This document shows positions 1 to 64,000 of a DNA stretch of 64,000 nt, piece after piece; within the stretch, counting starts at the first letter, position 1; each line of letters opens with the position of its first letter. The stretch is from Flavobacterium ammonificans (GTDB lineage: Bacteria; Bacteroidota; Bacteroidia; Flavobacteriales; Flavobacteriaceae). The notes beneath the pieces are model-generated. The model did no database searches and was not told the DNA's origin. It saw nothing but the letters and a program-made list of their open reading frames with translations. The position numbers were made by a program, and so were the translations under genes. The stretch covers positions 1,612,001 through 1,676,000 of the forward strand of contig NZ_AP025183.1 in the NCBI RefSeq assembly GCF_020885975.1. Direction: 5' to 3'.

Positions 1-1362
1 GCTTGGACTACAAGTCCTGTTATTGGAGGTTTTCATTTTGTGGCCGATATTCCGGCTATGTTGATCATTATAGTGATAACTGCATTGGTGTATAGAGGAA
101 TGAAAGAATCCCGTAATGCAAGTAATTTGATGGTAATTGTTAAATTATTCATCATTTTACTAGTTATTGCTGTTGGTGCTTTTTATGTAGATACAACAAA
201 TTGGGATCCGTTTGCACCTAATGGAGTTAGCGGTGTTTTGAAAGGTGTTTCAGCAGTATTTTTTGCTTATATTGGGTTTGATGCTATTTCTACCACTGCT
301 GAAGAATGCAAAGATCCACAACGTGATTTACCACGCGGAATGATGTGGGCAATTATCATTTGTACTGTTTTGTATATTGTCATTGCTTTGGTGTTAACAG
401 GAATGGTTAGTTACAATGAATTGAATGTAGGAGATCCATTGGCTTTTGTATTTGAAAAGTTAGATTTAAAATGGATGTCGGGAATTATTGCTGTAAGTGC
501 AGTAATTGCTATGGCAAGTGTTTTATTGGTTTTCCAAATGGGTCAACCTCGTATTTGGATGAGTATGAGTAGAGATGGTTTGTTACCCAAAAAATTCTCA
601 AGAGTACACCCAAAGTTTAAAACACCTTCTTACGCTACAATAGTTACAGGTTTTGTAGTTGGGATTCCAGCTTTGTTTATGAATTTAACTATGGTAACCG
701 ACTTATGTAGTATTGGTACTTTATTTGCCTTTGTGTTGGTTTGTGCTGGAGTTTTGGTATTACAGAATAAGAAAGATATTCCGAGAGGAAAATTCAAAAC
801 GCCTTATGTGAATTCGAAATTCATTTTTCCAATCGCTTTAGTTGTTGGTTTAGCCTATGCTTTTTTGTATAACAATGATGCTACTATGGGTTTTCTAAAT
901 AATGAGACTCAAGTAAATTCTCCAGAAGTTATAATTACCTCTATAGATAAATCAGATACAGATAAAGTATATCATTATTTAGTTTCCTTAGAATCAAAAC
1001 CAACAACTAATGATGTTGAAGAGCTATTAAGTCAGTACCAAGACGACGAGGTTAAATACGCTGCCATTGTGGCTCAATTACCAATTGCGGATGCTGTTAA
1101 ATACGAAAGTGGATTTGATTTGTTCAAACACAAAATCCCAATGTGGATATTTTTAATTTCTTTAATTGGACTTGCTTTTTGGGCGTATAAAGAAAATTTA
1201 TCTTTAATTCCGTTATTAGGTTTGGTTTCTTGCTTGTATATGATGGCTGAATTGAGTGTTTGGAATTGGATTTATTTCTCCATTTGGTTGCTTCTAGGAT
1301 TATTGATTTATTTTGGTTACAGCCGAAAAAACAGTAAAATGAATCAAATAGAATTGAAGTAA
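1..1362 (+). CDS. APC-superfamily amino acid permease (5' end outside window)
   Basis: The reading frame is open from base 1 (A-W-T-T-S-P-V...), so the gene starts before the window and the GTG at 40 is internal. The product is a polytopic inner-membrane protein of the APC superfamily, closest in feel to the cationic amino acid transporter group: the segments GFDAISTTAEECKDPQRDLP and GQPRIWMSMSRDGLLP are typical. It probably imports amino acids by ion coupling; the substrate cannot be read from sequence. A hydrophilic stretch of about 80 residues (roughly bases 890-1130) lies between two late membrane segments, longer than in most homologues I know. A strong terminator follows the stop codon. 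Confidence 0.85.
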   Translation, partial: AWTTSPVIGGFHFVADIPAMLIIIVITALVYRGMKESRNASNLMVIVKLFIILLVIAVGAFYVDTTNWDPFAPNGVSGVLKGVSAVFFAYIGFDAISTTAEECKDPQRDLPRGMMWAIIICTVLYIVIALVLTGMVSYNELNVGDPLAFVFEKLDLKWMSGIIAVSAVIAMASVLLVFQMGQPRIWMSMSRDGLLPKKFSRVHPKFKTPSYATIVTGFVVGIPALFMNLTMVTDLCSIGTLFAFVLVCAGVLVLQNKKDIPRGKFKTPYVNSKFIFPIALVVGLAYAFLYNNDATMGFLNNETQVNSPEVIITSIDKSDTDKVYHYLVSLESKPTTNDVEELLSQYQDDEVKYAAIVAQLPIADAVKYESGFDLFKHKIPMWIFLISLIGLAFWAYKENLSLIPLLGLVSCLYMMAELSVWNWIYFSIWLLLGLLIYFGYSRKNSKMNQIELK

Positions 1363-1383
1363 GTAGCAAGCTTTTATAAATTG

Positions 1384-1425
1384 AACACCCTCAAAAGATT
1401 TTACTTTTTTGAGGGTGTTTTTTTT
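1384..1425 (+). terminator. Rho-independent terminator after the permease gene
   Basis: An inverted repeat (AACACCCTCAAAA, then TTTTGAGGGTGTT) around a short loop is followed by a run of T on the plus strand. It lies between two convergent genes. The minus-strand side lacks a clear T-run, so it mainly serves the permease. Confidence 0.85.
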
Positions 1426-1433
1426 AACTCAGT

Positions 1434-2636
1434 TTAAAGGATATGCAATTCTTGCATGCACTTTTTTATCATTTGATACGTTCTTTCTATATCATTATCA
1501 AGGCCTATTGAAAAGCGAACCAAGCTATTTGTTAAGCCCATAGCTTCTTGCTCGTCTAAAGGAATTTCAGATGAGGTTGAATTTCCAGGAGCAGTAAACA
1601 AAGTTTTATAAAATCCTAAACTAACGGCTAGATATCCTACATTTCTCTCTTGCATTAATTCCATCAATGCGTTGGCTTTATCAAAACTACCTACATCAAT
1701 AGTCATCATCCCACCATAACCATAATCCGGATGAATCATTGTTCTGTATAATTCATGACTTGGATGGCTTGGTAAACCGGGATATACGGTTTTAATTCCG
1801 TCTGCTTCCAATTTAGCCGACAAGTACATTGCATTGTGACTGTGTTGTTTCATTCGGATGTGTAGCGTTCTTAAGTTCTTTAATATACTTGCAGAACGTA
1901 AACTATCCATTGTTGGACCCAATAACATGGTAGCTCCATCATTCACATTTTTTAGACTATTGATGAATTCAACAGACGAACAAACAACTCCTCCTATCGT
2001 ATCGCTAGTTCCATTGATGTATTTAGTTAGTGAATGCAACACAATATCCGCTCCTAATCGTGCTGGAGCAACAGATAAAGGAGAGAAGGTATTATCTACA
2101 ACAAGTTTAAGATTGTGTTTTTTTGCAATTTTTGATAGAGAAGCAATATCGGCTACTTCTAAAAGCGGGTTACTTACCGTTTCGCAATATAAAATTTTGG
2201 TATCCGAATTGATGGCTGCCTCTACTAAATCTAATTTTGTTATATCTACAAAACTAGTTTTGATTCCCATTCGAGGGGCAAAATTTTTCAAAAAAGCATA
2301 GGTTCCTCCATACACAGTTCTACTGGATACAATATGATCGCCATTACCACAAAGTTGTAATAGAGTAGAAGTAATGGCTCCCATTCCAGAAGCTGTAACG
2401 CTTGCTGACTCGGTACCCTCCATAGCTGCTAAAGCGCTATCTAAATATAAATTACTAGGAGAGGTATGTCTTGAATACAAATAGCAACCTTCTACATTAC
2501 TTTCAAATGTATCAAACATTTTTTTTGCTGAAAGAAAAGTATAGGTTGAGCTGTCCGAAATGGAAGGGTTAACATCTCCATATTCGCCAAAAAATTGTAA
2601 GTCTTGAATGCAATCTGCAGGATTAAAAGATTCCAT
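1434..2636 (-). CDS. Trans-sulfuration family PLP-dependent lyase (methionine gamma-lyase / cystathionine lyase-like)
   Basis: A 400-residue Cys/Met-metabolism PLP enzyme of fold type I. Visible residues: Y54 and R56 (YSR, which contact the cofactor of the neighbouring subunit), Y109 of VYGGT, D181 of DNTF, and the Schiff-base lysine K205 in SLTKYINGTSDTIGG. It should act on sulfur amino acids by gamma-elimination or gamma-replacement. The divergent Lrp/AsnC gene at 2826 resembles the mdeR-mdeA arrangement of Pseudomonas methionine gamma-lyase. However, G111 occupies the position of the methionine gamma-lyase active-site Cys, so cystathionine lyase or sulfhydrylase activity remains possible. 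The ATG start is clear. No SAM riboswitch was seen upstream. Confidence 0.85.
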   Translation of the reverse strand: MESFNPADCIQDLQFFGEYGDVNPSISDSSTYTFLSAKKMFDTFESNVEGCYLYSRHTSPSNLYLDSALAAMEGTESASVTASGMGAITSTLLQLCGNGDHIVSSRTVYGGTYAFLKNFAPRMGIKTSFVDITKLDLVEAAINSDTKILYCETVSNPLLEVADIASLSKIAKKHNLKLVVDNTFSPLSVAPARLGADIVLHSLTKYINGTSDTIGGVVCSSVEFINSLKNVNDGATMLLGPTMDSLRSASILKNLRTLHIRMKQHSHNAMYLSAKLEADGIKTVYPGLPSHPSHELYRTMIHPDYGYGGMMTIDVGSFDKANALMELMQERNVGYLAVSLGFYKTLFTAPGNSTSSEIPLDEQEAMGLTNSLVRFSIGLDNDIERTYQMIKKCMQELHIL

Positions 2637-2743
2637 AGCAATATAGTTTTAGTTAATTATGTAATCAAAATTCATTATATTTAATTTATTTTTCAATACA
2701 TTAGTCAAAATATAGATTTTAAATTGGTATTTCAATTTATTTG

Positions 2744-2764
2744 TAGATTTTTAATCTAAATTTG
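2744..2764 (+). promoter_or_regulatory. Palindrome overlapping a -7-like box in the lyase/Lrp divergent region
   Basis: A perfect 6-3-6 palindrome (TAGATTTTTAATCTA, 2744-2758) overlaps TAAATTTG (2757-2764), which matches the Bacteroidota -7 consensus TAnnTTTG. A similar half-site, TAGATTTTAAAT, lies at 2713-2724. A TTTG at 2740-2743 is only 13 bases from the -7 box, shorter than the usual spacing of about 19. Position and symmetry suggest an operator for the Lrp-type regulator encoded just downstream. This is inference. Confidence 0.4.
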
Positions 2765-2825
2765 TTTCAAATAATAGCCTTTTTTAGTTCAGCTATTCAC
2801 CAATCGTCATCAAAAAATATAAAAC

Positions 2826-3278
2826 ATGGATGCAATCGATAAAAAGTTATTGATGTTTTTACAAAAAGACACTAAAAAGACAACTAAAGAACTGTCGTTG
2901 GTTTTGAATCTTTCTGTAACAGCAGTATATGAGCGAATTAAAAAACTCGAACGAGAAAAAATAATTCATAAATATGTTGCACTATTAGATCGTAACAAAA
3001 TAGAGAAGGCTTTTGTGGTGTTTTGTCATATCAAGCTAATTCAACATACTAAAGATGTTATTCATACTTTTGAGAGTGAAGTGGTACAACTTTCGGAAGT
3101 TTCAGAATGTTTTCATGTAAGTGGAGATTATGACTATATTTTGAAAGTGAATGTGAAAGACATGGATGAGTACAGGGCTTTTATGGTAACAAAGTTGACG
3201 AGTCTCCAACATATTGGAAGTACACATAGCTCCTTTATGATTGGAGAAGTTAAAAACACCACTGCATTTAGTTTGTAA
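2826..3278 (+). CDS. Lrp/AsnC family transcriptional regulator
   Basis: A 150-residue protein of the usual Lrp/AsnC length. An N-terminal winged helix-turn-helix lies at about residues 5-50 (TTKELSLVLNLSVTAVYERIKKLE), followed by a C-terminal RAM effector-binding domain that contains the G-D-Y-D signature (SGDYDYILKV). Such proteins form dimers or octamers and sense amino acids. Divergent transcription from the PLP lyase, 190 bases away, makes that gene and its own gene the most likely targets. The ATG start begins directly with the HTH domain. Confidence 0.9.
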   Translation: MDAIDKKLLMFLQKDTKKTTKELSLVLNLSVTAVYERIKKLEREKIIHKYVALLDRNKIEKAFVVFCHIKLIQHTKDVIHTFESEVVQLSEVSECFHVSGDYDYILKVNVKDMDEYRAFMVTKLTSLQHIGSTHSSFMIGEVKNTTAFSL

Positions 3279-3379
3279 TCGAGCTATAGTAAATTACCAA
3301 TTTATCTTCAAATAATTAATTCAAAAAGCCTTACTTTTGTGTCTTAATTGAAGTTAAACTATAAATTATTTATATAAAC

Positions 3380-4783
3380 ATGAGTCAATTTGATGTAATT
3401 GTTATAGGTTCTGGCCCAGGCGGATATGTTTCGGCCATTCGTTGTGCACAACTAGGTTTTAAAACGGCTATTATTGAAAAATACAACACTTTAGGTGGAA
3501 CTTGTTTGAATGTAGGTTGTATTCCATCTAAGGCTATGCTATCTTCTTCACATCATTTTTCTGAAATTGCTCATTTTGCTGAACATGGTATTGAACTATT
3601 GGGTGATGTAAAAGTGAATTTAGAAAAAATGGTAGCGCGCAAACAAGCTATTGTTGATCAAACATCTGGAGGAATCAACTACTTGATGGAAAAAAATAAA
3701 ATAACTGTTTTTAATGGTTTAGGATCTTTCGTAGATGCAACTCATGTCGCTATTGCGAAAGCGGATGGGACTTCAGAAACTATTGAAGGAAAAAATATCA
3801 TTATTGCTACAGGTTCAAAACCATCTTCTTTACCATTTATCAAAATTGACAAAGAAAGAATTATCACTTCAACTGAGGCTTTGGCTTTGAAAGAAGTGCC
3901 AAAACACCTAGTTATTATCGGTGGTGGAGTTATCGGAATTGAATTAGGACAAGTATATCTTCGTTTAGGAGCGCAAGTTTCTGTAGTAGAATTCATGGAC
4001 CGAATCATTCCAGGAATGGACAGTTCATTATCTAAAGAATTGACAAAAGTATTGAAGAAACAAGGAATGAAATTTTATACGTCTCACAAAGTGCAATCAG
4101 TAGAAAGAGCTGGAGATGTTGTGACTGTAAAAGCAGAAAATGCAAAAGGAGAAATCATCACATTAGAAGGGGATTATTCATTAGTTTCTGTAGGACGTCG
4201 TCCATACACTGACGGATTGAATGCTGACAAGGCAGGTGTAAAAATTACAGATAGAGGGCAAGTAGAAGTTAATGATCATTTACAAACTTCGGCTTCTAAT
4301 ATTTATGCTATTGGTGATGTGGTTCGTGGAGCTATGTTGGCTCACAAAGCGGAAGAAGAAGGAACTATGGTTGCCGAAATTATTGCGGGTCAAAAACCAC
4401 ATATTAATTATAATTTGATTCCTGGCGTGGTATACACTTGGCCAGAAGTGGCGGCAGTTGGGCAAACAGAAGAGCAATTAAAAGCATCTGGAGTAGAATT
4501 CAAATCAGGAAGTTTTCCATTTAAAGCATTAGGTAGAGCTAGAGCAAGTGGTGATTTAGATGGATTTGTAAAAATCTTAGCAGATGCTAAAACTGATGAG
4601 GTTCTTGGAGTTCACATGATTGGAGCTAGAACAGCTGATTTAATTGCAGAAGCGGTTACTGCTATGGAATTCAGAGCTTCTGCTGAAGATATTTCAAGAA
4701 TGTCGCATGCACATCCAACATTTGCAGAAGCAATCAAAGAAGCCGCTTTAGCTGCCACTGATAATAGAGCGTTACACGTTTAA
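3380..4783 (+). CDS. lpdA: Dihydrolipoyl dehydrogenase (E3)
   Basis: A 467-residue flavoprotein disulfide oxidoreductase that reoxidises dihydrolipoamide of the 2-oxoacid dehydrogenase complexes, passing electrons through FAD to NAD+. The FAD-binding GSGPGG lies at residues 10-15, the redox disulfide C42/C47 in GGTCLNVGC, an NAD-binding GGGVIG in the middle, and the catalytic H445/E450 pair in SHAHPTFAE. Length is standard. The gene stands alone, away from the E1 and E2 genes. A TACTTTTG box at 3332-3339 fits a -7 element, but no good -33 is visible. A bidirectional terminator follows. Confidence 0.96.
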   Translation: MSQFDVIVIGSGPGGYVSAIRCAQLGFKTAIIEKYNTLGGTCLNVGCIPSKAMLSSSHHFSEIAHFAEHGIELLGDVKVNLEKMVARKQAIVDQTSGGINYLMEKNKITVFNGLGSFVDATHVAIAKADGTSETIEGKNIIIATGSKPSSLPFIKIDKERIITSTEALALKEVPKHLVIIGGGVIGIELGQVYLRLGAQVSVVEFMDRIIPGMDSSLSKELTKVLKKQGMKFYTSHKVQSVERAGDVVTVKAENAKGEIITLEGDYSLVSVGRRPYTDGLNADKAGVKITDRGQVEVNDHLQTSASNIYAIGDVVRGAMLAHKAEEEGTMVAEIIAGQKPHINYNLIPGVVYTWPEVAAVGQTEEQLKASGVEFKSGSFPFKALGRARASGDLDGFVKILADAKTDEVLGVHMIGARTADLIAEAVTAMEFRASAEDISRMSHAHPTFAEAIKEAALAATDNRALHV

Positions 4784-4800
4784 GACTGTACTATTTAAAT

Positions 4801-4833
4801 AAAAAAAGCCCGTTCATTTGAACGGGCTTTTTT
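4801..4833. terminator. Bidirectional terminator between lpdA and the DoxX gene
   Basis: A 9-bp perfect stem (GCCCGTTCA / TGAACGGGC) is flanked by seven A on the left and six T on the right, so it can end transcription of both convergent genes. Confidence 0.9.
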
Positions 4834-4845
4834 ATGGAAGAATAT

Positions 4846-5220
4846 TTAATCTTTGAATAATCCTTTATAGGAATCCCAATGTGCGTATATTAAAAATAAA
4901 TTGGCACCCAGTACAAAAATAGCAACAGGTACTTCTGATACTTGGGTTACAGTGTGAATTAAAAAGATATTAATTGAAATTGGCAATAAGGCTAATAAAG
5001 TCACCTTCATAAATTTACCGCTTAACAAACTTAGACCAACAATTAATTCAACGGCTTTTGCTAACGGTAATAGGTATTTTGAAGCCATGATACCGTTCAT
5101 GAAAGTCAATAAGTTTCCTGTAGGCGCTTCTGCTTCAAACAATTCAAAGAAATAGGCTACAGAAGCAAATACCATAAATGCTCCTAGTAAAATTCGAATA
5201 ATCAATGTTGCAATTTTCAT
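4846..5220 (-). CDS. DoxX family membrane protein
   Basis: A small protein of 124 residues with four predicted membrane helices (roughly residues 5-25, 45-62, 68-90 and 95-115) and the LRILLGAFMVFASVAYFF opening typical of DoxX-like proteins. Family members are inner-membrane proteins, some linked to quinone or thiol redox chemistry, but no function is assigned for this subgroup. It is monocistronic, with its own upstream gap and the shared terminator downstream. The family call is fairly secure; the role is unknown. Confidence 0.75.
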   Translation of the reverse strand: MKIATLIIRILLGAFMVFASVAYFFELFEAEAPTGNLLTFMNGIMASKYLLPLAKAVELIVGLSLLSGKFMKVTLLALLPISINIFLIHTVTQVSEVPVAIFVLGANLFLIYAHWDSYKGLFKD

Positions 5221-5378
5221 TATTTTTTGGTTTTAAGGTTAGTATTTCAAAAATACTTATTTTATAAATACAAAATTCTTGTCTAATATATTTATTTCAA
5301 TGAGCTATTATTCAGCTTTATTTTTCCGTTTCTACCAATGAATTTTGTTGTATTTTTGGCATTCAAAAAGGAAACACA

Positions 5379-6665
5379 TTGCGAACAGAAATTCATAAAT
5401 CGATAACCAACCCATTAGCTTTTAAAAAGCAATTATTGGATTGGTCGCAGCAGTTTAGGGAGGTTGTTTTTATGGATAGTAATGATTATCCACAAGATTT
5501 TTCAAGCTATGATGCCGTTCTAGCAGTAGATGCTTTTACATTAATTCAGACCGATTATCACAATGCGTTTGAGGATTTACAGCAATACCAGCAAACGACT
5601 AAAGATTGGCTGTTTGGGTATTTGTCTTATGATTTAAAGAATGATAGCGAGGATTTAGAATCCGATAATTTTGACGGATTGGCGTTTCCCGATTTGTTTT
5701 TCTTCCAACCTAAGAAATTGTTTTTTTTGAAAGGAAATCAACTCACTATTCAGTATTTGAATTTGTGTGATGATGAGGTGGAAATTGACTATAATGAAAT
5801 CACAGAATTAGCCACTATTGAATTCGAAAAGAGTCAAAGTACTGAGGTTAAGGCTCGTTTTTCCAAAAACGAATACATTCAAAAGGCAACTACATTTTTA
5901 GAACACATACACCGAGGAGATATCTATGAAGCTAATTTTTGTATGGAATTTTATGCTGAGAATGCTACGATTAATCCATTGGAGAAGTTCAATAAATTGA
6001 ACGCAATTTCTCAAACTCCTTTTGCCGTTTACTATAAAAATAACCATCATTTTTTGCTTTCTGCTACACCTGAACGGTATTTGAGAAAGGAAGGAGAGAC
6101 ATTAATCTCGCAACCTATTAAAGGAACTGCAAAACGATTTTCAGACCCAAAAGAAGACGAACTAGCAAAAATAAATTTGGCTTCTGATCCAAAAGAACGA
6201 TCTGAAAATATAATGATCACCGATTTAGTTCGGAACGATTTATCGCGTACAGCACAAAAAGGAACAGTTGAAGTTAAGGAGTTGTGTGGGATTTATTCAT
6301 TTCAACAAGTACATCAAATGATTTCCACAATCACCTCAAAATTAGACACTAAACATTCATTAATTGATGTGTTGAAGTTAACTTTTCCTATGGGAAGTAT
6401 GACTGGTGCTCCTAAAATTTCGGCAATGAAAATCATTGAAGAATTGGAGGAAACCAAAAGAGGTTTGTACAGTGGTGCTATTGGTTATTTTAGTCCCAAT
6501 GGCGATTTTGATTTTAATGTGGTGATTCGAAGTATCTTGTACAATCAAGAAAAAAAATACCTTTCTTTTTCGGTTGGAAGTGCTATTACGGCACTTTCTG
6601 ATTCCGAAAAAGAATACGAGGAATGTTTGCTAAAGGCAAAGGCGATGCACGAAGTATTGCGCTAA
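5379..6665 (+). CDS. pabB: Aminodeoxychorismate synthase component I (TTG start)
   Basis: A 428-residue chorismate-binding enzyme that makes 4-amino-4-deoxychorismate for folate. The hallmark PIKGT with K248 separates it from anthranilate synthase TrpE, which has PIAGT there. DLVRNDLSR and GSMTGAPK follow in the expected order. The chosen start is TTG at 5379, preceded by AAAAAGGAAA; the next in-frame ATG at 5471 would cut into FREVVF, which looks like conserved N-terminal sequence. A glutamine amidotransferase partner (PabA) is not in the window. It is first in an apparent operon with tilS and the DsbD-like gene. Confidence 0.88.
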   Translation: MRTEIHKSITNPLAFKKQLLDWSQQFREVVFMDSNDYPQDFSSYDAVLAVDAFTLIQTDYHNAFEDLQQYQQTTKDWLFGYLSYDLKNDSEDLESDNFDGLAFPDLFFFQPKKLFFLKGNQLTIQYLNLCDDEVEIDYNEITELATIEFEKSQSTEVKARFSKNEYIQKATTFLEHIHRGDIYEANFCMEFYAENATINPLEKFNKLNAISQTPFAVYYKNNHHFLLSATPERYLRKEGETLISQPIKGTAKRFSDPKEDELAKINLASDPKERSENIMITDLVRNDLSRTAQKGTVEVKELCGIYSFQQVHQMISTITSKLDTKHSLIDVLKLTFPMGSMTGAPKISAMKIIEELEETKRGLYSGAIGYFSPNGDFDFNVVIRSILYNQEKKYLSFSVGSAITALSDSEKEYEECLLKAKAMHEVLR

Positions 6666-6692
6666 ATTGCTATGAATTAATTACATTTGAAT

Positions 6693-8006
6693 ATGTTGGG
6701 GCAATTCGAAAATCATATATCTAATCATTTTCCTTTTTTACAAGGGAAAAAACTCTTGCTGGCTGTTAGCGGGGGATTGGATAGTATGGTTTTAGTACAT
6801 CTTTTCCAACAATTGAACTATGAAATTGTAGTGTTGCATTGTAACTTTCAATTGCGTGGTTTAGAAAGTTTTGAAGACCAACAATTCATACAAGAGTATT
6901 CAAATACGAATGCTATTCCGTTTGTGTTTACTCAATTTGATACTGAGGCATTCGCTGCTGATTGTAAGGTTTCTATCCAAGTCGCCGCACGTGAGTTACG
7001 CTATAGTTGGTTTTACGAGCAATTAGCGATTCAAAAAGGAGATTTTATTTTGACTGCTCATCATGCTGATGATAATCTAGAAACTTTTTTGATTAATCTT
7101 TCAAGAGGGACTGGTTTAGAAGGCTTAACAGGAATACCCGCTCAAAACGAAAAAGTAATCCGACCGTTATTGTCTTTTTCTCGACAACAAATGGAAGAAT
7201 ATGCTTCTGTGAATAAATTGAAATGGCGGGAAGATAGTAGTAATGCCTCTGATAAGTACTTGCGAAATAAAATTCGTCATCACTTGGTTCCATTGTTGAA
7301 AGAGTTAAATCCTAATTTCATTAGTTCATTTGAAAAAACGCAATCATTTCTATCTGAAGCTCAAGAATTAGTTGACGATGCTGCCATTATGGTGTATCAA
7401 CAAGTTGCGCGGGAAGAAGGGGAGGATATTTATTTTGATTTGGTTCGCTTATTGCAATTGCCAAACTACAGTTCGTATTTGTACCAATGGCTTAAGGAAT
7501 TTGGTTTTACAGCATGGGATGATATTTATGAATTAGTTACTAGTCAGTCAGGTAAACAAGTGGTAGCTCCGTATTTTAGATTGATAAAAGATCGAGATTG
7601 TTTGATTTTAAGTCCGTTACCATCTCAAGAGAATCAACAAGAATTCGAAATTGAATCGGTCGAATCCAAAGTTAAATTTCCCTTAAATCTTGTTTTTTCG
7701 ACTGTTTCGAAGATAGGAGTCGCTTCCAATTCAACTATATTTGTAGATCAAGACAAATTAGTATTTCCATTGACTTTGCGTCATTGGAATGAGGGAGATG
7801 TTTTTCAGCCTTTTGGTATGGAAGGCAAATCAAAAAAAGTAAGTAAGTTATTCAAAGATGAGAAATTATCGTTGATAGCTAAAGAAAAAGTTTGGCTTTT
7901 GTGTTCCAATAATCAAGTAGTTTGGGTGGTTGGAATCCGACAAGACGAACGTTTTAAAATAGATCCTAATTCAAAAAACCTATTAAAAATTGAATGTATA
8001 GAATGA
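6693..8006 (+). CDS. tilS: tRNA(Ile)-lysidine synthase
   Basis: About 437 residues from the ATG at 6693; a TTG two codons earlier is less likely. The PP-loop ATPase motif SGGLDS is at residues 26-31, followed by the catalytic N-terminal domain (HHADDNLETFLINLSRGTGLEGLTGI) and a C-terminal TilS domain (RHWNEGDVFQPFGMEGKSKKVSKL). The enzyme ligates lysine to C34 of the AUA-reading tRNA(Ile), which is essential for decoding. It lies 27 bases after pabB, and its stop codon overlaps the next gene's start (ATGA), indicating translational coupling. Confidence 0.95.
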   Translation: MLGQFENHISNHFPFLQGKKLLLAVSGGLDSMVLVHLFQQLNYEIVVLHCNFQLRGLESFEDQQFIQEYSNTNAIPFVFTQFDTEAFAADCKVSIQVAARELRYSWFYEQLAIQKGDFILTAHHADDNLETFLINLSRGTGLEGLTGIPAQNEKVIRPLLSFSRQQMEEYASVNKLKWREDSSNASDKYLRNKIRHHLVPLLKELNPNFISSFEKTQSFLSEAQELVDDAAIMVYQQVAREEGEDIYFDLVRLLQLPNYSSYLYQWLKEFGFTAWDDIYELVTSQSGKQVVAPYFRLIKDRDCLILSPLPSQENQQEFEIESVESKVKFPLNLVFSTVSKIGVASNSTIFVDQDKLVFPLTLRHWNEGDVFQPFGMEGKSKKVSKLFKDEKLSLIAKEKVWLLCSNNQVVWVVGIRQDERFKIDPNSKNLLKIECIE

Positions 8007-10012
8007 AAAAATTAGTCGTATTAATATTGATAGTATTGGCTTTCGCCAAAGGAAATGCTCAAATTTTAGATCCTGTTAAATGGACTACACAAATTGAGAA
8101 AAAAGCGAATGGCAATTATCTGCTCACTTTTAATGGAGTGATAGAGAAGGATTGGCATTTGTATTCGCAATTTACAGCTGAAGGAGGTTCGTTGCCTTTG
8201 GAAATCCTTTTTAAAAATCAAAAAGGTAATTTTGAATTGATTGGTAAAACCAAAGAGAGCAAAACAAAAACGGCTTACAATGATATATTTGAGGTTAACG
8301 AAACTTTTTTCGAGAAGAAAGCGCAGTTGATACAAGAAATCAAATTGACAAATTCAAAGCTTGCTAAAGTAGAGGTGGCTCTGAATTATCAAGTTTGTAA
8401 AGAGGCTTGTATCAATTTAGAGAAGAGTTTTACATTTAATATCCCATCTCCAGAAGCGGATTTAGTTGCAGCGGAACCCATTTCAGATACAACAAATACT
8501 GTTGTAGACACCGCCGCAGTTGTGAATCAAACCGATGCCGCTACAACTGTTGAGACAACATCAGCAACGGAATCGACTGAAGAAGAAATGGGGTTATGGT
8601 CAATATTTATTATTGCTTTCTTTTCGGGATTTGCAGCTTTGTTAACTCCATGTGTGTTTCCAATGATACCAATGACGGTTAGCTTTTTTACAAAACAGAG
8701 TAAGTCTAAAAGTGCTGGAGTTCGAAATGCATTGTTTTACGGAATTTCAATTATTGTAATTTATGTACTATTAGGTGTTTTAGTGACTTGGATTTTTGGT
8801 GCTGATGCCTTGAATGCGCTTTCGACTAATGTTTGGTTTAACTTATTTTTCTTTGCTTTATTGGTAGTTTTTGCAGTTTCGTTTTTGGGAGCTTTTGAAA
8901 TTATGTTGCCTAATTCTTGGGCAAATAAAGTAGATAGTCAAGCGGATAGAGGAGGAGTAATCGGAATTTTGTTCATGGCATTGGCCCTAGCAATTGTGTC
9001 TTTTTCATGTACTGGACCAATTGTAGGAACGTTATTGGTACAAGCAGCTTCTAAGGGCGGAATAGCGCCAATTGTTGGAATGTTTGGATTCTCATTGGCT
9101 TTAGCCCTTCCATTTATGCTTTTTGCGATGTTTCCAGGTTGGTTGAATTCATTGCCAAAATCAGGTGGTTGGTTGAATACTGTAAAAGTAGTATTGGGAT
9201 TTTTGGAATTGGCTTTGGCATTTAAATTTTTATCTAATGCCGATTTAGTTTTGCAATTGCATCTATTGGAGAGAGAAGTATTCTTAGCTATATGGATTGC
9301 TATTTTTGGAACTTTGGCGTTGTATTTATTTGGAAAAATCAGCTTGCCTCACGATAGCCCGATGTCACATATTTCGGTGGGAAGATTATCTTTTGGATTA
9401 GTTGTACTATCCTTTACCATTTATATGATACCCGGATTATGGGGAGCTCCGTTGCAATTAATCAGTGCTTTTCCACCACCAATGGAGTTTAGCGAAAGTC
9501 CATTAGGTATTGGTACTAATTCTGTCTCAAGTACTTCTGAAACAGTTTTGCCGGAAGGTGCCAAATTAGGTCCGCATCAAATTGTAGTTTTTGACGATTA
9601 TGAAACAGGATTAGCTTACGCCAAAACGGTAAATAAACCCATCTTATTAGACTTCACGGGGCATGCTTGTGTTAATTGCAGAAAAATGGAAAATACAGTT
9701 TGGTCAGATGAACGAATACTAACCCTATTGAAAAATGAAGTGGTTTTAATTTCTTTGTATGTAGATGATAAAAGAGAGTTGCCTAAAAATGAACAAACTG
9801 TTTCTTCAACTTCGGGATCTAGTATTGAAACTATTGGTGATAAATGGACTGACTTTATGATTTCGAAATACAAAACGAATACACAGCCTTTGTATGTTTT
9901 AACAGATTTAGAAGGTACTAGTTTGAATTCAAAACAACCTACTATTAGTTTTGTTGGAATAGAAGAATATGAAGCTTGGTTAAAAATAGGAATCTCGAAC
10001 TTCAAAAAATAA
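8003..10012 (+). CDS. DsbD-like thiol:disulfide interchange / cytochrome c biogenesis transmembrane protein
   Basis: About 669 residues from the ATG at 8003, which overlaps the tilS stop; an in-frame ATG at 7994 lies three codons upstream. Order: signal peptide ending near GNAQ; a periplasmic DsbD-alpha-like domain with the pair C-K-E-A-C; a Thr/Ala/Glu-rich linker; eight or so membrane helices carrying TPCVFPMIPMT and SFSCTGPIVG, the two halves of the DsbD-beta site; and a C-terminal thioredoxin-like domain with C556-V-N-C559. It should carry electrons from cytoplasmic thioredoxin to periplasmic thiols. All three cysteine pairs are present, so it looks functional. Confidence 0.92.
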   Translation: MKKLVVLILIVLAFAKGNAQILDPVKWTTQIEKKANGNYLLTFNGVIEKDWHLYSQFTAEGGSLPLEILFKNQKGNFELIGKTKESKTKTAYNDIFEVNETFFEKKAQLIQEIKLTNSKLAKVEVALNYQVCKEACINLEKSFTFNIPSPEADLVAAEPISDTTNTVVDTAAVVNQTDAATTVETTSATESTEEEMGLWSIFIIAFFSGFAALLTPCVFPMIPMTVSFFTKQSKSKSAGVRNALFYGISIIVIYVLLGVLVTWIFGADALNALSTNVWFNLFFFALLVVFAVSFLGAFEIMLPNSWANKVDSQADRGGVIGILFMALALAIVSFSCTGPIVGTLLVQAASKGGIAPIVGMFGFSLALALPFMLFAMFPGWLNSLPKSGGWLNTVKVVLGFLELALAFKFLSNADLVLQLHLLEREVFLAIWIAIFGTLALYLFGKISLPHDSPMSHISVGRLSFGLVVLSFTIYMIPGLWGAPLQLISAFPPPMEFSESPLGIGTNSVSSTSETVLPEGAKLGPHQIVVFDDYETGLAYAKTVNKPILLDFTGHACVNCRKMENTVWSDERILTLLKNEVVLISLYVDDKRELPKNEQTVSSTSGSSIETIGDKWTDFMISKYKTNTQPLYVLTDLEGTSLNSKQPTISFVGIEEYEAWLKIGISNFKK

Positions 10013-10028
10013 TAGCAATTTTCCTCAT

Positions 10029-10061
10029 AAAAAAAACCGCAACAATAGTTGCGGTTTTTTA
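10029..10061. terminator. Bidirectional terminator between the DsbD-like gene and amt
   Basis: A stem AAAACCGCAAC / GTTGCGGTTTT with loop AATA is flanked by A-runs and T-runs on both sides. It separates two convergent genes. Confidence 0.9.
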
Positions 10062-10081
10062 TTTATTAAAATGAGATTAGG

Positions 10082-11407
10082 TTATAAGAACTCTCCGTGT
10101 TGCGTAATATCTAATCCTAATTCTTCTTTGTCTTCGCTCACACGTAATGGTGTGATTTTGTTTACGATGAAGAACAAAGCATAAGATGCTGAAAAAGCAA
10201 AAATAGACACTAATACTAATGCTTTTAATTGTATTAAAAACAAAGTTGTATCACCAAAGATTAAACCTTGGTTGTCACCTACAATTGGATTAACAGTGTT
10301 AGATGCAAAAATACCAGTTAGTAGCATTCCTGTCATACCACCCACACCGTGGCAAGCAAATACATCTAAAGCATCATCAATTTTTCCTTTAGGAAATTTC
10401 ATTACCATGAAGTTACTAATGATACTTGCAATAATCCCTATTGTAATAGCATGCGGAATACTTACAAAACCAGCAGCAGGAGTAATGGCAACTAAACCAA
10501 CAACGGCTCCAATACAAGCACCCATTGCAGATAATTTATGTCCCATAATTTTGTCTAGGAATACCCAGGCCATCGCAGCAGCAGCGGCAGCAACAGTGGT
10601 TGTTCCTAATGCTTGTGCAGCAAGACCACTAGATCCTACAGCAGAACCTGCATTAAATCCGAACCATCCAAACCAAAGTAAACCAGTACCTAATAATACA
10701 TAAGTAATACGAGCAGGATTTACTTTTTGAACTTTTCTTTTTCCTAAGAAAATAGCACCTGCTAGAGCAGCCCAACCAGCACTCATGTGAACAACAGTAC
10801 CACCAGCAAAGTCAAGAACGCCCATTTTAAAGAATAATCCATCAGGGTGCCATGTCATATGGCAAAGTGGTGCGTATATAATTAATATGAATAGTACCAT
10901 AAATAGCAAATACGCCCAGAAACGAACACGCTCTGCAAAAGCACCAGTAATTAATGCAGGTGTAATGATGGCAAATTTAGCTTGAAAGAATGCGAATAAA
11001 AGTAATGGAATGGTTGGAGCTAATTCCCAAGCAGTATTAGCGCTTACTCCATTGAATAATAAATTATAAGATGGATCTCCGATGATTCCTCCGATAGATG
11101 GACCAAAACACAAACCGAAGCCAATGACTACCCATAATACAGTAACAATCACCATTGCCATAAAACTTTGTAGCATAGTACTAATTACATTTTTCTTTCC
11201 AACCATTCCGCCATAGAAGAATCCAAGACCAGGTGTCATAATTAATACTAATGCAGAGGCAACAATCATCCAAGCTGTATCTCCAGTGTCTAATTTTAAC
11301 TCAACAATATGAGCTCCTAGTTGTGTTGATTCCACAACAAAATAATTTGAGAAAAAAGTAAGTCCCAAAACAGTGATTAGAATCACACTTAAAACAATTT
11401 TACGCAT
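10082..11407 (-). CDS. amt: Ammonium transporter (Amt/MEP/Rh family)
   Basis: A 441-residue channel-type transporter with a signal-like N-terminal segment, eleven expected membrane helices, the early GFFYGGMVGKKN motif, the D-F-A-G-G-T-V-V-H signature, and the pore-histidine region FACHGVGGMTGM. It takes up ammonium across the inner membrane under nitrogen limitation. No GlnK/P-II gene is adjacent, which is unusual compared with many proteobacteria. The cytoplasmic C-terminal tail is short (LGLDITQHGEFL). The upstream 257 bases are AT-rich with no nitrogen-regulator site that I can recognise. Confidence 0.96.
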   Translation of the reverse strand: MRKIVLSVILITVLGLTFFSNYFVVESTQLGAHIVELKLDTGDTAWMIVASALVLIMTPGLGFFYGGMVGKKNVISTMLQSFMAMVIVTVLWVVIGFGLCFGPSIGGIIGDPSYNLLFNGVSANTAWELAPTIPLLLFAFFQAKFAIITPALITGAFAERVRFWAYLLFMVLFILIIYAPLCHMTWHPDGLFFKMGVLDFAGGTVVHMSAGWAALAGAIFLGKRKVQKVNPARITYVLLGTGLLWFGWFGFNAGSAVGSSGLAAQALGTTTVAAAAAAMAWVFLDKIMGHKLSAMGACIGAVVGLVAITPAAGFVSIPHAITIGIIASIISNFMVMKFPKGKIDDALDVFACHGVGGMTGMLLTGIFASNTVNPIVGDNQGLIFGDTTLFLIQLKALVLVSIFAFSASYALFFIVNKITPLRVSEDKEELGLDITQHGEFL

Positions 11408-11604
11408 AACTTTTATTTTTAAATTTCAATAAAAGTATGTATTTTATTATTACACTCTATTTTTTGTAGGGGTATATTTTAAATTTTTATTAAATAATAA
11501 ATTTATACCCATAAATTTTTAGGGTTTAACTAATATAATACTATATTTTTTGGATTTGGCAATTTTAATTATTGAAATAATTCTAGTTTTGAGGATATTA
11601 GAGA

Positions 11605-11640
11605 ATAAAAAAAGGGTCAATTAATAAAAATTGACCCTTT
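11605..11640 (-). terminator. Terminator of the amidohydrolase operon
   Basis: Stem AAAGGGTCAATT / AATTGACCCTTT with a 6-base loop. On the minus strand it is followed by a run of T (the A-run at 11605-11613 of the plus strand), directly downstream of the minus-strand amidohydrolase gene. The rest of the gap up to amt (11408-11604) is AT-rich, and I see nothing else in it. Confidence 0.85.
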
Positions 11641-11664
11641 GGTAATGGTTTAAAATAAAACTAA

Positions 11665-12966
11665 TTACTTCTGATTGAATTTTGCTTTATAACGATCATT
11701 TAATCTAGTTTGGTGTGTTTCTAAACTTATTGATCTCCCTTGTATGTAGGCTTCGGTTAATTTATTTGTTCGCATATCCAAAGCATCGCCTTCAGATAAA
11801 AATAAAGTAGCATCTTTACCTACAGTTATAGTTCCGCAAAAAGAGTCTATTCCTAAAATTTTAGCAGTATTAGAAGTGATTAATTGCAAAGCTTTCTCTT
11901 TGTCTAAACCATAAGCTACACAAGTACCTGCTAGAAATGGTAAATTACGAGTTGCCATTCTTTCATGAGAACCACTATTTTCCAACCCAACTACTACTCC
12001 TTGTTCAGTAAGTAAATAAGCCAATTTATAAGGTAAATCAATATCGTCATCATCGTTTTCTGGCATGTCATGAACTCTTCTTAACAAAACACCTACTTTG
12101 TTTTCTTTTAAGTAGGCACCAATTTTATAAGCTTCATAACCACCAACAATAGCAATCTTGTTAATTCCATTACTTTTTGCAAGTTCAATAGCATCAATCA
12201 TTTGCTTTTCTTCATTAGCATGAATGAAAAGTGTTTGTTCACCAGTAAAAAGACCTTTAGTTGCCTCTAAAACGATATTTCTCTCTTTAGAAGTTGTAGC
12301 ATTATACACTTTGGCATTAGCCAAAAAAGAATTTAAATCTTTAATTTGATTACTATAGTCCTTATTTGCTTCGATAGTGCCTGGCTCAAACCAAGATCCA
12401 CTTCTTCTAAAGCTAGAAGGAAAATCCATGTGAATTCCGTCATTTTCTTTTACAACGGCATCACTCCAATGCCAAGCATCTAATTGTACAATAGATGAAG
12501 TCCCAGATATAAGACCTCCTCTAGGTGTTATTTGTGCCATTAAAATCCCATTCGGTCTAACAGTTTCTACTACTTTTGAATCTGCAGTATAAGCAATTAA
12601 GCTTCGTACATGAGGATTATAAGTTCCAATTTCAGACTCGTCATCAGAGGATTTGACCGCATCAATCTCAACTAAACCTAATGTAGAGTTAGGAGCTATA
12701 AATCCAGGATACAAGTCTTTACCTTTTGCATCAATCACTATTTCATAGTTTGATTTATTGACAGTTGTTGCATTAGAAACCAGATCAATTTTTCCGTTCT
12801 TAAATCCAACAGCACAATTTGATAATATAGTTCCGTCTCCAACATGGGTGGTAGAATTAATAATCAAAATTGATTTTTGTTGTTTAGCTGCGGGTGTTTG
12901 TTGTGCAACACAATTAAATGTAATGGTGAATGCAAATGCTAGTAGCGCTATTTTTTTATGTATCAT
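11665..12966 (-). CDS. Secreted amidohydrolase-family protein with degenerate metal site
   Basis: 433 residues with a signal peptide (cleavage near NCVAQQ). The N-terminal beta-sandwich and the end of the TIM-barrel (TSNTAKILGIDSFCGTITVGKDATLFL) are typical of imidazolonepropionase-like amidohydrolases. Where the metal-binding DxHxH should follow the first strand, it has YPGFIAPNST (residues 86-95). The last-strand Asp is replaced by ENSGSHE, while a possible strand-5 histidine is kept in FIHANEE. It may therefore be catalytically dead, bind metal differently, or act with its partner. It lies 35 bases downstream of the larger amidohydrolase gene in the same operon. Confidence 0.75.
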   Translation of the reverse strand: MIHKKIALLAFAFTITFNCVAQQTPAAKQQKSILIINSTTHVGDGTILSNCAVGFKNGKIDLVSNATTVNKSNYEIVIDAKGKDLYPGFIAPNSTLGLVEIDAVKSSDDESEIGTYNPHVRSLIAYTADSKVVETVRPNGILMAQITPRGGLISGTSSIVQLDAWHWSDAVVKENDGIHMDFPSSFRRSGSWFEPGTIEANKDYSNQIKDLNSFLANAKVYNATTSKERNIVLEATKGLFTGEQTLFIHANEEKQMIDAIELAKSNGINKIAIVGGYEAYKIGAYLKENKVGVLLRRVHDMPENDDDDIDLPYKLAYLLTEQGVVVGLENSGSHERMATRNLPFLAGTCVAYGLDKEKALQLITSNTAKILGIDSFCGTITVGKDATLFLSEGDALDMRTNKLTEAYIQGRSISLETHQTRLNDRYKAKFNQK

Positions 12967-13001
12967 AACTAAAATATTTTTTAAATTAAAAGGATCTAAT
13001 A

Positions 13002-15989
13002 CTAATATTCCATAGAATCACAGTGGTACTCGGTACGCTCTGCTTTTTTAGGTTCTTGCGTAATCATTCCTTTGTTTTTTTCTTCAAGAAGTTGTCCTAT
13101 TAATGTAGTACGTTCTTTAACAATTGCTTTTCTTTGTTCTTCATCTTTTTGGATGTCAAAATAAACAACTCCTTCTATAATAGTTTTCTCAGCTTTAGCA
13201 TAAATCGAAAGTGGATTAGTATTCCACAAAACTACATCTGCATCTTTACCCACTTTGATACTACCTACTTTATCATCGATATGTAATAATTTAGCAGGGT
13301 TTAGTGTTACAAACTTCCATGCATCTTCTTCTGATACATTACCATATTTTACTGCTTTTGCCGCTTCTTGATTCAATCTTCTTGACATTTCTGCATCATC
13401 TGAATTGTAAGCCACTACAATTCCTTTATTGTGCATAATTGGCCCGTTAAAAGGAATGGCATCATTTACTTCAAATTTATACGCCCACCAATCAGAAAAA
13501 GTAGATGCTCCAACACCATGATCTTTCATTTTATCAGCGACTTTGTAACCTTCAAGAATATGAGTATAAGTATTTACTCTAAAATTGAATTTTTCGGCAA
13601 CATTCATTAACATCAATATTTCAGATTGTACATAAGAGTGACAAGAAATGAATCGATCCTTGTTTAAAATTTCTGCTATGGTTTGTAAATCAAGATCTAC
13701 TCTTGGAGCCTTACCTTTTTTAGAGCTGTTGTAACTTTTCCAGGCTAGGTCGTATTCTTTTGCACGTTGGAAATAATCTGTAAAAACTTGTTCTACACCC
13801 ATTCTGGTTTGTGGAAAACGAGTTGGATTTACATTACCCCAATTGGATTGTTTTACATTTTCACCCAAAGCAAATTTGATGAATTTAGGTTGGTTTTTGT
13901 ATAACATTTCGTCAGGAGACATACCCCATTTCCATTTAACAATGGCAGATCGACCTCCGATAGGATTTGCAGATCCGTGAAGTAATTGTGAAACAGTAAC
14001 ACCTCCCGCTAAATCTCTATAAATGTTAGGATCTTCTGAGTTTACTACATCTTGAATAGTAACTTCAGCACTTGAATTGTGACCACCTTCATTTACTCCT
14101 TTTGAAATTGCTATATGAGAATGCTCATCAATAATTCCAGCTGTTAAATGTTTTCCTTCAGCATTAATTACTGTTGCAGTTGGATCAGATAAATTTTTTC
14201 CTACTGCAGCAATTTTACCATTTTTGATTAAAACATCTGCACTTTGTAAAATCCCTTCTTTTTCATTCGTCCAAACAGTAGCATTTTTGAACAACATATT
14301 TTGAACAGTTGGTTTTTGTAGATTTCCAAAAGCAACGTTTGGATAAGTTACTGGCTGAACTGGGTTTATTTTAGTTTCTTTTTTACTGTCGGCTTCAGCT
14401 TTAAAATCAGCAGTTTTAGTAGCTTTCCAGCTTACTTCTTTTCCGTCGCTAAAAATAGCTTTACCATTTAAATTAGTAGTCTTGTTTAAATAAGAACTCA
14501 AACGAATAAAATTAGTACTTAACGAATCAGCTGGCTTAATTACAGCCGACATCCATTCGTTAGCAATCGTAATTTTTGAATTCATTTTTTTAGCATCAGC
14601 TTTAGTTAAGTCTGATTTAGGACTTCCAATTTCTCCTGAAATTTTCCATTTATAGGTTTCATTATCAATAACTAAGTCATAGTTTCCACGGATATCTTGT
14701 GAATTCATATCGTTAACTACGTATCGATTTCCTTGTACCCAGTTTTCATGCAAAACGGTCTTTTTATCAAAATAATCACCAGAGGTAATGATAAAATTAG
14801 CTTGGCTTCCATTATTTAATGAACCGATTTCATTACTCTTTCCTAAAATTGACGCAGGAACAGTAGTTAATGCTTCCAATGCTTTTGTAGTGTCAAAACC
14901 ATATTGAATAGCTTTCAATAAGTTGGTTTTGAACTGATCCATTTTCTTGATATTTTCAGTAGTTAATGCAAATGTAATTCCATTATCTGCCAATACTTTT
15001 AAATTTGAAGGTGCCTGATTCCAAAAACGGAAATCTTTCAACTCCATTTGATTGGCTTGATTTGGATCTGAAACATCATAGGCTTCAGGGAAATTAATTG
15101 GAATAATAAACTTTGAATTGGTATTTTTAATTTCTTCAATACGCTCAAATTCATTTCCGCTTCCTTTCATTACGTATGTAATACCAAATTCTTTAGCAAT
15201 TTTACTCGCTCTCAAGCTATTCAACTTGTCTTCTGTAGAAAATAATTGAACTAGTTTTTGATTTTCTATCATTGCTTCTAAAGAAACATCTTTAGTATCT
15301 GAGTTTCCTTTTTTATACCAATCCATATCATGGTACATTTGACGCAATAGCGCCATCATACCCATCAATGAACTTGGATATGATTGACCAGAAATTGCAC
15401 TTCGTGTGAATCCAAAATGATTGGTGATTTTTGGAGCAATTAAACGACCTCCTTTAGCAAAGTTATTCAAAGCAATTAGAGTTCCAGTTCCTCTAGCAAT
15501 TCCATCTGGTACGTGAGTAACAACAACTCCAAATCCTGCTTTTAAAAACTCTTCGGCTTTTGTCTCGTCGTATTTGAAACTGTCAAATGCATTTACTTCA
15601 GCTCTTAAATGTTCGTTCCAATAGTAGCCCGATTTTTTAGTGTCATAAAGCGCACCTCTTGCCATAGGTCCAGAACTTCTTGGTTTTTCAACCCCAAAAT
15701 TCGTGTACATGTCTATAAAAGAGGGATAAATTGTCTTACCCTCTAGATTGACGATAATCGAATTTTTTGGAATTACAATGTCTTTTCCTGTACTAATTAC
15801 TTTTCCATTTTGAATAAGTAAGGTTCCCTTTTCAATAACTTGTCTAGGTGTAACATAAATTTTAGCATTAATTAATGCAGTAAAATTTTGGTTTTTGTTC
15901 TGCACACTCTCATTATTTGGGAAATAATTTTGTGAGATTGATGGTGTTACAGAAGTAACCAAAAGAAGAAATAGAATAATTTTTTTCAT
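13002..15989 (-). CDS. Large secreted two-module amidohydrolase
   Basis: 995 residues with a signal peptide (ends near PSISQ). Two amidohydrolase modules are fused. The first (about 35-420) lacks HxH: YPSFIDMYTN stands where DxHxH is expected. The second (about 565-960) has an intact H623-S-H625 in GIIDEHSHIAIS, later His candidates in SCHSY and NTYTHILEG, and the final-strand Asp in YNSDDAEMSRR, then the closing NPAKLLHIDDKVGSIKVGKDADVVL. The second half should be a metal-dependent hydrolase working in the periplasm or outside the cell; the substrate is unknown, with peptides or cyclic amides being guesses. It is first gene of a two-gene operon. Confidence 0.8.
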   Translation of the reverse strand: MKKIILFLLLVTSVTPSISQNYFPNNESVQNKNQNFTALINAKIYVTPRQVIEKGTLLIQNGKVISTGKDIVIPKNSIIVNLEGKTIYPSFIDMYTNFGVEKPRSSGPMARGALYDTKKSGYYWNEHLRAEVNAFDSFKYDETKAEEFLKAGFGVVVTHVPDGIARGTGTLIALNNFAKGGRLIAPKITNHFGFTRSAISGQSYPSSLMGMMALLRQMYHDMDWYKKGNSDTKDVSLEAMIENQKLVQLFSTEDKLNSLRASKIAKEFGITYVMKGSGNEFERIEEIKNTNSKFIIPINFPEAYDVSDPNQANQMELKDFRFWNQAPSNLKVLADNGITFALTTENIKKMDQFKTNLLKAIQYGFDTTKALEALTTVPASILGKSNEIGSLNNGSQANFIITSGDYFDKKTVLHENWVQGNRYVVNDMNSQDIRGNYDLVIDNETYKWKISGEIGSPKSDLTKADAKKMNSKITIANEWMSAVIKPADSLSTNFIRLSSYLNKTTNLNGKAIFSDGKEVSWKATKTADFKAEADSKKETKINPVQPVTYPNVAFGNLQKPTVQNMLFKNATVWTNEKEGILQSADVLIKNGKIAAVGKNLSDPTATVINAEGKHLTAGIIDEHSHIAISKGVNEGGHNSSAEVTIQDVVNSEDPNIYRDLAGGVTVSQLLHGSANPIGGRSAIVKWKWGMSPDEMLYKNQPKFIKFALGENVKQSNWGNVNPTRFPQTRMGVEQVFTDYFQRAKEYDLAWKSYNSSKKGKAPRVDLDLQTIAEILNKDRFISCHSYVQSEILMLMNVAEKFNFRVNTYTHILEGYKVADKMKDHGVGASTFSDWWAYKFEVNDAIPFNGPIMHNKGIVVAYNSDDAEMSRRLNQEAAKAVKYGNVSEEDAWKFVTLNPAKLLHIDDKVGSIKVGKDADVVLWNTNPLSIYAKAEKTIIEGVVYFDIQKDEEQRKAIVKERTTLIGQLLEEKNKGMITQEPKKAERTEYHCDSMEY

Positions 15990-16184
15990 AATTACTAGTT
16001 TAAATATTTTATAAATATAATACTATTTAAAATTCATTACACTTATTATAAAAATTTAACATTTGTTGCATAAGTATATTTTATGTTTTTAATTTAAATT
16101 ATCAGTAAAATTTTAATTTATATGTTTATTTTATTTAAAATAAACTATATTTAAGGTTTAATTTTGGTTAAAACTTAGTGAATT

Positions 16185-17720
16185 ATGTTGACAAAAATTT
16201 TTGGTAGCGCAGTTTTTGGTGTAGAAGCTACAACAATAACTGTTGAAGTGAATATCGATAAAGGAATTGGTTATCATTTAGTGGGTTTGCCAGACAACGC
16301 TATTAAAGAAAGTAGTTATCGAATTGCTGCTGCTTTAAAGAATAACGGCTACACTTTGCCAGGTAAAAAAATCACCATCAATATGGCACCGGCTGATTTA
16401 CGAAAAGAAGGTTCTGCCTACGATTTGACTTTGGCTATTGGAATTCTAATTGCTTCGTCCCAAATTAAAGGAGATGAAATAGATCGTTATATAATTATGG
16501 GTGAATTGTCTTTGGATGGCAGTTTACAGCCCATTCGTGGTGCCTTACCAATTGCAATTAAAGCAAAAGAAGAAGGATTTAAAGGATTCTTTTTACCAAA
16601 ACAAAATGTGAAAGAAGCTGCCATTGTTTCAGATTTAGAGGTGTATGGTGTAGAAAATTTGCAAGAGGTAATTGACTTTTTTGAAGGCAAGGGAACTATA
16701 GAACCTACAACTATTGATACAAGATTGGAGTTTTACAAAACCTTAGATTTTCCTGAATTTGACTTTTCTGATGTCAAAGGGCAAGAGAGTATTAAAAGGT
16801 GTATGGAAATAGCCGCTGCAGGAGGTCATAATATTATTTTGATAGGTCCACCTGGAGCAGGAAAGACCATGTTAGCCAAACGATTACCAAGTATTTTGCC
16901 TCCCATGACTTTGCGTGAAGCTTTGGAGACGACTAAGATTCATAGTGTTGCAGGTAAATTGAAAGAAGTAGGGTTAATGAACCAACGTCCGTTTAGAAGT
17001 CCGCACCACACGATTTCCAACGTGGCGCTTGTTGGAGGTGGAAGTTATCCGCAACCTGGTGAAATTTCGATGGCACACAATGGGGTTTTGTTCTTGGATG
17101 AATTGCCAGAGTTCAAGCGAGACGTTCTTGAAGTGATGCGCCAACCTTTAGAGGACAGAGAAGTGACTATTTCAAGAGCGAAATTTACAGTTACCTATCC
17201 GTCATCATTCATGTTGGTAGCGAGTATGAATCCGAGTCCGAGTGGTTTTTTTAACGATCCTGATGCGCCACAAACTTCTTCTCCTCACGAAATGCAACGC
17301 TATATGAATAAAATCTCGGGACCATTATTAGACCGAATTGATATTCATATAGAAGTAACTCCTGTTCCCTTTGAAAAATTATCCGACGATAGAAAAGCAG
17401 AAAGTAGTGTCGAAATCCGTAAAAGAGTTACAAACGCTAGAGAAATTCAATCGGCTCGTTTTGAATTGATGCCAACAATACATTATAATGCCCAAATGAG
17501 TACCAAACACATTCGGGAATTTTGTGCTTTGGACGAAACCTCAAAAGAATTATTAAAAAACGCTATGGAGCGATTGAATCTTTCAGCAAGGGCCTATGAC
17601 CGAATTTTAAAAGTAGCTCGAACTATTGCCGATTTAGAAGCTGCCGAAAGAGTCGTATCTCATCATATTGCTGAAGCAATTCAATACCGAAGTTTAGATC
17701 GTGACGGTTGGTTAGGTTAG
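16185..17720 (+). CDS. comM: YifB/ComM-family Mg-chelatase-like AAA+ ATPase
   Basis: 511 residues, the family length. An N-terminal ChlI-like (Lon-protease-like fold) domain at about 1-165 is followed by an AAA+ module with Walker A GPPGAGKT (221-228), Walker B FLDELPEF, and the C-terminal Mg_chelatase C domain. In Haemophilus and Vibrio, ComM is a hexameric helicase promoting branch migration during natural transformation; whether that applies here is inference. The gene is divergent from the amidohydrolase operon. A TAATTTTG box (16159-16166) fits a -7 promoter element, without a clear -33. Confidence 0.93.
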   Translation: MLTKIFGSAVFGVEATTITVEVNIDKGIGYHLVGLPDNAIKESSYRIAAALKNNGYTLPGKKITINMAPADLRKEGSAYDLTLAIGILIASSQIKGDEIDRYIIMGELSLDGSLQPIRGALPIAIKAKEEGFKGFFLPKQNVKEAAIVSDLEVYGVENLQEVIDFFEGKGTIEPTTIDTRLEFYKTLDFPEFDFSDVKGQESIKRCMEIAAAGGHNIILIGPPGAGKTMLAKRLPSILPPMTLREALETTKIHSVAGKLKEVGLMNQRPFRSPHHTISNVALVGGGSYPQPGEISMAHNGVLFLDELPEFKRDVLEVMRQPLEDREVTISRAKFTVTYPSSFMLVASMNPSPSGFFNDPDAPQTSSPHEMQRYMNKISGPLLDRIDIHIEVTPVPFEKLSDDRKAESSVEIRKRVTNAREIQSARFELMPTIHYNAQMSTKHIREFCALDETSKELLKNAMERLNLSARAYDRILKVARTIADLEAAERVVSHHIAEAIQYRSLDRDGWLG

Positions 17721-18496
17721 TTTTCTTTTGATTCTATAACATCTATTGCTTCTGTACCAATAATCACATCATAAATGGCGTATTGCATGGATATATTGAA
17801 CGGAACGGTAAATAAAACTCCGATACAGAACCCAATTAAACCCACTAAAGAACCAAAAAAGGCAACTAACAAAAGAAGGAAGATTGTGAAAAACTGTTTG
17901 CTAGATATACTAATACTAGCTTGTATTGCTTCTATTGCTTTTTGTTTACCAAAAATGATTAATGGAATGGCAAGTGTAGTATAGAGTCCAATAACAAAGG
18001 ATAAAAGATTCCCTATAAATGGTATTTTATAATAGGTGAATAGGCTATTAATCCCTGTACTTACTAATGTGATGATGAAAGTAGCTATAATTAATTCTTT
18101 AAAAAAAGACCAATTATAAAAGGAGAAGAAATGACGCATTTTGAATTCGGTATCATTATCTCCCGCTTGACACATTTTTAAAAACCCTGCACTTATTGGG
18201 CTAAATAGTGTACTGAAAAGTAATGCGCCAATTAATTGATACCCTATATATTCTGGTTGGAGTATTTTAGCTTCCAATTGTTTCATCGCATTGGGATTGA
18301 TATTTTCGGCACCTATAAAACCAACGATACCCACTCCAGCAATAAGAATTATAAGAAATCCAAATACAAGAATAGCAAGTCCTGCATAGATGGCAATTTT
18401 TTTATAGTTTTCGAATGCTTTGTTGAATACCGTTTCAAATTGTAATTCGTATCCGTTTTTCTTTAGGTCTGTTATTTTTTCAGAAATTGTTTTCAT
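17717..18496 (-). CDS. Integral membrane protein of unknown function
   Basis: 259 residues with about six hydrophobic helices after a cytoplasmic-looking N-terminus (MKTISEKITDLKKNGYELQFETVFNKA...). I recognise the type from Flavobacterium genomes, where similar proteins are often given the unsupported name beta-carotene monooxygenase; nothing in the sequence supports an enzyme. Its stop codon overlaps the comM stop by four bases (TTAG), tail to tail. It is the last gene of the minus-strand run that begins at panB, 36 bases after the aldehyde dehydrogenase start region. Confidence 0.7.
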   Translation of the reverse strand: MKTISEKITDLKKNGYELQFETVFNKAFENYKKIAIYAGLAILVFGFLIILIAGVGIVGFIGAENINPNAMKQLEAKILQPEYIGYQLIGALLFSTLFSPISAGFLKMCQAGDNDTEFKMRHFFSFYNWSFFKELIIATFIITLVSTGINSLFTYYKIPFIGNLLSFVIGLYTTLAIPLIIFGKQKAIEAIQASISISSKQFFTIFLLLLVAFFGSLVGLIGFCIGVLFTVPFNISMQYAIYDVIIGTEAIDVIESKEN

Positions 18497-18532
18497 TTTT
18501 AGGTTAGTTTGGGATTAAATGATTAGTTAGTA

Positions 18533-19861
18533 TTATAGCCAATTTAATATTTTCTTTACAGTAGCTAATTTTCCTTTGTAAGGCGCATAGCGTAAAGGTA
18601 AATCAATCCAAGTTGCTTTTTTCACTACTCCTTTATGATGCGAAAAGATATCAAAACTTAATTTACCATGATAAGCTCCAATTCCACTGTGTCCTACGCC
18701 TCCAAAAGGTAATTTTTTATTCGAAAAATGAATCATGGTGTCATTAATACAACCACCTCCAAAAGAATGTTTAGCAATTATTGTATCACAGAATTTCTTT
18801 CTCTCACTAAAAATATACAATCCTAAAGGCTTTTCGTATCGAGCAATAATACTATCAATTTCTGATTCTTCAGTATAGGTAACTATTGGAAGTATTGGTC
18901 CAAAAATTTCATCCTGCATAATCAAACTATCAAGATTATTCTCTTCAATTAGTGTAGGAGCAAGGTAGTTCGTTTCGTTATTGTATTGTCCGCCAAAAAT
19001 TACTTTATCAGGTTCAATCATCTTTACTAATCGAGTCCAGTTTTTAGTATTAATGATTCGAGCAAAGTCAGGAGAAATTTCAGGGTTTTCTCCATATGCG
19101 TTTGTAATCTCTGCTTTCAAATAATTAATGAATTGTGATTTACTTTTTTGATGAACCAAAATATAATCAGGTGCAATACAAGTTTGCCCGCAATTGACGA
19201 ACTTTCCCCAAACAATTCGTTTGGCAGCCAATTGTAAATTGGCAGTTTCATCAACGATACATGGGTTTTTGCCGCCTAATTCTAAAGTAACTGGAGTTAA
19301 GTTTTTTGCTGCAGCTTGGGCTACAATTTTACCAACTGCCACACTTCCAGTGAAAAAAATGTAATCCCAACGTTGTTCAAGCAATTGGGTTGCTACTTCG
19401 GCATTACCTTGGATCACTGACACATGATCTTCAGGAAAAACTTCACTAATTATCTTATGAATAATAGCTGCCGTATTGGGAGTCAATTCAGAGGGTTTTA
19501 AAACCACTTGATTCCCCGCTGCAACAGCTGCAATTACCGGACAAAGTGCTAATTGAAATGGATAATTCCAAGGTGAAATCACAAGTACTTTACCATAAGG
19601 TTCTTTATAAATGGTATCTGAGGAAGGAATATTTAATACGAAAGGAAAAACACTTTTAGGTTTAGCCCAAGTAGAGATATTTTTAATAGTGTTTTTTAAA
19701 TCAGATATAACATAACTAGTTTCAGTTACGACGGTTTCAAATTCAGGTTTATTGAAATCAGCTTTTAAAGCACTAACAATTTCGTTTTCGTGAACGATTA
19801 TTGTGTTCAATATGCGAGTTAAAATTTGTTTGCGGTAACCAATATCCGATTTGTAATTCAT
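18533..19861 (-). CDS. Aldehyde dehydrogenase (class 3-like)
   Basis: 442 residues, shorter than the usual 480-500 and matching the class 3/fatty-aldehyde group. The general base E194 (LELGGKNP) and catalytic C228 (NCGQTCIAPDY) are present, as is the cofactor-binding region FFTGSVAVGK. The C-terminus (KKATWIDLPLRYAPY) resembles class 3 enzymes. It oxidises an aldehyde, probably fatty or aromatic, with NAD(P)+. The protein may be soluble or membrane-associated; no clear terminal anchor is seen apart from a hydrophobic last few residues. Confidence 0.92.
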   Translation of the reverse strand: MNYKSDIGYRKQILTRILNTIIVHENEIVSALKADFNKPEFETVVTETSYVISDLKNTIKNISTWAKPKSVFPFVLNIPSSDTIYKEPYGKVLVISPWNYPFQLALCPVIAAVAAGNQVVLKPSELTPNTAAIIHKIISEVFPEDHVSVIQGNAEVATQLLEQRWDYIFFTGSVAVGKIVAQAAAKNLTPVTLELGGKNPCIVDETANLQLAAKRIVWGKFVNCGQTCIAPDYILVHQKSKSQFINYLKAEITNAYGENPEISPDFARIINTKNWTRLVKMIEPDKVIFGGQYNNETNYLAPTLIEENNLDSLIMQDEIFGPILPIVTYTEESEIDSIIARYEKPLGLYIFSERKKFCDTIIAKHSFGGGCINDTMIHFSNKKLPFGGVGHSGIGAYHGKLSFDIFSHHKGVVKKATWIDLPLRYAPYKGKLATVKKILNWL

Positions 19862-19934
19862 AATTAAAGCTACTTAAAATTAATATGCAATTTAATTTAT
19901 AAAATTGAATTATAAACTAATTCTCTAAATAAAA

Positions 19935-20624
19935 TTAGATAGCATTCCAAATCACATCATCTGGAGTAGGAGCTACTATAGTTATTGAATCTTTGGAAAC
20001 AGGGTGAATAAAAGAAAGCTTTCTTGCATGTAAATGAATGCCTCCATCGGGATTACTTCGGTCAAATCCGTATTTTAAGTCTCCTTTAATTGGCGCACCA
20101 ATAGCTGATAATTGAGCTCTAATTTGGTGATGTCTTCCCGTATGCAGTTCAATTTCTAAAGCGGTATAATTGTTGAGCTCTTTGATAATTTGATACTCTA
20201 AACTAGCCAATTTACTATCAGGAACTTCTTTAAGATGTGCTTTAGAAGTATTGTTTTTTTCGTTCCTTTTAAGATAATGAACTAACTTATCTTTAGATTT
20301 CTCAGGTTTGTTTTTGACAACTGCCCAATAGGTTTTTTGAGTTTCTCTGTTGCTGAAAAGTTCGTTCATTCGTGATAGCGCTTTGCTTGTTCGTGCAAAA
20401 ACTACGATACCAGTTGTAGGCCTGTCCAAACGATGTACTACTCCTAAAAAAACTTCACCGGGTTTGTTGTATTTTTCTTTGATGTATTCTTTGACAATTT
20501 CGCTTAACGGTTTATCTCCGGTTTTATCGCCTTGCACAATATCTCCCACGCGTTTATTCACTACGATAAGATGATTGTCTTCGTGAAGCACTTGTAGGTT
20601 AGATTTATTAGAAACGATTTTCAT
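19935..20624 (-). CDS. RluA-family pseudouridine synthase
   Basis: 229 residues. The RluA signature HRLDRPTTG carries the catalytic Asp D67, followed by ELHTGRHHQIRAQL. No S4 RNA-binding domain precedes the catalytic domain, so this is the short RluA/RluC-like catalytic form. It isomerises uridine in rRNA or tRNA; the exact site cannot be inferred. It follows the four-helix-bundle gene in the panB transcription unit. Confidence 0.92.
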   Translation of the reverse strand: MKIVSNKSNLQVLHEDNHLIVVNKRVGDIVQGDKTGDKPLSEIVKEYIKEKYNKPGEVFLGVVHRLDRPTTGIVVFARTSKALSRMNELFSNRETQKTYWAVVKNKPEKSKDKLVHYLKRNEKNNTSKAHLKEVPDSKLASLEYQIIKELNNYTALEIELHTGRHHQIRAQLSAIGAPIKGDLKYGFDRSNPDGGIHLHARKLSFIHPVSKDSITIVAPTPDDVIWNAI

Positions 20625-20633
20625 TGAGATAAT

Positions 20634-20665
20634 TTAGATTTTTAGAGGATTAGATTTTTAGAGTA
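20634..20665. repeat. Left array of 8-base repeats (TTAGAnnn x4)
   Basis: Four consecutive 8-base units: TTAGATTT, TTAGAGGA, TTAGATTT, TTAGAGTA. The array lies in the gap before the rluA-type gene and runs into the last codons of the four-helix-bundle gene. It is inverted relative to the array at 21046-21068 on the other side of that gene. Confidence 0.75.
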
Positions 20666-21003
20666 GACCTAAATTTCGAAATCATTTTGATAATTTCCTC
20701 TAACTCATTTAATAGTGATTCCAATGATTCAAATTCTAAAAATTTTAAATCATTCGAAATTAATAATTGAGTTTCAATTTCATAGGCCGAACCAATTGCA
20801 ATTTCGAGAAATCTAGACAATTCTTTGTTTGATGCTCTTGATGAACCTTCTGCAATATTGGATGGTATTGAAACAAAGGCTCTTCGCAATTGATTAGTTA
20901 TTCCAAATTTTTCATTCTCTGGAAATTTGGCGGTTTCAGCATATATTTTGGAACAAAAAATTCTACTTCTTTTCCAAATCTCTAGATCTTTAAATCGATG
21001 CAT
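20650..21003 (-). CDS. Four-helix-bundle protein (23S rRNA intervening-sequence type)
   Basis: 117 residues beginning MHRFKDLEIWKRSR and containing the hallmark QLRRAFVSIPSNIAEGSSR, both typical of the small four-helix-bundle family first seen in 23S rRNA intervening sequences and also related to Avd proteins of diversity-generating retroelements. Function of stand-alone copies is unknown; the family is thought to bind nucleic acid through basic surfaces. It sits between panB and an rluA-type gene and is bracketed by inverted arrays of 8-base repeats, which suggests it arrived as a cassette. Confidence 0.9.
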   Translation of the reverse strand: MHRFKDLEIWKRSRIFCSKIYAETAKFPENEKFGITNQLRRAFVSIPSNIAEGSSRASNKELSRFLEIAIGSAYEIETQLLISNDLKFLEFESLESLLNELEEIIKMISKFRSTLKI

Positions 21004-21045
21004 AAAACCCTAATTACCTATAAATTAAAAAATCAATTTTCTTAT

Positions 21046-21068
21046 AATCTAAGAATCTAACAATCTAA
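21046..21068. repeat. Right array of AATCTAA repeats (x3, 8-base period)
   Basis: AATCTAA occurs at 21046, 21054 and 21062, at an exact 8-base spacing, ending one base before the panB stop codon. Its reverse complement (TTAGATT) is the unit of the array at 20634-20665, so the two arrays form inverted flanks of the four-helix-bundle gene. Confidence 0.75.
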
Positions 21069-21069
21069 A

Positions 21070-21888
21070 CTAATATTGCTCATTAGCATTTGGAAAATCA
21101 GATGATTTAACATCGTCTACATATTGACTTATAGCCGAAGTCATTCCTTCGTATAAATTCATATAGCGTCTCAAGAAACGCGGACTGAATTCGTTATTCA
21201 TCCCTAACATATCATGGATAACTAATACTTGTCCGTCAACGCCACCACCAGCACCAATTCCGATGACAGGAATAGAAATGCTTTTGGCTACTTTTTCAGC
21301 TAAATGGGCAGGAATTTTTTCTACTACTATTGCAAAACAACCTAGGTTTTCTAACATTTTAGCGTCTTCCATTAATTGTTCAGCTTCAGCATCTTCTTTG
21401 GCACGAACAGTGTAGGTTCCAAATTTATAAATGGATTGAGGAGTCAAACCTAGATGACCCATCACCGGAATTCCGGCGTTTAATATTTTTTTGATAGAAT
21501 CTTTAATTTCGCTTCCACCTTCTAATTTCACTGCGTGTCCGCCACTTTCTTTCATAATTCGAATAGCAGAACGAAGTGCTTCTTTCGAGTCTGATTGGTA
21601 GCTTCCAAAAGGCAAATCAACCACTACTAATGAACGTTCAATGGCACGAACTACAGATGAAGCATGATAAATCATTTGGTCCAAAGTAATTGGTAAGGTA
21701 GTTTCGTGTCCCGCCATAACATTGGAAGCAGAGTCTCCCACGAGAATTACATCAACTCCGGCCGAATCTACTATTTTCGCCATAGTAAAATCATAGGCAG
21801 TAAGCATTGAAATTTTTTCGCCATTGGCTTTCATTTCAATTAATGACTTTGTAGTAATTCTTTTGTAATCTTTTTTTGCGACAGACAT
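21070..21888 (-). CDS. panB: 3-methyl-2-oxobutanoate hydroxymethyltransferase
   Basis: 272 residues, normal length. It transfers a hydroxymethyl group from methylene-tetrahydrofolate to 2-oxoisovalerate to give ketopantoate, the first committed step to pantothenate and CoA. Characteristic segments: [33 protein letters not shown] (metal-site Asp in VGDS), GHLGLTPQS, and the catalytic-Glu region IVVEKIP, then [20 protein letters not shown]. It is first gene of a minus-strand run. The later CoA gene coaBC is at 59304, far from here. Confidence 0.97.
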
Positions 21889-21990
21889 AGTAATGTGTTT
21901 AATTGCGGTAAAGGTAATAAAATCAATTTTTTTTAGCTCTACATTGTAGAATTATTGTTTAATTTGATATTTATTTAATTATTTAGTGCT

Positions 21991-22425
21991 ATGCAAAGAA
22001 TTGTATTTGTTTTATTACTTGTATTTTCGAGTTCTTTATATTCTCAAAACGAGGAATTGAAAGACGTAATCGTTACTTTTTTTAAAGGCTTTCATGCCAA
22101 AGACTCTACAATCATCAAATCGGTTTGTGCTGAGAATATGATTTTACAATCTATTGCTGAATCTTCTAAAGGGTCTCAAATAAAAAATCTAATTCCTCAA
22201 GACTTTTATCGTTCGATTGCTACAATTCCTAGCACGATGCTTTTTGAAGAAAGAGTATTGGAATGTTCTATCCAAGTAGATGGTGCCATGGCTCACGTCT
22301 GGACACCTTACGAATTTTATGTGAACAATAAGTTGAGCCACAAAGGAGTAAATGCATTTACTTTATTCAAGGATAATGGACTATGGAAGATTGTGTATTT
22401 AATAGATACCAGGCGAAAATTTTAA
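21991..22425 (+). CDS. Secreted NTF2-like (SnoaL/DUF4440-type) protein
   Basis: 144 residues with an N-terminal signal peptide (cleavage near SSLYSQ). The rest fits a cystatin-like NTF2 fold: an opening helix (ELKDVIVTFFKGFHAKDSTII), then beta strands ending AHVWTPYEFYVNNKLSHKGVNAFTLFKDNGLWKIVYLIDTRR. Such proteins bind small ligands or have isomerase-like activity, but no catalytic residues can be assigned. It is divergent from panB and about 75 bases before the potassium module. Confidence 0.75.
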   Translation: MQRIVFVLLLVFSSSLYSQNEELKDVIVTFFKGFHAKDSTIIKSVCAENMILQSIAESSKGSQIKNLIPQDFYRSIATIPSTMLFEERVLECSIQVDGAMAHVWTPYEFYVNNKLSHKGVNAFTLFKDNGLWKIVYLIDTRRKF

Positions 22426-22501
22426 TAAAATCTTTATATTTTAATTAATAAATACTATTTTTTACTTATAACTGTCTCTGTAAATTTGTAAAAAAATAAC
22501 A

Positions 22502-23605
22502 ATGGATAAGTTATTCAAAAAAAAATTGTTTAGTCCTTATTTAGTTAGCTTCTTATCGGTATCGATAGTTTCAATATTATGTCTTTTTATAAGAAATTCT
22601 ATTGATTATAGAATTGTTGGTTATATTCTTTTGGTTTTAGTATCTATACTTGCTATTTTTTTTAAAATAAAGCCGGTATTATTAGCAGCAGTTTTAAGTT
22701 CATTGGCGTTAGATTTTTTATTTATTAATCCATATTATACACTACATATAGATAATGCAGAAGATGCTTTTTTGCTTGTAATGTTTTTTATTATAGCATT
22801 AATCAATGCTGTTTTAACTAACAAGTTAAGAATAATGCAAAGAAAAATTCAGGAGGAAGAAACTCGAGCTAAAACATTGAAATTATATAATACTTTACTT
22901 GATTCATTGTCTCATGAGTTAAGAACACCCATAGCTGCTATACTTGGTTCTATTGATATATTACAACAAAAAGAGGTGAATTTATCAACAGAAACTCAAT
23001 TTAAATTGCATAGTGAAATAGAAAAGGCAACGATGAAATTAAATTATCAAGTTGAGAATCTCTTAAACATGTCACGTTTGGAATCTGGATATATGCAACC
23101 AAAATTCGACTGGTGTGACATCACAGAAATTATTCACAATGTTTGTCATCGACTTTCAGAAGAAACAAGCGAACATAGAATTAAGTTTTTTATTGAGGAT
23201 AACTTACCTCTTTTCAAACTAGATTATGGTTTGTTTGAACAAGTTATTTATAATTTGGTTTATAATTGTTCGCAGCATACACCTAAAGGAGCAACAATAG
23301 AAATTCAAGTTAAATATGATGTTGATATAGATTCACATATTTATTTAATTAAAAAATGTCTCATCACAATTTCAGATGATGGTTATGGCTTTCCTGTAGA
23401 TGAAATTGACAGAGCTTTTGATAAGTTCTATAGATTTAAAAACTCAAAAACAGGTGGGACAGGTTTAGGCTTATCTATCGTTAAAGGATTTGTAGAGGCT
23501 CAAAACGGAACAATAAATTTGACAAACAATGAAAATGGAGGAGCAACTTTTAAGTTGAGTTTTAATGTAGATTGTTTGCCAATTAATTCTTTAAAAAATG
23601 AATAA
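22502..23605 (+). CDS. KdpD-like sensor histidine kinase, short form
   Basis: 367 residues: four membrane helices (about 12-105, DUF4118-like, with the LALDFLFINPYYTLHIDN segment typical of KdpD), HisKA with phospho-acceptor H138 in SHELRTPIAA, and an HATPase with N-box YNLVYNCSQHTP, G1 DDGYGFP, F-box FDKFYRF and G2 GGTGLGLSIV. The large cytoplasmic KdpD and USP domains of Escherichia coli KdpD are absent; it starts directly at the membrane part. It overlaps the response regulator gene by eight bases. It probably senses potassium or osmotic state and controls kup downstream; the control is inference. Confidence 0.88.
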   Translation: MDKLFKKKLFSPYLVSFLSVSIVSILCLFIRNSIDYRIVGYILLVLVSILAIFFKIKPVLLAAVLSSLALDFLFINPYYTLHIDNAEDAFLLVMFFIIALINAVLTNKLRIMQRKIQEEETRAKTLKLYNTLLDSLSHELRTPIAAILGSIDILQQKEVNLSTETQFKLHSEIEKATMKLNYQVENLLNMSRLESGYMQPKFDWCDITEIIHNVCHRLSEETSEHRIKFFIEDNLPLFKLDYGLFEQVIYNLVYNCSQHTPKGATIEIQVKYDVDIDSHIYLIKKCLITISDDGYGFPVDEIDRAFDKFYRFKNSKTGGTGLGLSIVKGFVEAQNGTINLTNNENGGATFKLSFNVDCLPINSLKNE

Positions 23606-24284
23606 CAAATATTCCATATTAGTTATTGATGATGAAATCCAAATAAGAAAATTATTAGAAATTTCATTAGAAGCTAATGCTTATAAAGTAAATTTTGCGG
23701 TCAACGGGAAAGAAGGTATTACAATGGCGGCAAGTCATCAACCTGATTTGATCCTTTTAGATTTAGGTTTGCCTGATGAAAACGGACAAGATATTTTGGT
23801 CAAATTACGCGAATGGTTTCAAAATCCGATAATCATTTTGTCAGTAAAAAGTGCCGAAGAAGAAATTGTAAATGCTTTAGATAATGGCGCCAATGATTAT
23901 TTAACTAAACCTTTTAGAACACAAGAATTATTAGCTAGAATGCGTACTGCTTTGCGCAAAAATAGTGTTCAAAATATTGAACCAATCACTTCATTTGGGA
24001 ATGTTTCTATCGATTTATTTTCAAGGATAGTTAAAGTTAAAAATGAAATAGTAAAACTAACAGCAACGGAATTTGCCCTACTCATTTTGTTATTTAAAAA
24101 TGATGGTAGAGTTTTAACCCATCAATACATTCTTAAAGAAATTTGGGGACAAAGTTATTCTGATCAAACTCAATATTTACGAGTATTTGTGGCTCAATTG
24201 CGGAAAAAAATAGAAGAAGATCCAAACCGACCAAAATATATCATTACCGAATCAGGTGTTGGTTATAGATTTAATACTAGTTAA
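23598..24284 (+). CDS. KdpE-like OmpR-family response regulator
   Basis: 228 residues. The receiver domain has the acidic pair D11-D12, phospho-acceptor D55 (LILLDLGLPD) and a conserved K in TKPF; a winged-helix DNA-binding domain follows from about residue 130 (TATEFALLILLFKNDGRVLTHQYILKEIWG). It is most like KdpE. Start overlaps the kinase gene, so the two are co-translated. Expected to activate transcription when phosphorylated. The kup gene follows after 104 bases, a gap holding AT-rich sequence but no clear promoter or terminator. Confidence 0.92.
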   Translation: MNNKYSILVIDDEIQIRKLLEISLEANAYKVNFAVNGKEGITMAASHQPDLILLDLGLPDENGQDILVKLREWFQNPIIILSVKSAEEEIVNALDNGANDYLTKPFRTQELLARMRTALRKNSVQNIEPITSFGNVSIDLFSRIVKVKNEIVKLTATEFALLILLFKNDGRVLTHQYILKEIWGQSYSDQTQYLRVFVAQLRKKIEEDPNRPKYIITESGVGYRFNTS

Positions 24285-24388
24285 TTATACTCCAAGAATT
24301 TAAAGTTAAGAATTGAAAGTTGCAAGTAGAAACATAGCAATTCGGGATTCGTACGTCTTATTTTAAATACCTTTTAAACTTAAAAAAA

Positions 24389-26323
24389 ATGAATATATCA
24401 GTAAAACAAAAAGTGACAGCCGCTACATTATTGGTAGCATTAGGAATAATTTATGGTGATATTGGAACATCGCCTTTGTATGTAATGAAAGCCATAATTG
24501 GTGATAGACCAATTAACGAGTTGTTAGTTTATGGCGCGATTTCGTGTGTGTTCTGGACATTAACTTTTCAAACTACTTTTAAGTATATTTTACTCACACT
24601 TTCAGCCGATAACCATGGCGAAGGTGGTGTTTTCTCGCTCTATGCTTTAGTAAAACGTTTTGGAAAAGGAAAATTAGTAATTCCAACTATTCTGGGCGCA
24701 ACATGTTTACTTGCTGACGGAATAATAACGCCACCTATTTCTGTGGCATCAGCTGTTGAAGGTTTAGAAGCAATAGTACCCAATTTGCCTACGATTCCAA
24801 TTGTAATTACCATTTTATCAGGAATTTTTATCTTTCAGCGCTTTGGTACTCAAAAAGTGGGAAGCGTTTTTGGACCAATAATGATAATTTGGTTTACCAT
24901 GTTATTAGTTTTGGGTTTTTCTCAAATTGTTCAGCATGTTGAAATAGTAAAAGCATTAAATCCTATTTATGGTTATGAATTACTAACTCAATATCCAAAT
25001 GGTTTTTGGCTTTTGGGAGCCGTTTTTTTGTGTACAACAGGAGCAGAAGCCTTATATTCTGATTTAGGTCATTGTGGAAAAACAAACATAAGAATCACTT
25101 GGGTTTTTGTAAAAATAGCCTTGGTTATTAACTATTTAGGACAGGGTGCGTGGTTGATGAGTCAAGGAAATGAATATTTAAATGGTCAGAATCCATTTTA
25201 TGCAATTATGCCACAATGGTTTTTAATTATTGGTATTATTATAGCAACTTTAGCAACTATAATTGCTTCTCAAGCCTTGATTAGTGGTTCGTTTACCCTA
25301 ATAAATGAAGCTATTTCGCTTAATTTTTGGCCAAGAGTTGCCTTGAAAAACCCAACAAATTTGAAAGGTCAAATATATATACCTTCAGTAAATACAATTT
25401 TATGGATAGGTTGTGTATTGATGATTTTATATTTTAAAAGCTCATCAAATATGGAAGCAGCATATGGTTTTTCGATTACTGTTGCAATGTTAATGACAAC
25501 AGTTTTGTTATCCTATTATTTAGTTTTTATAAAGAAAGTTAAAATGACATGGGTTGCAATAGTACTTGTAATTTTTTCAATTATAGAAATCTCTTTTTTT
25601 ATTGCTAACGTGGTTAAAATCAAAGAACGTTGGATGTTTTTATTTTTCGAATTATTCATATTTATGGTGATGTATGTATGGTATTATTCCAGAAAAATTA
25701 ATAATAAGTTTTTGAAGTTTACCAATTTAAAAGAACAAACCATTTTATTGAATGAATTGAGTCAAGACGATGATATTCCAAAATATGCAACCCATTTAAT
25801 ATATTTATCTAAAGCCGATAAAACCTATGAAATTGAAGAAAAAATCATTAAATCAATCTTTGCTAAGAAACCTAAGAGAGCTGATGTTTATTGGTTTTTA
25901 CACATAAATAGAGTAAATGAACCCTTTACTCTGAATTATGAAGTTGAAGAATTATTAGATGATAAAGTAATCAAAGTTATATTGAATGTTGGATTTAGAA
26001 TTCAGCCGAAAGTAGAATTATATTTCAAAAAGATAGTCCAAGAATTGGTGGAAAGAAAGGAATTGAATCTTCATATTCGACCTGATGGATCAACTAAATA
26101 TAATAATGAACCTGATTTTAAGTTTGTTATAATTGAAAAATTCATTTCAGTTGAAAATGAGTTCGCATTTAAGGAAGGTTGGATGCTTACTTCCTATTTT
26201 TGGTTAAAAAAATTATCTTTATCCGATGAAAAAGCATTTGGGTTGGATAAAAGCGACATTAAAATTGAAGAATATCCAATGGTCTATTCTCCAGCAATCA
26301 AAATTGAATTAAACAGAAAATAA
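24389..26323 (+). CDS. kup: Kup-family potassium uptake protein
   Basis: 644 residues with about twelve membrane helices and a cytoplasmic C-terminal domain (from about residue 430). N-terminal ALGIIYGDIGTSPLYVMKAI is the Kup/HAK/KT hallmark, followed by DNHGEGGVFSLYAL and the AEALYSDLGHCGK segment. It imports K+ with protons. It lies directly after a KdpD/KdpE-like pair and before a barrel protein, the place where kdpFABC would normally be found; this suggests a Kdp-type sensor has been wired to a different transporter. Confidence 0.96.
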   Translation: MNISVKQKVTAATLLVALGIIYGDIGTSPLYVMKAIIGDRPINELLVYGAISCVFWTLTFQTTFKYILLTLSADNHGEGGVFSLYALVKRFGKGKLVIPTILGATCLLADGIITPPISVASAVEGLEAIVPNLPTIPIVITILSGIFIFQRFGTQKVGSVFGPIMIIWFTMLLVLGFSQIVQHVEIVKALNPIYGYELLTQYPNGFWLLGAVFLCTTGAEALYSDLGHCGKTNIRITWVFVKIALVINYLGQGAWLMSQGNEYLNGQNPFYAIMPQWFLIIGIIIATLATIIASQALISGSFTLINEAISLNFWPRVALKNPTNLKGQIYIPSVNTILWIGCVLMILYFKSSSNMEAAYGFSITVAMLMTTVLLSYYLVFIKKVKMTWVAIVLVIFSIIEISFFIANVVKIKERWMFLFFELFIFMVMYVWYYSRKINNKFLKFTNLKEQTILLNELSQDDDIPKYATHLIYLSKADKTYEIEEKIIKSIFAKKPKRADVYWFLHINRVNEPFTLNYEVEELLDDKVIKVILNVGFRIQPKVELYFKKIVQELVERKELNLHIRPDGSTKYNNEPDFKFVIIEKFISVENEFAFKEGWMLTSYFWLKKLSLSDEKAFGLDKSDIKIEEYPMVYSPAIKIELNRK

Positions 26324-26330
26324 ATTTTAG

Positions 26331-27389
26331 ATGAAAAAAGTATTTACTATTTGTTTGACATTGTCTTTTATAAATTTATTTTCTCAAGACAATAAGAAAT
26401 TAACAATTACTTTATCAGGGTTTGTAGAAACCTACTATGCTTATGATTTTAATTCTAGTGGTCCTGAATCAAAATTGCCGTTTATGTACAATTACAATAG
26501 GCATAACGAAGTTAATCTGAATCTTGGATTGCTTCGTGCTAAAGTAGATTACGATAATACTTATGCCAGTATTGCTTTTCATTCTGGAACCTATGTAGAT
26601 GATAATTATGCTAATGAAAAAATGAAATACATCAACGAAGCCTTCGTAGGCTTGTATTTAGATAATCTTAAAAAACAATCAATTGAGGTAGGAATAATGC
26701 CAAGTTATATTGGATTTGAGTCTGCAGCTTCTGCCACCAACTTGACACTTACACGATCTATTTTAGCCGAAAATTCTCCTTATTTTATGACTGGTATAAA
26801 GTACAATAATACGCTTAGTGAGCGATTAAAATTTTCAATTTTTATAACTAACGGATGGCAAAGAATTAGTCGTGCTGATAGTAAACAGACTCCTTCAATA
26901 GGTACTCAATTGGTATATACTACAACAAATAACTCTTTGTTCAATTGGAGTACATTTGTAGGAGAAGAATTTAATGGGATTGATTTTTCCGCTCGCTATT
27001 TTAGTAATTTGTATTGGGATAAAAAATGGGATTCGCGATGGCGAACTATTGTAGGGTTTGATTTTGGTTTGCAAAATAAAAGTCAACCCGGTAATTCAAC
27101 ACAGATGTGGTATAGCCCAGTTGTAATTTCTCAATATACCATTAGCCCGAAATGGCAAACCGCAATAAGAGCAGAGTATTATCAAGACAAACACAATGTA
27201 CTCATCGCCACTTTAGATGAATTTAAAACTGTTGGTTTTTCAATGAACTTGGATTATCTATTGAATGACAAAACTAAATTTAGAACCGAATTACGTCATT
27301 TTAGTAGTGAAAACAATTTGTTTACTACCAGTACAATGAACACTACATCCAATTTATTTTTTACCTCCAGCTTGTGTTTCGAATTCTAA
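26331..27389 (+). CDS. Outer-membrane beta-barrel protein (porin-like)
   Basis: 352 residues with a signal peptide (ends near NLFSQ). The sequence alternates hydrophobic and polar residues throughout (for example LTITLSGFVETYYAYDFN) and ends in aromatic F (SSLCFEF), the usual outer-membrane barrel ending. It resembles the putative porins found after kdpC in Bacteroidota. It starts eight bases after kup, so it belongs to the potassium module and may help K+ cross the outer membrane (inference). Its stop codon overlaps that of sdaA (CTAA). Confidence 0.82.
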   Translation: MKKVFTICLTLSFINLFSQDNKKLTITLSGFVETYYAYDFNSSGPESKLPFMYNYNRHNEVNLNLGLLRAKVDYDNTYASIAFHSGTYVDDNYANEKMKYINEAFVGLYLDNLKKQSIEVGIMPSYIGFESAASATNLTLTRSILAENSPYFMTGIKYNNTLSERLKFSIFITNGWQRISRADSKQTPSIGTQLVYTTTNNSLFNWSTFVGEEFNGIDFSARYFSNLYWDKKWDSRWRTIVGFDFGLQNKSQPGNSTQMWYSPVVISQYTISPKWQTAIRAEYYQDKHNVLIATLDEFKTVGFSMNLDYLLNDKTKFRTELRHFSSENNLFTTSTMNTTSNLFFTSSLCFEF

Positions 27390-28813
27390 CAATCCGACAT
27401 ATTTACAGCTACTGCTAATCCTCCTTGGGAAGTCTCTTTGTATTTAGAATTCATGTCCTTGGCAGTTTGCCACATGGTATCTACTACTTTATCTAGAGGA
27501 ACTTTTACATTCTTTGGATCAGTAGCCAATGCTAATTCGGCAGCATTAATCGCTTTAATTGCACCCATTGTATTTCTCTCAATACACGGAATTTGTACCA
27601 AGCCTTCTATTGGATCACAAGTTAATCCCAAATGGTGTTCCATCGCAATTTCAGCTGCGATTAAAACCTGGCTCGGGGTTCCGCCCATGAGTTCGCACAA
27701 AGCTGCCGCAGCCATAGCGGATGACACGCCAATTTCTGCTTGACAACCACCCATAGCAGCTGATATAGTGGCACCTTGTTTAAAAATACTGCCAATTTCT
27801 CCAGCAACTAATAAAAATTGTTTGACTTCTTTTTCTCCTGCATGGTGGTTTTCAATCACCATATAATACATCAGAACAGCAGGAATAACACCTGCACTTC
27901 CATTTGTTGGTGCAGTTACCACTCGGCCCAATGAAGCGTTTACTTCGTTTACAGCTAATGCAAAACAGCTCACCCATTTTAAGATTTGGCGGAATTTCAC
28001 TTCTGTTTTTCTGATTTGTTCTAACCAAGTTTGTGGCGAATCATAGTTCGATAGTCCAATCAAATCTTGGTGCATATCAAAAGCTCTTCTTCGAACATTG
28101 AGTCCGCCTGGTAAAACGCCTTCAGAATGACAACCTAAATACATGCATTCTAGCATTGTGTTCCATATACGTAGCAGTTCATCATGAATTTCATTTTCAG
28201 AACGCATTGATTTTTCATTTTCATAAACGATTTCTGAAATTGATTTTTCTTCTGATGTAGCAAACTGTAGTAAGTCGGCTGCATTATTTATAATATAAGG
28301 AAAAGCACATTTGATGGCTTGTTTCTTTTTCGCATTCACTCGTTCTTCAACGACAACAAAACCTCCTCCAATAGAATAGTAGGTGGTTTCATAATGATCA
28401 TTTTCGTTGAAAAAAGCGGAAAATTTAATACCGTTAGAATGAAAAGGAAGAAAGTTTTTGTTGAAAACAATTGCAGTTTTTGGATCAAATTCAATTGTAT
28501 TTTCTCCACCTAAATTAATTGTTTTCTCTTTTATAATTTGATCTGTAATTCCTTTGATGTCTTCAACTGGAATTGTTTCTGGATTTTGATTACTAAGTCC
28601 TAGCATTACTGCTAAATCAGTTGCGTGTCCTTTGCCTGTAAGCGAAAGCGAACCGTATAAATCTACTCGTATGGATGTAACTTGAATTAGTCTATTTTCT
28701 TTTCGAAGTTCTGCTAAAAAACGTTCAGCAGCTCTCCACGGACCTAAAGTGTGGGAGCTCGATGGTCCAACACCGATTTTCAACATATCGAAAACAGAAA
28801 TACATTCTTCCAT
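27386..28813 (-). CDS. sdaA: L-serine ammonia-lyase, single-chain iron-sulfur form
   Basis: 475 residues with beta and alpha parts fused, as in the single-chain type. N-terminal [24 protein letters not shown] is diagnostic; the cluster-binding region of the alpha part includes [26 protein letters not shown] and the [16 protein letters not shown] cysteines. It deaminates L-serine to pyruvate with an oxygen-sensitive [4Fe-4S] cluster in the cytoplasm. It is a single-gene unit, convergent with the porin gene and overlapping it by four bases. Confidence 0.96.
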
Positions 28814-28990
28814 AAAATTAAACTTTTCTCAAAATTATAAAAATAATTAGAAATATTTTGATAATTAATTTGATTTAACAATGATATTTTTAATTAATCG
28901 TAATTATTGTGTTTCAAATTTTAACTTTTGTGTGTATATATTCTAAATATATCTACATTTGATATTCTATAAATTAGTTTTACTATTCCT

Positions 28991-31441
28991 ATGAAAAAAT
29001 CTATTTTTTTGATTTCTTTTTTGTTTTTGTATGGTTTATACACACAAGCTCAAATTAAATCTCCTTCTGAATTTTTGCCTAATTATGGCAAACAAATTAC
29101 ATTTCACCATCAAGCTGAAGCCTACTTTAGTCATTTAGTTAAAGAGTCATCGTTGATTAAACACCAGGTCTATGGTCAAACCAATGAAGAGCGAAACCTG
29201 AATGTTTATTTTGTTTCCACTCCTGAAAACTTGGCTAATTTGGATCAAATTAGGAATAACAATTTGAGCGCTATTGGCCTTTCTAATCAACAAAATCAGA
29301 AAATTGGCGATAAGCTGATTGTTTGGATTAGTTTTAGTGTGCATGGAAATGAATATGCTGGAATGGAAAGTGCTATGACTGTGGCTTATGAATTATTAAA
29401 TCCTTCAAATAAAGAAACCAAAGAATGGTTAAAAAATACAATTGTAATTTTAGATCCTTGTGAAAATCCTGATGGTCAATCTCGTTATGCTAATTGGTTA
29501 CGTGAAATTTCAGGAAAGAAAACCCATCCAGGTTTGTCTGATAGAGAACATATGGAAGTTTGGCCAGGCGGAAGATACAATCATTATGTATTTGATTTGA
29601 ATAGAGACTGGGCATGGCAAACACAAGTTGAATCTCAAAAGCGTATTGCGTTATACAACCAATGGATGCCACAAGTTCACGCAGATATTCACGAAATGGG
29701 GTATGAATCTCCGTATTTTTTTCCACCATCTGCGGAGCCGTTGCATGAATTTATTGACCAATACCAAAAAGACTTTCATTTTTCTCTTGGAAAAAATATC
29801 GCAGCTAAGTTTGATAAAGAAAATTGGCTATACAACACGCGTGAACGTTTTGATTTGTTTTATCCAAGTTATGGAGATACATATCCAACCTATAATGGAG
29901 CGGTTGGTATGACTTTGGAGCAAGGTGGGATTGGAGCTGGTCGCGAAATTAAATTGGCTAACGGAACTCATTTAACTACTAAAGACCGATTAACTCATCA
30001 TGCAAAAGCAGTTTTGACCATAATTGAAACAGCATCGAATCAGTCGGATCAATTGTTAAAAGGTTTTAGAGGTTTTATGACTAATTCCAGAAAAAAAGCC
30101 AAAGGAGTATATGCCACTTATGTGATGAAGAACAATCCGAAGTCGGAACAATTAGTTGAATTATTAAAGAAAAATGGAATTGAATATTCGTACGCCAATG
30201 CTAGTCAAAAAACCATTGGATACAATTATAAAACCAAAAAAGACAATACATTTTCTATCGAGCCAAATGATTTAATCATCAAGGCAGATCAACCAAGAGG
30301 TGTAATGACCCAAGTTTTATTTGAACCCAACCAAAAATTGAATGATAGTTTGTCTTATGATATCACGGCTTGGGATTTGCCATTGGCTTATGGATTAGAA
30401 GGATATGCGTTAAAAAATAGTGTGGCTTTAAGCACCAAAGCTGCGATTGAGAAAAAGCAATTAAATGCACCAGAAAAAGTATACGCCTTTCATATTCCTT
30501 GGAATAATAGAACTTCCGCAAAGATAGTTTCTCAATTGCTTCAAAACGGAATAAAAGTGAGAACAGCAGCACAGAAAGCCGTTTTCGGAGATGTTATTGT
30601 TGAGTCTGGCGGATTGATTGTTAGTAAAGGGGACAATCCAACCATAACTAACTTTGAAAAAACTGTTGGTGATTTAATTCAATCAAAAGCGGATTATAAT
30701 TACTTAACTTCAGGTTTTTCAGTGAATGCACGTGATTTAGGTGGAGAAAACTTCTCTTTAATTAAGATGCCAAAAATTCTTTTGTTATCAGGAAAAGGAG
30801 TAAATCCAACAGAGTTTGGAGCGGTTTGGCATTATTTAGATGAAGTTATTCAATATCCAACGAGTATTGTAGATGTAAGTAATTTAGGAAGAATAGATTG
30901 GTCAGAATACAATACGTTAATTCTGGCGGATGGGAATTATAACTTCTCTGAAGATTTTAGCAAGCAATTAGAAAATTGGATTGCAAAAGGAGGAAAGGTA
31001 ATTGCAATGAATGAGGCATTGAGCCAATTTGAGAAAACAGAAAGTTATGCTTTACGTGAGTTTGCTTCGGATGAAGAGAAAACAAAATCTGAAAATGCTG
31101 CTAAAGAAAAAGAACTTAAGAGTCGTTTGCTAGATTACCACAATCATGAAAGAAGATTAATATCATCTTCTATTCCAGGTGCAATTATCGAAAATTCCAT
31201 AGATGCTTCTCATCCATTGGCATTTGGATTAGGTTCCAATTATTTTAGTTTAAAAACGGATGCAAGAAAATATTCCTTATTGACGAATGCCTCTAATGTG
31301 ATTTATGTTCCTAAAAATTACAGAAGTTATGGTTTTATTGGACATGAATTGAAGAAGCAATTAGCTGAAACGGTTACGTTTGCAGTAGAGAAAAAGAACA
31401 AAGGAACTTTGATTTATATGATAGACAATCCTTATGTTTAG
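28991..31441 (+). CDS. Secreted M14-family zinc carboxypeptidase
   Basis: 816 residues with a signal peptide (cleavage near YTQAQ). Zinc ligands H118 and E121 sit in HGNEYAGME, with the third probably H234 of ADIHEMG; FDLNRDWAW lies between, and the catalytic Glu candidate is in MTLEQGG. After the peptidase domain (about 40-350) comes a long C-terminal region with a glutamine-amidotransferase-like fold (KILLLSGKGVNPTEFGAVWHYL). It should remove C-terminal residues of peptides outside the cytoplasm. No type IX secretion tail is seen. It is monocistronic with a terminator after. Confidence 0.9.
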   Translation: MKKSIFLISFLFLYGLYTQAQIKSPSEFLPNYGKQITFHHQAEAYFSHLVKESSLIKHQVYGQTNEERNLNVYFVSTPENLANLDQIRNNNLSAIGLSNQQNQKIGDKLIVWISFSVHGNEYAGMESAMTVAYELLNPSNKETKEWLKNTIVILDPCENPDGQSRYANWLREISGKKTHPGLSDREHMEVWPGGRYNHYVFDLNRDWAWQTQVESQKRIALYNQWMPQVHADIHEMGYESPYFFPPSAEPLHEFIDQYQKDFHFSLGKNIAAKFDKENWLYNTRERFDLFYPSYGDTYPTYNGAVGMTLEQGGIGAGREIKLANGTHLTTKDRLTHHAKAVLTIIETASNQSDQLLKGFRGFMTNSRKKAKGVYATYVMKNNPKSEQLVELLKKNGIEYSYANASQKTIGYNYKTKKDNTFSIEPNDLIIKADQPRGVMTQVLFEPNQKLNDSLSYDITAWDLPLAYGLEGYALKNSVALSTKAAIEKKQLNAPEKVYAFHIPWNNRTSAKIVSQLLQNGIKVRTAAQKAVFGDVIVESGGLIVSKGDNPTITNFEKTVGDLIQSKADYNYLTSGFSVNARDLGGENFSLIKMPKILLLSGKGVNPTEFGAVWHYLDEVIQYPTSIVDVSNLGRIDWSEYNTLILADGNYNFSEDFSKQLENWIAKGGKVIAMNEALSQFEKTESYALREFASDEEKTKSENAAKEKELKSRLLDYHNHERRLISSSIPGAIIENSIDASHPLAFGLGSNYFSLKTDARKYSLLTNASNVIYVPKNYRSYGFIGHELKKQLAETVTFAVEKKNKGTLIYMIDNPYV

Positions 31442-31515
31442 AGGATTTTGGGAAAATGGAATCCTACTTTTTAGTAATGCTTTGTTTCAAGTACAGTAAA
31501 GCATTTGTAATGAAT

Positions 31516-31545
31516 AAAAAAGAGCACCAAATTGGTGCTCTTTTT
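31516..31545. terminator. Bidirectional terminator after the M14 peptidase gene
   Basis: Stem AGAGCACC / GGTGCTCT with a five-base loop, flanked by six A on the left and five T on the right. It separates the convergent peptidase and lipoprotein genes. Confidence 0.88.
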
Positions 31546-31562
31546 GTTTTGATATAATTCCA

Positions 31563-32012
31563 TTATTTATTTCTAAGCCTTAGTCCTAGGGGTACCTTTA
31601 CAATTCCTTTTTCGTAAATGTTAATATACAATACAATTGGTTTCGTTTGCCCTTCCCATTTTAGTTCGTAAACATCTAAGAAACCAGCACCCATATCACT
31701 TCTTTTGGTAGGGAAGGGACAGCAACTTTCCAGTTTAGTGTAGGTTATTTTTTCTCCTCTTGGCCCCGCCAAAGCATTTAAAAAACGCTCTTGGTTGGCA
31801 TCGGTAGCGCTAGTTTTATAAAAAATATTGATAGGGTAATCTTTGTCGTATCCGTATTTTTTATCCGTACTGAATTCTCGTATTTCAAATGTATTGTCTT
31901 TATTTACTACTAGGTCAGGAGCTGAATCATCGACATTTTTTAAGGTAGATCGAGTGCTTATGCAGGAACTTAGTAGAATTGAAATACTTAAAATAGATAT
32001 AATTTTTTTCAT
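31563..32012 (-). CDS. Predicted lipoprotein of unknown function
   Basis: About 149 residues from the ATG at 32012; an in-frame start eight codons upstream would spoil the signal peptide. The N-terminus MKKIISILSISILLSSC is a clear lipoprotein signal with lipobox LSSC. The mature part is polar with a two-cysteine ESCCPF segment in the middle. I do not recognise the family. It stands alone between the peptidase and the YeeE pair. Confidence 0.7.
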   Translation of the reverse strand: MKKIISILSISILLSSCISTRSTLKNVDDSAPDLVVNKDNTFEIREFSTDKKYGYDKDYPINIFYKTSATDANQERFLNALAGPRGEKITYTKLESCCPFPTKRSDMGAGFLDVYELKWEGQTKPIVLYINIYEKGIVKVPLGLRLRNK

Positions 32013-32169
32013 AATTGATAAAGTTTTAAATGCCAAAACTGTTTACAAAACTCCAACAAATATAAATAGAACTTTGTAGGCTTGTTAAAAATAACAATAA
32101 TTATGCCCAAATTAATTGTTTTTATTGCCAATAAGAATTCTTATTTTTACAGAAATTAATTAAATAATT

Positions 32170-32727
32170 ATGAATGTATTTTTTCAAACTTGGCCTTGGT
32201 ATGTTTCAGGTTTTCTAATTGGTTTGATTATGTTAAGTTTGATTTTTTTCGGAAAACAATTCGGTATGTCATCCAATCTAGAAACACTTTGTTCCATGTC
32301 AGGATTAGGTAAAAAAGTTTCTTATTTCAATTTTGATTGGAAAACCAATAAATGGAATTTGATGGTAGTTTTAGGCGCTATGCTTGGCGGATTTGTTGCC
32401 GTTAACTTTATGAGTGATCCAACTAATGTTACGATAAATCCAGCTACGGTTTATCAATTGTCTACACTTGGAATTGATGCTCCTGATGGAAAGTTAGCAC
32501 CCGATGCTCTTTTTGGAAATCAAATATTTGAATCACCTAAAAGTATTTTCATTTTATTAATTGGTGGAATTTTAATTGGTTTCGGAACGCGCTATGCTGG
32601 AGGCTGTACTTCTGGACATGCTATTTCAGGATTGAGTAATTTACAACTTCCTTCATTGAAAGCCGTGATTGGGTTTTTTATTGGCGGATTGATTATGGCG
32701 CATTTCATTTTACCTTTAATTTTTTGA
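32170..32727 (+). CDS. YeeE/YedE family transporter, first half
   Basis: 185 residues, membrane protein with about four helices and the motif GTRYAGGCTSGHAISG, where the Cys in GGCTSGH matches the conserved thiosulfate-relay cysteine of YeeE proteins. In Bacteroidota this family is commonly split into two consecutive genes; together they probably form one thiosulfate or related sulfur-compound importer in the inner membrane. The second half begins two bases downstream. No rhodanese or TusA gene is adjacent. Confidence 0.88.
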   Translation: MNVFFQTWPWYVSGFLIGLIMLSLIFFGKQFGMSSNLETLCSMSGLGKKVSYFNFDWKTNKWNLMVVLGAMLGGFVAVNFMSDPTNVTINPATVYQLSTLGIDAPDGKLAPDALFGNQIFESPKSIFILLIGGILIGFGTRYAGGCTSGHAISGLSNLQLPSLKAVIGFFIGGLIMAHFILPLIF

Positions 32728-32729
32728 TT

Positions 32730-33143
32730 ATGAAATACTTTAAATTTTTACTTGTAGGTTTTGTTTTCGGAATTGTTTTAACCAAATCAGAGGCGGTATC
32801 ATGGTACCGTATTTATGAAATGTTCCAATTTCAATCATTTCATATGTATGGAATTATTTCAGTTGCCATTGCAACAGGAATTATTGGCATTCAACTTATT
32901 AAAAGGAATAATATAAAAGCATTAGATGGTTCTGCCATTGTAATTAAGGATAAAGACAACAGCACCGCTCGATATATTTTTGGTGGTATCTTTTTTGGAT
33001 TAGGTTGGGGATTAGTAGGTTCTTGTCCAGGACCGATCTTTATTTTATTAGGAGCTGGATTTCTACCTGTAATTGTAGTATTTATAGGTGCTTTGATTGG
33101 AACTACTTTGTATGGAATTTTGAAGAAAAAATTACCGCACTAA
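32730..33143 (+). CDS. YeeE/YedE family transporter, second half
   Basis: About 137 residues from the ATG at 32730; a TTG two codons earlier overlaps the first gene's stop. It has about four membrane helices and the conserved Cys motif GWGLVGSCPGPIFILLG, complementary to the GGCTSGH motif of the preceding gene. The two should assemble as a pseudo-dimer equivalent to full-length YeeE. A terminator follows after 23 bases. Confidence 0.86.
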   Translation: MKYFKFLLVGFVFGIVLTKSEAVSWYRIYEMFQFQSFHMYGIISVAIATGIIGIQLIKRNNIKALDGSAIVIKDKDNSTARYIFGGIFFGLGWGLVGSCPGPIFILLGAGFLPVIVVFIGALIGTTLYGILKKKLPH

Positions 33144-33166
33144 ATAACAATCCATTTACTATTGAG

Positions 33167-33202
33167 TAGCATTTTCTTGAATTAGAAAATGCTATTTTTT
33201 TT
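33167..33202 (+). terminator. Terminator of the YeeE pair
   Basis: An 11-bp stem TAGCATTTTCT / AGAAAATGCTA with a six-base loop is followed by eight T on the plus strand. Its right arm includes the stop codon of the convergent lysoplasmalogenase gene. Confidence 0.85.
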
Positions 33203-33863
33203 GGTTTAAATTTAAAATTCCCCAAACAATACCATATTGAGCAGCCAAATAAGTAACCATAATTAAAAAGGAAGCAAATGGAATGGCTTGGTAAAATTTG
33301 TTAAATGCTAAAATACTATCAGAAGCAATAAATAGAATTGCACCAATTAATACGGATTGATAGGGTATTTTAGCCCATTGATAACTTCCTTTTAATGCAA
33401 AATACAACATACTGCTAATTACAACAGCATACACTATAACAGGCAAAGTAAGCGGTCCTAACTTCGGACCTAATGTAGTTATCATTCCAAAGAAATAAAG
33501 TAAAATAAGTCCTATTCCGGCTCCAAAACTAATTTTGTTAGAAATGGATGTAGTTACCGCTTGTTGGTTAAAAAGCACGATATAAAATACATGAGAAATC
33601 AAGAATGCTACTAAACCAATTATAAAATAGAGTTCGCCTTGATTAGCAAATAATAAAACAATATCACCAATCCATGAAAAAGTCAACGCAATTAAAAGAG
33701 TAGACTTAGTTTTGAACTTTTCTGATACATATACCGCAATTAGTAAAAAGGGAAGTAAAAAGGGTTTCATTAAACGTGCCATTTCTTCTTGCTCTAGTGC
33801 AGTTATAGCCAAATAGAGGAAACTAAATCCTAAATAAATAAATAGTACAGTTTTATTTTTCAT
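33192..33863 (-). CDS. Lysoplasmalogenase-like protein (YhhN/TMEM86 family)
   Basis: 223 residues with about seven to eight membrane helices covering the whole length. Two conserved acidic motifs of the family are visible: SWIGDIVLLF and ASDSILAFNKF. TMEM86 proteins hydrolyse the vinyl-ether bond of lysoplasmalogens to a fatty aldehyde and a glycerophospho-alcohol. It starts eleven bases after the stop of the hydroxylase gene, which resembles alkylglycerol monooxygenase, so the two are very likely one operon acting on ether lipids. Family assignment is good; substrate is inference. Confidence 0.85.
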   Translation of the reverse strand: MKNKTVLFIYLGFSFLYLAITALEQEEMARLMKPFLLPFLLIAVYVSEKFKTKSTLLIALTFSWIGDIVLLFANQGELYFIIGLVAFLISHVFYIVLFNQQAVTTSISNKISFGAGIGLILLYFFGMITTLGPKLGPLTLPVIVYAVVISSMLYFALKGSYQWAKIPYQSVLIGAILFIASDSILAFNKFYQAIPFASFLIMVTYLAAQYGIVWGILNLNQKK

Positions 33864-33874
33864 GTTTCAAATAG

Positions 33875-35140
33875 TTATGCTATCGCTAATTTTTCTGACT
33901 TGAAATCGGTACTTACAAAATACAAAGTTCCAAAAAAGGAAAGACTAATGAATGCCATTACTAAATAGGTTCCGTATGGAATGAGTTGATCAATTTGAAA
34001 CCAATCTCCTAACGCAACAACTACACCTATACCATAAGTAAAACGAATGGTTTCCCATAGCATGGCATATTTATTTGTATCCATTAATTCGGTATAACTA
34101 TACACACTGATAAAGATGAAAAAAGCATAGATAAAAATATTTTCTAAGCTTAGATTAGCAATTGAAAGATATAGAATACTCACTAATCCTAAGGTTAGAA
34201 ATAGTTGAAATAAAGACCAATACATTAATAGCTTTGAATGTTGCGAACCGTATTTTGTAAATTGATATACATTAGTGATTTTAATTACCGGATATTTTTC
34301 TTCAAAATTAGCCGGACGCCAACCAGTTGGTTGAAACCAAATAGTCAGTTTGTCTTTCCAATTCTCAGCGCGCCAAGCATCCGAAATTAATAACCAAAGA
34401 TGTTGAAAGTTAATACGGAATGGGTTCCAAGTTTGAGCGGGTCTTGTGATTCCAAAAACAGCTGGTACATCGTCTAACTCTTCTTGGAATGTTCCGAATA
34501 GTTTATCCCAAAAAATGAAAATCTGTCCGTGATTTTTATCCATGTATTCTGGATTTATGGCATGATGAACACGATGGTGTGATGGTGTCACAATTATTTT
34601 TTCTAAAATCCCCATTTTCTTAATGTGTTTGGTATGGTACCAAAACTGTAAAAACAAATGAATAGGCAAAGTAATAGCAATCACTTTGGCAGGAACTCCT
34701 ACGATAGCTGCTGGTAATAAAAGGAAAGTAAAAAGATTGACAAAACTTGAAATGCTTTGGCGTAAAGCACAAGATAGATTAAACTCTTCACTGCTGTGGT
34801 GAATAGCGTGTTTGTTCCATAAGAAATTGATTTGATGCGATAAACGGTGCGACCAATAGCCATAAAAATCAATTACAATAAACGCAATTAATATAGAAAC
34901 AATTGAAACCTCTTGTTGGAATAATGCTAAATGAATTGACATCCATTCATAAGATAGTAAAGTAATGCTTAATCCCAATACATCTTTTAATGAATTTACC
35001 ATACCGGAACTAATGCTTGATACGGAATCCATTAAGGGAGCTGTATCTTCTCCTTTGTAATATCCATACAATTTTTCAATGATAATCAATACCAAAAATA
35101 TCGGCATTGCGTAAACTAAAATAGCAGCATATTCTTTCAT
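33875..35140 (-). CDS. Fatty acid hydroxylase superfamily protein, alkylglycerol monooxygenase-like
   Basis: About 421 residues from the ATG at 35140 (a TTG three codons earlier is unlikely). The di-iron histidine boxes are complete: H98-R-L-S-H102, H111-A-I-H114-H115, H169 in FWYHT, and H188-H189-R-V-H192-H193. The spacing and the surrounding words (HHSSEEFNLSCALRQS, TPSHHRVHH, DKNHGQIFIFWDKLFGTF) match my memory of animal AGMO/TMEM195, as does the C-terminal membrane domain (about residues 290-410). AGMO cleaves alkyl ether bonds of glycerolipids and needs tetrahydrobiopterin. It is an inner-membrane protein and first gene of the pair. Confidence 0.85.
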   Translation of the reverse strand: MKEYAAILVYAMPIFLVLIIIEKLYGYYKGEDTAPLMDSVSSISSGMVNSLKDVLGLSITLLSYEWMSIHLALFQQEVSIVSILIAFIVIDFYGYWSHRLSHQINFLWNKHAIHHSSEEFNLSCALRQSISSFVNLFTFLLLPAAIVGVPAKVIAITLPIHLFLQFWYHTKHIKKMGILEKIIVTPSHHRVHHAINPEYMDKNHGQIFIFWDKLFGTFQEELDDVPAVFGITRPAQTWNPFRINFQHLWLLISDAWRAENWKDKLTIWFQPTGWRPANFEEKYPVIKITNVYQFTKYGSQHSKLLMYWSLFQLFLTLGLVSILYLSIANLSLENIFIYAFFIFISVYSYTELMDTNKYAMLWETIRFTYGIGVVVALGDWFQIDQLIPYGTYLVMAFISLSFFGTLYFVSTDFKSEKLAIA

Positions 35141-35211
35141 ACAAGTCAATTATTTTATCAAATATAAAATAAAACCGCTTGTTTTTTTAATAAAGGAAAA
35201 AAAATATAAGC

Positions 35212-35487
35212 TTAGATGATTTCGGCACTAAGCCCTGCTGCCAATAATTGAATGCATTGTGGCTTTAGTTTATCATAGATATCTGTCTTGACTGTACATT
35301 TACCGTTGTAATGAATAATTAGCGAACATTGTTCGGCTTGTTCTGGAGTATGATCACATACGCGTACCAAGGTTTCAATTACGTGATCAAAAGTATTGAC
35401 ATCGTCATTGTACACTACAATTTCATTATTGGCAGGTGTCGTTTCTTGGGTACGAACTCGTTCTCTTACTTTTTCTTTAGTACTCAT
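35212..35487 (-). CDS. clpS: ATP-dependent Clp protease adaptor ClpS
   Basis: 91 residues with the NEIVVYNDDVNTFDHVIETLVRVCDHTPEQAEQCSLIIHYNGKC core; the N-degron pocket residues N, D, D and the H are in place. ClpS delivers substrates with bulky N-terminal residues to ClpAP/ClpCP. No clp gene is adjacent. It is directly downstream of prmA (36 bases) on the same strand. Confidence 0.95.
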   Translation of the reverse strand: MSTKEKVRERVRTQETTPANNEIVVYNDDVNTFDHVIETLVRVCDHTPEQAEQCSLIIHYNGKCTVKTDIYDKLKPQCIQLLAAGLSAEII

Positions 35488-35523
35488 TTGAGGGTAGGTT
35501 TTTGTACTTTGGTAATTACAATA

Positions 35524-36357
35524 CTAATTTACATATTTTAACGAAACCCAATTGTTTCTTTGGAATTTTTTGACAAAAGTTAAGCCTTTTTCGGTACATG
35601 AATCATCAATAAACGGAATGTCTTCTTCGTAGAAACCACTAAACAAAATAGTTCCCCCAGGATTCAAACAATCGACATACGATTGCATATCGTTTAATAA
35701 GATATTACGGTTGATATTAGCTATGATCAAGTCGTATTTTTTGTCTTTTAGTAAAGCAGCGTCACCTTCATAAACACTAATGTGTTGGCAATGGTTACGT
35801 TCGGCATTTTCAATTGAATTTAAATAACACCAATTGTCAATGTCAATAGCATCAATCGGTTGAGCGCCTTTCATTTCAGCTAAAATAGCTAAGATTGCAG
35901 TTCCACATCCCATGTCTAAGGTTTTTAAGCCTTTCATATCCATTTCTAGCAAATGCTGAATCATCATGTGAGTAGTTTCGTGATGTCCTGTTCCAAAACT
36001 CATTTTTGGTTCAATAACAATATCAAACTCAGCGTCTGTTTTTGGGTGGAAAGGAGCGCGAACATGGCATTTTCCATCCACTTCAATAGGTTCAAAATTT
36101 TTCTCCCACTCTTCATTCCAATTGACTTGTTCAATTTCCTCAAAGGTATAGTCGATTTTGAACTCCTCTGATTGAAGAATGTAAACATCATCAAGAATAG
36201 TTTCGTCCCATAAGTCTTTTTGCACAAAAGCATCAATGCCTGTTTCAGTTTCAGTGAAACTTTCAAATGCTTTTTCTCCTAATTCGGCAATTAGAATTTC
36301 TGAACCTAGTTCTTTTGGTTCAATAGTAAAATGGTATCCGATATAACTATTTGACAT
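35524..36357 (-). CDS. prmA: Ribosomal protein L11 methyltransferase
   Basis: 277 residues: an N-terminal substrate-recognition domain, then a class I methyltransferase with GHHETTHMMIQHLLE, the SAM-binding motif DMGCGTAILAILAEMKGA and IIANINRNILL (the N-I-N motif of PrmA). It methylates ribosomal protein L11. The gene follows tpiA, but a terminator lies between them, so it probably has its own promoter in the gap at 36358-36412. It is upstream of clpS in the same transcript. Confidence 0.95.
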   Translation of the reverse strand: MSNSYIGYHFTIEPKELGSEILIAELGEKAFESFTETETGIDAFVQKDLWDETILDDVYILQSEEFKIDYTFEEIEQVNWNEEWEKNFEPIEVDGKCHVRAPFHPKTDAEFDIVIEPKMSFGTGHHETTHMMIQHLLEMDMKGLKTLDMGCGTAILAILAEMKGAQPIDAIDIDNWCYLNSIENAERNHCQHISVYEGDAALLKDKKYDLIIANINRNILLNDMQSYVDCLNPGGTILFSGFYEEDIPFIDDSCTEKGLTFVKKFQRNNWVSLKYVN

Positions 36358-36412
36358 GTTTTATTTTTTTGCAAAGGTACAGTTTCTCTTTATTTATTGT
36401 GACCTATCAAAA

Positions 36413-36446
36413 CAAAAAAAAGAGGTTTGATTGAACAAACCTCTTT
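36413..36446 (-). terminator. Terminator after tpiA
   Basis: Stem AGAGGTTTG / CAAACCTCT with a six-base loop. On the minus strand it is followed by eight T. It separates tpiA from the downstream prmA-clpS unit. Confidence 0.88.
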
Positions 36447-36468
36447 CTGTATTTTCGAATTCTAAAAT

Positions 36469-37221
36469 TTAGATCGCGTTGATAATAGCTACGAAATCAT
36501 CTGCTTTTAAAGCAGCTCCACCAATAAGACCTCCGTCGACATCTGGTTTAGAGAAAATTTCTTTTGCATTTTCAGGCTTTACACTTCCTCCATAAAGAAT
36601 TGAAACGTCTTCAGCTACATCACTACCAAAAGATTTACGTACTGTTTCTCTAATGAATTCGTGCATTTCTTGTGCTTGTTCTGGAGAAGCAGTTTCTCCT
36701 GTACCAATAGCCCAAACGGGTTCGTAAGCTAATACTACATTTTCCCAACTAGCTGCTTTAATATGGAACAAACCATCTTTCAATTGATTTTCTACCACAT
36801 TGAAATGATTGTTGGATTGACGGTCTTTTAATTCTTCACCAAAACAGAAAATTACGGTCATTTCGTGAGCTAATGCTGTATCTACTTTACTAGCTATCAA
36901 AGCATCTGTTTCATTGAAAATTGCTCTACGCTCAGAGTGTCCAAGGATTACTGTGTTTACACCAACGCTTTTCAACATATCAGCTGAGATTTCTCCAGTG
37001 AAAGCACCGCTTTCTGCTTGGTGAACGTTTTGTGCAGCAACATCAATATTAGTGAATTCTAAATGATCAACAGCAGATGCTAAGTTTACAAAAGTAGGAG
37101 CAACGATAACTTGTGCATCACAATCAGTTGGTACTTTTGCAATTAAATCATTCAATAAATCTTCTGTTTGCTCAGCATTTTTATGCATTTTCCAGTTTCC
37201 TGCAACAATCTTTTTTCTCAT
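36469..37221 (-). CDS. tpiA: Triosephosphate isomerase
   Basis: 250 residues. K11 (NWKMHK), H95 (LGHSERR) and E167 (AYEPVWAIGTG) form the catalytic set; the phosphate-binding loop and C-terminal YGGSVKPENA and DGGLIGGAAL are present. It interconverts dihydroxyacetone phosphate and glyceraldehyde 3-phosphate. It sits 29 bases downstream of a thioredoxin-like gene, in a run (DUF1599, BT_3928-like, TlpA-like, tpiA) that I recall as conserved in flavobacteria. Confidence 0.98.
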   Translation of the reverse strand: MRKKIVAGNWKMHKNAEQTEDLLNDLIAKVPTDCDAQVIVAPTFVNLASAVDHLEFTNIDVAAQNVHQAESGAFTGEISADMLKSVGVNTVILGHSERRAIFNETDALIASKVDTALAHEMTVIFCFGEELKDRQSNNHFNVVENQLKDGLFHIKAASWENVVLAYEPVWAIGTGETASPEQAQEMHEFIRETVRKSFGSDVAEDVSILYGGSVKPENAKEIFSKPDVDGGLIGGAALKADDFVAIINAI

Positions 37222-37250
37222 TATAGTGTTATTAATTTTATTGTGTTTTT

Positions 37251-37748
37251 TTATTTTAACTTGTTTAGCGTTTCATTGATAAGATCAAAATCTTTTTCAA
37301 TAGCTCTGTACAATACTATTTTTCCCGTTTTGTCAATGATAATGTATCTTGGAATCCAATCTAAATCAATGGCTTGTCCAAAAACACCTTTCATTTGATC
37401 GTTGGCCATGTAATGGTCACCTTTCAATTCGTGTTTTTCTATTCCTACCAGCCATTTATCCGCTGTTTTGTCCATTGAAATAAAAGTAAAAGCTACTTCT
37501 GGATGATTGGCCTGTAATTCTTTTACTTTAGGCATTGCTTTTACACAATCGCCACACCAAGAAGCCCATACCTCAATAACGGTTGTTTTCCCTTTGTGAT
37601 TTTTAAGTATGTCTTTAAATGCTATTTGACCTCCATTGGTAGTCATAAGCGTTTCAGATAAAGCGGTTTCTGAAAATGATGTTTTCTGTGCATTGCTAGT
37701 ACAAGAGAATGTAGCGAAAGCAATTACTAAAGCGAATAATTTTTTCAT
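37251..37748 (-). CDS. TlpA-like thiol-disulfide oxidoreductase
   Basis: 165 residues with an N-terminal signal (MKKLFALVIAFATFSC); a Cys at residue 16 could be lipidated, but the lipobox is weak. The thioredoxin fold has W-A-S-W-C65-G-D-C68 as the redox pair and the cis-Pro near WIPRYIIIDKTGKIV. It is exported and probably reduces or oxidises periplasmic thiols. Between it and the next upstream gene is a 120-base AT-rich gap without a clear signal. Confidence 0.9.
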   Translation of the reverse strand: MKKLFALVIAFATFSCTSNAQKTSFSETALSETLMTTNGGQIAFKDILKNHKGKTTVIEVWASWCGDCVKAMPKVKELQANHPEVAFTFISMDKTADKWLVGIEKHELKGDHYMANDQMKGVFGQAIDLDWIPRYIIIDKTGKIVLYRAIEKDFDLINETLNKLK

Positions 37749-37868
37749 AATGCGTAAATATTTATCAAATTTAAGGTAAAGTCAAATTAAAAATGGTAGA
37801 ATTCAAACGTTAAGCTGATTTACCATCGTTATAGTTAATAACTTCTCTACTTGTCAACTATTAACCAG

Positions 37869-38978
37869 TTATAATTTTAAATCCTCAATGTCATTATAAT
37901 GTACTTTTTGCTTTACAGTACCTTTTTCTAAAATGACAATACTTGGATTGGCTCTTTCAATTGTTTTTAAAGCAATCGCATCGCAAAAATAGAAGTCAAA
38001 TGTAAATCCGAACTCTTTTTTTGTTTTTTCAATTTGTTCTTGAGTTGAACCTGTCATCCCAATAACTTTATATCCTTTAGCTTCGGCTTCTTTTTGTACG
38101 TTTTTCAAAAGGAGCATTCCATCTTTATTTGCAATTGCCAAATCGTAAGCAACAAAAACGAGTAATTTATAATGGTGCAATAATCTTTCTTTTTGATCAA
38201 AACCATCTTTTTCCATTGTAAAATCATGGATAGGAGGTACGTAACCTTCTACTAGTATTTTGTCTTTTCGATCCACAAAAGTTGCTCCGGCTGGAATATT
38301 CATCAAATCCTTTTCGGTAAATTCAGTATCCACTCCATTTACTTTATAAATAAATACCATTTCAACTACTGATTGCGGCGCTCCCTCTGGAATTTCCATT
38401 CCTTTTTGGATATTATTACCCACTTTGAAAGGTCTAAAATCAATAATTGGTAGATGATTTAAAACCCAATATCCCATGATTCCACATAAAACCAAACTGA
38501 TTCCTACCAATGAATGTTGGATTTTAGCCGTAAATAAAGGCTGAACCAATTTTACATTGACAAACAAAATCAAAATAAAGAACAACAAAACAACATCTTT
38601 TGTAAAGGATTCCCATGGGGTTAAATGCAAAGCATCTCCAAAACAACCACAATCTTTGACCACATTAAAATAAGCAGAGTAAAATGTCAAGAAAGTAAAC
38701 TTGATGATTAGCAATAATAATAACCAAACCGTTAGTTTCGATTGGTATCCTAACAAAAGCATAACTCCTAAAACCACTTCAAGGATGACTATAAATAGCG
38801 CTAATGCTAGTGAGAATGGAACAAGAAAAGGTAGGTTAAATACAGGCTCACCAAAATATTCGGCTAACTTATAAGAAAAACCTACAGGGTCGTTCAGTTT
38901 GATTAAACCTGAAATAATAAATAGAATCCCAACAAAAATTCTTGAAAACTGGGTAAGGATATTTTTAAGATTGATCAT
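37869..38978 (-). CDS. BT_3928-like DoxX/MauE membrane protein with C-terminal thioredoxin-like region
   Basis: 369 residues. The N-terminal part (about 1-190) has four DoxX-like helices plus an extra one, including the cysteine pair KDCGCFGDAL between helices. The C-terminal part (about 190-369) is soluble and looks like a degraded thioredoxin fold (HHYKLLVFVAYDLAIANKDG, YKVIGMTGSTQEQIEK, PSIVILEKGTV) without a CxxC. The family, which I know as BT_3928-like, is Bacteroidota-specific and of unknown role; the link with the neighbouring TlpA-like protein suggests redox delivery across the membrane. Confidence 0.8.
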   Translation of the reverse strand: MINLKNILTQFSRIFVGILFIISGLIKLNDPVGFSYKLAEYFGEPVFNLPFLVPFSLALALFIVILEVVLGVMLLLGYQSKLTVWLLLLLIIKFTFLTFYSAYFNVVKDCGCFGDALHLTPWESFTKDVVLLFFILILFVNVKLVQPLFTAKIQHSLVGISLVLCGIMGYWVLNHLPIIDFRPFKVGNNIQKGMEIPEGAPQSVVEMVFIYKVNGVDTEFTEKDLMNIPAGATFVDRKDKILVEGYVPPIHDFTMEKDGFDQKERLLHHYKLLVFVAYDLAIANKDGMLLLKNVQKEAEAKGYKVIGMTGSTQEQIEKTKKEFGFTFDFYFCDAIALKTIERANPSIVILEKGTVKQKVHYNDIEDLKL

Positions 38979-39005
38979 AGTTTAGTATTTGAGATATAAT
39001 TTAAT

Positions 39006-39539
39006 TTATTTCATTAAAATCAATGCAAAAACAGCATAATTAATCATGTCTTGGTAATTGGCATCTATGCCTTCAGAAACTAATGTTTTTCCTTTGTTGT
39101 CTTCAATTTGCTTTACGCGAAGTAATTTTTGCAGAATTAAATCCGTCAAAGAACTTACTCGCATATCGCGCCAAGCCTCGCCATAATCATGGTTTTTATT
39201 TTCCATTAATTCTTTGGTTTCCTTGATTTTGGCGTCGTATAATTCAGTAGCTCTAGCAACATCCAAATCGGGCTGATCAGCAATTCCTAATTCCAATTGA
39301 ATTAAAGCCATAATCGAGTAGTTGATGATGCCAATAAATTCGCCTGATTCATCTTCGTTTACTTTACGAACCTCGTTTTCTTGTAAACTTCGGATGCGTT
39401 GTGCTTTAATAAATATTTGGTCGGTTAGTGATGGCAAACGTAATATGCGCCAAGCACTTCCGTAATCTTTCATTTTATTGTTGAATAAAGAGCGACATAC
39501 CGCAATAACGGCATCATATTCTTGTGAAGTATTCTTCAT
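39006..39539 (-). CDS. DUF1599 protein with two tandem copies of the domain
   Basis: About 177 residues from the ATG at 39539. Two halves repeat the same pattern: Y-D-A-V...K-M-K-D-Y-G-S-A-W-R...S-L-T-D-Q-I then Y-D-A-K...K-N-H-D-Y-G-E-A-W-R...S-L-T-D-L-I. The repeated DYG-AWR-SLTD core is the DUF1599 signature. The function is unknown; it is soluble with no signal peptide. It is divergent from folP (90-base gap) and first gene of a minus-strand unit. Confidence 0.88.
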   Translation of the reverse strand: MKNTSQEYDAVIAVCRSLFNNKMKDYGSAWRILRLPSLTDQIFIKAQRIRSLQENEVRKVNEDESGEFIGIINYSIMALIQLELGIADQPDLDVARATELYDAKIKETKELMENKNHDYGEAWRDMRVSSLTDLILQKLLRVKQIEDNKGKTLVSEGIDANYQDMINYAVFALILMK

Positions 39540-39628
39540 TATTGATGTATATTTGTATTCAAAATTTTTCAAAAATAAGAATAATTTTTCTGAAAGAAGA
39601 AAAACAAGCTCTTTAAAACCAGAATGAA

Positions 39629-40453
39629 ATGACGATTAATTGCAAAGGACTGCTCATCGATTTATCAAAGCCTAAAGTAATGGGAATTTTGAATGTAACT
39701 CCGAATTCTTTTTTTGATGGTGGGAAGTATAAATATGCTGACGAAATAGTAGCACAGGTTCAAAAAATGCTGTCTGAAGGGGCTACTTTTATTGATATTG
39801 GCGCCTATTCTAGCAAACCGAATGCTGAATTTGTATCAGTAGAAGAAGAAATCGCCAGAATAGTTCCTATTGTTGAATTGCTCGTTCAACAATTTCCGAA
39901 CATTTTGATATCAATTGATACTTTCCGATCTGAAGTTGCCGAGGCTTGTATTCTAAAAGGTGCGGCATTAATCAATGATATTTCAGCAGGAAAATTAGAC
40001 GATCTTATGTTAGGCGTTGTTGCAAAATATAAAGTGCCCTACATTATGATGCACATGCGTGGTACTCCTCAAACTATGCAAACCCTAACCGAATATGAAG
40101 ATTTAATTAAAGAAATGCTATTGTATTTCTCCGAACGAATCGCCGCTGCTCGAAGTTTAGGTATTCATGATTTGATTGTAGATCCTGGATTTGGCTTTGC
40201 CAAAACGCTAGAACAGAATTATGAAGTACTTCAAAAAATGGAGTTATTGCAACAATTAGAATTGCCAATTTTAGCTGGAGTTTCTAGAAAATCAATGATA
40301 TATAAAGTCTTGAACACAAATGCATCTGAATCCCTTAACGGAACCACCGCTTTAAATACTATTTCATTGGTTAAAGGAGCTTCAATTCTCCGAGTGCATG
40401 ATGTAAAAGAAGCCGTAGAATGTGTCACTTTATTTAATGCGATGAACTCATGA
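39629..40453 (+). CDS. folP: Dihydropteroate synthase
   Basis: 274 residues, TIM-barrel. Motifs: MGILNVTPNSFFDGGKY, IDIGAYSSKP, DTFRSEVAEACILKGAALINDIS, HMRGTPQTMQ, DPGFGFAKT, GVSRKSMI. It joins 4-aminobenzoate to the pterin pyrophosphate in folate synthesis; pabB of the same pathway is at 5379. Its stop codon overlaps the start of the following lipoprotein gene by four bases (ATGA), so the two are translationally coupled. Confidence 0.97.
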   Translation: MTINCKGLLIDLSKPKVMGILNVTPNSFFDGGKYKYADEIVAQVQKMLSEGATFIDIGAYSSKPNAEFVSVEEEIARIVPIVELLVQQFPNILISIDTFRSEVAEACILKGAALINDISAGKLDDLMLGVVAKYKVPYIMMHMRGTPQTMQTLTEYEDLIKEMLLYFSERIAAARSLGIHDLIVDPGFGFAKTLEQNYEVLQKMELLQQLELPILAGVSRKSMIYKVLNTNASESLNGTTALNTISLVKGASILRVHDVKEAVECVTLFNAMNS

Positions 40454-41019
40454 AAAATGTATGTGTATTTTTGTTGTTGGTTCTGTTTTCTTGTGGAAAA
40501 AAAGAATCGGTTTCGTTGCCCCAGTCAAATATAACTAGTGTTAAAGACGTTCAAGATTATTCTCCTGTTTATTTGTTTTTTAAAACCAATGGGAAAGATA
40601 CTTTAGTAGAAGTGAATAGGAAAAATGCTATTAGTTCAACCAATTGGATTTTTCATATTGATAAACGTTTGCCATTACGTTTGGTTATTCCTGAAATAAT
40701 CAAGTTACAAGCCAAAAAGGAGGGAAGTGCACATAAATCCGAAACCTCTGAAAATTATTTTTCGTATTCAGATAGTATTCGCAAGAATTTAGCTTTTTTG
40801 CCTTTTACTAAAGTCAATTACCAATTGACAAGTCCAAAGGGAGGAGAGCTTGTATTTATTTCAAAGAATGGTTTTTCGCTTGAAACATTGAAGAAAACAA
40901 AAGCTAATACTAGTTTGAAATTTGATAAAAATTTAAGTTTTGAAAAGTATCTTCAGTATAAAATAGTAATTCAAAAATTAAATTTATCCAACGTTTCAAA
41001 AGAAGAATTCGTTTATTAA
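40450..41019 (+). CDS. Predicted lipoprotein coupled to folP
   Basis: 189 residues starting MKNVCVFLLLVLFSCGKKES, a short lipoprotein signal with C15 as the likely lipidation site. The mature protein has charged and beta-rich segments but no motif I recognise. It overlaps the folP stop by ATGA. In many Bacteroidota the gene after folP is a diadenylate cyclase, so this gene occupies a place where I expected something else. Confidence 0.65.
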   Translation: MKNVCVFLLLVLFSCGKKESVSLPQSNITSVKDVQDYSPVYLFFKTNGKDTLVEVNRKNAISSTNWIFHIDKRLPLRLVIPEIIKLQAKKEGSAHKSETSENYFSYSDSIRKNLAFLPFTKVNYQLTSPKGGELVFISKNGFSLETLKKTKANTSLKFDKNLSFEKYLQYKIVIQKLNLSNVSKEEFVY

Positions 41020-41041
41020 TGCGTGGTCCTAAATCCCACTT

Positions 41042-41137
41042 CGTAAATCAAAAACACACCCCCAGCCCCTCTCAAGAGGGGAATGTGTAATTTTTGAAAA
41101 ACGTATATTGTAAATCGTATATCACACGTCGTAAATC
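41042..41137. repeat. REP-like palindrome with GTAAATC repeats
   Basis: Between the lipoprotein and rlmH lies a nested inverted repeat: inner stem CCCCTCT / AGAGGGG (41066-41081) and outer ACACA / TGTGT (41054-41088). The heptamer GTAAATC occurs at 41043, 41110 and 41131, the last two 21 bases apart. GC-rich palindromes of this sort are scattered in Bacteroidota genomes. It may also act as a weak terminator. Confidence 0.55.
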
Positions 41138-41142
41138 GAATA

Positions 41143-41616
41143 TTATTGATGATGATAGGGTTCGTTTTTCAAAATCGTAAATCCGCGATACAATTGTTCG
41201 ATAAAAAATAAGCGCACCATTTGATGTGAAAATGTCATAAGTGAAAGCGATACTTTCCCTTGCGATTTGGCATAAACCGCATCCGAAAATCCGTAAGGTC
41301 CACCAATTACAAATACTAGAGTTTTTATTCCGGAATTCATTTTCTTTTGTAATTCTTCTGAGAAACCAACGCTTGAAAAATTCTTGCCATTTTCATCTAA
41401 TAAAATCAGTTGGTCGGTAGGTGTAATTTTAGCCAAAATTAATTCGCCTTCTTTTTCTTTTTGCTGGTTTTCGGACAAGTTTTTTACATTTTTGATATCG
41501 GGAATAATATCCACCTCAAACTTGATATAGAATGACAAGCGTTTGGTGTAATCGTCTATAAGTGTTTGTAATGCTTTGTTGTCAGTTTTTCCAATGGCAA
41601 TGAGTTTGATATTCAT
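41143..41616 (-). CDS. rlmH: 23S rRNA (pseudouridine1915-N3)-methyltransferase
   Basis: 157 residues, the family's usual length. It has the SPOUT fold features: MNIKLIAIGKTDNKALQ opening, LILLDENGKNFSSVGF, VIGGPYGFSDAVYAKSQGKVSLSLMTFSHQMVRLFFIEQLYRGFTI with the knot region and the YHHQ tail typical of RlmH. It methylates pseudouridine 1915 in helix 69 of 23S rRNA using SAM. Confidence 0.97.
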   Translation of the reverse strand: MNIKLIAIGKTDNKALQTLIDDYTKRLSFYIKFEVDIIPDIKNVKNLSENQQKEKEGELILAKITPTDQLILLDENGKNFSSVGFSEELQKKMNSGIKTLVFVIGGPYGFSDAVYAKSQGKVSLSLMTFSHQMVRLFFIEQLYRGFTILKNEPYHHQ

Positions 41617-41652
41617 TTTTAGATAAGTTGAAAAGTAAATAAACTCATTAGA

Positions 41653-42120
41653 TTATTCTTTTGGTAAAGCAGCACCTACAGCAATATCGCATCGATGACC
41701 TTCTTGTCCATGGGGCGGATTCATACCTTCTGGAGTGGGTGTAGCAGGAGTTGGTGTAGCAGTTGCTGTAGTCGATGTAGTAGTTGGTGTAACTTTCATC
41801 TGCGGTGTTGTTGTGACTTTTGAATTGGGTTGTGCAGGAGCAGCTGGGGAATTTAAAGGCGCTCCAACAGGAATATCACAACGATGTCCAGCTTGTCCAT
41901 GCGGCGGATTCATTCCTTTAGCTGTTGCTACGATTGGTGCATTAGTTGCAGTGGTGTTAGATGGTGAAGCCCCTTTTGCAGCTGCTTCATTACGCATTTG
42001 ATTGCCAACTTCAGTAAAAGGAATTACAGCAGTTGGGGTGCTTTCTTTTGTCTCTTGCTCGTTTTTACAGGAGTTTAATGCCAATCCTGCAAGTAGTAGT
42101 AGTCCAATATAATTTTTCAT
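41653..42120 (-). CDS. Lipoprotein with two copies of a His/Cys motif
   Basis: About 155 residues from the ATG at 42120 (an in-frame start nine codons earlier is unlikely). The lipoprotein signal MKNYIGLLLLAGLALNSC has lipobox LNSC. The mature part is rich in Thr, Pro and Ala and carries two near-identical copies of MNPPHGQxGHRCDI, followed by VGAPL or VGAAL, the second at the C-terminus. The H...H-R-C pattern could bind a metal ion such as copper. I recall this motif in other Flavobacterium lipoproteins of unknown function. Confidence 0.72.
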   Translation of the reverse strand: MKNYIGLLLLAGLALNSCKNEQETKESTPTAVIPFTEVGNQMRNEAAAKGASPSNTTATNAPIVATAKGMNPPHGQAGHRCDIPVGAPLNSPAAPAQPNSKVTTTPQMKVTPTTTSTTATATPTPATPTPEGMNPPHGQEGHRCDIAVGAALPKE

Positions 42121-42280
42121 TTGTATTCTGATTGGTATGAATTTCAAAAATAAGATTTTATTTTTATAGTGATTCTCTATTGTTTACTATTTTAGTCTTT
42201 GGCTGCTTTGATAAATACTTTTTCTCCTTTTTTTTACACAAAATATATGCTACTTTAGCCATTCTTAAAATTATTTGGAA

Positions 42281-43138
42281 ATGATAAGCGAATCCCAATT
42301 CAAAAAAGAATTAGAAATAGTAATTGCCAATGCTATACGTGAAGATGTAGGCCCTGGCGATTATAGTTCGTTAGCTTGTATTCCTGATTCTGCTTCAGGA
42401 AAAGCACAACTATTGGTGAAAGAAGATGGCATTATTGCCGGAGTGGCTTTTGCTAAAATGATTTTTGATTATGTTGATGCCGATTTGCAAATAGACACTT
42501 TTATTGAAGATGGTGCTAAAGTAAAGAAAGGAGATGTCGTTTTTCATGTTTCGGGAAGTTCGCAATCCATATTGAAAGCAGAACGTGTAGTATTGAATTC
42601 AATGCAACGGATGTCGGCTATAGCAACTAAAACGAATCAGTATGTTCAATTGTTGGATGGCACTTCAACAAAGATTCTAGACACTAGAAAAACTACTCCA
42701 GGCTTTCGTGCTCCAGAGAAATGGGCTGTAAAAATTGGCGGTGGCGAGAATCATCGTTTTGCTTTGTACGATATGATTATGTTGAAAGACAATCATATTG
42801 ATTTTGCGGGCGGAATTACTTTGGCTATTGCCAAAACAAAAGATTTTTTGAAAGCAAATAATCTGGATTTAAAGATTATTGTGGAAGCGCGTGATCTGGA
42901 AGAAATCAAAGAAATTTTGAAGAGTGATGGAGTTCATCGTATCTTAATAGATAATTTTAATTTCGAAGATACTCGCAAAGCAGTTACTTTAATTGGTAAC
43001 CAATGCCAGACAGAATCGTCAGGTAATATTAACGAGACGACCATTCGTCAGTATGCTGAGTGTGGTGTTAACTATATTTCATCGGGAGCCTTAACACATT
43101 CAGTTTTCAATATGGATTTGAGTTTAAAAGCATTGTAA
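42281..43138 (+). CDS. nadC: Nicotinate-nucleotide pyrophosphorylase (carboxylating)
   Basis: About 285 residues from the ATG at 42281; a TTG two codons upstream is less likely. It condenses quinolinate with PRPP to make nicotinate mononucleotide in NAD synthesis. Motifs: EDVGPGDYSSLACIP, ERVVLNSMQRMSAIAT, LDTRKTTPGFRAPEKWAVKIGGGENHRF, MIMLKDNHI, and the closing SSGALTHSV. It is followed after one base by yihY, so they are probably co-transcribed. Confidence 0.96.
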   Translation: MISESQFKKELEIVIANAIREDVGPGDYSSLACIPDSASGKAQLLVKEDGIIAGVAFAKMIFDYVDADLQIDTFIEDGAKVKKGDVVFHVSGSSQSILKAERVVLNSMQRMSAIATKTNQYVQLLDGTSTKILDTRKTTPGFRAPEKWAVKIGGGENHRFALYDMIMLKDNHIDFAGGITLAIAKTKDFLKANNLDLKIIVEARDLEEIKEILKSDGVHRILIDNFNFEDTRKAVTLIGNQCQTESSGNINETTIRQYAECGVNYISSGALTHSVFNMDLSLKAL

Positions 43139-43139
43139 T

Positions 43140-44075
43140 ATGGCATCAGCAATAGAAAACAAGCTTTTAAAAATTCCTGTTCTTCGCACTGTAGTGCAAG
43201 TTTTACAACGCATAAAATTACCTTGGTTAGAAGGTTTGTCTTTGTACGATTTAATAGAATTGTATATTTCAGGTATTGTCGAAGGTGGTCTTACTTATCA
43301 TGCCAGTGCAGTAGCGTTTAGTTTTTTTATGGCTTTGTTTCCTTTTGCTTTATTTATACTGAATTTGATTCCTTATATTCCAATTGAAGGGTTTCAAGCT
43401 GATTTTTTAGAATTTGTCAAAGATGGTGTTCCACCCAATACCTATGACGCTATTTATAAAATAATTAGTGATATTTTGAATAATAGTCAATCTAGTTTAT
43501 TGTCCTACGGTTTTTTACTTTCTATTTTTTTGATGGCTAACGGTATCTTAGGTATTTTGGGAGGATTTGAATCTTCAAAACATGTGCATATCAAAAGAGG
43601 TTTTCTCAATCAATATCTTGTAGCTTTAGGGATTTCAATGCTTTTATCGGTTTTACTTTTAGTAACCGTTGCTGCAGTAGTAATTTTTGAGGTAATCATT
43701 CAGCAAACTATTATACAAGATGTTCTAACCGACCGAATTCCATTAATTGAATTAGGACGTTATGCATTTGTAATACTGATGATTTTAATTACAAGTTCTA
43801 TTTTGTTGCGCTTTGGAACCAAACAATTTCATAAACCTAAATTTATAAGTATAGGTTCTGTATTTACAACGATTTTAATTATTATTTCTTCCTTTTTTTT
43901 CGGAATATGGGTGGTTTCTTTTTCACAATACAATGAATTGTACGGTTCTATTGGAACCTTGTTAATTTTGATGTTTTATATTTGGATTAACTGTATGATT
44001 TTATTGTTAGGCTTTGAATTGAATGCCACGATACTAAAACTTAAAAAACAAAATTCTTTAAATGAATTAAAATGA
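43140..44075 (+). CDS. YihY/BrkB-family inner-membrane protein
   Basis: 311 residues with about six membrane helices. The signature SALAF-like opening is here GLTYHASAVAFSFFMALFPFALFIL, and the C-terminal GTLLILMFYIWINCMILLLGFELNA is characteristic. It was once misnamed ribonuclease BN; the true role is unknown. Its stop overlaps the DUF2147 gene start (ATGA), so the two are coupled. Confidence 0.92.
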   Translation: MASAIENKLLKIPVLRTVVQVLQRIKLPWLEGLSLYDLIELYISGIVEGGLTYHASAVAFSFFMALFPFALFILNLIPYIPIEGFQADFLEFVKDGVPPNTYDAIYKIISDILNNSQSSLLSYGFLLSIFLMANGILGILGGFESSKHVHIKRGFLNQYLVALGISMLLSVLLLVTVAAVVIFEVIIQQTIIQDVLTDRIPLIELGRYAFVILMILITSSILLRFGTKQFHKPKFISIGSVFTTILIIISSFFFGIWVVSFSQYNELYGSIGTLLILMFYIWINCMILLLGFELNATILKLKKQNSLNELK

Positions 44076-44497
44076 AACAATTTATTACATTACTTATTTG
44101 TGTTTTAGCAACTGTATCAATGCATTCTCAATCGGTTATTGGAAAATGGAAAACGATTGATGATGAGACTGGTGAAGCAAAATCTATCGTAGAAGTGTAT
44201 TCAAAATCAGGAAAAATTTATGCTAAAGTGGTCGAGATTTTAGATCTAGAACATAAAAATAGTGTATGCAAAAAATGTTCAGGTGAAGATAAAAACAAAT
44301 CTATCCTTGGTCTTACCATTATCAAAGGATTATCTAAAGACGGCTCCGAATACAATTCAGGCGAAATTCTAGATCCAAAAAACGGTAAACTATACAAATG
44401 TGCACTTTCTTTGGAATCCAAAGACAAACTAAAGATTCGCGGTTATATTGGTTTTTCTTTATTAGGAAGAACGCAATATTGGCATCGAGTTAATTAA
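44072..44497 (+). CDS. Secreted DUF2147 protein
   Basis: 141 residues with a signal peptide (MKQFITLLICVLATVSMHSQ). The mature part begins SVIGKWKTIDDETGEAKSIVEVY and ends YIGFSLLGRTQYWHRVN, the DUF2147 pattern; two cysteines in CKKCSG lie mid-protein. Probably a small beta-barrel in the periplasm; function unknown. It overlaps yihY by four bases and precedes priA by 13. Confidence 0.88.
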   Translation: MKQFITLLICVLATVSMHSQSVIGKWKTIDDETGEAKSIVEVYSKSGKIYAKVVEILDLEHKNSVCKKCSGEDKNKSILGLTIIKGLSKDGSEYNSGEILDPKNGKLYKCALSLESKDKLKIRGYIGFSLLGRTQYWHRVN

Positions 44498-44510
44498 TTC
44501 CAATCATTAG

Positions 44511-46961
44511 ATGTTTTTTGTCGAAGTAATTTTACCGCTTTCATTGGCTAAAACCTTTACGTATAGGGTTACAGAAGCCGAATTTCATTTTGTGAAAAAT
44601 GGAATGAGGGTAGTAGTGCCTTTTGGCAAAAGTAAAATGTACACGGCATTGATTATTGATAAGCATCAAAATGAGCCAACTCTATATGAAGCCAAAGAAA
44701 TTGATCAAATTCTAGACGAAAAACCAATTGTAACTCAATTTCAAATTACGCATTGGCAATGGATTGCAAGCTACTATATGTGCGCTATTGGAGATGTCTA
44801 TCGCGGTGCTATGCCCAGTGCATTGTTGTTAGAAAGCGAAACAATAATTTCTCAAAAACAATCGGTAACTATTGAAGAGGCTGAGCTTACAGATGATGAA
44901 TTTTTGGTATATCAGGCTTTACAACATCAAAGTTCACTTCGAATTCAAGATATTATCGCCATACTAAATAAAAAAAATGTATTTCCAGTAATCCAGAAAT
45001 TGATTAATAAACAAGTTTTGGTTCTACACGAAGAAGTTCAAGAATTGTATAAGCCAAAATTGGTGCGTTACGTCCGATTGCATTCAAAATATGACTTGAA
45101 TTCAGGTTTAGGTGATTTATTGGAAAGCTTGAAAAGCGCTACTAAACAAAGAGAAATTGTCCTAGCGTATTTTCAATTAAGCGCCAAGGATAAACAACCC
45201 ATATCAGTCAAACAATTAGTTGAAACCGCTAATTCAAGTTCTGCCATTCTGAAAGCATTGATCGAAAAGCAAATTTTCGAAGACTATTTTATTCAAGAAG
45301 ACCGAGTTAATTTTATTGGAAATCCTCAAGAAAACACTTTGGAGTTAAGTGTTGCTCAACAAGAAGCATTTCATCAAATCCAAACTAGTTTTACAACTCA
45401 AGAAGTATGTTTATTGCACGGACTTACTTCAAGCGGAAAGACAGAAATTTATATCAAGCTTATTGAAGAACAATTAGCATCTGGAAAACAGGTGTTGTAT
45501 TTGTTGCCAGAAATTGCTCTAACAACTCAATTGGTAGGACGTTTGCGAACTTACTTTGGTGACAAAGTTGGCGTGTATCATTCCAAATATAGTACTAATG
45601 AACGTGTTGAATTGTGGAAACAAGTTTTGGAACAATCTCCAAAAGCGCAAATAGTAATAGGAGCAAGGTCAGCTTTGTTTTTACCTTTTTCTAATTTAAG
45701 TTTAATTGTTGTTGACGAAGAACACGAACAAACATTCAAACAAGTAGATCCTGCCCCACGATATCACGCTCGTGATGCAGCTATTGTTTTAGCAAACTAC
45801 CATAAAGCCAAAGTACTTCTAGGTTCGGCGACACCAAGTATTGAATCCTATTTTAATGCTCAATCCAATAAGTACGGTTTAGTCGAAATAACAGAGCGTT
45901 ATGGTAATGTGCAGTTGCCTGAAATTGAATTGGTTGATTTGAAAGATAGTTATTTCCGCAAGAAAATGACGGGGCATTTTAGCACTACTTTGATCGAAGC
46001 AATAACTGCGGCTTTGTCTTTAGGAGAACAAGTTATTTTGTTTCAAAATAGGAGAGGCTATTCGCCAATAATTGAGTGTTTAACTTGTGGAAATGTTCCG
46101 CAATGCCAGCAATGTGATGTGAGTTTGACCTATCACCAACATAAAAACCAGTTGCGTTGTCATTATTGTGGTTATGCTATGGCAAAGCCTACGCAATGTC
46201 ATAGTTGTTCGAGTATTGATTTGGCTACAAAAGGTTTTGGTACGGAACAAATTGAACAAGAATTACAAGCCATTTTTCCCGATGCTAAAACTGGGCGAAT
46301 GGATCAAGATACCACTCGTGGAAAGTTTGGTTTTGAAAAAATCATTGATAGTTTTAAGAATCAAGAAATTCAGATTTTGGTTGGTACCCAAATGTTAGCT
46401 AAAGGATTGGATTTTAATAATGTGAGTTTAGTTGGAATTATGAATGCCGATACTATGTTGTATCATCCAGACTTTAGGGCTTTTGAAAGAAGTTTCCAAA
46501 TGATGACTCAAGTGGCTGGTAGAGCAGGTCGTTCAGAAAAGCAAGGAAAAGTAGTTATTCAGACTTATAATCCAGAGCAAAATACGATTCAACAAGTGAC
46601 TCGAAATGATTATGTTGGGATGTACAAAGAACAATTGTATGACCGACAAATTTATAAATACCCACCTTATTTTAGAATAATAAGGCTAACGTTAAAGCAT
46701 CGTGATTTTGACAAAGTCAAAGAGGGTTCTATGTGGTTGTATCAAGTAATGAGTCAGAATTTGACTATGCCAGTCTTAGGTCCAGAAGAACCGCCAATTA
46801 GCCGAATCCGAAACGAGTACATTCGAACGATATTGATAAAGATTCCGCAAACCGTGCCTATTGGAAGCACCAAAAAAACAATTCAAAAAATGTTAATGAG
46901 TTTTGAAGCGGTTCCTCAATACCGATCTATTAAAGTAGCTGTTAACGTTGATTATTATTAA
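44511..46961 (+). CDS. priA: Primosomal replication restart helicase PriA
   Basis: 816 residues, full length. Order: N-terminal 3'-DNA-binding domain, winged helix, helicase lobe 1 with Walker A GLTSSGKT (304-311) and DEEHEQTF, zinc-binding region with the cysteines of CLTCGNVPQCQQCDV and CHYCGYAMAKPTQCHSC, helicase lobe 2 (GTQMLAKGLDFNNVSLVGIM, QVAGRAGR), and C-terminal domain. It reloads the replisome at stalled forks. It ends immediately next to the convergent LytTR gene, with no bases between the stop codons. Confidence 0.97.
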   Translation: MFFVEVILPLSLAKTFTYRVTEAEFHFVKNGMRVVVPFGKSKMYTALIIDKHQNEPTLYEAKEIDQILDEKPIVTQFQITHWQWIASYYMCAIGDVYRGAMPSALLLESETIISQKQSVTIEEAELTDDEFLVYQALQHQSSLRIQDIIAILNKKNVFPVIQKLINKQVLVLHEEVQELYKPKLVRYVRLHSKYDLNSGLGDLLESLKSATKQREIVLAYFQLSAKDKQPISVKQLVETANSSSAILKALIEKQIFEDYFIQEDRVNFIGNPQENTLELSVAQQEAFHQIQTSFTTQEVCLLHGLTSSGKTEIYIKLIEEQLASGKQVLYLLPEIALTTQLVGRLRTYFGDKVGVYHSKYSTNERVELWKQVLEQSPKAQIVIGARSALFLPFSNLSLIVVDEEHEQTFKQVDPAPRYHARDAAIVLANYHKAKVLLGSATPSIESYFNAQSNKYGLVEITERYGNVQLPEIELVDLKDSYFRKKMTGHFSTTLIEAITAALSLGEQVILFQNRRGYSPIIECLTCGNVPQCQQCDVSLTYHQHKNQLRCHYCGYAMAKPTQCHSCSSIDLATKGFGTEQIEQELQAIFPDAKTGRMDQDTTRGKFGFEKIIDSFKNQEIQILVGTQMLAKGLDFNNVSLVGIMNADTMLYHPDFRAFERSFQMMTQVAGRAGRSEKQGKVVIQTYNPEQNTIQQVTRNDYVGMYKEQLYDRQIYKYPPYFRIIRLTLKHRDFDKVKEGSMWLYQVMSQNLTMPVLGPEEPPISRIRNEYIRTILIKIPQTVPIGSTKKTIQKMLMSFEAVPQYRSIKVAVNVDYY

Positions 46962-47657
46962 TTAGGCTTTAGCTAATACTTTTACCAAAGCATCTTTTTT
47001 GTTGCGACTCAATGGAATTTTTGAAGTTCCAATTTCTGCAAACTTACTATTGTAGCGCTCAATTTTGTCAGTATTGATAATGAAGGATTTGTGAACACGA
47101 ACAAATTGGGTTGGATTTAAATTGGTTTCAAAGGATTTCATTGTGGATAAAACAAGATTACTACTTTCGTCAGTGACTACTTTTACATAATCACCAAAGG
47201 CTTCAATCCATTTTATTTTGGAAGTGAATATTTTGATTTTTTTGAGATTACTTTTAATGTAAATGTGTTCGCCTGTTTCTTCTTTTGTTTCGTGTTCCAA
47301 TTGATGCAAATGCAGTGCACGATGAACGGCTATTTCAAATCGGTTTAAAGTCACAGGTTTTTTGATATAATCTGTTGGTGCATAATCAAAAGCACGCAAG
47401 GCGTGTTCTGCTTTGGCGGTAACAAATATAATCTGAGGTTTAGTTTTCAAACCTTCTAAAAAGGAAAAACCATTAATGACCGGCATTTCAATATCCAAGA
47501 ATATCAAATCAATACTATGAATGTTCAAACAATTCCGAGCTTCAATCGCATTTGAAAAATCTCCTACTAAGAGCAATTGTGGGTTATTGTTGACTAATTT
47601 TACCACAATCATTCGTTGAACAGCGCTATCTTCGATTACTAAACAATTTAACTTCAT
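46962..47657 (-). CDS. LytTR-family response regulator
   Basis: 231 residues. Receiver domain with D10-S11, phospho-acceptor D55 (IFLDIEMPVING) and K in IKKPV; LytTR DNA-binding domain from about residue 130 (YIKSNLKKIKIFTSKIKWIEAFGDYVKVVTDE, FVRVHKSFIIN). These regulators usually pair with a membrane histidine kinase of the LytS/YehU kind encoded next door, but none is present here. Start ATG is clear. It is divergent from the ribosomal operon. Confidence 0.92.
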   Translation of the reverse strand: MKLNCLVIEDSAVQRMIVVKLVNNNPQLLLVGDFSNAIEARNCLNIHSIDLIFLDIEMPVINGFSFLEGLKTKPQIIFVTAKAEHALRAFDYAPTDYIKKPVTLNRFEIAVHRALHLHQLEHETKEETGEHIYIKSNLKKIKIFTSKIKWIEAFGDYVKVVTDESSNLVLSTMKSFETNLNPTQFVRVHKSFIINTDKIERYNSKFAEIGTSKIPLSRNKKDALVKVLAKA

Positions 47658-47760
47658 CTGATTAAGTGTTGATTTATCATAAATATAGTGATAAATAACT
47701 ACAAAAATAGCTATAATAGGGAATGAGCTGCTTAAAAATAACGAGTCTTGTTAATAAGTG

Positions 47761-47791
47761 TTTGGATATTTGAAAATAATGACTATTTTTG
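47761..47791 (+). promoter_or_regulatory. Promoter of the rpsF operon
   Basis: TTTG (47761-47764), 19 bases, then TATTTTTG (47784-47791) match the Bacteroidota -33/-7 consensus exactly. Transcription would start about six bases later, giving a short leader before rpsF. Confidence 0.75.
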
Positions 47792-47821
47792 CACCCAATT
47801 TAACAAATAAATACATTATTT

Positions 47822-48163
47822 ATGAATCATTATGAAACTGTTTTCATTTTAAATCCCGTTTTATCTGATGTTCAGGTAAAGGAAACAGTAAGCAAATTTG
47901 AAGAATTTCTTACTAGTCGTGGAGCTGAAATGGTATCGAAAGAAGACTGGGGTCTTAAAAAAATGGCTTACGAAATTCAAAACAAGAAAAGTGGTTTTTA
48001 CCATTTATTCGAATTCAAAGTTGCTGGTGAAGTACTAATAGCTTTTGAAACTGAATTTAGACGTGACGAGAGAGTAATGCGTTTTCTTACTGTAAGTATG
48101 GACAAACACGCTATTTCTTGGGCTGAAAGAAGAAGAACTAAACTTAAATCTCAAAAAGCGTAA
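47822..48163 (+). CDS. rpsF: 30S ribosomal protein bS6
   Basis: 113 residues starting [23 protein letters not shown], with the [23 protein letters not shown] core of S6. It binds bS18 and 16S rRNA in the small subunit platform. First gene of the rpsF-rpsR-rplI operon; rpsR follows after five bases. Confidence 0.98.
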
Positions 48164-48168
48164 TTATC

Positions 48169-48465
48169 ATGGCTACATTACAACAATCTGCTTCAGGAAA
48201 AAAAGACGGAGATATCAGATATCTTACTCCTTTAAACATAGAAACTAACAAAACTAAAAAGTACTGTCGTTTCAAAAAATCAGGTATCAAATATATTGAT
48301 TATAAAGATGCTGATTTCTTATTGAAATTTGTAAATGAACAAGGAAAAATTCTTCCTCGTCGTTTAACAGGAACTTCATTGAAATACCAAAGAAAAGTAT
48401 CTGTTGCTGTGAAAAGAGCACGTCACTTAGCTTTAATGCCATACGTGGCCGATTTATTAAAATAA
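48169..48465 (+). CDS. rpsR: 30S ribosomal protein bS18
   Basis: 98 residues, with an N-terminal extension before the conserved [63 protein letters not shown] core. Partner of bS6. Co-transcribed with rpsF and rplI. Confidence 0.98.
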
Positions 48466-48527
48466 TTTAAACTCAGTTGTTGGTTTCTCCTCCAAGAGAA
48501 CCTAACTTCTATAACAAGGACAACAAC

Positions 48528-48971
48528 ATGGAATTGATTCTAAAACAAGACGTTCAAAATTTAGGTTTTAAAGATGACGTAGTTACTGTAAAAAACGGTT
48601 ACGGTCGTAATTATTTAATCCCACAAGGTTTCGCACAATTAGCTACACCTTCTGCAAAGAAAGTATTAGCTGAAAACTTGAAACAAAGAGCGCACAAAGA
48701 AGCTAAAGTAGTAGCAGATGCAAAAGCATTAGCTGAAACTTTAAAAGCTATCGAAATTAAAATTACTGCAAAAGCAGGTGGCGAAAAATTATTCGGATCT
48801 ATTACTAACATTGACATTGTTGAAGCGTTAGCTAAAGCTGGTCAAGTAATTGATAGAAAATTCGTTACTAGCGGAATTGTTAAACGTACAGGAAAATATA
48901 CTGCTTCTGTTCGTTTACACAGAGATGTTATCGTAGAATTAGATTACGAAATTGTTGCTGAAAAAGCATAA
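48528..48971 (+). CDS. rplI: 50S ribosomal protein bL9
   Basis: 147 residues from the ATG at 48528, preceded by AAGGACAACAAC; a longer frame from 48477 would add an unrelated 17-residue leader, so the internal ATG is preferred. MELILKQDVQNLGFKDDVVTVKNGYGRNYLIPQGFA is the classic L9 N-terminal domain, linked by a long helix to the C-terminal domain. Last gene of the operon, followed by a terminator. Confidence 0.97.
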   Translation: MELILKQDVQNLGFKDDVVTVKNGYGRNYLIPQGFAQLATPSAKKVLAENLKQRAHKEAKVVADAKALAETLKAIEIKITAKAGGEKLFGSITNIDIVEALAKAGQVIDRKFVTSGIVKRTGKYTASVRLHRDVIVELDYEIVAEKA

Positions 48972-49008
48972 TTTTCGTTTATTTAATATTTTTTGTTAAT
49001 AATTTTTT

Positions 49009-49037
49009 AAAATCACCCTTTGGGGTGATTTTTTTTT
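49009..49037 (+). terminator. Terminator of the rpsF-rpsR-rplI operon
   Basis: Stem AAATCACCC / GGGTGATTT with loop TTTG and a run of nine T. The loop bases TTTG coincide with the -33 box predicted for the next gene. Confidence 0.88.
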
Positions 49038-49048
49038 GTCTAATTTTG
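49019..49048 (+). promoter_or_regulatory. Promoter of the TonB-dependent receptor gene, overlapping the terminator
   Basis: TTTG (49019-49022), 18 bases, then TAATTTTG (49041-49048) fit the Bacteroidota promoter consensus. The -33 box lies in the loop of the rplI terminator. The predicted start of transcription is about 28 bases before the ATG at 49082. Confidence 0.65.
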
Positions 49049-49081
49049 CGCAACCTTTTAAAAAACCCTAAACCATTTCAA

Positions 49082-52000
49082 ATGAAAAAAATCATTATTT
49101 TATTGTTTTTCGTACTTGGCTTGCAACAAATTGTTGGTCAAACTACGACTTCAAGCATTAAAGGTGTTGTGAAAAATGGAAAATTGGAGGCGCTTCCTGC
49201 AGCTTCTGTTTTAGCAATTCACACTCCTTCAGGAACTAAATATACCGCTATTTCCAATGGAGACGGTAGATTTAATTTATTAAACATGAGAGTCGGTGGA
49301 CCTTATGTAGTTACAGTTAGTTTTGTTGGTAGCCAAAGTCAAAAAATAAGCGATGTTTATTTGGAACTAGGTAAAGCTTCTAATTTAGATTTTGTTTTAG
49401 AAGACGAAAGTCAGCAATTAAATGAAGTGAAAGTTGTAGCTAAAAACAAAGTTTTTTCAAGTAACCGTACTGGAGCTGAAACCACTATTGGTAGAAGAGA
49501 GTTAATTACTTTGCCAACAATTTCACGTTCAGCTGATGATTTTACTCGTTTAGAGCCATCTGCAAGCGGGGGTTCTTTTGGAGGTAGAAACAATAAGTTT
49601 AATAATTATTCATTAAACGGTTCTATTTTCAATAACCCATTTGGATTAGATGCTGCTACACCTGGTGGACAAACTGGAGCACAGCCAATTTCTTTGGATG
49701 CAATTGACCAAATTCAGGTTGCAACAGCACCTTTTGATGTTACCTTGTCTGGATTTACAGGTGCTTCTGTTAATGCTGTTACAAAATCAGGTACAAATGA
49801 ATTTCACGGTACTACATATGGTTTCTTCAGAAACGATGCTATGACTGGAAATAAAGTTAATGGAGAAAAAATTGTAGTTCCAAACTTAGAACAAACTCAA
49901 GCAGGTTTTAGTATTGGAGGTCCATTAGTAAAAGACAAATTATTTTTCTTCGCCAATTTTGAGGTTGATGATAGAAATGATGCTGGTTCAAATGTAGTTG
50001 CAAATGACGGTGATGGAATTGCAGGTGTAAATGAATCAAGAGTTTTAGCTTCAGATTTAAATTTCGTATCATCTGAACTTGGAAAATTAGGATATAATAC
50101 TGGAGCTTATCAAGGTTTTACCCATTATTCAAAATCGAATAAAGGAATTATCAAATTGGATTGGAATATTAATGACAATCATAAATTTGCTTTCATTTAT
50201 AATTTTCTAGATGCATCTAAAGATAAACCAGCTCACCCAACTGCAATTAGAAGAAGAGGTCCTGATTTTAATACAATGCAGTTTGCTAATTCTGGATATC
50301 AAATAAACAATGAATTGAATTCTGTTTTAATCGAATTGAATTCTAAGTTTTCTGAAACTGTAACTAATAAATTACAAGCAGGATATTCTCACTTTGATGA
50401 TTTTAGAAATCCATTTTCATCTCCTGCGCCAGTAATTAGTATTACTAAAGACGGTTCACCTTATATTATTGCTGGTCATGAGCCATTTTCAATCAACAAT
50501 AAATTAGATCAAAAAGTGTTTCAATTAACTAATAATTTAAACATTATTAAAGGTGATCATACATTCACTCTTGGATTTTCATTTGAAAAGTTTCAATTTC
50601 AAAATTCTTTCAACTTAAAAGGATATGGATTTGATGTTTTTGGAAGTGTTGATATGAATGGTTTCAGAGCTAACTTAACCAACGGTTATTATGCAAAAGC
50701 TTTTGCAGATGCTCAATCCACTTTTAACTTAAGAAACCAAAATGCTGCTGGAACCGATGGTGGTTGGAATTTATCAGAAACTACTGTAGGTCAATTGGCT
50801 TTTTATGTTCAAGACGAATGGAGTGTTAATGACAATTTTAAATTAACATATGGATTAAGAGCTGATAAACCGATGTATTTTAATACATCTGATTTGATTC
50901 AGAAATTTATCGATACAGATAATTCAGAAGGTTATTTACCTGGTATCAATTATTATGATCCAAAAAATGGTAATACTGTAAATTTTGATTCAACTAAATT
51001 ACCAGGAAATGCTATTTTGTGGTCACCACGTATTGGCTTCAACTGGGATGTGAAAGGTTTGAAAACTACTCAAATTAGAGGAGGTTCTGGTATTTTTACT
51101 GGTAGACTACCTTTCGTTTGGATTGGTAACCAAGTAAGTGGAATTGATCCTTTCTTTTACCAAGTAGTTGACAATGACTTTAAATTCCCTCAAGTATTTA
51201 GAACTAGTTTAGGTCTTGATCACAAATTTGAAAATAACTATATCTTAACTGTTGACATGTCTTACAACAAAGACATAAATGGAGTACATGTTCAAGATTG
51301 GGGATTGAAAACTCCAACAAGCAGATTAGCTGGTGTAGATCAAAGAGCAATTTATGGGGCATCTGATAAAGGTGTTTGGACTGATTTTGGTTTTCCAGCA
51401 GATTCTCATGCTTATGTTATGACTAACACCAATAAAGGAAGTGCTTTTAATTCTTCTGTAAAAGTGCAAAAAACATTTGACAATGGTTTTTATACAAGCT
51501 TAGCTTATAACTATTTAGTAGCTAGAGATGTTAACTCAATTGAAGCAGAAATTACTGGAGATGCTTTCGTATTTAATCCTGCATTAGGAAATGTTAATGA
51601 TGCTGTTTTGTCTAACTCTAAATATGGTGATACACATCGATTTATTGGAGTAGGTTCTAAAAAATGGACTTATGGTACAAATGATAAATGGTCGACTACT
51701 GTTTCTACATTTTTTGAATATGCTCAAGGGGGTCGTTTCTCTTATACTTATGGAGGAGATATTAATAATGATGGTGCTTTTGGAAATGATTTAATTTATG
51801 TTCCAACAACTACTGAAATTAGTTCTATGACTTTTTCTGGACCAGGACAAGGTGCAGCGTATGATAACTTTATCAAACAAGATGATTACTTGAACTCTAG
51901 AAGAGGTCAATATGCAGAACGATATGGAGCATTATCTCCTTGGAGAGGTAAATGGGATATGAAATTGATTCAAGATTATAATTTTAAAGTTTCATCTTCT

Positions 52001-52237
52001 GCTAAAACAAATACTATTCAATTTAGTATCGACATCTTAAACTTTGGTAATATGATTAATTCAAATTGGGGATTAGTTCAATTACCAACTAGCGTTCAGC
52101 CAATTGGTGTTGCTGTAGATGCTGTTACAAAAGTTCCAACTTATACTTTCAATGGACAACAGACAAGAACATTTAACTATGATTCTAGTTTAGCTTCAAG
52201 ATGGCAAGCACAATTTGGTATTCGATATATTTTCTAA
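49082..52237 (+). CDS. TonB-dependent receptor, Oar-like, with CarboxypepD regulatory domain
   Basis: About 1051 residues from the ATG at 49082, which opens a good signal peptide (MKKIIILLFFVLGLQQIVGQ). Next is a carboxypeptidase-regulatory-like domain (about 25-115, GVVKNGKLEALPAASVLAI...), a TonB plug (PTISRSADDFTRLEPS, DAIDQIQVATAPFDVTLSGFTGASVNAVTKSGTNEFHG), and a large barrel ending RWQAQFGIRYIF. It resembles the Oar/OmpA-like TonB group of unknown ligand rather than SusC; no SusD-like gene follows. It should sit in the outer membrane. A strong terminator follows. Confidence 0.92.
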   Translation: MKKIIILLFFVLGLQQIVGQTTTSSIKGVVKNGKLEALPAASVLAIHTPSGTKYTAISNGDGRFNLLNMRVGGPYVVTVSFVGSQSQKISDVYLELGKASNLDFVLEDESQQLNEVKVVAKNKVFSSNRTGAETTIGRRELITLPTISRSADDFTRLEPSASGGSFGGRNNKFNNYSLNGSIFNNPFGLDAATPGGQTGAQPISLDAIDQIQVATAPFDVTLSGFTGASVNAVTKSGTNEFHGTTYGFFRNDAMTGNKVNGEKIVVPNLEQTQAGFSIGGPLVKDKLFFFANFEVDDRNDAGSNVVANDGDGIAGVNESRVLASDLNFVSSELGKLGYNTGAYQGFTHYSKSNKGIIKLDWNINDNHKFAFIYNFLDASKDKPAHPTAIRRRGPDFNTMQFANSGYQINNELNSVLIELNSKFSETVTNKLQAGYSHFDDFRNPFSSPAPVISITKDGSPYIIAGHEPFSINNKLDQKVFQLTNNLNIIKGDHTFTLGFSFEKFQFQNSFNLKGYGFDVFGSVDMNGFRANLTNGYYAKAFADAQSTFNLRNQNAAGTDGGWNLSETTVGQLAFYVQDEWSVNDNFKLTYGLRADKPMYFNTSDLIQKFIDTDNSEGYLPGINYYDPKNGNTVNFDSTKLPGNAILWSPRIGFNWDVKGLKTTQIRGGSGIFTGRLPFVWIGNQVSGIDPFFYQVVDNDFKFPQVFRTSLGLDHKFENNYILTVDMSYNKDINGVHVQDWGLKTPTSRLAGVDQRAIYGASDKGVWTDFGFPADSHAYVMTNTNKGSAFNSSVKVQKTFDNGFYTSLAYNYLVARDVNSIEAEITGDAFVFNPALGNVNDAVLSNSKYGDTHRFIGVGSKKWTYGTNDKWSTTVSTFFEYAQGGRFSYTYGGDINNDGAFGNDLIYVPTTTEISSMTFSGPGQGAAYDNFIKQDDYLNSRRGQYAERYGALSPWRGKWDMKLIQDYNFKVSSSAKTNTIQFSIDILNFGNMINSNWGLVQLPTSVQPIGVAVDAVTKVPTYTFNGQQTRTFNYDSSLASRWQAQFGIRYIF

Positions 52238-52261
52238 TATAAATAAAATATATAGTAAATT

Positions 52262-52287
52262 AGCCCTCTTTTAGAGGGCTTTTTTAT
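52262..52287 (+). terminator. Terminator after the TonB receptor gene
   Basis: Stem AGCCCTCT / AGAGGGCT with loop TTT followed by a T-run. Confidence 0.88.
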
Positions 52288-52318
52288 TTCAGAAAAAAGC
52301 AATTAATTTTTATTATAA

Positions 52319-52795
52319 ATGAAATACACAAGATTAACTAAAGAACAGTTTGAAGAATTGCATCCAGAATTTATTAATTTTTTGGCAAGCCAATCAATTG
52401 ATAAAGCGGAATGGGATTCTATTAAAGAAAACAAACCTGAAGTAGCTGAACAAGAACTGGACGTGTTTTCTGATTTGATTTGGGAAGGGGTTTTAACTAG
52501 AGCTGAATTTTTAGAACATTTTTCTAAAAATCACATTTTTCTTTTTCAGTGTTTTGACACTTATGTGAATTCAATTGTTTTAAAATCATTGGTTCCAGAA
52601 GTAGATTTTTTAACCAAAGAGGGTTTGCAATGGTTGAGTGATAATATGTTTACCGAAACTATCGAAATGAAAATCGGTAAAAAAGTCTTTACCGAAGAAC
52701 GAAATACTTCTATTTTTGCTTTAATTCAGCAAGGAGCTATTTTAAGCGACGGACAATTGTACCAACAAATAAATTCTATTATTGAATCGCAATAG
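52319..52795 (+). CDS. Conserved hypothetical protein (probably DUF6495)
   Basis: 158 residues, soluble and acidic, no signal peptide, mostly helical (MKYTRLTKEQFEELHPEFINFLASQSIDK, WDSIKENKPEVAEQELDVFSDLIWEGVLTRAEF). I recall this as a family restricted to Flavobacteriales, possibly DUF6495; I am not certain of the number. It lies between the TonB receptor terminator and ligA. A strong hairpin separates it from ligA. Confidence 0.7.
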   Translation: MKYTRLTKEQFEELHPEFINFLASQSIDKAEWDSIKENKPEVAEQELDVFSDLIWEGVLTRAEFLEHFSKNHIFLFQCFDTYVNSIVLKSLVPEVDFLTKEGLQWLSDNMFTETIEMKIGKKVFTEERNTSIFALIQQGAILSDGQLYQQINSIIESQ

Positions 52796-52812
52796 TATTG
52801 GTATTTCTATTA

Positions 52813-54864
<2,052 letters not shown>

Positions 54865-54867
54865 TTT

Positions 54868-55782
54868 TTATACAACAATCGATTTGCCTTTTGCGATGTT
54901 CTGTTTGTTGTTATCAAAGTAAAAATCAATTCTACCAAGGTTTATTCCATAACAACCGACTTGGTTGACTAAGACCTCCTTTCCTGCTTTGTTTTTGACT
55001 ATAGTTGGTTTGTCCAAGAAAGTATGGGTGTGACCACCAATAATTAAATCTATGTCTTCGGTTAAAGCAGCCAGTTTCAAATCGCTGATTTTATCAGCGT
55101 CTTCTTTACTGTATTTGTAACCCAGGTGTGACAAACAAATCACCAAATCACATTGTTGTTCTTTTTTCAAGATGCGAACCATATCTTGGCTAATTTCGAC
55201 AGGGTCATTGTAAACAGTTTCTTTGTAAAGCTTTTTATCTACCAAACCTTCAAATTCAATCCCTAATCCAAACACACCAATTTTAATTCCGTCTTTGATG
55301 AAAATTTTATACGGTTTAACCAAACCATCCATTACTGTGTTTTTGAAATCGTAATTGGCTGAAATGAATTCAAAAGTAGCGTGAGGCATTTGTGCGTGCA
55401 AGCCTTCAATACCATTGTCAAAATCGTGATTTCCAATAGCTGATGCATCGTATTTCATCATACTCATTAATTTGAATTCCAATTCACCGCCATAATAATT
55501 AAAGTAAGGCGTTCCTTGAAAAATATCACCAGCATCTAAAAGTAAGACATTTGGATTTTCTTGTCGGATGCTTTCAATTAATGCAGCTCTTCGGCTCACT
55601 CCACCCATTCCAGCATTCCTTGGATCGTCCAAAGGGAATGAATCAATATGACTGTGTACATCGTTTGTATGCAAAACAGTAATCTTCTTAATGGCATCGG
55701 ATTTAAAACTGCTTAATGACAATCCCAAACCTACAAAAGCAGAACCTGCTGCTGTCTTTTCTATAAAATCTCTTCTTTTCAT
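54868..55782 (-). CDS. UshA-like metallophosphatase domain protein with Tat-like signal
   Basis: 304 residues equal to the N-terminal half of 5'-nucleotidases. It opens MKRRDFIEKTAAGSAFVGLGLSL, a twin-arginine-type signal. All metallophosphatase motifs are intact: HTNDVHSHID, DAGDIFQGTPYF, GNHDFDNG, LSHLGYK and GGHTHTF. It should bind two metal ions and hydrolyse phosphate esters in the periplasm. The substrate-binding half is the separate gene 18 bases upstream, so activity may need both products. Confidence 0.9.
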   Translation of the reverse strand: MKRRDFIEKTAAGSAFVGLGLSLSSFKSDAIKKITVLHTNDVHSHIDSFPLDDPRNAGMGGVSRRAALIESIRQENPNVLLLDAGDIFQGTPYFNYYGGELEFKLMSMMKYDASAIGNHDFDNGIEGLHAQMPHATFEFISANYDFKNTVMDGLVKPYKIFIKDGIKIGVFGLGIEFEGLVDKKLYKETVYNDPVEISQDMVRILKKEQQCDLVICLSHLGYKYSKEDADKISDLKLAALTEDIDLIIGGHTHTFLDKPTIVKNKAGKEVLVNQVGCYGINLGRIDFYFDNNKQNIAKGKSIVV

Positions 55783-55800
55783 TTTTCTGTTTTTTGGAAT

Positions 55801-56580
55801 TTATTCTTCTGTAATTCGGATGTCATTAATCACCGGAATGGTGTCCACTTCTTTAAAGTAGTCAATAAGTATATTACGTAATTTATAATCTAAATCGTAT
55901 TGCTGAATTCCTTTTTTGAAAAAGTTCATATTATCACCTCCATTGGCTAAATAATCGTTAGTCGCCACATAATAAATCGCATTTTTATCTAAAGCTTGTC
56001 CTTGTACTAGGATGTTTTTAGCTGATTTATCCTTAGCAATTGTAAATGTCAATCCAGACAATGGGTGTGATTTTTTTGTTGCGATAAAATAATCTACCAA
56101 TTCTTGAATCTGTTCTCCTTTCAAAGCAATTACCACTAGACTATTTTCAAAAGGCATAATTCCATAAGCAGTTCGAGCAGTTACATTACCTTTGGCAAGT
56201 GTAGAACGAATCCCGCCACTATTTAAAATACAGATGGCGATAGATTTATTTTCTCTTGATTTAAAAATTTTATCTCCCGCTTTAAGCGTTACATCGGCCA
56301 TTAAATTACCAAGAGGTGATTGCCATTTTCCATTGTTTTTATCCAATGTTACTGGATTGTAAGCCAATACTGCACTTAGATCTGTATCGATAGTTTCTCT
56401 GTAAGGTTGTACAAATTTTTCAATAGTTTCATTAGTACCCGCAGAAGCGGTAATTGGTATTTTTTTTCCTTCAATTGTGGTCAATTGGAAGCGAGAACTT
56501 CCGCAAGAGTAAATTGTTAATGTTGTTATAATTATAACAAAAAGTTTGAAAAATTGATTATACTTTTTTAGTTTTACCAT
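55801..56580 (-). CDS. 5'-nucleotidase C-terminal domain lipoprotein
   Basis: About 259 residues from the ATG at 56580; a GTG four codons earlier is less likely. A lipoprotein signal ends TIYSC. The rest is the 5_nucleotid_C domain that holds the nucleoside base: SPLGNLMADVTLKAGD, NSGGIRSTLAKGNVT, YYVATNDYLANGGDNM. It lacks the metallophosphatase half, which is encoded next in the same operon, an arrangement in reverse order compared with a standard fused UshA. Confidence 0.9.
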   Translation of the reverse strand: MVKLKKYNQFFKLFVIIITTLTIYSCGSSRFQLTTIEGKKIPITASAGTNETIEKFVQPYRETIDTDLSAVLAYNPVTLDKNNGKWQSPLGNLMADVTLKAGDKIFKSRENKSIAICILNSGGIRSTLAKGNVTARTAYGIMPFENSLVVIALKGEQIQELVDYFIATKKSHPLSGLTFTIAKDKSAKNILVQGQALDKNAIYYVATNDYLANGGDNMNFFKKGIQQYDLDYKLRNILIDYFKEVDTIPVINDIRITEE

Positions 56581-56627
56581 TTCTAAAGCCACTTTATTAA
56601 TTAGTTTTGTAACAAGGTAAAAGTACT

Positions 56628-57149
56628 ATGTTTTTAAATTATTTAAAGAATTATTTTCTAAAATATACACTAAAAAATAAATGGCGAGAAGTTGTTCCAT
56701 TCTCTAGTGGCTTAACCATTACGTCTATTGGAATACTAATAGACGAAGTAGCATTCAAAGAGAAGGCAGCTTTAATTGAAGATTTAATGGCTAAAGGTTT
56801 TCAGGCAAATGCAATTAGTATCTTAGTTCATAGAGAAACAATTAATCCTAAAATACCCTATCCTTTTGCTTCGTATTCATTGGAAAGCATTGATTGGAAC
56901 GGAAATTTTAAAGACCCAGTGGTCACTCAATTTGTTAATCAAGAGTTTGATATGTTGATTAGTTATTACAAACAGGAAAAGTCAGCTTTATTGCTTGTAA
57001 CCGAAAGTTCTAAAGCAAAATTTAAAGTAGGTTTTTCATCAGTTAATAAACGTTTTAATCATTTTATGATTACTACTGCAATTGAAGAGTATAGGGTGTT
57101 TGTTAATGAGTTAATCAAATATTTAAAAATATTAAATAAAATCAAGTAG
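56628..57149 (+). CDS. Conserved hypothetical protein upstream of dapA (possibly DUF6913)
   Basis: 173 residues, soluble, alpha/beta pattern, without signal peptide. Segments such as [28 protein letters not shown] and [32 protein letters not shown] suggest a Rossmann-like sheet. I believe it belongs to a Bacteroidota-only family (possibly DUF6913) of unknown function; dapA follows after four bases, so a joint transcript is likely. Confidence 0.7.
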
Positions 57150-57153
57150 TAGT

Positions 57154-58035
57154 ATGGAATCATTAATAGGAACAGGTGTTGCTCTGGTAACTCCTTTTAA
57201 AAAGGATTGTACTGTTGATAAAGAAGCCTTAGCTAGAATAGTTAATTTTTCAATTGATGGTGGAATTGAGTATCTTGTTGTTTTAGGAACAACAGCTGAG
57301 AATGCAACATTATCTGCTACAGAAAAAGAAGTAGTAATTGCCACTGTGGTAGAAGCTAACAAAGGTCGATTGCCTTTAGTTTTAGGAGTAGGTGGTAACA
57401 ATACTATGGAAGTGGTATCTGAATTAAAGACCAGAGATTTGTCTCATTTTACTGCTATTCTTTCGGTTTCTCCTTATTATGTTAAACCAACACAGGAAGG
57501 CATTTATCAACATTTTAAAGCTATTGCAGAGGCTTCTCCTTTGCCAATAATTTTGTACAACGTTCCGGGTAGAACTTCTAGCAATATGTTGCCTTCAACA
57601 GTGGTTCGTTTGGCGACTGAATTTAAAAATATTGTTGCCATTAAAGAAGCAACCGGTGATTTAGTGCAATGTTTTGAAATTATCAAAAACAAACCCAAAG
57701 ATTTTCTAGTAATTTCAGGGGATGATATGACCGCTTTATCTTTAGTTCTTGCTGGTGGTTCAGGAGTTATTTCTGTAATTGGTCAAGGATTCCCGACTAC
57801 TTTTTCTGAAATGATTCGTTTGGGATTGAATAGAAAAGTAGATCAGGCTTTTTCTATTCAATATGAGTTAGCACCAATTATAGATATGATTTTTGAGCAA
57901 GGCAATCCTGCCGGAATTAAGCAAGTATTTGAATCCATGGGTATTGCTGAAAATACGGTTCGATTACCATTGGTACATGTGGATCAAAATTTAGCTAGTC
58001 GAATTCATTCTTTTGTTCAAATGAGCAAAAAATAA
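57154..58035 (+). CDS. dapA: 4-hydroxy-tetrahydrodipicolinate synthase
   Basis: 293 residues, class I aldolase TIM barrel. Schiff-base lysine K164 (VAIKEATGD), catalytic Tyr Y135 (LYNVPGRT), and [14 protein letters not shown] near the entry. It condenses pyruvate with aspartate semialdehyde in the lysine and diaminopimelate pathway that feeds peptidoglycan. It is followed by a 138-base gap containing the bamD promoter. Confidence 0.97.
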
Positions 58036-58075
58036 GTCGTCTTTTATTGGTATTTTTAGTGCTCCAAAAATATAT

Positions 58076-58106
58076 TTTGTATTCGCTAAATTAATACCTA
58101 AATTTG
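58076..58106 (+). promoter_or_regulatory. Promoter of the bamD-recN cluster
   Basis: TTTG (58076-58079), exactly 19 bases, then TAAATTTG (58099-58106), a perfect fit to the Bacteroidota consensus. The start of transcription would lie about 60 bases before bamD. Confidence 0.75.
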
Positions 58107-58173
58107 TGCTCTTATTTTGCCTTTACTTGTGTAGCAAGTTGGCTTTTATAAGGGATGTAATTAAAATTTATAA

Positions 58174-58971
58174 ATGAAAAATTTACTCTATTTTCTTATT
58201 GTTATTGTTTTATTTAGTTCGTGCAGCGAGTATCAAAAGGCGCTTAAGAATGAAGATCCAACGGTAAAATTGGATATGGCTACTAAGATGTATGAATTAG
58301 GTAAGTTCAATCAATCATTGCGATTAATAGAGCAAATTGCTGGTGTGTATAGAGGTAGACCTGATGCTGAGCAGTTGTTTTATATGTATGCTCAATCGTA
58401 TTATAAAACAAGACAATATTATTTAGCTGGCTATCAATTTGAAAGTTTTGTGTCGGCTTATCCAAAGAGTGATAAAGTGATTGAAGCTGCTTTTTTAGGG
58501 GCTAAAAGTTATTCTATGTTATCTCCAGTTTATTCTCTAGATCAAACGGATACAACAAAAGCAATTGAAAAATTACAGTTGTTCATCGATAATTATCCTA
58601 ATTCAGAATTTATTGCAGAAGCTAATACAATTACGAAAACCCTTAACGGAAAGCTAGAAAAGAAAGTTTTTGAAAATGCCAAAGGATACAACACAATATC
58701 CGATTATAAATCAGCTTTAATTGCTTTAGATAATTTTATTGCTGATTTTCCTGGAACTTCCTACAAAGAAGAGGCGTTGTATTACCGATTAGATTCGGCA
58801 TACAAATTAGGAGTTAACAGTATTCCATCTAAAATGGAAGAACGGTTGAATGTGGCAAAAGTTGCTTATGCTAATTTGATCAAGTTCAAACCAGATACTC
58901 AATACAAACAAAAAGCGGACGAGATGTTGGTTCGCATTGAAAAAGATTTACAAAATTTACTAAATAAATAA
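58174..58971 (+). CDS. bamD: Outer-membrane assembly lipoprotein BamD
   Basis: 265 residues. Lipoprotein signal MKNLLYFLIVIVLFSSC with C17 as the lipidation site, then SEYQKALKNEDPTVKLDMATKMYELGKF and tetratricopeptide-like helical repeats typical of BamD/YfiO. Part of the complex that inserts beta-barrels into the outer membrane, probably including the TonB receptor and porin-like protein of this window. It heads a run of co-directional, tightly spaced genes. Confidence 0.92.
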   Translation: MKNLLYFLIVIVLFSSCSEYQKALKNEDPTVKLDMATKMYELGKFNQSLRLIEQIAGVYRGRPDAEQLFYMYAQSYYKTRQYYLAGYQFESFVSAYPKSDKVIEAAFLGAKSYSMLSPVYSLDQTDTTKAIEKLQLFIDNYPNSEFIAEANTITKTLNGKLEKKVFENAKGYNTISDYKSALIALDNFIADFPGTSYKEEALYYRLDSAYKLGVNSIPSKMEERLNVAKVAYANLIKFKPDTQYKQKADEMLVRIEKDLQNLLNK

Positions 58972-58975
58972 AGTC

Positions 58976-59293
58976 ATGGATTTAAAAAAGACGAATGCTC
59001 CAGTAAACACAATAACTTACAACAAAACTGTTATTGAACAACCTACTGGTAACGTGTATGAAGCGATTACTATTATGGCTAAAAGAGCCAATCAAATCAA
59101 CTCTGAAATCAAAAAAGAATTGACAGAAAAGTTAGAAGAATTTGCTACTTACAATGATAGTCTTGAAGAGGTTTTTGAAAACAAAGAACAAATCGAGGTA
59201 TCAAAATTCTATGAAAAATTGCCTAAGCCACATGCTTTAGCAGTTCAAGAGTGGTTAGACGATAAAATCTACCACAGAGAATCTAATAAATAA
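58976..59293 (+). CDS. rpoZ: RNA polymerase omega subunit (Bacteroidota type)
   Basis: 105 residues. NVYEAITIMAKRANQINSEIKKELTEKLEEFATYNDSLEEVFE matches the omega/Rpb6-like helix region found in Flavobacteria. Omega helps assemble RNA polymerase. Four bases after bamD and ten before coaBC. Confidence 0.88.
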   Translation: MDLKKTNAPVNTITYNKTVIEQPTGNVYEAITIMAKRANQINSEIKKELTEKLEEFATYNDSLEEVFENKEQIEVSKFYEKLPKPHALAVQEWLDDKIYHRESNK

Positions 59294-59303
59294 AATCCGT
59301 TCC

Positions 59304-60545
59304 ATGTCAGTTTTAAACGGTAAGAAAATTTTGCTAGGAGTTTCTGGCGGAATTGCAGGTTATAAAACTGCCTCATTGGTCCGACTCTTTATAAAAGCAG
59401 GTGCACATGTCCAAGTGATCATGACACCTGCTTCTAAGGTTTTTGTTACGCCACTTACCTTGGCAACCTTATCCAAAAATCCTGTTTATTCTACTTTTTA
59501 CGAGACACCTGACGATGTATCTTCCAAATTAACGGAAGTGAAAGGGGAAGGCGTTTGGAACAATCATGTTGAATTAGCGCTATGGGCTGATTTTATGGTA
59601 ATTGCTCCTGCTACTGCCAATACTCTTTCTAAAATGGCATCTGGAACTTGTGATAACCTACTTTTAGCCACTTATTTGTCGGCAAAATGTCCTGTCTATT
59701 TTGCGCCAGCAATGGATCTAGATATGTACAAACACCCAACTACCTTGACTAATTTTAAAGCATTACACAGTTTTGGAAATACTATAATTCCTGCTGAAAG
59801 CGGTGAATTAGCAAGTGGTTTGTCTGGCGAAGGCAGAATGGCAGAACCAGAAAATATCCTGGCTTTTATTGAGGCCGATTTAGAAAGTAAACTGCCACTT
59901 AAAGGTAAAAAAATATTGATTACTGCAGGCCCTACTTACGAAGCAATTGATCCAGTTCGATTTATTGGGAATCATTCTTCGGGTAAAATGGGCTATGATA
60001 TTGCGCAGTCTGCGGCAGAACAAGGAGCTTCTGTTGTATTGGTTTCCGGACCTTCACATTGCAAAGTAACACATTCTGCTATCGAACTAATTCCTGTTGT
60101 TTCTGCTCAAGAAATGTTTGACGCTTGTCATTTACATTATGCTAAAGTTGATGTTGCAATTGCAGCTGCAGCTGTTGCTGATTATAAGCCTAAAACAATT
60201 GCTTCTCAAAAAATAAAAAAATCAGAGGCTGAGTTTTCTATTGAGTTAGAAAAAACGCAAGATGTTTTGGCTTCATTAGGTGCAGCCAAAAAGAATCAAT
60301 TCTTAATTGGCTTTGCTTTAGAAACTGAAAATGAAATTGAAAATGCCAAGTTGAAAATTCAGAAAAAAAACTTAGATTTGATTGTTTTGAATTCGCTTCA
60401 AGATGAGGGAGCGGGGTTCAAAAAAGCAACCAATAAAGTTACTTTTATTGATAAAAATTTCAGTGTTGAACCAATGGAATTAAAGTCAAAAGAGGCAGTT
60501 GCAACCGATATTGTAAACAAAATAATAAGCCATTTTAATGCGTAA
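59304..60545 (+). CDS. coaBC: Bifunctional phosphopantothenoylcysteine decarboxylase / phosphopantothenate-cysteine ligase
   Basis: 413 residues. The N-terminal flavin-dependent decarboxylase (CoaC) has GVSGGIAGYKTASLVR and WNNHVELALWADFMVIAPATANTLSKMASGTCDNLLL with the catalytic His; the C-terminal ligase (CoaB) has ITAGPTYEAIDPVRFIGNHSSGKMG and IAAAAVADYKP. It carries out two steps of CoA synthesis after panB. Overlaps the next gene by eight bases. Confidence 0.97.
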   Translation: MSVLNGKKILLGVSGGIAGYKTASLVRLFIKAGAHVQVIMTPASKVFVTPLTLATLSKNPVYSTFYETPDDVSSKLTEVKGEGVWNNHVELALWADFMVIAPATANTLSKMASGTCDNLLLATYLSAKCPVYFAPAMDLDMYKHPTTLTNFKALHSFGNTIIPAESGELASGLSGEGRMAEPENILAFIEADLESKLPLKGKKILITAGPTYEAIDPVRFIGNHSSGKMGYDIAQSAAEQGASVVLVSGPSHCKVTHSAIELIPVVSAQEMFDACHLHYAKVDVAIAAAAVADYKPKTIASQKIKKSEAEFSIELEKTQDVLASLGAAKKNQFLIGFALETENEIENAKLKIQKKNLDLIVLNSLQDEGAGFKKATNKVTFIDKNFSVEPMELKSKEAVATDIVNKIISHFNA

Positions 60546-61422
60546 ACTACTAGTTTTTCTTTCTTTAGTTTGTAGCGTATTCGTGCATTCACAACAGCTG
60601 AATTGTACGGTTACTGTGAATGCTCAAAAATTGGCAAATATCAATCCTCAAATTTTCACTAATCTTCAAACCGCATTAACTGATTTAGTGAATAAAACCG
60701 ATTGGAATGGTCAACTTTTGAATCAAAATGAACGCATTAATTGTTCTATGTTTATTACGCTTCAAAGTGGAACTACTAATCAATTTTCAGGAACAATTCA
60801 AGTTCTATCATCCCGACCGATTTTTGACTCCTCTTATTCTAGTCCGATTTTCAATTTTAACGATAAGGATTTTAATTTTTCCTATACTGAATTTGAAAAT
60901 TTAGTGTACAACCCCAATTCTTTTGATTCCAATTTAGTTGGCGTAATCGCATTTTACTGCAATCTGATTTTAGGATTGGATGCGGATTCTTTTCAAGAAC
61001 TAGGAGGTACATCCTACTACGATGCCGCATTAAACATTGCTAACTTGGGTCAGCTAAGTGGTTATAAAGGTTGGACGCAAGGAGATGGCAATCAAAATAG
61101 GTATTTTTTAATCAATGATTTGGTTTCGCCCACATTTAATGATATTCGTATTGCAAATTACAACTATGCTACTGCCTTAGACGGAATGAGTAAGGATTTG
61201 AAATCAGCAAAGGAAAATGTGAAATCGGCTCTTATGGGATTGAGTAAAGTGCATTCGGTTCGTCCCAATGCTTTTTTAACTAGAGTATTTTTTGATGCCA
61301 AATCAGATGAAATTGTTTCAATTTTTTCTGGCGGACCTAGTATATCTATCACCGATTTGGTGACTACTTTGAACCGAGTTTCTCCTATGAACTCTAGTAA
61401 ATGGAGTAGTATTAAGTACTAA
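60538..61422 (+). CDS. DUF4835 protein, possibly PorD-like type IX secretion factor
   Basis: 294 residues with a signal peptide (ends VFVHSQQ). The sequence LNCTVTVNAQKLANINPQIFTNLQTALTDLVNKTDWNG and the later LGGTSYYDAALNIANLGQLSGYKGWTQGDGNQNRYFLIND are typical of DUF4835. I recall this family being associated with PorD of the type IX secretion system, but I am not sure. It is mostly beta-rich and periplasmic. It overlaps coaBC and precedes recN by 26 bases. Confidence 0.75.
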   Translation: MRKLLVFLSLVCSVFVHSQQLNCTVTVNAQKLANINPQIFTNLQTALTDLVNKTDWNGQLLNQNERINCSMFITLQSGTTNQFSGTIQVLSSRPIFDSSYSSPIFNFNDKDFNFSYTEFENLVYNPNSFDSNLVGVIAFYCNLILGLDADSFQELGGTSYYDAALNIANLGQLSGYKGWTQGDGNQNRYFLINDLVSPTFNDIRIANYNYATALDGMSKDLKSAKENVKSALMGLSKVHSVRPNAFLTRVFFDAKSDEIVSIFSGGPSISITDLVTTLNRVSPMNSSKWSSIKY

Positions 61423-61448
61423 AATTAACCCTAAGTTCAATTGCTACT

Positions 61449-63101
61449 ATGATTACATCACTTTCGATAAAAAACTATGCATTGATTGAGAAATTGGCTA
61501 TCGATTTCTCAAAAGGATTCTCTATTATTACTGGAGAAACAGGTGCAGGTAAATCGATAATTTTGGGGGCGATGGGATTGGTTTTAGGAAAACGAGCCGA
61601 TTTAACGTCGCTTAAAAATAAAGAAGAAAAGTGTGTTATTGAAGCCTATTTTGATGTTTCGAAATACAATTTAAAAGCGTTTTTTGAAGCAAATGACTTG
61701 GATTACGAAGACGAGACAATTATTCGTCGAGAAATACTTCCTTCAGGAAAATCAAGAGCTTTTATTAATGATAGTCCGGTGAATTTACAAGAGTTGCAGG
61801 ATTTGAGTTTGTTTTTAATTGATATTCATTCGCAACAGCAAACCCAAGAATTATCCGATGAAACGGTGCAATTCAAAATTGTTGACGCTCTAGCTGATAA
61901 TCAAGTTGAAATTAGTAGTTATCAAACACTTTTAAAAAGCTACAAAGAAGATAAGTCCAATTTGAATTTGCTCTTAAAAAAGCAAGCAGAATCCATTAAG
62001 GAACAAGAATACAACACCTTTTTATTGAACGAATTAGTTGCTGCTCAATTAAAATCCGGTGAACAAGAACAATTAGAAGCTGATTTTGAAAAGCTGAATA
62101 ATGTAGAAACCATTAAAGAAGCGGTAGATAAATCGCTGGCTCTAGCCAATGAAGAGCAAATAGGAGCCTTGTCTACTTTGAAAGAGATTAAAATTGCCTT
62201 GCAAAAAATTGCCTCTTTTGCGCCAGAATATGCTTTGCTGTTAGAACGTATCAGTAGTTTAGCTATTGAATTAGACGATATTTCAGATGAATTGACCAAT
62301 TGTTCCGAAAAACTAATTAATGATCCAATTCAATTGGACTTGATTAGTGAGAAACTACAATTGCTATTCAATCTGCAAAAGAAACATCAAGTCACCACTG
62401 TAGACGAATTATTGGAGATACAAAAGACTTTAGAAACGACTCTTTTTGAACTAGGAAATCTAGAAAGTGACATTGCTTCTTTAACCCAAACAATTCAAGA
62501 AAAAACGATTCAATTGGATACTTTAGCTTTGGCTATTCATCAAAAAAGAACCAAAGCCGTTCCGGTTTTATCAGACAAATTGATTACCATTTTAGCTACT
62601 TTGGGAATGCCAAACGTTCGTTTTAATATTGAAATTAAAGCTACTGAAACCTATTTCCAAAACGGTAAAGACGAAATTCAGTTATTGTTTTCGGCGAATA
62701 AAGGAACTGATTTTGGTTTGCTTAAAAAGGTAGCTTCAGGAGGCGAGATGTCACGTATTATGTTGGCTGTTAAGGCGATTTTGGCGCAGTATTCCAAATT
62801 ACCTACATTAATTTTTGACGAAATAGATACCGGAGTTTCTGGAGAAATCGCCATTAGAATGGGTGAGATTATGAAAGAAATGAGTCAGACGATGCAAATT
62901 TTTGCCATTACGCATTTGCCACAAATTGCGGCTAAAGGAAATGCACATTTCAAAGTGTTTAAATCGACAATTGGAGACGCTACACTATCGGAATTGAAGT
63001 TATTAAATGAGGATGAAAGAGTTTTAGAAATTGCCCAAATGTTATCCGGTGCAGTTGTTTCTGATTCGGCTCTAAATCACGCCAAATCCTTGTTGAACTA
63101 A
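61449..63101 (+). CDS. recN: DNA repair protein RecN
   Basis: 550 residues, SMC-like. Walker A GETGAGKS at 29-36, a long coiled coil in the middle (about 150-400), then the ABC signature VASGGEMSRIMLAVKAILA and Walker B LIFDEIDTGVSGEIA. It tethers DNA at double-strand breaks. Last gene of the bamD cluster. Confidence 0.97.
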   Translation: MITSLSIKNYALIEKLAIDFSKGFSIITGETGAGKSIILGAMGLVLGKRADLTSLKNKEEKCVIEAYFDVSKYNLKAFFEANDLDYEDETIIRREILPSGKSRAFINDSPVNLQELQDLSLFLIDIHSQQQTQELSDETVQFKIVDALADNQVEISSYQTLLKSYKEDKSNLNLLLKKQAESIKEQEYNTFLLNELVAAQLKSGEQEQLEADFEKLNNVETIKEAVDKSLALANEEQIGALSTLKEIKIALQKIASFAPEYALLLERISSLAIELDDISDELTNCSEKLINDPIQLDLISEKLQLLFNLQKKHQVTTVDELLEIQKTLETTLFELGNLESDIASLTQTIQEKTIQLDTLALAIHQKRTKAVPVLSDKLITILATLGMPNVRFNIEIKATETYFQNGKDEIQLLFSANKGTDFGLLKKVASGGEMSRIMLAVKAILAQYSKLPTLIFDEIDTGVSGEIAIRMGEIMKEMSQTMQIFAITHLPQIAAKGNAHFKVFKSTIGDATLSELKLLNEDERVLEIAQMLSGAVVSDSALNHAKSLLN

Positions 63102-63119
63102 AGATTTGGTTTATATTTG
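63090..63119 (+). promoter_or_regulatory. Promoter of fabV
   Basis: TTG (63090-63092), 19 bases, then TATATTTG (63112-63119), matching the Bacteroidota consensus. The -33 lies inside the last codons of recN. The start of transcription should be about 30 bases before the ATG. Confidence 0.7.
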
Positions 63120-63157
63120 CACACTACTAAACAAGAATATTAATTAGAATTAAAGAT

Positions 63158-64000
63158 ATGATTATAGAACCTAGAATGAGAGGATTTATTTGCTTGACAG
63201 CGCACCCAGCTGGATGCGAGCAAAATGTAAAAAATCAAATTGCTTACGTACAATCTAAAGGCGCTATTGATGGTCCAAGACGCGTATTGGTTATTGGTGC
63301 TTCTACAGGATTTGGATTAGCATCAAGAATTACAAGTGCGTTTGGTTCTAATGCAGCAACATTAGGTGTTTTCTTTGAAAAAGCACCTTCAGAAGGGAAA
63401 ACAGCTTCACCAGGTTGGTACAATTCTGCTGCTTTTGAAAAAGAAGCAACCAAAGCAGGTTTGTATGCTAAAAGTATCAATGGAGATGCTTTTTCTAACG
63501 AAGTAAAACAACAAGCGATTGATGTAATCAAAGCGGATATGGGTCAGATAGATTTAGTGATCTATAGTTTGGCTTCGCCAGTCCGTATGCACCCATCAAC
63601 AGGAGTATTGCACCGTTCTAGTTTGAAACCAATCGGAGGGACGTTTACGAACAAAACGGTTGATTTCCATACCGGAAATGTAACACAAGTTTCTATCGAA
63701 CCAGCGGTTCAAGAAGATATCGATAACACGGTTGTGGTTATGGGTGGTGAAGATTGGGCGATGTGGATGGACGCTTTGAAAGGGGCTAATGTTTTGGCGG
63801 AAGGCGCTACAACAGTTGCCTATTCGTATATTGGACCTGAAGTTACTGAAGCGGTTTACAGAAAAGGAACTATTGGTCGTGCCAAAGATCATTTGGAGGC
63901 AACTGCTTTTGAAATTACAAAAGACTTAGCTTCTTTGAATGGTAAAGCGTATGTTTCTGTTAACAAAGCGTTGGTTACCCAAGCGAGTTCAGCTATTCCA
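63158..64000 (+). CDS. fabV: FabV-type enoyl-[acyl-carrier-protein] / trans-2-enoyl-CoA reductase (3' end outside window)
   Basis: The frame is open to the window end, so about 281 of the expected 400 residues are seen. [28 protein letters not shown] is the FabV/TER opening. NAD binding is through [14 protein letters not shown], and the Y-x8-K motif is [10 protein letters not shown], preceded by [11 protein letters not shown]. It reduces the enoyl double bond at the end of each fatty-acid elongation cycle. Its own promoter overlaps the end of recN. Confidence 0.95.

Follow-up and report, generated by a model that had tools for sequence, protein, structure and literature searches.

An AGMO-like hydroxylase with an altered cofactor site and a lysoplasmalogenase homologue: a putative two-gene ether-lipid cleavage cassette in Flavobacterium

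A membrane hydroxylase gene resembling animal alkylglycerol monooxygenase (AGMO), followed by a gene of the YhhN/TMEM86 family, raises the question of whether the two products act together on ether lipids and, if so, with what cofactor the hydroxylase would work. The two genes lie in what we call the window, i.e., the whole 64-kb stretch of DNA that was analysed (1612001-1676000), which is part of a single-contig genome of 2.27 Mb. The order of the minus-strand genes is prmA, clpS, AGMO-like hydroxylase and YhhN, and the plus-strand YeeE-like genes converge on the YhhN end (Table 1). The hydroxylase start was placed at the ATG at 35140, with a TTG nine bases upstream of it as a possible alternative; its stop ends at 33875, and the spacer to YhhN consists of bases 33864-33874. 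A sequence-only reading of this DNA had placed the two genes here with 11 bases between them, and this arrangement was borne out, both genes being on the minus strand.

Table 1. Features of the hydroxylase-YhhN locus, in window coordinates
Feature	Position	Strand	Remarks
AGMO-like membrane hydroxylase, Gln/His subtype, 421 aa	33875..35140	-	FA_hydroxylase, PF04116
Gln103 codon, aligned with BH4-binding Glu137 of human AGMO	34832..34834	-	human residue from PMC3617469
His204 codon, aligned with essential Tyr236 of human AGMO	34529..34531	-	human residue from PMC3617469
YhhN/TMEM86-family lysoplasmalogenase homologue, 223 aa	33192..33863	-	PF07947, 8/8 proposed catalytic residues
clpS, upstream neighbour, marker of insertion/deletion site	35212..35487	-	
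prmA, upstream neighbour, source of genus tree	35524..36357	-	
Two YeeE-like (Sulf_transp) genes, convergent neighbours	32170..33143	+	

The Pfam FA_hydroxylase domain is matched by residues 84-217 of the hydroxylase (E 3.3e-28), whose best named matches are from Flavobacterium species. Human AGMO depends on eight essential histidines, and its activity is abolished by mutating Q162, H201, D233, N235, Y236, W243 or D244 (PMC3617469). In our alignment the hydroxylase keeps all eight motif histidines, i.e., the full set that had been read from the letters, together with the counterparts of Q162, H201, D233, N235, W243 and D244, and both motifs quoted at that time, HHSSEEFNLSCALRQS and TPSHHRVHH, are found in the translation. 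The remaining two positions are where the cofactor comes in. Binding of tetrahydrobiopterin (BH4) by the human enzyme needs E137, the neighbour of the second motif histidine, a glutamate that PMC3617469 describes as absent from the other proteins of the motif family; Glu137Ala raises the Km for BH4 18-fold and is not listed there among the mutations that abolish activity, as Tyr236Ala does. The alignment places Q103 of the hydroxylase, directly after the second motif histidine, at the human E137 position and H204 at that of Y236, and this Gln/His pair is invariant among the intact hydroxylases of the genus that were examined. The AGMO context seen in the sequence-only reading thus holds for the histidines but not for the BH4-binding Glu137, which is Gln here, nor for Tyr236, which is His. 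Since both residues are replaced, the cofactor question becomes the key point of this locus, and by its sequence the hydroxylase is AGMO-like but no typical AGMO.

A predicted structural model of the hydroxylase has a mean pLDDT of 86.8 overall, with lower values at the last ten residues and a low-confidence stretch at about residues 101-140, part of the motif region. Residues 303-420 form mostly long helices in this predicted model, which supports the proposal of an extra C-terminal membrane part; no AGMO-specific Pfam domain was matched in the C-terminus, even at E 10, and the protein has 421 aa vs near 445 aa for AGMO. Sequence searches returned no solved homologue of either the hydroxylase or YhhN at E up to 1, and Foldseek with the hydroxylase model gave nine matches when E was allowed to reach 10 and none within 0.001, a result that does not speak against the fold. 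We would also like to note that a second FA_hydroxylase protein (a 287-aa frame, G000:C1:1212720-1213130) is encoded in the same genome.

The YhhN protein matches its Pfam family (PF07947) with E 1.1e-41 and 143 bits, against a curated cut-off of 25.6. Eight residues have been proposed as catalytic in TMEM86A/B, all but one Gly being crucial (PMC11994398), and their counterparts here are K33, G66, D67, H91, G174, S181, D182 and Y205, as matched via motif and spacing with human positions taken from that paper and not from an aligned human sequence. All eight are invariant in 57 of 57 distinct aligned sequences, and three of the four distant YhhN proteins encoded beside an AGMO-like gene keep the full set, Gln replacing His in the fourth (L215). 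Lysoplasmalogenase activity has been measured for the M. tuberculosis YhhN and reported for that of Legionella (PMC9052158). The family is also represented in E. coli. Like TMEM86A/B, Legionella Lpg1991 and M. tuberculosis Rv1401, the protein is covered by PF07947 over nearly its whole length and has the eight residues, and the G182-to-Y213 spacing is the same as in TMEM86A; unlike these known lysoplasmalogenases, it would belong to a cassette with an AGMO-like oxygenase. The presence of all eight proposed catalytic residues supports its earlier assignment as a probable TMEM86/YhhN lysoplasmalogenase. Elsewhere in the samples, YhhN-family genes form tandem arrays, with seven in a row in one genome (G138:C77 47155-52512; nine matches in the whole genome) and four each in two others (G096:C14 273502-276291 and G195:C12 9427-12255).

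To what extent the pairing holds was followed through a genus sample of 199 genomes, including the window's own, with matches accepted at E up to 1e-60 for the hydroxylase and up to 1e-15 for YhhN. These thresholds count the window-type hydroxylase only, and other AGMO-like genes occur in some genus genomes without it, e.g., G127 (L222) and G586 (L220). The hydroxylase was found in 78 genomes, YhhN in 79, both in 76 and neither in 118. In 75 of the 76 two-gene genomes, the genes are adjacent on the same contig and the same strand with the hydroxylase first, the median gap between matched ends being 32 bp and exceeding 69 bp in two only (G217 and G244); in the 76th (G357), they lie on two contigs. 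Adjacency thus holds in 75 of the 78 hydroxylase-bearing genomes and is no peculiarity of this one genome. Single genes were also seen: two genomes have the hydroxylase without YhhN (G324 and G268), three have YhhN alone, flanked by prmA, clpS and the YeeE-like genes (G205, G344 and G387), G217 has YhhN beside a broken hydroxylase with two of the eight histidine positions altered, and G555, a member of the genus included in the phylum sample, matches YhhN strongly and lacks the hydroxylase. Co-occurrence in the genus gives a Fisher p of 1.3e-48 (76, 2, 3, 118) with kinship ignored, and since the Fisher test ignores it, a separate kinship-aware test was run.

For that test, prmA was searched in the 199 genomes (193 matches), and genomes were chosen among about 150 matches listed. 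Besides the window, the resulting prmA DNA tree of 101 genomes contains the 40 genomes with neither gene that scored best and 60 more, among them three YhhN-only genomes, one hydroxylase-only genome and G217, scored as without an intact hydroxylase; it was built by a quick method, and 27 of its 98 inner branches have good support. On this tree, at least 20 changes of state are needed for the hydroxylase and 17 for YhhN, both being rough counts from a noisy single-gene tree. When only well-supported branches are used, eight independent pairs differ in the hydroxylase, and among these YhhN shifts in the same direction in an average of 5.9, shows no difference in 2.1 and never shifts in the opposite direction (sign test, median p 0.03, range 0.016-0.125). 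All 40 sampled genomes that lack both genes still have clpS after prmA, and neither gene was detected in the stretch, which in one case ends 94 bases past clpS; the YeeE-like gene pair was found beyond clpS in 23 of the 40. Within the genus, the hydroxylase and YhhN are for the most part gained or lost jointly.

Two simpler accounts of the adjacency were rejected on these data. Chance adjacency is at odds with the 75 adjacent pairs in 78 genomes, the joint state changes and the empty sites, and vertical synteny is not the sole cause, because the pair appears and vanishes jointly while its neighbours stay. As a separate observation on the pair-less loci, clpS lies about 640 bases further from prmA in L246, L249, L252, L253 and L267, with something between the two genes.

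Outside the genus, the picture is looser. Among 199 genomes of the family sample, 56 have a full-length hydroxylase (about 50% identity; one of them, in G150, is split into two frames), 82 have YhhN and 31 have both (p 0.016); the hydroxylase occurs without YhhN in 25 of the 56, and YhhN occurs without the hydroxylase in 51. As read from match coordinates, none of the 30 other family genomes with both genes has them side by side, and tblastn of the window's YhhN against 29 other family loci, each with flanks of some 1.5 kb (shorter in L013), found no match. These single-gene genomes and non-adjacent pairs of the wider family mean that each gene can do without the other in some genomes. Of the 296 genomes in the phylum sample, 29 carry the main hydroxylase clade and 25 of these have YhhN, vs 29 of the 267 without that clade; once the genus is removed, the figures are 14 of 18 vs 27 of 260. 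YhhN is also present in 8 of 15 phylum genomes of a distant AGMO-like group (matches of 250-278 bits; p 0.0017), and four of the 24 distant AGMO-like loci examined outside the genus have the genes adjacent (L205, L211, L215 and L231), all four being among the bacterial sequences with the greatest likeness to human AGMO. The genes are associated across the phylum, and physical linkage is found in some lineages only. Conserved adjacency, joint gain and loss, empty sites and co-occurrence in the phylum together lend strong support to the sequence-only reading's idea of a functional unit of two genes.

In a tree of 135 rows, the window enzyme belongs to a 22-row clade (support 100) nested in a clade of 110 mostly Bacteroidota rows (support 100), with the human row outside; the human AGMO sequence forms one long branch, the place of which is uncertain. 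BLAST with the human sequence finds a distant bacterial group closest to human AGMO (36.5-43% identity for the 15 best matches), in a clade other than that of the window enzyme, and its top matches, L211, L231 and L205, are all beside YhhN. The window enzyme ranks about 80th of 134 in that search, with 34% identity over 372 aa. Taken together, the hydroxylase is a relative of AGMO, probably from a sister clade.

We surveyed the cofactor-site residues in the 135 tree rows, among which are a small number of duplicates as well as the human and window rows. Residues at the E137 and Y236 positions tend to covary, with Glu/Tyr in 35 rows, Gln/His in 24, Lys, His, Ser or Arg combined with Leu in 41 and other combinations in 35. 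In the 127 rows with enough flank, YhhN lies within 500 bp in 19 of 22 Gln/His rows, in one of five Glu/His rows and in none of the 100 remaining rows. Among the three Gln/His rows that have no YhhN close by, L099 and L225 encode the same protein on contigs of equal length and probably stand for one genome. Of the distant YhhN-adjacent loci, L205, L231 and L215 are Gln/His and L211, the sister of L205 and L231, is Glu/His. Against a link between the residues and YhhN stand L211, which is Glu/His and yet adjoins YhhN, L202-L204, which are Gln/Tyr without an adjacent YhhN, and L119, which is Lys/Leu without YhhN yet lies inside the Gln/His clade. The tree has three changes to Gln/His, too few for significance, and no pair contradicts the YhhN link. 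From these sequences, the Gln/His pair appears to mark YhhN-linked enzymes, if imperfectly, and the Gln/His state of the window enzyme looks derived. The rows with Lys, His, Ser or Arg at Glu137 and Leu at Tyr236 make up a third AGMO-like type (L004-L032 and many of L122-L200), in many of which PSQHRVHH replaces PSHHRVHH and none of which, where flank is sufficient, adjoins YhhN.

Pterin genes were surveyed in 48 AGMO-bearing genomes picked by hand, in which the pterin-recycling enzyme PCD (PF01329) and Biopterin_H were searched. PCD is present in 8 of 18 Gln/His genomes vs 30 of 30 others, a difference with a Fisher p of 6.7e-6 that ignores kinship, 15 of the 18 Gln/His genomes being from one genus. 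Seven of these 15 keep PCD, as does G437, and the PF01329 search found none in the window's genome; in the distant family f3, the Gln/His genomes G470 and G523 are without PCD, and the Glu/His genome G509 has it. A Biopterin_H-like ORF was found in 38 of the 48 genomes, the window's included, where a 587-aa ORF matches Biopterin_H in two stretches (G000:C1:1438828-1439634). Because seven of the 15 genus Gln/His genomes keep PCD and the window's genome keeps this ORF, pterin use is still conceivable. In the same survey, the L202, L203 and L204 enzymes of the distant group, which are Gln/Tyr near Glu/Tyr relatives, come with PCD and represent intermediate states.

Our preferred reading, to which we give a probability of roughly 0.55, is that the two genes make up an ether-lipid cleavage cassette in which the cofactor site of the oxygenase is altered. 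The reactions, substrates, electron donor and physiology of the cassette are what we infer, family membership being the support for an ether-lipid function of the pair. AGMO acts on alkyl ethers and YhhN on vinyl ethers, in both cases on substrates with a free sn-2 hydroxyl and with release of a fatty aldehyde (PMC3617469, PMC9052158). By analogy, the hydroxylase, presumably a di-iron enzyme, would oxidise the first O-alkyl carbon of a lyso-ether glycerolipid, and the resulting hemiacetal would break down to a fatty aldehyde; YhhN would hydrolyse the O-alkenyl (vinyl) ether of lysoplasmalogens, also giving a fatty aldehyde, so that the two together could clear alkyl and alkenyl chains alike. 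Animals, anaerobic bacteria and, of the aerobic bacteria, myxobacteria are documented to contain plasmalogens (PMC9131029), which makes outside sources likely, and the ether lipids would most likely be taken from animals, protists or other microbes. The cassette might then serve both as a means of obtaining food and to remove membrane-damaging lyso-lipids. As the Glu and Tyr of the BH4 site became Gln and His, the hydroxylase would probably receive its electrons from a donor other than tetrahydrobiopterin, or would handle BH4 differently.

The readings that compete with this one were weighed against the same evidence. An ordinary BH4-dependent AGMO, in which Glu to Gln has no consequence, beside an ordinary lysoplasmalogenase would account for the six other essential residues being kept, for PCD in seven of the 15 genus Gln/His genomes and for the human Glu137Ala enzyme, with its 18-fold higher Km, not being listed as inactive in PMC3617469. 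We nevertheless regard it as rather unlikely: the Gln/His pair does not vary among the intact genus enzymes that were examined, the Tyr236 position changes jointly, Tyr236Ala kills the human activity (PMC3617469), and PCD is absent from the window's genome. Set against animal AGMO (TMEM195) more generally, the hydroxylase shares the FA_hydroxylase family, the eight histidines, the six essential residues and the C-terminal membrane helices (predicted here), and it differs in Glu137 to Gln, Tyr236 to His, its largely Bacteroidota clade and the pairing with YhhN. For alkyl-ether cleavage without BH4 there is one precedent, the NADPH-dependent alkylglycerol cleavage of Leishmania donovani (PMC3617469), to which we liken the enzyme by description.

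It is more doubtful still that the hydroxylase acts on some other cell lipid or natural product, with YhhN having a substrate other than lysoplasmalogen. An AGMO-related bacterial enzyme, the cycloprodigiosin cyclase of Pseudoalteromonas rubra, is known to cyclise prodigiosin (PMC7911779), a likeness again drawn by description, and the sole NCBIfam match of the hydroxylase is the ornithine lipid hydroxylase OlsE (NF052566). That match is weak, its 65.7 bits being far below the cut-off of 475, and the model has 293 positions vs the 421-aa protein here. Three of the bacterial sequences most like human AGMO also adjoin YhhN, moreover, which points to ether lipids. A sequential route, in which the Gln/His enzyme desaturates an alkyl ether to a vinyl ether that YhhN hydrolyses to the aldehyde, would fit the finding that YhhN and the Gln/His subtype are paired almost without exception, and a fold superfamily that includes desaturases such as sterol C5-desaturase, but it seems the least probable of the three given the three YhhN-alone genomes, the one with YhhN and a broken hydroxylase and the two hydroxylase-alone genomes in the genus sample, and given that the known plasmanyl desaturase CarF/PEDS1 belongs to a separate Pfam family, which we take to be PF10520. 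A search for PF10520 gave no match in the window's genome, a result without weight because the control gave none in 14 genomes either.

The cleavage cassette with an altered cofactor site can also be put more boldly. The YhhN-linked Gln/His enzymes might form a class of oxygenases or desaturases for alkyl ethers that does without pterin, a proposal that we consider unlikely. In the boldest form, the hydroxylase would turn a lyso-alkyl lipid into a lysoplasmalogen that YhhN hydrolyses immediately, giving a biopterin-free two-enzyme route for breaking ethers, and such enzymes would go back to AGMO-like ancestors dependent on BH4, in which two cofactor-site residues changed together about three times. 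We found no description of the hydroxylase-YhhN pair in the literature, judging mostly by titles and abstract openings.

A bacterial AGMO relative that is naturally coupled to a lysoplasmalogenase, with another residue in the place that binds BH4, could prove workable as an enzyme, and the Gln/His enzyme could be used to test which residues set pterin dependence. For the organisms themselves, the cassette could reveal how many Flavobacterium species feed on, or withstand, ether lipids.
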